Origin: a virus
DNA: 21,238 nt
Reading direction: 5' to 3' (one strand)
Virus record (IMG/VR): IMGVR_UViG_3300005841_000089
Coordinates: 1 to 21,238 of that record
The notes under the pieces were generated by a model, which was not told where the DNA came from, ran no database searches, and was given only the letters and a program-made list of their open reading frames with translations. Shown here in pieces: positions 1 to 21,238 of the stretch (position 1 is its first letter; each line of letters opens with the position of its first letter). Both the position numbers and the translations under genes were made by a program.

Positions 1-226
1 CGTCGTAGTTCTCGGCCCTGACCGCGACGGAGACACGGTCCGTCTGCCGTACCCAGCCAGCGCGCTTTAGCGGCTGGCGTTCGATGTTGCTGACCGTTCG
101 GACCAGCAGCGCCGGCAGGGTGACCGAATCTGGCAAGCGCCCCGCTTTGATGCTTGCCGCAACAACGGTGCCAAGGACGTGCTGGTCAGCACGGAGCAGC
201 GCGCCAATGATCCGAGTACCGGTCAT
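1..226 (-). CDS. DUF3168-like tail completion protein (3' end outside window)
   Basis: The reading frame opens at an ATG (226-224) that overlaps the TGA of the upstream gp10-like gene by two bases. It stays open to the window edge, giving 75 residues. The visible part begins MTGTRIIGALLRADQH and ends near VSVAVRAENYD. This pattern of a short helix, a 'rvP' type loop and a closing VSVAVRA strand is typical of DUF3168/gp17-like tail completion proteins, which cap the connector so the tail tube can dock. The gene sits directly after the HK97 gp10-like gene, the usual place for this family. The assignment rests on position and a weak sequence pattern, because the C-terminal part is missing. Confidence 0.6.
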   Translation of the reverse strand, partial: MTGTRIIGALLRADQHVLGTVVAASIKAGRLPDSVTLPALLVRTVSNIERQPLKRAGWVRQTDRVSVAVRAENYD

Positions 227-759
227 TCGTCGTCGTCCTTCACGCCTGAGACAACCATCCCGCGCGAGATGCCGGCGTCGATGTACCGCTGCGCAGCGCG
301 AACTGCCTCGGCCTGCTTGATGTCCAGCGCAGGGCGGAGGAATGGGTGAGCGCGCGCGCCAGGGTGAAATACGGTACCGCCAACGAACTGGCCGCCAATC
401 ACAAGGGAGCCGTTACCGTCAGCCTCACGGACCTTCGCGTTAATCCGCCGCAGCCCCACTCCCTGCCGCTGCTTGTCACTGATGCTGATGAAGTGGGGCG
501 AGGTGCCGTACTCAAGCCAGAGCGCGCGCGAGTAGGCCCAGCCGGGCTCGATCGTCACACGCACAATGGTCCGGAACTGTTCCGACTTAGCCTTGATCAC
601 CACCGCGTCAGCTACTTCAGTCGATGCCGACCTCTGCTTGGCCTCGGTAGCAATGACCTGCCCACCGGCCTTTGCTGCGCCCTGCAACAAGCGGGTCAGC
701 TGCTTTGGTAGACGGCCAATGTAGGCAGAAGCTTCGCTGCGGCCCCAAGTGTTCGCCAT
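223..759 (-). CDS. HK97 gp10-like head-tail joining protein
   Basis: A 178-residue protein starting MANTWGRSEASAYIGRL. The ATG at 759 shares one base with the stop of the preceding gene (TGATG), so translational coupling is likely. A longer frame to 996 exists but runs back over the neighbour, and I reject that start. An N-terminal helix rich in Lys and Ala (LPKQLTRLLQGAAKAGGQVI) is followed by strands and a FHPGARAHPFLRPALD segment. That segment matches the conserved 'aHPFlrPAld' C-terminal motif of the HK97 gp10 family. These proteins help join the filled head to the tail. The order gp6-like, gp16-like, gp10-like, DUF3168 is the classic siphovirus connector module, which supports the call. 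Confidence 0.8.
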   Translation of the reverse strand: MANTWGRSEASAYIGRLPKQLTRLLQGAAKAGGQVIATEAKQRSASTEVADAVVIKAKSEQFRTIVRVTIEPGWAYSRALWLEYGTSPHFISISDKQRQGVGLRRINAKVREADGNGSLVIGGQFVGGTVFHPGARAHPFLRPALDIKQAEAVRAAQRYIDAGISRGMVVSGVKDDDE

Positions 760-1100
760 CAGGCAGGATTGCCCGCGGTGCTGTAATCTTCGACCATGAA
801 CTCTAGGCCCTCGCGGTGCCCGAGTTCGGCTGGCCCTGAAATGATCTGCATCACCCGATTGCCCATGACGAACCGCATGTCTGGGGTCACGTCCGTGCGA
901 TACCGCAGCCGAACGCGGGCAGGGCGGGCGGCGACGTTGATACCATCGGCAAGCCGCTCGCCCCGGCTGGGCAGCATGTCCTGCACGTTGGCCCACACGT
1001 CTGCGATCGGCTCCCAGGTGCCCGACCCCGCACCGGTGAAGCTCTCGTCGGCGACTGGTCGCTCTATCCGCAGTCTGCGGTTCAGAGTTCCGGCGTTCAC
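759..1100 (-). CDS. Phage head-tail adaptor (SPP1 gp16-like family)
   Basis: A 113-residue protein (MNAGTLNRRLRIERP...) with a GTG start at 1100 that overlaps the previous stop by four bases (GTGA). The opening 'aGtLnrRlrIerp' followed by 'WepiadVWAnVqdm' is the hallmark of the phage head-tail joining family typified by SPP1 gp16. This small beta-barrel forms the stopper ring under the portal and adaptor. Length (about 110 residues) is normal. It lies between the gp6-like connector and the gp10-like protein, as expected. No oddities are seen. Confidence 0.85.
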   Translation of the reverse strand: MNAGTLNRRLRIERPVADESFTGAGSGTWEPIADVWANVQDMLPSRGERLADGINVAARPARVRLRYRTDVTPDMRFVMGNRVMQIISGPAELGHREGLEFMVEDYSTAGNPA

Positions 1101-1588
1101 GCGATCACCGGTCGCCAGTAGTCGCCCAGCACGTTGCGCAGCGTTTCCCAGCCTGCCGCCGAGATCTCACCGCGCGACTGATCGGCGAGCGAGCAGTAGA
1201 CGCATACGGCGTGGATCAGCGGCATCGGCAAAGCCGCAGGATCCTCGTGTCCCGCGGTATAGGTGAGCGTGGCCGATCGGGCGGACGGCCAGCCGGAAGC
1301 GGGAAGCAGTCGACCGGACGGCTGGACGACGAAGTGGGTAAATTGCTGAGCCGCAAGCGAGGCGTCGAGGTACTGCACCTTTAGCGTTTCAGCCTTGTAC
1401 GGCCCCCACTGCAGGCTCATCGCGGGCCCGAACATTGTCTCCTGCGTGACCTCGCGCGAGGTCATTAGAATGCCCGTGCCGCGTTCTACCCAGGCGATCG
1501 CCGCACCGAGCATGATCGTGAGCGCTTCGTCTTCGTCGGCGCCATCGTAGCGCAGGAAGGAGCGAACCTGGTCGATGGTCACGCCCAC
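1097..1588 (-). CDS. Phage head-tail connector (HK97 gp6-like)
   Basis: A 163-residue, mainly helical protein. It starts MGVTIDQVRSFLRYDG and continues DEDEALTIMLGAAIAWVERGTG. The N-terminal pattern of 'lRyD..dEDe.l..ml.AAi.wvE..tG' is that of the gp6-like/gp15-like head-tail connector family, whose ring sits directly beneath the portal. The chosen GTG at 1588 has a GAGAG purine stretch upstream and follows the stop of the 84-residue gene after three bases. A second in-frame GTG two codons downstream is an alternative start. Its position as first gene of the connector block fits. Confidence 0.8.
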   Translation of the reverse strand: MGVTIDQVRSFLRYDGADEDEALTIMLGAAIAWVERGTGILMTSREVTQETMFGPAMSLQWGPYKAETLKVQYLDASLAAQQFTHFVVQPSGRLLPASGWPSARSATLTYTAGHEDPAALPMPLIHAVCVYCSLADQSRGEISAAGWETLRNVLGDYWRPVIA

Positions 1589-1591
1589 AGG

Positions 1592-1846
1592 TCAGGCTCT
1601 CGGAGGGGCGCCGGTCGGTGCGGTCCATGCACCTTCCGGCACCAGCTGCACACGACGCCGGGCAGTGTCGTCGATGACAACCCCGCCACCGATGCCAGCG
1701 CTGAGCCACTCAAAATCAAGCGGCGACCAGCAGCGGCCAACTCGAACAGCTTTGCGGCGACCAGTGACCGCGTTCTCAAGATAGAGCCACACGCCCTGGT
1801 CCCGTACCTCGCGCCAGGAGAAGAAGGCTCTCAGCCAGTTGGTCAC
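1592..1846 (-). CDS. Small conserved phage protein of unknown function
   Basis: An 84-residue protein starting at GTG (1846), with a four-base GTGA overlap with the stop of the repeat-rich gene upstream. It is tryptophan- and arginine-rich (MTNWLRAFFSWREV, VWLYLENAVTGRRKAVR). The N-terminal aromatic helix followed by 'YlENavTGrRkavR' looks like a conserved little protein I associate with head modules, but I cannot name a family. It lies between the fibre-like protein and the gp6-like connector and is coupled to both. A minor head or assembly role is only an inference from position. Confidence 0.6.
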   Translation of the reverse strand: MTNWLRAFFSWREVRDQGVWLYLENAVTGRRKAVRVGRCWSPLDFEWLSAGIGGGVVIDDTARRRVQLVPEGAWTAPTGAPPRA

Positions 1847-2994
1847 TTGGCGTCCTTCCCGTCGCGGCCACGCTTGACCGCCAGTCTCCAGCCGCTGTCA
1901 GGGCTATCTGGCTTGGAATCGGTGGATCGCTGTGCGATCCAGAGCGATCCTGCCCAGGTCACCGCGTCACCATGCTGGTACTGCTTGCCGGTCGAGTAGA
2001 CGCCGCGATCGAGAACGACAGGGAATGCGAATTCGAACGAGTGGGCGACAGCGCCGCGTGTGAAGCAGAACTTGAACGTGCGCTCATCGTCGAGCGGAAC
2101 GATGTCGAAGTCGTCCAGCGTGAAGGTTTCTCCATCCTCACCGTCGCGGCCGATCACGACGCCTAGGTTCTTCGTGCTTCCGTCCGTCATGGTGAGCACT
2201 AGCGAACCGTCACGGTCGATAAGTGCATCCGACATGCCGATGCCGCTTGGGCCGCGCTCCGGCGCCGGCAAAGCAGCAACAGCCTTCCCCACCGAATCCT
2301 CTACGAGCGCGGCCACCTGGGCCATGTCCACTTCGCCGGGTGCGCCAGGATCGGCAGGGGGCAGGGCAGAGACTGCCTTGGGCACGGCTTCGTCGACAAG
2401 CATACCAAGCTGAGCCTTCATGGCTTCGACGTCGATCGGCTCCGGTTGGGTCGCATCGCGACCCACCACCAAGCCCAGAGACTTCGTCCGACCATCAGTG
2501 AGCGTGAGTACAAGCTGCCCGTCGCGATCGATCAGCGCATCCGCGAGGCCAACGCCGTCGACGCCGGGATCTGGCGGCGGCAAGGAGGAGACCGCGTCAC
2601 CAACGGCCCGACTGATCTGCTCGGCCACCACGGCCATATCGACTTCGCCGGGCGCGCCTGGCTCGGCTGGAGGCAGCGCAGCAACAGCCTTGCCGACCTC
2701 GGCCGAGACGAGCAGCGCAACCTCCTGCATGTCCACTACGCCTGGGGCACCTGGCTGTGGTGGCGGCAATGCGGAGACAGCCTCCTCCAGCGCGCGAGCA
2801 ACAGCGGCATCGATGTCGGCAAGGGTGACTTCCGGCTCGGCGCGGACCTCTGCTTGCGCTGCAATGCGACGTTCGAGCTCCTGCACCGTAGCGCGCAGCG
2901 CCGCGTTCTCCTCCTGCACCGGGAGCAGTTCGGCGGCGACGTAGTCACGGACGATCTCGACCATCTGCTGGCCGAACAGTTCACCGTCGAACAC
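1843..2994 (-). CDS. Repeat-rich fibre/decoration-like virion protein with carbohydrate-module-like C-terminus
   Basis: A 383-residue protein. Residues 1-70 are helical and probably coiled coil (EIVRDYVAAELLPVQEENAA). Residues 72-250 carry about five copies of a unit like 'GKAVAALPPAEPGAPGEVDM'. Two copies of a 30-residue block beginning 'ADALIDRDG', with TDG-S/R-TK and ending in VGRD or IGRD, lie at 151-180 and 255-284. The C-terminus (331-380: GVYSTGKQYQHGDAVTW, then SLWIAQ, SGWRLA, RGRDGKD) resembles the small carbohydrate-binding type 5/12 fold often seen on phage fibres. The ATG at 2994 overlaps the portal gene by 14 bases. A surface-exposed trimeric fibre or decoration protein is inferred. 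A binding target cannot be read from the sequence. Confidence 0.6.
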   Translation of the reverse strand: MFDGELFGQQMVEIVRDYVAAELLPVQEENAALRATVQELERRIAAQAEVRAEPEVTLADIDAAVARALEEAVSALPPPQPGAPGVVDMQEVALLVSAEVGKAVAALPPAEPGAPGEVDMAVVAEQISRAVGDAVSSLPPPDPGVDGVGLADALIDRDGQLVLTLTDGRTKSLGLVVGRDATQPEPIDVEAMKAQLGMLVDEAVPKAVSALPPADPGAPGEVDMAQVAALVEDSVGKAVAALPAPERGPSGIGMSDALIDRDGSLVLTMTDGSTKNLGVVIGRDGEDGETFTLDDFDIVPLDDERTFKFCFTRGAVAHSFEFAFPVVLDRGVYSTGKQYQHGDAVTWAGSLWIAQRSTDSKPDSPDSGWRLAVKRGRDGKDAK

Positions 2995-4333
2995 CAGGCA
3001 ACCCTTTCATCATCGCGAGCAGGGCCTTCGCGGCCTGTGCCTCGTCAGGGTTGTCGTTGGCCGGCGGCTCGGCTGGAGCGGGCGCGGGCAACGCAGTCGC
3101 TTTGCCGAACGGATCGTCGGTGGCGTCGCGCTTGGCGAGGGCGGCGAGGCTATAGTTCTGCTGCTGAAGATAGACAGTATCACCACCCTCGGTCGGCTTC
3201 TTGTCCAGCTTAGCCCGCATTTCGTCGACCTTGAGGATGCCGGCGCCGTCCTTGAGAACCTGCATCTGGGTCACGCCATCCATGCGCAACAGGTTGTCGA
3301 CGTCGAACTCTGTGCCCAGCTTGTCCCCGGTGCCGAGGCCTTCGTCCATGCAGGTCTCGATCGCCTCGATCAGGGACTGAAGGCACTGCGAGTAGTACTC
3401 GACGTTCAGTGCCTGGACGTTGTTGTAGCTGGGCAGCGCGCCCACGCCGATCTTGTATGGCGGCACATGGAAGGTGGAGCAAACCACCTCCGAGGTCCAT
3501 TTGAGCTGCTCGATCAGCTGTGCGTCCGTCGCCTTGACCGCCAGCGCCTCGTACTTGAGGCCGTCACCCAGCACCGCGATCTTGCCAGCGTTCTCGCCGC
3601 TGAAATTGCCGTCCCAGTACTCTTTGAGGCGATCTGCGTTCGCCTGGTCGATTTTGCCAGGAGCGACGAGGATGCCGCCAGGCTTAGACCCGTTGCCGAA
3701 GAACTTGGCGCTGCTGTTCTGGATCTGCAGGCCCTGCGTTGCCGCGAGGCCGGAAGCATAGATCGGCGACAGCCCGACGAGAGGGTGGAATAGGCAGTTG
3801 AACCTGTCGTGGATGATCTCACTCGCCGGAACAACCACCGCAGCCTCAGCAATGCCCGCGAGGTGGTCGGTGGAGAGCCGATAGTAGACGCCGCCATCGT
3901 CGGTGATGAGCGGCTCCACCCGATCCGGATCGAGGATATAGAGTGCCTTGACCACCCCACGCGCGTCGCGTTCCTTGAGTGCGTAGGTGTTGCCGCTGGA
4001 CAGTTTGGAGAGGATCCAGTTCTCCCAGAACTGGTTGCGCGTCTGATACCGGTTTGGCTTCCGCAGTACAGGCGAGTACGCAGTGTTCGTCGTCTCGGAC
4101 CAGACCCCATCCGAGAACTCGACCAGCTTGACGCGAAGCTTGGCGACGTCGCTGGCGATCAGCGTCATGCAGGCGAAAACAGCGTGGTATGCGAGCACCG
4201 CGGTTTGACTGACCACGACATCGCGCTGCCATGCACCCGTGAAGGATTCGAGGATGCGCATCCAGCCGCCACCCCCCGCCGGAGCGGAGAGGGAGCGGCC
4301 GGCGCGAGAGATCTCGAAGCCGAAGAGGCGCAT
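2981..4333 (-). CDS. Phage portal protein (HK97 family)
   Basis: A 450-residue portal, the dodecameric ring at one capsid vertex through which DNA is packaged and ejected. Recognisable blocks are the N-terminal wing 'VLAYHAVFACMTLIASDVAKL', then 'NRYQTRNQFWENWILSKLSSGNTYAL', 'IIHDRFNC...PLVGLSPIYAS', 'FGNGSKPGGILVAPG', and 'VVCSTFHVPPYKIG' preceding the tunnel helix. All are typical of the HK97-type portal family, and length is normal. The ATG at 4333 overlaps the upstream stop by one base (TGATG). The C-terminus is Ala/Pro-rich and variable, as is common. The gene lies downstream of the capsid gene, not directly after TerL, which is an unusual order. Confidence 0.95.
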   Translation of the reverse strand: MRLFGFEISRAGRSLSAPAGGGGWMRILESFTGAWQRDVVVSQTAVLAYHAVFACMTLIASDVAKLRVKLVEFSDGVWSETTNTAYSPVLRKPNRYQTRNQFWENWILSKLSSGNTYALKERDARGVVKALYILDPDRVEPLITDDGGVYYRLSTDHLAGIAEAAVVVPASEIIHDRFNCLFHPLVGLSPIYASGLAATQGLQIQNSSAKFFGNGSKPGGILVAPGKIDQANADRLKEYWDGNFSGENAGKIAVLGDGLKYEALAVKATDAQLIEQLKWTSEVVCSTFHVPPYKIGVGALPSYNNVQALNVEYYSQCLQSLIEAIETCMDEGLGTGDKLGTEFDVDNLLRMDGVTQMQVLKDGAGILKVDEMRAKLDKKPTEGGDTVYLQQQNYSLAALAKRDATDDPFGKATALPAPAPAEPPANDNPDEAQAAKALLAMMKGLPGVRR

Positions 4334-4605
4334 CAGTCCGCCTTGGCTTCCTTGGCCTCGGCGACCTTCTCCTGCAGCGTCGCGGCATCCCAGCCGTGGA
4401 AGGGACGCTTGCCGACAACCTTCACGTACTCGGCGCGCAAGTCGTCCAGCTCAGCCTTCTGCTCGCCATCTCCATCCGGCCTGCCGGCCTTCCCGATGGC
4501 GATGAGCGCACGCGCATCTGCGGTAGTGCGCGCGACGAAGGGATCGCCAGGCATGAGCCGACGTGTGGCGTAGGTCATCGACTTTTTGGCTACCAAGTCG
4601 GTCAT
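4333..4605 (-). CDS. Small protein with HeH/LEM-like (Rho-N-like) C-terminal motif
   Basis: A 90-residue protein with a strong GGAGG ribosome site upstream of the ATG at 4605. The N-terminus (MTDLVAKKSMTYATRRLMPGD) continues into an ARTTADARALIAIGKA segment. Residues 51-88 read roughly 'ELDDLRAEYVKVVGKRPFHG' then 'WDAATLQEKVAEAK'. This helix-extended-helix pattern, with the diagnostic 'vvGkrpfhGWd..tLqekI', is seen in HeH/LEM and Rho-N-type modules. It sits between capsid and portal genes. Such small proteins occur in head modules, but their role is unproven; DNA binding or a head-completion role are both possible. Confidence 0.6.
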   Translation of the reverse strand: MTDLVAKKSMTYATRRLMPGDPFVARTTADARALIAIGKAGRPDGDGEQKAELDDLRAEYVKVVGKRPFHGWDAATLQEKVAEAKEAKAD

Positions 4606-4626
4606 ATCGTCCTCCGTGAGAGAGCC

Positions 4627-4652
4627 CGGCGGGCAGCTACAGCCGCCCGCCG
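4627..4652 (-). terminator. GC-rich hairpin after the major capsid gene (possible attenuator)
   Basis: On the minus strand, between the capsid stop (4661) and the next start (4605), an 8-bp perfect stem CGGCGGGC/GCCCGCCG encloses a 10-base loop. No U-run follows, so it is not a classical intrinsic terminator. It may stabilise the capsid mRNA 3' end or attenuate read-through so that capsid protein is made in excess over the genes that follow. Confidence 0.45.
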
Positions 4653-4660
4653 ATCGTCAA

Positions 4661-6034
4661 TTACGGCGCCGCTGGCGTGCCGTAGTCGGCGTTGCCGATG
4701 TAGGCGACGGCCGATGCGCGGCGCTTGGCGAAGTTGAGCGGCCGCACCACCTTGATGGCCACCGACTCAGTCTGGAACATGGAAACCACGTTCGCATTGG
4801 GGGTTGGCGTGTCGCTCGCACCATCCGGGTTGTCCGCCATCTGGACCGACGCTTCGGTCGAGAGGGACACCTCAACGCCGCGGTCGCCAATCTTGTAGAT
4901 GTCGGAGGGCTTCAGCAGAATGAGGTCGCCCGCGCCGACGTTTCCACCAGCGACTACCGGGTCGCCCAGCAGAGTGCCGCCGTTCGCCGACAAGCCTGGG
5001 AATGCGAAGTTGCCCATCACGTTCTGAATGAGGCCCAGCGACTTCGCCAGCGACTGCGTGGTGACGAACCGAAGGTCGTCCGCATTGTTGGCCGCGATGA
5101 AGCCGGCGTACAACGCCTTCACGTCGGTGATCACGCCTTCAGTGTCGTTGCCCGCGCTCGTACCTGCGGTCAGACCGTTCAGGATGCCAGCCGGCGACAC
5201 GTTGGCGACGGCCGCTGCATTCGACAGGAACGTCTGATCGACACGCTGCGCTGAGGCCTGCACCAGCGCATCGCGCACCAGCAGTTCGGCAGATGGAGAG
5301 GAGTCGCGCAGCAGCTCCTTCGAGATCACGGCGATCGCGGCCACCTTCAAGGCGGATAGCACGACATCCGAGAAGTCGGCCTTGGTCACCGGGATCGACT
5401 TGGACTGGCCGACCCAGTAAGCCGACGCGGCACCGTCCTGGCCCTTGATGTGCACATTTGCCGGCACCTCGCGGAGTGGCAGGCGATCGAACACCGTCTG
5501 AGCGTACAGAAAGTCGATGAAGTCGCCGGTGTAGCGGGTGTCTGCCTGGGCGAGTTCCGCGCCCCACTCGCCAGCCTCGGTGCCGCCGCCGGCCACCGCG
5601 GCCTTCACGACCTGCACGAGGGTCGGGTTGCTCTTGCCCCAGCGCTGGTGCGCAATGCCTTCGGCCGAGATGCCATCGAGGCGGGCAAGGGTCTTGGCGA
5701 TCACCATACGGGTGTAGTTCTGGCCCTCGAACTTCTCGTCCGCGTCGCCCGACTTGATGATGATCTGGCCACCGCGCGAGCCGGAACCGTCCTTCTGGTT
5801 CGATCCGTGCGCGGGCGCAGCCTTGGAGATCAGCGTCTTCTCCATTGCGCGGAGGCGCACCAGGTGCTTGTCGATGGCGTCGATATCGGCCTGGTTGCCG
5901 TCGAACAGCTGCTCCTGCTCTTCGTCGAGGGTGGCACCCTCGTCAGCGGACTTGGTCATGATGGTTTCGTTCGCAGCGACGAGCGAGGCGCGCTTCTGCT
6001 CGAAGGCAGCGATCTGTTCAGCGATGGTAGGCAT
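4661..6034 (-). CDS. Major capsid protein (HK97 fold)
   Basis: A 457-residue protein. Residues 1-85 form a charged coiled-coil 'delta' scaffolding domain (MPTIAEQIAAFEQKRASLVA). It is likely removed by the neighbouring prohead protease. The mature region shows typical HK97-capsid motifs: 'VFDRLPLREVPANVHI', 'SAYWVGQSKSIPVTKADFS', 'AVISKELLRDSS', 'DQTFLSNA', 'GILNG', 'FVTTQSLAKSLGL', and a C-terminal 'NVVSMFQTESVAIKVVR'. Length and architecture fit a Phage_capsid-family protein fused to its own scaffold. It is directly downstream of the protease (24-base gap). A GGGAA stretch precedes the ATG. Confidence is high. Confidence 0.95.
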   Translation of the reverse strand: MPTIAEQIAAFEQKRASLVAANETIMTKSADEGATLDEEQEQLFDGNQADIDAIDKHLVRLRAMEKTLISKAAPAHGSNQKDGSGSRGGQIIIKSGDADEKFEGQNYTRMVIAKTLARLDGISAEGIAHQRWGKSNPTLVQVVKAAVAGGGTEAGEWGAELAQADTRYTGDFIDFLYAQTVFDRLPLREVPANVHIKGQDGAASAYWVGQSKSIPVTKADFSDVVLSALKVAAIAVISKELLRDSSPSAELLVRDALVQASAQRVDQTFLSNAAAVANVSPAGILNGLTAGTSAGNDTEGVITDVKALYAGFIAANNADDLRFVTTQSLAKSLGLIQNVMGNFAFPGLSANGGTLLGDPVVAGGNVGAGDLILLKPSDIYKIGDRGVEVSLSTEASVQMADNPDGASDTPTPNANVVSMFQTESVAIKVVRPLNFAKRRASAVAYIGNADYGTPAAP

Positions 6035-6058
6035 GTAGGTGTTCCCGTAGTCTAGGGG

Positions 6059-6679
6059 CTATGCCGTCCGCCTGATGGTGCGGATGACGAAGGGTTTCGC
6101 CCCGTCGCGGGCGGGTTCCTGCAGCTTGACGACGCGCCCCTTGCCGGTCGCGGCGGGTTTGTCGTGCTGGGGAGTTGGGAGTGGATCGGGCTCGATGCCG
6201 GCCTTCTCCATGAAGTTGTGGTCGAGCGACTTCACCGCGGTGATCACCGCCTCGGCGTTTGCCGGAATGGATACGGTCGACAGCTCGAAGATCTCGATTT
6301 CCTGGAAGTCGATGCCGCCGTCATCAAGGAAAGCGTACTTGAGGGGACGAAAACCGATGGACACGGCGCGCACGAGCCCATGCTTGATCTCGCCCCACGC
6401 GGTGTCGACGCGATCCTTAAGCGGACCCGCCTCTGCGATGTCCGGGATCTGCGCCTCGAACTCGATGCCCTTGGCCGTCGGCTTGCCGAACGTGACGGTG
6501 CCGATCGGCGCGTCATGCTGATGCTGATGCAACAGGACCAGCGGGTTCTGAAACTTCGCCCCCAACGGATTGATGGTATCCGACACCCGGTCCGCGGCGG
6601 GAGTGGTGGCCCAGCCCTTGAAGGTGCGCTGATCGGCGTCGAAGGCTTTCACCTCCAGCATGGAATAAGCTCGGTTCAT
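6059..6679 (-). CDS. Prohead (capsid maturation) serine protease, HK97 family
   Basis: A 206-residue protein with a good AAGGAG ribosome site ahead of the ATG at 6679. Motifs of the herpesvirus-type assembly protease clan are visible: 'FKGWATTPAADRVSDTINP' (residues 20-38), the histidine cluster LVLLHQHQHDAPIG (47-60), the serine motif 'VRAVSIGFRP' (Ser107) and 'FELSTVSIPAN' (131-141). The enzyme cleaves the delta domain of the capsid protein and then itself during maturation. The C-terminal 50 residues are basic and proline-rich and probably self-removed. It lies between TerL and the capsid gene. Confidence 0.93.
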   Translation of the reverse strand: MNRAYSMLEVKAFDADQRTFKGWATTPAADRVSDTINPLGAKFQNPLVLLHQHQHDAPIGTVTFGKPTAKGIEFEAQIPDIAEAGPLKDRVDTAWGEIKHGLVRAVSIGFRPLKYAFLDDGGIDFQEIEIFELSTVSIPANAEAVITAVKSLDHNFMEKAGIEPDPLPTPQHDKPAATGKGRVVKLQEPARDGAKPFVIRTIRRTA

Positions 6680-6704
6680 GTTGGCTCCTTCGGGAGGCGC
6701 AGGA

Positions 6705-8504
6705 TCAGACGACGAGCATCTCGTATTCTGGCGCTGCCTCTTCCGGCACGATCATCGGGGCAGTGGCATTTATCAGCCCGTCCACCCCGTCGATCTTGTT
6801 CGGACTGTTCGGCGTTTCCTTCTTCGGCAGCAGGCTGCCGTTCACGCGGCGGTCGACAACGACGTTGCCGATCATCCAGGCCAACACAGGATTGGCATCG
6901 TGGCGCAGACGAGCTGGTCCGGCCTTCACGCGAGCCTCGAGCTGCCTAGCCGGGTCAGTGACGTTGGCGGCGTTCTTGGGCAGTTGCACTGCGAATGGCT
7001 CGCCGCCGTCGTCGAAGTCTTCGTTGAGCCGCGACGCCATGGCGAGGCCGCTGTTCCACTGGTCGAATGTCGCGCGCCGAACAGCCAGCGCTTCCTTCAG
7101 GTCCCGCACCTGCTGCTCGATGACGCGATGGTCGATGAAGTCGCCGGGTGTTGCAACCAACGCGCTGGCAGCCACCCATTGCTTATAGAGCGCGGTCACC
7201 TGCTTCAGCGCGCCGTCCTGGCTGGAGAGCCGCGCTTCGGGCACGTAGAACCACGGCTTCACGAGCAGTTGGCCCGTCGGCGTTTCCGCGACCAGCACCA
7301 GCGCGGAAAGATCGTCGACGTTCGAAAGGTCGGCGCCGATGTAGCAGTCGAGACCGGCGAAATCGTCTAGGGTCAGCGTGGTGTCGCCGCAGAGCGCCCA
7401 CTGAGTTACGTTGAGCCAGGCCGATGCAGCACCTAGCCAGATATTTAGGTGCTTAGTCTTGAACTCGCCTTCGGCAGCCGGGCTCGCTTTGGCCTCGATC
7501 GCCCGCTTGGCAACCTCATCCCGCAACGGGCGCGAGGCATCGATCAGCGGGTTAGCCTTGATCCACTTGGAAGGGTCGAACGGATCGTCGCCAACCTTGC
7601 GATCGTCGCCGTAGTCTTCGGCGCGGTCGAGGGTGAAGATTATCGCGAAGATGTGCTCGGCGATGACAGAGCGTTCGAGCACCTTGGTCGCCAGGGTCCG
7701 TTGCTCGTAGCAGACGCCGTGCAGATTGAACCCGGCCGTGGTGATGATCCACATCAGCGGGTTACGCCGCGCACCGAAAGCCGAGTTCATCACGTCGAAC
7801 AAGCCGCGGTCAGAGTGGGCGTGCAGCTCGTCCATGGTGACAAGGTGCGGGTTGTGCCCGTCCTGGCTCTTGGCCTTCGCGTGCATGGGCTGCATGTAGC
7901 CGCCGTTGTCGCCGCAGGTGATCGACTTGGCCCACGGGATTAGCCCGAAAGCCTCCTGCAAAGCCGGCATCTTCTCCACCATGCGCTTGGCAGGGTGGAA
8001 CACCTTCTTGGCCTGATCAAACGTCGTCGCCGCGGTAAGTACCTGAGGCCCTGGCTCGTTCTCGCAGGCCAGACAGTAGAGTGACACCAGCGCCGTCTTC
8101 GTCGACTTCGCGTTCTTGCGCGCGACCTCTTCATAGACGGAGGTGAAGCGCCTGCCGCCGGTGTCATGCCGACGCCAGCCGAAGACCAGCGCCAGGACGA
8201 AAACCTGAAACGGCTCCAACGTGATCGTCGGTGTGTCCCAGACACCTTCAACGTGGGGCAGCTTCTCCGCGAAGTCGCAGACATCGTTGGCGTGCCACGG
8301 GTCGAAGTAGTACCCCCACGCCTTCGTCTTTGCGCGCTTCAGGTCGTCGAGGTGCCGCTGAGCCGCCAGCCGAACCCACTTGCAGTGCCGCTTCTGCTTC
8401 TTATCACCAGCTGCTGCTTTCGCGTACGCCAGTGCGACCGAGGCGTAGTCTCTAGCGTGCCCCGTGTCCGTTGCGCTTGAACGGGTTGCCCGGCTTCGTG
8501 GCAT
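6705..8504 (-). CDS. Terminase large subunit (TerL)
   Basis: A 599-residue packaging motor and nuclease. The ATPase half has the degenerate Walker A 'EVARKNAKSTKTA' (about residues 126-138) and Walker B 'HLVTMDELHAHSD' (Asp225/Glu226). The nuclease half begins near 'DCYIGADLSNVDDLSAL', whose Asp392 fits the first metal ligand. I chose ATG 8504 over the upstream GTG 8513 because a GGAGG lies 8 bases before the ATG and overlaps the region of the GTG. The gene overlaps the TerS 3' end by about 50 bases. TerL cuts concatemeric DNA and drives it through the portal. Length is normal for the family. Confidence 0.95.
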   Translation of the reverse strand: MPRSRATRSSATDTGHARDYASVALAYAKAAAGDKKQKRHCKWVRLAAQRHLDDLKRAKTKAWGYYFDPWHANDVCDFAEKLPHVEGVWDTPTITLEPFQVFVLALVFGWRRHDTGGRRFTSVYEEVARKNAKSTKTALVSLYCLACENEPGPQVLTAATTFDQAKKVFHPAKRMVEKMPALQEAFGLIPWAKSITCGDNGGYMQPMHAKAKSQDGHNPHLVTMDELHAHSDRGLFDVMNSAFGARRNPLMWIITTAGFNLHGVCYEQRTLATKVLERSVIAEHIFAIIFTLDRAEDYGDDRKVGDDPFDPSKWIKANPLIDASRPLRDEVAKRAIEAKASPAAEGEFKTKHLNIWLGAASAWLNVTQWALCGDTTLTLDDFAGLDCYIGADLSNVDDLSALVLVAETPTGQLLVKPWFYVPEARLSSQDGALKQVTALYKQWVAASALVATPGDFIDHRVIEQQVRDLKEALAVRRATFDQWNSGLAMASRLNEDFDDGGEPFAVQLPKNAANVTDPARQLEARVKAGPARLRHDANPVLAWMIGNVVVDRRVNGSLLPKKETPNSPNKIDGVDGLINATAPMIVPEEAAPEYEMLVV

Positions 8505-8871
8505 CCGCGGCACCTCCGCTTCCTACGCGGCTTTTCGGGCCGGCAATCCTCAGGAGCTCTTCGTGCTGACGAAGTACCGTCAGGTAAGCGGCGGGCGGGG
8601 GCTCACCACCCGCGGAGAAGGCTTGACGGACCAGCGCTTCCAGCGAGCAGTAGCGAGCGAGCAGGGCGCTATCGACCTCGGTGACGCCAGCGGCCATGAC
8701 CCGGCCGAGCACCTCTTGCCAGACGAGGATCGCTTCCGGCGTCAGGTAGTCCGGCTGGATCGGCGGATCGCCGGGTACGATGATCTCGGTTTTGTCACCA
8801 TCCCGGAAGGGCCGGAGCGTGCCGGCCGCCGCCTTCTCGGTCGGCGTTTTCGGCTTGCGCCCGCGCTGCAT
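8452..8871 (-). CDS. Terminase small subunit (P27-like family)
   Basis: A 139-residue protein starting MQRGRKPKTPTEKAAAGT. I prefer ATG 8871 to the upstream TTG 8883 because the GGAGG ribosome site (5 bases before the ATG) overlaps the TTG. The opening 'RGRKPKPte.K...GTlRp.R', then 'PiqPdyLtpeA..vWqevlgrl', then 'lLaRYcslea' is characteristic of the P27/terminase_4 small subunit. This subunit recognises the packaging site and recruits TerL. The gene is immediately upstream of and overlapping TerL, as usual. Confidence 0.88.
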   Translation of the reverse strand: MQRGRKPKTPTEKAAAGTLRPFRDGDKTEIIVPGDPPIQPDYLTPEAILVWQEVLGRVMAAGVTEVDSALLARYCSLEALVRQAFSAGGEPPPAAYLTVLRQHEELLRIAGPKSRVGSGGAADATKPGNPFKRNGHGAR

Positions 8872-8943
8872 TCTGGCCTCCAAAATTTATATCGGCCCGA
8901 AAGTTTAATACGGGCGAGCGAAAAAAGGCCTCGGTATACGGTC

Positions 8944-9294
8944 CTAGGGGTAGCTGCGGCCGATCTTTGACCTCCCCCCCGGGGTGCGCGACCTCGCGCG
9001 TGCCCTGCTGGCCTCTTCAGCCGTCTTCACCTGGTGGCAGGGATCGCAGATGCCTTGGTAGTTCTCGCGATCATCAGTGCCGCCTTCGGCCTTCGGGATC
9101 TTATGGTCTGCGATCGTTGAAGGCGTGACGCGCCCCGCATCGAGACAAGGGCGGCACAGGGGCTCCTCTTTGAGCACCTGTGCACGCATCAACTCATGAG
9201 CCCGACCGTAGCCGCGCTGCTGCCTGCTCTTGCGTGTGGTCGCCCAAGATTTCGCGCGAGGCTTCTGCTTGAGGCTAGGTGGACGGCTGGGCAC
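8944..9294 (-). CDS. HNH endonuclease next to the terminase genes
   Basis: A 116-residue protein with a GTG start at 9294, overlapping by one base the stop of a small upstream ORF (TAGTG). The basic N-terminus is followed by Cys47-x2-Cys50, the 'IADHKIPKAEGGTDDRENYQ' segment (Asp63-His64, Asn78) and Cys83-x2-Cys86-His87, with Lys90. This is the zinc-bound HNH fold. In HK97-type phages an HNH protein encoded beside TerS/TerL stimulates specific terminase cutting during packaging. Position, size and complete motif all support this role. A homing function is less likely because no intron or intergenic insertion is apparent. Confidence 0.9.
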   Translation of the reverse strand: MPSRPPSLKQKPRAKSWATTRKSRQQRGYGRAHELMRAQVLKEEPLCRPCLDAGRVTPSTIADHKIPKAEGGTDDRENYQGICDPCHQVKTAEEASRARARSRTPGGRSKIGRSYP

Positions 9295-9425
9295 TAGGTA
9301 CGCTTCGCGCGCCCCACCAGAAGCGAGGTGCTCCTGTTGGGTGGGGCGTTGGTGGCTAGGCCATGCGCGAACGCCTGCTGCTCCTGGCAGCGGATGAGCT
9401 GTTCTACTCCGTCGACGATTTGCAC
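9294..9425 (-). CDS. Possible 43-residue protein coupled to the HNH gene
   Basis: A GTG at 9425 follows the stop of the NusG-like gene after a single base. The frame runs 43 codons (VQIVDGVEQLIRCQEQQAFA...) and stops in a TAGTG one-base overlap with the HNH start. Filling the gap exactly and coupling to both neighbours argues that it is real. The lack of a strong ribosome site and lack of any recognisable family argue for caution. The N-terminal half is helical. The C-terminal half is basic and is encoded by a 9-bp inverted repeat (9310-9318/9340-9348), so part of the sequence may instead serve an RNA structure. Confidence 0.45.
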   Translation of the reverse strand: MQIVDGVEQLIRCQEQQAFAHGLATNAPPNRSTSLLVGRAKRT

Positions 9426-9426
9426 G

Positions 9427-9984
9427 TCAAGCGGCCTGATCGTGCGCGGGCAGTAGGTTGTGGGCAGCGATCTTCACGGGGATGTTGAACCCGGGAAAGT
9501 CGACCAGGATGAAGCGACCGCGTTGACCTCTGACGCTGCCTAGCAATCCTTCGAAGCCGGCATCAGCGAAGGTCACCAGTTCACCCGCATGGAAGGTGCG
9601 GGCCGCTGCGCGCGGTCGGCCGCGTTGCTCAGCAAGCCGCAAGGCGTCGAGAGCACGATCAGCCACACGGGGGTAGATGTCGAGATGACGGAACACGCCG
9701 AAGTTGGGCAGCATGACAGTGACGTGGCTGCGTGCCGCCTCATCCCATACGACGCGCGATGGTGCCGGTTGCCGCGAGATCGCTACCAGCTCGGGCAGCC
9801 GGTCGTATTCCGAGAACACAATGGTGGGCGTCATAGGCGACGCGACCTCCTTCCGGTCGCGTGAGCGCGCCAGGCGGACCGTTCGGGTCTCCTGCGGCGT
9901 CCACGCCTGGAAGCCCGCCTGCTGTAGAGCCGTGGTCAATGGGATCGTGCGGCTGGGTGCCGTGCGTAGGATGCACCAGTTCAT
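9427..9984 (-). CDS. NusG-like transcription elongation/antitermination protein
   Basis: A 185-residue protein, the right length for NusG. The N-terminus 'MNWCILRTAPSRTIPLTTAL' and 'AGFQAWTPQETRTVR' match the NGN-domain opening (single-residue-W, then 'L...Gf.aw.P'). 'TPTIVFSEYDRLPELVAI' corresponds to the strand that binds RNA polymerase. Residues 131-180 (FHAGELVTFADAGFEGLLGS... to NLLPA) form a KOW-type domain. Specialised NusG paralogues (RfaH, LoaP, phage types) bind RNA polymerase and let it pass terminators. The ATG overlaps the upstream stop by four bases (ATGA). It sits exactly between replication and packaging genes, so a late-operon read-through role is inferred. Confidence 0.75.
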   Translation of the reverse strand: MNWCILRTAPSRTIPLTTALQQAGFQAWTPQETRTVRLARSRDRKEVASPMTPTIVFSEYDRLPELVAISRQPAPSRVVWDEAARSHVTVMLPNFGVFRHLDIYPRVADRALDALRLAEQRGRPRAAARTFHAGELVTFADAGFEGLLGSVRGQRGRFILVDFPGFNIPVKIAAHNLLPAHDQAA

Positions 9985-10391
9985 CGCTGGCCACCGGAGC
10001 CGAGGGGCATGCGATATGTGTGGCTGTGGGGCACCGCGTTCAGCAGCCGGGCTATCCGCGCCATCGCCACATTGCCCTCATGGTAGGTAAAGGTCAGGTT
10101 GGTGCACGCGGTATTCCGCAACTTCTGACGGAGACGAAGCAGCAGCACAGCCAAAGCCTGCGGCTCGGTGCACCATGCGAAATGCACAGCGAACACGCCG
10201 TCATCTAGGTCTTCAGAACAGTTGATGCCGGCGATGCAGCGCTCGCCTTCAAGGGCTAAGATTGCGGGCTTGTCCCAGCATGCGGGAGGGAAGCGCATCC
10301 AGCCATTCTCTTGGAGAAGCAAGCCAGCACGATAGGCCGCGGTCATCCCCACTTGCGATTGGCATAGCTTGTCGACCTCAGTGATCGTCAC
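9981..10391 (-). CDS. GNAT-like acetyltransferase fold protein, function unknown
   Basis: I start this gene at GTG 10391 (four-base GTGA overlap with the preceding stop, AGGAG upstream), giving 136 residues. The longer frame to 10568 only runs antisense through its neighbour. It contains 'DKPAILALEGERCIAGINC', a central 'AVHFAWCTEPQALAVLLLRL', and a C-terminal 'FTYHEGNVAMARIARLLNAV' followed by HSHTYRMPL. The last portion resembles the closing N..A..l...G....Y.m motif of GNAT proteins. The acetyl-CoA loop (Q/RxxGxG/A) is not clear, so catalysis is uncertain. Coupled on both sides inside the early-left operon. Confidence 0.5.
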   Translation of the reverse strand: MTITEVDKLCQSQVGMTAAYRAGLLLQENGWMRFPPACWDKPAILALEGERCIAGINCSEDLDDGVFAVHFAWCTEPQALAVLLLRLRQKLRNTACTNLTFTYHEGNVAMARIARLLNAVPHSHTYRMPLGSGGQR

Positions 10392-11158
10392 GCTGCGATC
10401 TCCTGAATGCTGACACAGCTGGGGCAGTCTGCTTCGACGCCCTCGAGTGTGAGGACCCGTCGAATGTCCTGGCACATGCCGCATGATGGTTCCGCGCGCT
10501 GGACCGGTTCGGGCAGCTGGCGTGACCGGGCTGAGCGCAAGACGTAGGAGCCATCCTCCTCGCGCCACAGGTAGCCGTAAGTCTCAGCCATGCGCTTCCA
10601 CCGCTCCGGTAGCGCATCGATCTCGGATTGGTCGCTAGCCTCGGCCGCGAGACGCCTCATTGCCTCGTCGAAGCGCGCCTGCTGCTCCCGACGCACGGCC
10701 AGTTCCGCGGAACGCCTACTCCGCAGCGCTTCGTCGTTCCGCTCCCATCTGCCAAGGATCTCTACGCACTCGGACGTGCTCGGAAAGAACCTGCACGTGC
10801 GGAGCGCCTCAGCGACTAGGAACTCGAGCGCGGACTTCGGGTACGTGCCGATGGCCAACTCGTAAGCGCGCACGCGCAGCTTTCCCGTAACCTCGTCGTC
10901 CTTGCGTCGCGGCAGCGTGGTCAACATGCGGAGGCAGCGGTCCAGGAACTGCGCATCTCCGGTCGCGAGTGGCGGGAGCGGCATGGTGGCGATCGCCATG
11001 GCGGCGTCGAGCTGTTCATCGGACAGTCGAAGCGCCGGCGCCGAAGATCCGCTCGTCAAGCTCTCGCTCGAAGCCGTCTCGCTGATCGACGTCGAGATGG
11101 CTGGGAGAAGTTCGCCTACCGGTCGCGCCGGACGGGAGTTGGTGGGGTGGTCGGTCAT
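10388..11158 (-). CDS. Probable phage replication protein (helicase-loader-like) with C-terminal CxxC...CxxC
   Basis: The ATG at 11158 (AAAAGAGAA upstream) gives 256 residues. Residues 1-45 are Ser/Thr-rich and disordered. Residues 46-140 are helical, including 'KSALEFLVAEALRTCRFFPS' and 'ECVEILGRW', a pattern I associate with phage replication accessory proteins. Residues 140-200 form a charged helix. The C-terminus has Cys226-x2-Cys229 and Cys245-x2-Cys248, a likely zinc ribbon. It follows the initiator-like gene and overlaps it by 143 bases in another frame. An alternative ATG at 10999 would remove the overlap but has no ribosome site. A helicase-loader role is inference from order (initiator, then loader). 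Confidence 0.5.
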   Translation of the reverse strand: MTDHPTNSRPARPVGELLPAISTSISETASSESLTSGSSAPALRLSDEQLDAAMAIATMPLPPLATGDAQFLDRCLRMLTTLPRRKDDEVTGKLRVRAYELAIGTYPKSALEFLVAEALRTCRFFPSTSECVEILGRWERNDEALRSRRSAELAVRREQQARFDEAMRRLAAEASDQSEIDALPERWKRMAETYGYLWREEDGSYVLRSARSRQLPEPVQRAEPSCGMCQDIRRVLTLEGVEADCPSCVSIQEIAA

Positions 11159-11702
11159 TTCTCTTTTCTCGCGGGTCGTAGGCTCCGCCCCAGCCGAGGG
11201 CGACAATGGCTTCGAGCAGACGGCCAGGGGGCCACTCGTCGTCAGCCATCCCTTCGACCTTCCGGACAAACTGGCGGTGCGCCGTCGCGGTATTCGTCGA
11301 GTTCTTGGTCTTCCGGTTCTTCAGCAGATCCGCCCAGACGTCCGGATCGGCCCAAGCGGGGCAGGGAAAATCTACCGGGAAGCGGTGCCCCTTACGCGCG
11401 GGCGGGGTATCCCCATCCGGGTGGGTAGGGGCGGGGGGGTTAGAATTATTTTCATTGGGGGGGAGGGGAAGGGAGGGCGAAACGTCACCGGCGTCACAAA
11501 CGTCACTTTCGTCACATGTGACGGTCTGTGACGCTTTGAGACGTTCGCGTTCACGCCACTCGGCCGTTCGCCGGGCGCCAGATGACTTCGGCTTCGGCTC
11601 TGCGCGAACCTGCGCCTCCAGCTCAGCGATCGCGGCGAGCAACGCGTCACCCGTGACGCCGGCGGCGATCAGATGCTTCACGGCTGTTGCGATGACGCTC
11701 AC
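11016..11702 (-). CDS. Phage replication initiator-like protein (contains candidate origin)
   Basis: GTG at 11702 overlaps the preceding stop by four bases, giving 228 residues. The N-terminal helices (VKHLIAAGVTGDALLAAIAE, LEAQVRAEP) lead into a basic 'GARRTAEWRERERLK' segment. A low-complexity linker follows, rich in Asp then Pro (TCDESDVCDAGDVS; SLPLPPN). The C-terminal domain 'FPCPAWADPDVWADLLKNRK' plus 'LLEAIVALGWGGAYDP' has the W...GW.g.Y.P ending seen in DnaT/phage replication proteins. The linker is encoded by 9-bp spaced DNA repeats and G-tracts, as in lambda O, where the origin lies within the initiator gene. The biochemical role is inferred. Confidence 0.6.
   Translation of the reverse strand: MSVIATAVKHLIAAGVTGDALLAAIAELEAQVRAEPKPKSSGARRTAEWRERERLKASQTVTCDESDVCDAGDVSPSLPLPPNENNSNPPAPTHPDGDTPPARKGHRFPVDFPCPAWADPDVWADLLKNRKTKNSTNTATAHRQFVRKVEGMADDEWPPGRLLEAIVALGWGGAYDPREKRNDRPPHQLPSGATGRRTSPSHLDVDQRDGFERELDERIFGAGASTVR
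11419..11477 (+). other. Two G-quadruplex-type tracts flanking an AT-rich core
   Basis: The plus strand has two sets of four closely spaced G-runs: 11419-11439 (runs of 3, 3, 4 and 7 G) and 11457-11477 (runs of 7, 4, 3 and 3 G). Between them lies a 17-bp AT-rich core (11440-11456, containing GAATTATTTTC). This is inside the replication-initiator-like gene and directly adjacent to the CGTCAC repeats. An easily melted core beside repeats is how plasmid and phage origins are built. G-tracts on one strand could hold it open. Role inferred. Confidence 0.5.
11483..11533. repeat. Candidate replication-origin iterons (CGTCAC repeats and palindrome)
   Basis: CGTCAC occurs at 11483, 11492, 11501 and 11510, exactly 9 bp apart. 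It is followed by inverted copies GTGACG at 11518 and 11528. The fourth and fifth copies form a perfect 14-bp palindrome CGTCACATGTGACG (11510-11523). A further divergent pair (CGTCAC 11645, GTGACG 11653) lies 110 bp away in the same gene. The array lies in the coding region for the linker of the initiator-like protein, next to an AT-rich core. Iterons inside the initiator gene are the established arrangement in lambdoid phages. That these act as an origin here is inference. Confidence 0.55.
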
Positions 11703-12073
11703 ACGACCCGCCAGTCGATTTCGGGCCACAATGCACGTGCCAAGGCCCATCTCAGTGGGAAGTCGCGGACAACGAAGCCTTTGCTGTCCTCTACGACCTG
11801 GCGGCCGTTCTCGACATACGTGAAGTCAGCAGTGAGCCGCGCCTGCTGTCCGTTCTCCAGCATGACGGGTTGACCTGCGACCTCGAACCGGAACACGGGT
11901 TGCTGTTCCAGCCGCTCGATCTTGCCGGCGCGCTGGAGCAGATGCAGTTCGTTGCACCGCTTCGCCTCCCGGCGGCTGGCATGCTCGTGCCCATGAAGGC
12001 AGTTTGACTTCTTGGCGCCGTACTTGCTGCCCGAGGCCTTCTTCTGAGCGAAGGGATTGAACGCCGCTGTCAT
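11699..12073 (-). CDS. DUF1064 family protein (putative nuclease)
   Basis: A 124-residue protein (MTAAFNPFAQKK) with a four-base ATGA overlap with the upstream gene. 'SKYGAKKSNCLHGHEHASRR' and 'EAKRCNELHLLQRAGKIERL' then 'QPVFRF' form the canonical DUF1064 opening (kYgakk...DS..EAkry.EL.llqraG.I..le.Qp.f.l). 'LTADFTYVENGRQVVEDSKG' gives the acidic D...E-D-x-K signature of a restriction-endonuclease-like fold (Asp in 'ADF', Glu-Asp, Lys). Such proteins are common in phage replication/recombination modules and are thought to be nucleases. Here the usual DS..E is 'AS..E'. Substrate is unknown. Confidence 0.85.
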   Translation of the reverse strand: MTAAFNPFAQKKASGSKYGAKKSNCLHGHEHASRREAKRCNELHLLQRAGKIERLEQQPVFRFEVAGQPVMLENGQQARLTADFTYVENGRQVVEDSKGFVVRDFPLRWALARALWPEIDWRVV

Positions 12074-12309
12074 ATCGGCATCTCGAGCTGTGGGTCCGGG
12101 TTGTGGATGAGGAAATCGTCCCGGGCCAATCGAGCGGCATCCAGAGCCATCATCGCTTGGCCCATCTCCAAAGCCGCCGCGTCCACCTTCTCACGCGCAC
12201 GCGCCAGCCGCCGCTCTGCATGGGCGATCAGCTCGTGATGTTGTTCGAGGCTGGCAGGAGCGGCAGTGAGAGCCGCTTCGATCTCAGCGCGAGACGGTAG
12301 CCGGGTCAC
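12070..12309 (-). CDS. Small helical protein of unknown function
   Basis: A 79-residue protein with a GTG start overlapping the upstream stop by four bases. It consists mostly of a long amphipathic helix (residues 22-68: HHELIAHAERRLARAREKVD, then AALEMGQAMMALDAARLARD) likely to form a coiled coil, followed by a short tail NPDPQLEMPI. It is coupled to DUF1064 downstream (ATGA). No family recognised. It could be an accessory factor for its neighbours. Confidence 0.6.
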   Translation of the reverse strand: MTRLPSRAEIEAALTAAPASLEQHHELIAHAERRLARAREKVDAAALEMGQAMMALDAARLARDDFLIHNPDPQLEMPI

Positions 12310-12629
12310 TGTTGCGGCAAGCCCATCGCGGCGCGGGCTTCACCAGCCGAGTAGCCGGCATGGCGCAATGTCCAGTACTCGTCGCGGCGCACTGGATCGT
12401 CAGCGAACAGGCGGCGTTTACCGACCTGCCGCCCTTCAGCCTTCGCCTTGCGTAAGCCCTCGGCAGTCGCGCGGCGGTGCTCTTCGGCGCTGACACGCTG
12501 CCGCGGCACGCCGGGCTGTTCACGAACGATGTTGCGGATCCGGCGCGGCGACAGGTTGAAGCGTGCGGCAAGCGTCCGTGCAGATTCGGTGCGGTAGGCT
12601 TCGCGTATGACCTCGTCGCGCGGGTTCAT
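12306..12629 (-). CDS. Helix-turn-helix DNA-binding protein
   Basis: A 107-residue protein (MNPRDEVIREAYRTESARTL) with an ATG overlapping the previous stop (ATGA). Residues 6-36 fit a helix-turn-helix of the resolvase/sigma-r4 type ('ARTLAARFNLSPRRIRNIVR'). The middle is very basic (HRRATAEGLRKAKAEGRQVG). Residues 86-105 (WTLRHAGYSAGEARAAMGL) look like a second HTH-like pair. It probably binds DNA and regulates or organises the early-left region. No specific family name can be assigned. Confidence 0.6.
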   Translation of the reverse strand: MNPRDEVIREAYRTESARTLAARFNLSPRRIRNIVREQPGVPRQRVSAEEHRRATAEGLRKAKAEGRQVGKRRLFADDPVRRDEYWTLRHAGYSAGEARAAMGLPQQ

Positions 12630-13078
12630 GAGGTCCTCCGTGCGTCGTCGGCATCGACGATCGCCTGCATCTGAGGGATCAGAGGGCGGAACATCGCTGC
12701 AAGCACGGCCTCATCGATATGGCACCGCTGCCCGTCGGAGATCCGCTTCAGGTACTCGGCTACCGCGCCGGACAGCCCGGTCACCAGCGCCATGTCGTTC
12801 GCCGTCTGGGCCTCCTTCGGCGTCGCGGTCAGCCCGTAGAGAGCAAGGGCCTCGTTCAGTGCGGTTGGATCAGCGGCAAGACTGTTGAGCAGGTTCTCCG
12901 ACGCTGGCAGCGACGGGCCAGCGATGCCGCGGCGCACAGTGACCGTCTCCATGTCGGCGCGATCGGCGAAGGCGCCGGGCCCCATGTTGTTGGCGCAACG
13001 GCTCCAGCCGGCCGATATGGCCAACGACAGGTTTGTCTTGGATTGTGCGCTGCAGCGACGGACTTGTTTGTCAGCCAC
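12626..13078 (-). CDS. Hypothetical phage protein
   Basis: I start at GTG 13078 (GGAG nine bases upstream, MADKQVRRCSAQSKTNLSLA), giving 150 residues. The extra N-terminal stretch of the longer frame (to 13183) is proline- and arginine-rich and looks untranslated in this frame. The middle segment 'CANNMGPGAFADRADMETVT' and 'SLPASENLLNSLAADPTALN' suggests a conserved phage protein, with a helical C-terminus. I cannot name a family. Coupled downstream to the HTH gene by ATGA. It could be a regulator or host-modulating early protein. Confidence 0.55.
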   Translation of the reverse strand: MADKQVRRCSAQSKTNLSLAISAGWSRCANNMGPGAFADRADMETVTVRRGIAGPSLPASENLLNSLAADPTALNEALALYGLTATPKEAQTANDMALVTGLSGAVAEYLKRISDGQRCHIDEAVLAAMFRPLIPQMQAIVDADDARRTS

Positions 13079-13208
13079 GGCTAGTCTCCAGATCATGAAT
13101 AGGGGCAAGTATGGAAGCGGCCGCCGCGGGCGGGGGGCTATCGAGCGCGGCGGCCGATCCGGTCCAGGGCAGGCCGGATACAAAGTGGTGGGCGCGGGCG
13201 AGGGGCAC
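13071..13208 (-). CDS. Possible 45-residue ORF bridging Gp88-like and downstream genes
   Basis: A GTG directly follows the TAG stop of the Gp88-like gene. The frame runs 45 codons (VPLARAHHFVSGLPWTGSAA...) and ends eight bases inside the next gene. The exact bridging argues for it. The Ala/Pro-rich content and weak ribosome site argue against. No family recognised. The alternative is a 130-base untranslated spacer. Confidence 0.25.
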   Translation of the reverse strand: MPLARAHHFVSGLPWTGSAAALDSPPPAAAASILAPIHDLETSRG

Positions 13209-13970
13209 CTAGTGCCTCACGAACTCGACGGGTCGCTGCATGGTCCAACACAGGCCGCAGGTACCGCAGCAATCGGTCTTTCCGGTCTGCACGGGGCAGA
13301 GAACGTGTTTGCTCTCCGACGCAGCGGTGATCACGAGGCTGTCCACACCCGAGAACCGGATCACGCAGCGCCCAGGCCAGTCGGCGTTGAGGGCTGCGAC
13401 TGCGGCGCCGATCCGGCTGGTCCGATCCCTGGCGGTGAACCCGAAGACGTGCAGCTGCGGCACTTCTGCGAGGAGGACGGACCAGAGATCGGCATAGGCT
13501 GGGCTGTAGAAGTCGCCGAGGATGTGCAGCCGGACGGCGAAACCGCGCGGGTGCTTGCGGCCGAGGTCGACGACCTCGTCGATCAGCCGGGCTTCCAGCG
13601 CCATGCCCGCCATGTGGCGGCGCGACCAGTTCATGTTGTTGCCGTAGCAGGTCGACCACTCGCCGCAGGACCGCGGGCAGGTCGCGCGCTCCTCCAAGGT
13701 GAGGGTGTAGAGCGGGAAGCCTTTCCAACGGCCTTTGGTTACCAGCCGCCCTATCTTCCGCTGGTTCATGCCCGAGATGAGCAGACGGGGGCTGTCAGCG
13801 GGGTGCACGACGCGGCTGGGGAAGAGCGTCCGCGCGTCAGCGGCCGCGGGATGGTCAGGCAGCAGCTTGATGCGTGCACCGCTGCCGCTCACCGGCTTAT
13901 TGGCGATTCGGTGCAAGGAGCCGCCGTACTGCACCGGGCGAGCGGTCTGCTCGCGCGTCGGGAGACTCAT
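13209..13970 (-). CDS. Gp88-family cysteine-motif protein
   Basis: A 253-residue protein (MSLPTREQTARPVQYGG), ATG overlapping the previous stop by four bases. The centre has 'FPLYTLTLEERATCPRSC' leading to CYGNNM, i.e. Cys98-x3-Cys102-x5-Cys108-Tyr. 'RLHILGDFYSPAYADLW' (147-163) follows, and the C-terminus has a dense cysteine group (Cys225, 234, 235, 238, 241). This matches the mycobacteriophage gene product 88 family. Its N-terminal cysteine triad and 'lHv.GDFys' strand resemble a radical-SAM-like barrel with a second metal site. Activity is unknown. It is encoded early in the left arm. Its counterpart in the right arm is the DUF5131 protein. Confidence 0.8.
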   Translation of the reverse strand: MSLPTREQTARPVQYGGSLHRIANKPVSGSGARIKLLPDHPAAADARTLFPSRVVHPADSPRLLISGMNQRKIGRLVTKGRWKGFPLYTLTLEERATCPRSCGEWSTCYGNNMNWSRRHMAGMALEARLIDEVVDLGRKHPRGFAVRLHILGDFYSPAYADLWSVLLAEVPQLHVFGFTARDRTSRIGAAVAALNADWPGRCVIRFSGVDSLVITAASESKHVLCPVQTGKTDCCGTCGLCWTMQRPVEFVRH

Positions 13971-14329
13971 GCGTCACCTCCTGCGCGAAGCTCGCGAGCA
14001 TTCTGGAGCGCGCGCTCGTGAGCCGCATAGGTGGCTGCCGTATGCTTGTAGCGGTCTTGCAGCCCCCGAAGGCAGCGCGCCAACGTGACATCAGCGCTGT
14101 CGAGCAGCCATGGAGCGCGTCGGCCAAAACCAGCAGAGCGGGCGGTGTACCAGTCACCGCTCTCGCGTGCGGTCCACGTTACCTCAAGGGTCGAGAGCCT
14201 ATTGAAGCCACTGGACTGGGTGCCAGTTGCCACCAGCTTTGTCGCGCCCTTTGCCGCTTTGTGGACGGTCCAGTCGTAGCCAGGCATCAGCTTCGTGAGC
14301 TTGGCGCGAAAGTCGGTGCTCGCGCTCAT
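13967..14329 (-). CDS. Hypothetical early protein
   Basis: A 120-residue protein (MSASTDFRAKLTKLMPGYDW). The start at ATG 14329 makes a four-base ATGA overlap with the Cro-like gene. The longer upstream frame runs over that gene and is rejected. Segments 'TKLVATGTQSSGFNRLSTLE' and 'VTWTARESGDWYTARSAGFG' look like a beta-rich domain, followed by a helical C-terminus rich in Arg and Ala. No family recognised. As the second gene of the left operon it may be a delayed-early or anti-host function. Confidence 0.55.
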   Translation of the reverse strand: MSASTDFRAKLTKLMPGYDWTVHKAAKGATKLVATGTQSSGFNRLSTLEVTWTARESGDWYTARSAGFGRRAPWLLDSADVTLARCLRGLQDRYKHTAATYAAHERALQNARELRAGGDA

Positions 14330-14544
14330 GCTGCTGCGTCCTGTGCGAGCGCTTCGAACGAAACAGCCTTGCCTTGCTCCTCCGCAATCGAAGCGATGTG
14401 GAACCAGTACTTTGCAGGAATACGGCGTCCAGCAAGGCTCCAAGAGCGGACGGTTACGTCCGCGACAGGCACGCCTCGTGAGCGAAGAGCATCAGCGACC
14501 GCCTTGGCGCCACCGAGCATCTGTATCGTGGTGCTATGTTCCAT
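14326..14544 (-). CDS. Cro/YdaS-like transcriptional regulator
   Basis: From ATG 14544 the protein has 72 residues (MEHSTTIQMLGGAKAVADAL). A start six codons upstream (14562) is possible but lies inside the operator region. The helix-turn-helix 'GGAKAVADALRSRGVPVADV' followed by 'VRSWSLAGRRIPAKYWFHIA' is the pattern of YdaS/Cro-like phage regulators. It is the first gene of the minus-strand arm, divergent from the repressor. This is the classic cro position, and it probably shuts down the repressor promoter after lytic commitment. Confidence 0.75.
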   Translation of the reverse strand: MEHSTTIQMLGGAKAVADALRSRGVPVADVTVRSWSLAGRRIPAKYWFHIASIAEEQGKAVSFEALAQDAAA

Positions 14545-14553
14545 ATTGGCAAG

Positions 14554-14595
14554 CGCTATCATTCGTAGCGCTACGTTGCAATATGATTTGTAGCG
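14554..14595. promoter_or_regulatory. Immunity operators and divergent promoters (cro-like / repressor)
   Basis: A perfect dyad CGCTATCATTCGTAGCG lies at 14554-14570 (CGCTA-N7-TAGCG). A 12-bp palindrome CGTAGCGCTACG (14564-14575) overlaps it. A second, imperfect site CAATATGATTTGTAGCG is at 14579-14595. The plus-strand box TATGAT (14582-14587) is a good -10 for the repressor and overlaps the second site, which implies autoregulation. On the minus strand TTGCAA (14581-14576) could be the -35 of the leftward promoter, with the palindrome in its spacer. Its -10 is weak. The same site type recurs at 15742-15778. Confidence 0.7.
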
Positions 14596-14615
14596 TCGCC
14601 TCGTGCGATTGGGAC

Positions 14616-15308
14616 ATGATGAACAGTCCCGATCTCGACCTACCGCATGAGCGCCTTGCCTGGGCGAGAGAGCAGGCGGGGTTCGCCGACAAGGCGGACT
14701 TCGCCCGCGCGTGCAACGTCAATCCGACGACGTATCGGGCCTACGAAAGCGGTCAGAACGGCTTCGCCAAATACGCAGCGCTCTTCGCCAAGCGCTTAGG
14801 CATCGCTGCAGAGTGGCTTCTTGAGGGTGGCCCAACGCCCGTGATCGTTCGCGGTGACAGAGCGCCAGACCTGCCTCCGATCATAAAAGCGGAAGACGGT
14901 GCCGTGCCGCTACGGCACATCGACATGAACCTCGCCATGGGCGAGGGCGTCACGCTGGACGACTACTACGAAGAAGGGGTGTTCGAGTTCGACGCAGCTC
15001 TACTTCGGCAGATAAGCCGGGCTCCGGCCCAACGCCTGGTTGTAGGACGAGGAATAGGCGACAGCATGATGCCGACCATCCATGATGATGCGATGGTCAT
15101 TTTTGATACCACTCAAACTGAACTGAACAACGACGATAAGATCTGGGCGATCAGCCTTTACGGCGCTGCGAGCATCAAGCGTCTTCAGGTAGTTGGGCGG
15201 GGAAGAGTACTTGTCGTGTCGGATAATCCGATAGTGCCGAACAAGGAGGTCGCGCGCGACGATATTCACATCTTAGGTCGCGTTATCTGGTCTGCTCGTA
15301 AACACTAG
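14616..15308 (+). CDS. CI/LexA-type phage repressor with S24 self-cleavage domain
   Basis: A 230-residue repressor (from ATG 14616; the next codon is also ATG). I rejected the earlier in-frame ATG 14583 because it lies within the likely -10 box. Residues 13-68 form an Xre-type HTH ('FARACNVNPTTYRAYESGQN'), with 'LFAKRLGIAAEWLLEGG' closing it. The C-terminal S24 peptidase domain has catalytic Ser150 in 'GIGDSMMPTIHDDAMVIFD' and Lys188 in 'GAASIKRLQ'. A canonical Ala-Gly cleavage site is not obvious; 'MNLAMGEG' (104-111) is the closest. It maintains lysogeny by binding the flanking operators, and DNA damage would trigger self-cleavage. Confidence 0.92.
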   Translation: MMNSPDLDLPHERLAWAREQAGFADKADFARACNVNPTTYRAYESGQNGFAKYAALFAKRLGIAAEWLLEGGPTPVIVRGDRAPDLPPIIKAEDGAVPLRHIDMNLAMGEGVTLDDYYEEGVFEFDAALLRQISRAPAQRLVVGRGIGDSMMPTIHDDAMVIFDTTQTELNNDDKIWAISLYGAASIKRLQVVGRGRVLVVSDNPIVPNKEVARDDIHILGRVIWSARKH

Positions 15309-15314
15309 GATCAC

Positions 15315-15731
15315 TTGCCTAATCAACTCTCCTTAGCGGTCGTAGGCGCTGACCACCCGAACAAGAGCGGCCCTGCCCGCCGCTTCGAAATCGCGATGTG
15401 CATACCGGGGGAAAGGGTCGACTTGGTCCCGGAGCCGAAGAACCCGAAAGACCCTCGAGCGATCGCCGTCATGAGCGAGCGGGGTATTCAGATCGGGTAC
15501 GTTCGGGCCGAGCGATGTCAGCTAGTTCACACCTACATGCGACGCGGGCCCGTTATTGCCGTCTTCCAGCAGGCTGAGCCATGGGGGGCGACAATCAGAG
15601 TGTCATTCGGAGGAGAGGCACCGGAGCTGCCAGATGTAGTGGATCGGAGGCGGCCAGAGCGGGACAGCCTGGATCAGCGCGACGATTCGGCAGACGACTG
15701 GTGGCCTGACGAAATCTGGCCAGACGACTAG
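15315..15731 (+). CDS. Stand-alone HIRAN-domain protein
   Basis: A 138-residue protein with a TTG start at 15315, six bases after the repressor stop, with AGGA just upstream. Residues 7-85 contain 'VVGADHPNKSGPARRFEIAM', 'PGERVDLVPEPKNPKDPRAI' and 'AVMSERGIQIGYVRAERCQL'. These are the conserved 'v.G..y......l..gd.v.L..Ep.NpyDp.Ai.V....g..iGylp' pattern of HIRAN, which binds single-stranded DNA 3' ends in Rad5/HLTF-type enzymes. The C-terminal tail is acidic and Trp-rich (DDSADDWWPDEIWPDD). It is co-transcribed with the repressor, so it is probably expressed in lysogens. Function is unknown. Confidence 0.8.
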   Translation: MPNQLSLAVVGADHPNKSGPARRFEIAMCIPGERVDLVPEPKNPKDPRAIAVMSERGIQIGYVRAERCQLVHTYMRRGPVIAVFQQAEPWGATIRVSFGGEAPELPDVVDRRRPERDSLDQRDDSADDWWPDEIWPDD

Positions 15732-15741
15732 CGTCCCGTAG

Positions 15742-15784
15742 CGCTACAAATCGTGTTGACACGCTACAAATCATAGCGCAGTAA
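15742..15784 (+). promoter_or_regulatory. Right-arm promoter overlapped by repressor operators
   Basis: A consensus -35 box TTGACA (15756-15761) lies between two copies of CGCTACAAATC (15742-15752 and 15762-15772), 20 bp apart. The second copy is part of a perfect CGCTA-N7-TAGCG dyad (15762-15778). The -10 17 bp downstream (CAGTAA) is poor. These sites match those at 14554-14595 in both sequence and layout, so the repressor should block transcription of the right arm (clamp, PRTRC genes). No other promoter is evident before 15849. Confidence 0.7.
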
Positions 15785-15848
15785 GTCTCCAACACCCGAC
15801 CGGTGAGCCGTAAGCGCAGACCCGGAAGGATCCATCTGGAGACCTTCG

Positions 15849-16058
15849 ATGCACACTGCATCCTGCCAGCCTCGCACCGTTACCCAGCCGCACCGCGGCT
15901 CTGAGGTCATTTTTGTCCAGCGCGACTTGGTCGTCAGCTTCTTGCAGGACTTCCTAACCGCTTACGACGAGGACGATGCCGCCAAGCGCGCGGTGTTCAC
16001 CAGCTACGTTCGCGCCCGCGCAGAAATGCAGCTCGCTGCATGGGGGATCGCACGGTGA
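15849..16058 (+). CDS. Small hypothetical early protein
   Basis: A 69-residue protein (MHTASCQPRTVTQPHRGSEV), first gene of the right arm. It is preceded by CTGGAG seven bases before the ATG. The C-terminal half is helical (DLVVSFLQDFLTAYDEDDAA, RAVFTSYVRARAEMQLAAWG). No family is recognised. Its stop overlaps the next GTG start by three bases within GTGA, so translation is coupled. Confidence 0.55.
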   Translation: MHTASCQPRTVTQPHRGSEVIFVQRDLVVSFLQDFLTAYDEDDAAKRAVFTSYVRARAEMQLAAWGIAR

Positions 16059-16282
16059 GCCGCGTACATGCCCGCGCGGCTAAGTGGGTGCATGACTATG
16101 CCGCTCTGGCAGAGGCTCGCGCGATCCGACGGCACAACATGTTCGCGGAGATGCGCGAGCTCGTTGCCGAGGCGAGCGCAGCCGGCGAGCCGAGCCTTGG
16201 TGGCGGCACCCTGATCGTGTGCGCAGCGACGTCCTGCCTGTTCGTCGTTCTGGTCGCCTGCTTTGCGGTGTTGTCGCAGTGA
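16055..16282 (+). CDS. Small protein with one C-terminal membrane segment
   Basis: GTG 16055 (GTGA overlap) gives 75 residues: MSRVHARAAKWVHDYAALAE, then a charged helix, then a hydrophobic segment 'TLIVCAATSCLFVVLVACFA' reaching the C-terminus. It is therefore probably a tail-anchored membrane protein with its N-terminus in the cytoplasm. The ATG 15 bases upstream is inside the preceding gene and has no better ribosome site. A role in superinfection exclusion or host membrane interaction is only a possibility. Confidence 0.55.
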   Translation: MSRVHARAAKWVHDYAALAEARAIRRHNMFAEMRELVAEASAAGEPSLGGGTLIVCAATSCLFVVLVACFAVLSQ

Positions 16283-16461
16283 GCCGCCCTCCCGTCCTTT
16301 CCTACGATGAGGCCGAGAAGGTGGCGGAAGACCTCGGGCGCGTGTGGCTTGGCCTCACCGGCGCCTCGCAGGTGCCATCGACCGAGACGCTCACCGACCT
16401 CGTGCAGCGCGTCCAGCGCAAGGCTCGCGAGGTGGTGGCCAGCCGCCCTGAGCGCGCCTGA
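16279..16461 (+). CDS. Small hypothetical protein
   Basis: GTG 16279 (four-base GTGA overlap with the membrane protein gene) gives 60 residues (MSRPPVLSYDEAEKVAEDLG, then VWLGLTGASQVPSTETLTDL). It is acidic then basic, predicted helical. It has no recognised family. The coupled start and codon content consistent with neighbours support expression. Confidence 0.5.
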   Translation: MSRPPVLSYDEAEKVAEDLGRVWLGLTGASQVPSTETLTDLVQRVQRKAREVVASRPERA

Positions 16462-16486
16462 TCTCCATCAGCAAGGATCGCCCATC

Positions 16487-17659
16487 ATGATCGAAGTCAA
16501 CCGTAAGCAGTTTACCCGCGCGCTCGACCTGGCGTCGGCAGTCGTGGGCAAGTCCAGCACCATCCCGATCCTGCAATCAATGAAGGTTACGGCGAACGGC
16601 GCCTTGCGTCTGGAGGCCACCAATCTCGACAACTGCACCTGCGCTGAGCTGCCTTATGAAGGCGCCGCGGGCAACTTTCTCCTGCCCCAGCCGCGCATGC
16701 TGCGGAGCGCTATCAACCAGGCAGGCGGCGATGACGTCAGCGTGCTTCCTGCCGACGATCGCTCCATCGAGGTTCGCTCAGGGCGGCTCGGCAGCAAGCT
16801 GCTCACTATGCCGGTATGCGACTTCCCGCCCTTGGATCGCATTGGCTTCGAGGAGTTTTCGGCAACGCTGGGCGCGGCCGAGTTCAAGCAGCTGGCTCGT
16901 CTCGTTCCTGCGATCTCGCAGGAGGAGACGCGCTACTACCTCAACGGCATCTGTGTGAAGCGGCTTGATGGCTGGACCTATCGGTTCGCGGCAACAGACG
17001 GCCACAAGTTGATGATCGTCGATATCCCGCTGCCCGATGCAGTCGGCATCATCCCTGACAACACTATCATTCCGCGCGATTGGCTGACCATCGTGCTGGC
17101 GCGGCTGGCCAAGGCCAAGGAGGGCGCCCGCCTCACGTTCGGGCGCATGGCCGTGCCGAATAACGCTGGTCCGGATCTGCCCCTCGCTCCGGGCGGGCCG
17201 CGGATCGCGCTGCAAGGCGATCTCGACGGCATCGTCTACTCGGTGACCGGCAAGTTGATCGACGGACAGTACCCTGACTACCAGCGGGTGGTGCCGACCG
17301 ACACTCGGTACGTTGTGCGGGTGAGCCGACGCGAACTCGTGCAGGCCATCTCTGCTCTGGCTTCCCTTAGCTTCGACAAGTCGTTCCGAGCGGTGAAGCT
17401 GACGTTCCCAGCCGGAAAGCTGCGGTGCGAGCTGTTTAACGTCGAGTTGGGGACGAGCACCTTCGATATCGACGCCGAACATAATGTCGCGGCAGGCCTC
17501 GAACAGATTGGGTTCAACGCCAAGTACCTGCTTGCCATGTGCAACTCGCTGACCGGCGAGGAGATGCAGCTGCACCTGTCGGCGCACGACGCACCGGCGA
17601 TCGTGACCGACCCTGCCGACACCGCCTTCAAGGGCGTAATCATGCCGATGAGGGTCTGA
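16487..17659 (+). CDS. dnaN: DNA polymerase III beta sliding clamp (phage-encoded)
   Basis: A 390-residue protein with AAGGA nine bases before ATG 16487. It spans all three clamp domains. Landmarks are 'SSTIPILQSMKV' (residues 23-34), 'RFAATDGHKLMIVDI' (166-180, matching the conserved ATDGHRLA), 'GKLIDGQYPDYQRVVP' (255-270, matching the conserved kLIDG.fPdY.rViP) and the C-terminal 'VIMPMRV' (matching MPMRL). The dimeric ring encircles DNA and gives the polymerase processivity. It is slightly longer than the bacterial form (about 366-375) and no host dnaA/recF genes flank it, so it is not the chromosomal copy. It lies in the repressor-controlled right arm. Confidence 0.93.
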   Translation: MIEVNRKQFTRALDLASAVVGKSSTIPILQSMKVTANGALRLEATNLDNCTCAELPYEGAAGNFLLPQPRMLRSAINQAGGDDVSVLPADDRSIEVRSGRLGSKLLTMPVCDFPPLDRIGFEEFSATLGAAEFKQLARLVPAISQEETRYYLNGICVKRLDGWTYRFAATDGHKLMIVDIPLPDAVGIIPDNTIIPRDWLTIVLARLAKAKEGARLTFGRMAVPNNAGPDLPLAPGGPRIALQGDLDGIVYSVTGKLIDGQYPDYQRVVPTDTRYVVRVSRRELVQAISALASLSFDKSFRAVKLTFPAGKLRCELFNVELGTSTFDIDAEHNVAAGLEQIGFNAKYLLAMCNSLTGEEMQLHLSAHDAPAIVTDPADTAFKGVIMPMRV

Positions 17660-17662
17660 GCA

Positions 17663-18073
17663 ATGCGCACGGGTACCGCAGCATCCTGGTGGGCCAGCCG
17701 TGACGGCGAGTTCTTCACCTCGGGGCCGCACACCACGCGCGAGGACGCGATCTTCGCCGGTCGGGAGGATTTCGAAGGCCAGGGCTTCTACATTGTCGAG
17801 GCGGCGTCAGAGGCAATCACCTTCAGCGCCGCTCGTCTGATCGACGATCAGTACTTCGACCGCGATGACCTGTTCCACTCCGATGGTGATGGTCCCGACC
17901 GGCGCACCAACTCGAAGGCAGCCGACGCCGAGTTGCAGGAGATGCTTGACGCGTGGCTCGTGCGCCATGCTGACACGTTCGTTGCACCCACCATGTTCGC
18001 CTGGTCGCGCGGCAAGGAGCTGATCCCGGCCGGCGCCGTCAGCGACGAGCTCGAGGTGCAGCACGATGGCTGA
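17663..18073 (+). CDS. Hypothetical phage protein
   Basis: A 136-residue protein (MRTGTAASWWASRDGEFFTS) that starts four bases after the clamp gene and overlaps the following gene by eight bases. 'GPHTTREDAIFAGREDFEGQ' and 'GFYIVEAASEAITFSAARLI' suggest an alpha/beta fold. The C-terminus is acidic and Trp-containing. No family recognised. The close packing suggests one operon with the clamp and the DUF5131 gene. Confidence 0.6.
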   Translation: MRTGTAASWWASRDGEFFTSGPHTTREDAIFAGREDFEGQGFYIVEAASEAITFSAARLIDDQYFDRDDLFHSDGDGPDRRTNSKAADAELQEMLDAWLVRHADTFVAPTMFAWSRGKELIPAGAVSDELEVQHDG

Positions 18074-19139
18074 CGGCACCAAGATCGAGTGGGCGGACGC
18101 CACGCTGAACTATGTCAACGGCTGCTCGCTGGCCTCGCCTGGCTGCACCAACTGCTATGCGATGAAGCAGGCTCATCGCTTCGACGTGCGCCGCGGTCTC
18201 ACCCAGATGACCAAGGGCGGCATGGTCTGGACAGGCGAAATCCGCCTGAACGATAAGGCTCTGCAGCAGGCTCTGGCGTGGAAACGCGGCCGCCGGATCT
18301 TCTGGAACGCACACGGCGACCTGTTCCACGAGAACGTGCCCGACGCGGCGATCGACCGGCTGTTCGCCGTCTGCGCGCTCACGCCGCAGCACACGCATAT
18401 GATCCTTACGAAGCGCTCGGCGCGGATGCGGGAGTATCTGACGAAGCTCTCCACCATTTGGCACGATGCCGGCGATCCGTTCGACGATCGCATCGGATCG
18501 CTGCTGGTCGAGCTATCCGGCTCGCCCTGCGCCATCGGTGTGTGGGAAGATCAGTTCATCCTTCCGAACGTCTGGCTTGGCGTCAGCGTCGAGGACCAGC
18601 AGCGCGCGGACGAGCGCATTCCTGACCTGCTTAACACGCCAGCCGCAGTGCGCTTCATCAGCGCGGAGCCGCTGCTCGGACCCGTCGATCTAGGCGCCGT
18701 TCGCTGGGATGTGGCGGGCTATCCGATGCTCGGGGCATTGCCCAACCCGGCCGAGGCTGACGACTTTCGGTGGGCGCATCATGACACCCAAGGTATCCGC
18801 TGGGTAATCATTGGCGGCGAAAGTGGCCCGAATGCGCGACCGATGCACCCGGACTGGGCGCGCTCGCTACGGGACCAGTGCCAAGCCGCCGGCGTGCCGT
18901 TGCTGTTCAAACAATGGGGAGAGTGGGAAGTCTCGCTCGACCGTGAACGCGACGATCCCGATTGGCGCGCCAACTATACCAACGATTACGTCGATCACGG
19001 CAAGTCCAAGTGGCTGAACCTTGCTGGCGGGAGCGGCTTCCACGGGGAGCGCTTCCTCGTCATGCGCCGCGTCGGCAAGAAAGCCGCCGGCCGCCTGTTG
19101 GACGGGCGCGAGTGGTCGGAGTTCCCCGGCCATGGCTGA
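18066..19139 (+). CDS. Phage Gp37/Gp68 family (DUF5131) three-cysteine protein
   Basis: A 357-residue protein (MADGTKIEWADATLNYVNGC). The N-terminal triad Cys20-x6-Cys27-x2-Cys30-Tyr in 'GCSLASPGCTNCYAM' is the hallmark of DUF5131. Other family blocks are 'NDLFHEN'-like 'AHGDLFHENVPDAAIDRLFA', 'HTHMILTKRSARM', 'NVWLGVSVEDQQRADERIP', 'RFISAEPLLGPVDL', 'WVIIGGESGPNARPMHPDW' and 'GVPLLFKQWGEW'. The fold is predicted to be a radical-SAM-like barrel. Activity is unknown. In mobile elements the family often pairs with a tcmP partner gene, which is absent next to it here. It overlaps neighbours by 8 bases on both sides. Confidence 0.92.
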   Translation: MADGTKIEWADATLNYVNGCSLASPGCTNCYAMKQAHRFDVRRGLTQMTKGGMVWTGEIRLNDKALQQALAWKRGRRIFWNAHGDLFHENVPDAAIDRLFAVCALTPQHTHMILTKRSARMREYLTKLSTIWHDAGDPFDDRIGSLLVELSGSPCAIGVWEDQFILPNVWLGVSVEDQQRADERIPDLLNTPAAVRFISAEPLLGPVDLGAVRWDVAGYPMLGALPNPAEADDFRWAHHDTQGIRWVIIGGESGPNARPMHPDWARSLRDQCQAAGVPLLFKQWGEWEVSLDRERDDPDWRANYTNDYVDHGKSKWLNLAGGSGFHGERFLVMRRVGKKAAGRLLDGREWSEFPGHG

Positions 19140-19419
19140 CGCGCTCGCCATCGGGACCGACGACCCGCTCTTCGATCCGACAAAGCCGATGCTCGTCAAC
19201 GGCTACCGCTTCCTGCCGGCGCCGCACGACACCGGCGACACCTTCCAGCAGGCAGTTGGCATAGCCAGCGAGCTCTACTCCGACATCGAAGTGGCCGTGT
19301 GGCTCACAGCGCCCCAGCCGCTGCTCAACAACCTGAACCCCATCCAGCTGCTCGCCCTTGGCCGAAGCCCTGAGCTTCTCCGCGTGATGCAGGCTCTCGA
19401 CGAAGGAGCATACCTTTGA
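19132..19419 (+). CDS. MbcA/ParS/Xre antitoxin C-terminal-domain-like protein
   Basis: A 95-residue protein (MADALAIGTDDPLFDPTKPM) starting 8 bases inside the DUF5131 gene. Residues 47-95 read 'YSDIEVAVWLTAPQPLL' then 'LNPIQLLALGRSPELLRVMQ' and 'ALDEGAYL'. This follows the DUF2384 pattern (a..WL..pn..L.g..P..LL..g.....v...l..i..G.y) that binds toxins of the RES type. No N-terminal HTH and no RES toxin are seen in the window. The gene abuts a ParB-like gene (four-base TTGA overlap). It may be a repurposed toxin-binding or partition-associated domain. Confidence 0.6.
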   Translation: MADALAIGTDDPLFDPTKPMLVNGYRFLPAPHDTGDTFQQAVGIASELYSDIEVAVWLTAPQPLLNNLNPIQLLALGRSPELLRVMQALDEGAYL

Positions 19420-20720
19420 CCGCGCCACTCTCCCTGCTGCCGCTGGCTCAGATCAAGCCCGGGCAGAACCCGCGCCGCTACTTCGATGCCAAGAAGCACG
19501 AGGAGCTTGTCGCGTCCATTCGGCTGCGAGGTCTGCTCCAGCCGCTGCTGATCCGGCCCGTTGGTGATGACCACATCATCGTTGCTGGTGAGCGCCGGTA
19601 CCGCGCCGCCCTCGAAGTCTTCGGTGATGCCGGCGAAGTGCCGGTGATCGTCCGCGAGATGACCGACCAGGAGGCGCTCGAAGCTGCGATCGACGAGAAC
19701 GATGTGCGGGACGATGCGTCCGAGACCGAGCAGGCGGACGCCGCCGTGCGGGTTCTTGCTGCTTGCCAGGACGACCGAGCAGAGGCCGCACGTCGGCTGG
19801 GCTGGTCGCCGGCGAAGTTCGACCGACGCCTCGCGCTGGCCAACTTGTCGCCCGCGGTGAAGCTCGCGCTGGATGAGCGGCGCATCAAGGTGGGCCACGC
19901 CGAGTTGCTGGCGGTCATTCCGAGCGACAAGCAGGACAAGGCGCTCGAGACGATCACCAGCGCGGGCCTCGACGTGGCGAAGACGCGCGAGCTGCTGATG
20001 CGGGTGACGCAGAACCTCGGCGCGGCGACGTTCGACAAGACCGAGTGCACGACGTGCCCGTTCAATGCGGGGGCGCAGCGTGTCCTGTTCGAAACCCATG
20101 TCGACGACGGGCACTGCACCAACCCGGGATGCTTCCAGCTGAAGACCGAAGCTGTTCTCCTTGCGCCAGCCGAGACGGCCGCGCCGGTCGCGTCGGCAGC
20201 GCCGGAAGCGACCACGCCGGCTGCGGAACGCCCGGCGCCGTGTACCAGCCCGACCGCTACACCGCCCATTGCATCAGCAGCACCTGCCAGGAAGTCAGCG
20301 CCTGCGCCTGCAGCGCAGCCAGCTATCACTGCCAAGGACATCGCCGGCCGAACCGGAGATGTACGCGAGGCAGCATGGCGCGCCGCGCTGATCAAGGCAG
20401 GCGAGGGCGACCCGGAGATCCTGGAGGCGTTCGAGGCAACCCTGCGGGATATTTGGCGGGTCGATGCCGACTTCCTAGGGCGCTTCGGCAAGGACGAGCT
20501 GAAGTTCATCGCCAGAGAGTGCGGCCTGATCAAGCACATGGGCGAGAAGAACTTCGCCAAGATCTACGCTTGCAAGGTCAATGTCCTGATCGCCGGCATG
20601 CTCAATGCCACCGGCTTCGACTGGGCGGGTCGGCTCCCGAGCGCTCTCACCCTGGACGGAAAGTACGGGCCGCCACCGGCGCCGGCCGCCGCTCCTGCCA
20701 CCATCGCTGAAGAGGCTTGA
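19416..20720 (+). CDS. PRTRC-system ParB family protein
   Basis: A 434-residue protein starting at TTG 19416, with AAGGAG seven bases upstream. The N-terminal ParB/Srx domain (1-100) has 'PGQNPRRYFD' (15-24) and the CTP-binding box 'GERRYRA' (58-64). An HTH follows (about 117-137, AAARRLGWSPAKFDRRLALA). Residues 207-245 contain Cys211-x2-Cys214 and Cys234-x4-Cys239 (FDKTECTTCPFNAGAQ; CTNPGCFQLK), a zinc-like insert typical of the PRTRC ParB type, not of chromosomal ParB. An Ala/Pro linker (250-303) joins a helical C-terminus. It likely binds DNA or nucleotides. No ParA is seen nearby. Confidence 0.85.
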   Translation: MTAPLSLLPLAQIKPGQNPRRYFDAKKHEELVASIRLRGLLQPLLIRPVGDDHIIVAGERRYRAALEVFGDAGEVPVIVREMTDQEALEAAIDENDVRDDASETEQADAAVRVLAACQDDRAEAARRLGWSPAKFDRRLALANLSPAVKLALDERRIKVGHAELLAVIPSDKQDKALETITSAGLDVAKTRELLMRVTQNLGAATFDKTECTTCPFNAGAQRVLFETHVDDGHCTNPGCFQLKTEAVLLAPAETAAPVASAAPEATTPAAERPAPCTSPTATPPIASAAPARKSAPAPAAQPAITAKDIAGRTGDVREAAWRAALIKAGEGDPEILEAFEATLRDIWRVDADFLGRFGKDELKFIARECGLIKHMGEKNFAKIYACKVNVLIAGMLNATGFDWAGRLPSALTLDGKYGPPPAPAAAPATIAEEA

Positions 20721-20725
20721 CCACC

Positions 20726-21136
20726 ATGCTGATCACCAGCTTGCTTCCCTTGCTGTCCCGCTACTCACTCGGCTTCGATCTTGTCGCCGGCCCGGACGGC
20801 GCGGTGACGCTCACCATCATCCCGCGCAAGGCCGAAGGCGTGAAGGGCAACCTCGAATGCGGAGAAGTGCGGCCGATCTCGGTCACAGCGAGCGCCGCAG
20901 AGATCGATGAGGAACTCGCCAAGGGCGCCGATGGCGCGCTCGGGCAGCTGATCGCGTCCCGCAAGGCCTTGGGCGAGCAGCTCGCCGAGCAGCAACAGGC
21001 GGCGGACGCGGCGAAGAGCGCGGCAACGAAGAAGGCACCGACGTCGAAGGCTGCAGCGCCTGCCGAGCCGAAGGTCTCGGCGCCGCCCCCGCCGCCCGCC
21101 GAGGCCAAGCCCGGCGAGCCCGCCAGCCTCTGGTGA
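20726..21136 (+). CDS. PRTRC system protein E
   Basis: A 136-residue protein from ATG 20726 (a TTG at 20717 overlapping the ParB stop is the alternative start). The N-terminal 70 residues (MLITSLLPLLSRYSLGFDLV, then 'AGPDGAVTLTIIPRKAEGVK' and 'PISVTASAAEIDEELA') match the PRTRC E pattern of a short helix, a strand pair and 'P....gt..ElD'. A long helix and an Ala/Pro/Lys tail follow. Its function is unknown. It always travels with PRTRC ParB, C, B, A, D, F and a ThiF-like E1 enzyme, as the neighbours here begin to show. Confidence 0.8.
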   Translation: MLITSLLPLLSRYSLGFDLVAGPDGAVTLTIIPRKAEGVKGNLECGEVRPISVTASAAEIDEELAKGADGALGQLIASRKALGEQLAEQQQAADAAKSAATKKAPTSKAAAPAEPKVSAPPPPPAEAKPGEPASLW

Positions 21137-21179
21137 TCGGCGCGGCGCCCAATCACCCACCCAACCCTGGAGACCACCC

Positions 21180-21238
21180 ATGCAAGTCACCGAACTCACC
21201 CGGTCCTACCGCTATGACGGGATCGACCTCCCGGTCCC
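21180..21238 (+). CDS. PRTRC system protein C (5' end only)
   Basis: An ATG at 21180 with CTGGAG upstream opens a frame of 19 codons to the window edge: MQVTELTRSYRYDGIDLPV. This matches the opening of PRTRC C (m.i..L.R.F.YnG..LpDP), a roughly 70-residue protein in which an E2/ubiquitin-like link with the ThiF partner is suspected. It is truncated by the window, so only the start is seen. The position immediately after protein E is the standard order. Confidence 0.75.
   Translation, partial: MQVTELTRSYRYDGIDLPV

Follow-up and report, generated by a model that had tools for sequence, protein, structure and literature searches.

A probable replication origin within the O-like initiator gene of a phage, with phage-specific iterons beside a near-invariant AT-rich box

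The stretch of viral DNA analysed here, referred to as the window, comprises the 21,238 nucleotides (21 kb) of IMGVR_UViG_3300005841_000089. Its minus strand carries portal, capsid and terminase genes, and its plus strand a gene for a CI-like repressor. The window includes a gene for an O-like replication initiator, which starts with a GTG codon at 11702 and shares a GTGA overlap with the DUF1064 gene upstream (Table 1). Read along the coding strand, this gene presents a segment encoding a basic helix, two CGTCAC and four GTGACG words, a pyrimidine tract, a 17-bp AT box, a second pyrimidine tract and the C-terminal domain. Elsewhere, the window encodes a phage DNA polymerase III beta clamp with all three Pfam domains (16487-17659, +), a ParB-like protein beyond it (19416-20720) and two GP88-related proteins (13209-13970, -; 18066-19139, +), the second of which is a DUF5131 protein.

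Table 1. Features of the initiator locus, in coordinates of the window
Feature	Position	Strand	Details
O-like replication initiator gene	11016..11702	-	PHROG_678 match
DUF1064 gene (PHROG Holliday junction resolvase), upstream neighbour of the O-like gene	11699..12073	-	Pfam/PHROG annotation
Gene in lambda P position (overlaps O-like gene)	10388..11158	-	candidate helicase loader
Iteron array	11483..11533		CGTCAC at 11483, 11492, 11501, 11510 (+); inverted at 11518, 11528
Dyad where the array changes orientation	11510..11523		perfect palindrome CGTCACATGTGACG
Second inverted pair	11645..11658		CGTCACCCGTGACG; either a by-product of peptide GVTGDA or, possibly, an additional initiator site
AT box	11440..11456		TTAGAATTATTTTCATT (coding strand AATGAAAATAATTCTAA); candidate site of unwinding or loading
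G-run tract separating iterons from AT box	11457..11477	+	coding strand CCCTCCCTTCCCCTCCCCCCC; G-quadruplex/i-motif pattern
G-run tract on far side of AT box	11419..11439	+	coding strand CCCCCCCGCCCCTACCCACCC

The O-like protein matches the profile PHROG_678 (“replication initiation O-like”) with an E-value of 3e-11 over profile positions 161-316, which correspond to the linker and the C-terminal part, and all 11 aligned members match it (best E-value 2.7e-20); on its own, the profile is too broad for whole genomes, since it hits 211 of 398. Lambda O aligns mostly with the other half of the profile (positions 4-216), and an hhalign comparison of the profile of the present O-like family with it (probability 0.15%) detected no N-terminal homology. 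An AlphaFold2 model of modest confidence (mean pLDDT 66; residues counted from 11699) predicts helices at residues 2-58, disorder at 61-118 and helices at 119-180, with a helical hairpin and the basic helix in the N-terminal part; the disordered linker is encoded by DNA that includes the box and most of the iterons. As for the P-position gene, it has a homologue next to the O-like gene in most of the relatives with enough flanking sequence to show it. One of 17 members has a weak match to Pfam Inhibitor_G39P, and weak BFVD matches are named replisome organizer or helicase loader; a profile comparison with lambda P gave no match, and comparison with PDB folds returned a best Foldseek E-value of 0.74 and VIA-align Z scores below 5, from unspecific AAA+ fragments. 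Its position and the very weak Pfam and BFVD matches make the protein a candidate helicase loader; the fold comparisons support no claim.

The array was first described in a sequence-only reading of this DNA as four CGTCAC copies exactly 9 bp apart, two inverted copies and a 14-bp palindrome, all of which were found at the positions claimed. The window contains 25 copies of CGTCAC (16.7 +/- 3.6 expected), and the six gathered in 51 bp form its densest 6-mer cluster. That these repeats exceed chance was borne out by shuffling the codons of the 84-nt stretch with codon content preserved (p=0.002); a count of at least five occurred in only two of 344 in-frame 84-nt windows from 19 genes, both covering the iteron site, the background of the test being 3.2% of the 344 windows with p<0.05. 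In a whole-gene scan, the smallest possible p (0.016) was reached by the window gene and by lambda O and phage L gene 18, whose annotated origins served as positive controls and were both detected by the same kind of test. The earlier reading also placed the repeats beside an AT-rich core; the 17-bp box is real, but a 21-bp G/A tract and 5 bp intervene. Similarly, the second inverted pair is present as described, but it encodes a conserved peptide and its belonging to the origin is weakly supported: the half-sites are kept in L146 and lost in L138, L155, L157 and L198. The dyad, for its part, is also found in L146 and L208. No DnaA box (TTWTCCACA, at most one mismatch) lies nearer than ~560 bp to the iterons, the number of such boxes being that of chance, and the cumulative GC skew, uninformative on this short 21-kb fragment whose genes switch strand near 14.6 kb, has its minimum at 3.6 kb and its maximum at 15.7 kb, with no extremum at 11.45 kb.

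Short repeats also precede the AT box in homologous genes. Clusters of 5-mers reached p<0.05 under codon shuffling in 23 of 34 loci (and not in the other 11), with a combined p of 7e-32 over the 34, in which independence is overstated because several loci are close relatives. In every one of the 34, the copies fall in two or three different reading frames and the peptide of the linker drifts, which means that it is the DNA, and not the peptide, that is repeated. The words themselves vary among loci: GTGACG is used in the window, L146 and L208, CTGACG in L157, GGGAC in L134, L147 and L149, GGACA in L133 and L154, GCGAC in L139, CGGAA in L155, and GTAAC in L209 and L156. Despite their different letters, the window, L146, L208 and L147, and also L152 (with one copy missing), have the same arrangement: two inverted copies come first, then direct copies ~9-11 bp apart, the last of them 22-28 bp from the box. 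Word usage is associated with the protein, in that an aromatic residue in the basic helix (R-x-R-Y/W/F-R) accompanies TGACG or TAACG words, and where it is lacking the words are mostly GGGAC/GGACA/GCGAC or GTCACGTGAC; L155 and L198, aromatic but with different words, do not follow this rule, and the association, whose classes were assigned by eye and with simple patterns, ignores ancestry. Relatives that combine an N-terminus of winged-helix type with a related C-terminal part (L206 and L213, for example) have different linker repeats of their own, with nominal p values, given that the densest stretch was chosen for the test. In the O-like gene of L209, an HNH-nuclease-like segment (CVYCGTTEDLTADHVIPVCQGGPHDMENLVAACHGCNKSKGG) stands in frame, after the basic region and before the iterons.

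The sequence-only reading had mentioned VT/RD repeats in other phage proteins, which do occur in relatives (e.g., NVTSRDITLDNVTERD in L131). Its idea of a conserved origin with the peptide as by-product is supported, except that what is conserved between phages is the AT box with its C-tracts and not the sequence of the repeats. GTGACG triplets were also considered as a general mark of replication genes and discarded: most viral hits of the 18-base pattern fall in intergenic arrays or in repeats of proteins, and the pattern is not diagnostic by itself. One such array, GTGACGnnnGTGACGnnnGTGACG, is different and apparently intergenic (L045, L052 and L077, also L014, L040, L057 and L067); it adjoins a gene that looks, by eye, like a D5-like primase-helicase, is followed in several loci by alternating CG (GCGCGCACATGCGCGCGCG), and represents a possible second origin type. 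A BLAST search with the 161-bp origin against phages and plasmids gave no relevant match. Some assemblies end in this region: contig IMGVR_UViG_3300026088_000111 (L064/L122), a 100% match to the window phage over the O-like and P-position genes, terminates within the iteron palindrome, and L136, L144, L158 and L159 likewise stop near the box, as if assemblies branched there.

The AT box, with 15 of its 17 positions A or T, exceeds every other 17-mer of the window in A+T content and is near-invariant among 27 aligned loci and spelled almost identically in ~30 related phages and prophages; the conserved unit of the origin region is CCCCAATGAnAATAAnTCTAACCCC, which showed only one spelling outside two free wobble sites in a search open to synonymous codons. 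This codon-degenerate search, built on PPNENNSNPP with all synonymous codons allowed except AGY for serine, retrieved nine loci, seven viral and two from Novosphingobium (L128 and L135 have an identical gene sequence), and all nine read CCCCCCAATGA(A/G)AATAA(T/C)TCTAACCCCCC, their only codon differences being GAA/GAG and AAT/AAC at the wobble sites. Under the genes' own codon usage, the chance of this spelling is ~6e-5 per gene, and the same codon is kept at a rate of 90% in the box versus 43% at the other identical residues of these genes. The element is present in the genomes of Novosphingobium indicum and N. fuchskuhlense (L134, L135). A less strict DNA pattern brought in ~22 more loci with amino acid changes (E/D, N/K) at the two free sites, which are not independent evidence for the constancy of the box, since they were selected on the rest of it. 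Over 398 Sphingomonadales genomes, the box pattern with at most two mismatches gave three matches, all within O-like genes, and the reversed control pattern gave none. A codon-blind protein-profile search of 398 Sphingomonadaceae genomes found a match in 24; the variants CCCCAAAGAAATTAATTCAAACCCC, CCCCAATGATATATATTCTAACCCC and CCCCTAAGATATATAATCAAACCCC occur among these genes, and some have the C-tracts with no AT box, so the conservation of the box is strong but not absolute. A compensatory stem that seemed apparent in the nine loci (GAA..TTC versus GAG..CTC) was rejected, as it is broken by GAT..AAC, GAA..AAA and GAG..AAA.

These data bear on a first alternative, according to which the repeats and the Pro/Asn-rich segment would be kept as protein, a flexible acidic and proline-rich linker, with the DNA repetition as a by-product. 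It agrees with the fact that the box lies in one reading frame in every O-like gene found and that its peptide, PN[ED]N[NK]SNP, is recognisable, but selection on a peptide does not fit iterons that use several frames at every locus, eight of ten box codons without synonymous variation in the loci of the degenerate pattern, residue changes at precisely the two free sites in further loci, and a linker predicted to be disordered; altogether, it deserves hardly any credence. The codon-level comparison across homologues proposed in the earlier reading thus gave what an origin would be expected to give, with repeats in shifting frames, a drifting peptide and the codons of the box maintained.

On both sides, the box is flanked by tracts with G-runs on the plus strand, which make the region strand-asymmetric. 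Their patterns, two of only three of this kind in the window, recur in 14 of 28 homologues for the 11457-11477 type and in 19 of 28 for the 11419-11439 type, versus 0.84 and 2.65, respectively, expected from synonymous resampling, and the third codon position is a pyrimidine in 91% of cases in the box flanks versus 56% elsewhere. The AT region of lambda is likewise purine/pyrimidine asymmetric (PMC5043065). Both tracts may form quadruplexes or i-motifs that hold the box open. Could the array instead be an autoregulatory operator, or an RNA signal in the O-P transcript, such as a Rho-utilisation site or a frameshift signal? Rut sites are C-rich and G-poor, as is the coding strand here, and the sequence C7-AATGA could be slippery. 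Nevertheless, the C-run adjoining AATGA varies between 4 and 7 across loci, which does not suit a fixed slippery site and led to the rejection of slippage at C7, a search for a Watson-Crick hairpin in the core found none, and dyadic iterons that change together with the N-terminus fit DNA binding, so this second alternative appears very improbable.

The relationship between iterons and protein is most visible in pairs of loci whose genes are mosaic. L141 and L156 are 84% identical in the C-part and 31% in the N-part, and L139 and L152 are 82% and 32% identical, respectively; each pair has the box and the C-part in common, with unrelated N-parts and iterons, and the DNA match begins at the pyrimidine (C-) tract beside the box. 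The window and L146 represent the reverse case (32% in the C-part, 73% in the N-part). In these exchanges, the N-terminus and the iterons thus appear to travel as one module. Such exchanges, with their junction at the C-tract, also suggest a third alternative, in which the box would be a recombination boundary, offering homology for module exchange rather than acting as an origin element, and the iterons would be regulatory or origin sites. Boundary sequences are a known feature of lambdoid phages. However, the box is in frame, has the A+T richness and strand asymmetry of an origin tract, persists among phages with C-parts that are only ~20-40% identical, and has a fixed position beside the iterons, and a mere boundary is therefore considered unlikely. 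A more specific proposal, which we advance tentatively and as somewhat less than an even chance, is that C-tract, AT box and C-tract constitute a common origin core, recognised or melted in the same way whatever the specificity of the initiator, onto which cassettes of N-terminus and iterons are swapped, with quadruplexes or i-motifs in the flanking tracts possibly keeping the box open.

The reading that we favour, and hold to be very probable from sequence, is that of a phage replication origin embedded in the coding sequence of its own initiator, in the style of lambda, as the sequence-only reading had suggested; the iterons, the AT tract, the gene order and the codon test across homologues support it. 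The array, its use of several frames, the codon constraint on the box, the strand asymmetry, the order of the genes and the exchange of N-terminus and iterons at the box all point in this direction. The N-terminal half of the O-like protein would bind the GTGACG iterons, the basic helix, whose codons immediately precede them, being the probable contact, and several copies of the protein would assemble on the roughly 10-bp-phased array, straining the adjoining segment of C-tract and AT box to the point of opening. The host helicase would then be recruited by the C-terminal domain together with the overlapping P-position protein, and replication would start at this site, the unstructured linker peptide being free to follow the DNA.

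Origins within initiator genes have precedents. Those of lambda and Stx phages sit in the O gene, and their function has been tested on plasmids by silent changes in the iterons, with extra iterons being required (PMC7466680), while P22 and phage L carry iterons within their own genes that differ between O-type genes (PMC8022706). The locus resembles the lambda origin in lying in the linker region of the initiator, with ~4-6 iterons followed by an AT-rich, strand-asymmetric tract, and in the overlapping downstream gene in the P position. It differs in its iterons (6-bp words at 9-10 bp, versus 19-bp inverted repeats at ~20-24 bp in lambda), in its AT segment (17 bp between C-tracts, versus ~40 bp; PMC5043065) and in that neither the N-terminus of the initiator nor the downstream protein is detectably related to lambda O or lambda P. 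Gene 18 of Salmonella phage L also has short, 11-bp iterons (TGTCCAACGGA) inside an O gene (PMC8022706), with a word resembling the GTCCAcGGAC iterons of L130, L133 and L154, but there the initiator is different, a DnaB-type helicase gene follows and no C-tract/AT box has been described. Another case is the oriV of repABC plasmids, which are alphaproteobacterial replicons and have this origin within repC, the gene of their initiator, where silent changes in the AT region abolish replication (PMC3155836), although it has a plasmid initiator, a large AT region and no iterons. Acetobacter phage phiAX1_330 and the replication initiation protein gp63 of mycobacteriophage BigNuz resemble the relatives of the window gene, notably L154, in the C-terminal domain, and differ from this family in having other N-terminal domains. 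The iteron test gave no significant array in the gp63 gene; the initiator-like phiAX1 gene 330 (L226, 937-1788), with its related C-terminus, has six GCAAA repeats in the linker, which are likely an unannotated origin.

Phage-specific iterons inside an O-type gene are thus already known from lambda, P22 and phage L; what is new is a near-invariant box common to phages with different iterons, the C-tracts surrounding it and an initiator N-terminus not detectably similar to that of lambda O. In the literature searched, mostly outside subscription journals, we found neither the shared box nor its C-tracts nor the exchange of cassettes described. From sequence alone, the analysis predicts where replication starts in many sphingomonad phages and prophages, a large group for which that literature reports no origin. 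The group would also offer a natural series in which evolution has separated iteron specificity from the origin core, so that site finding and duplex melting become separately testable, and in which one stretch of DNA would double as protein linker and replication signal.
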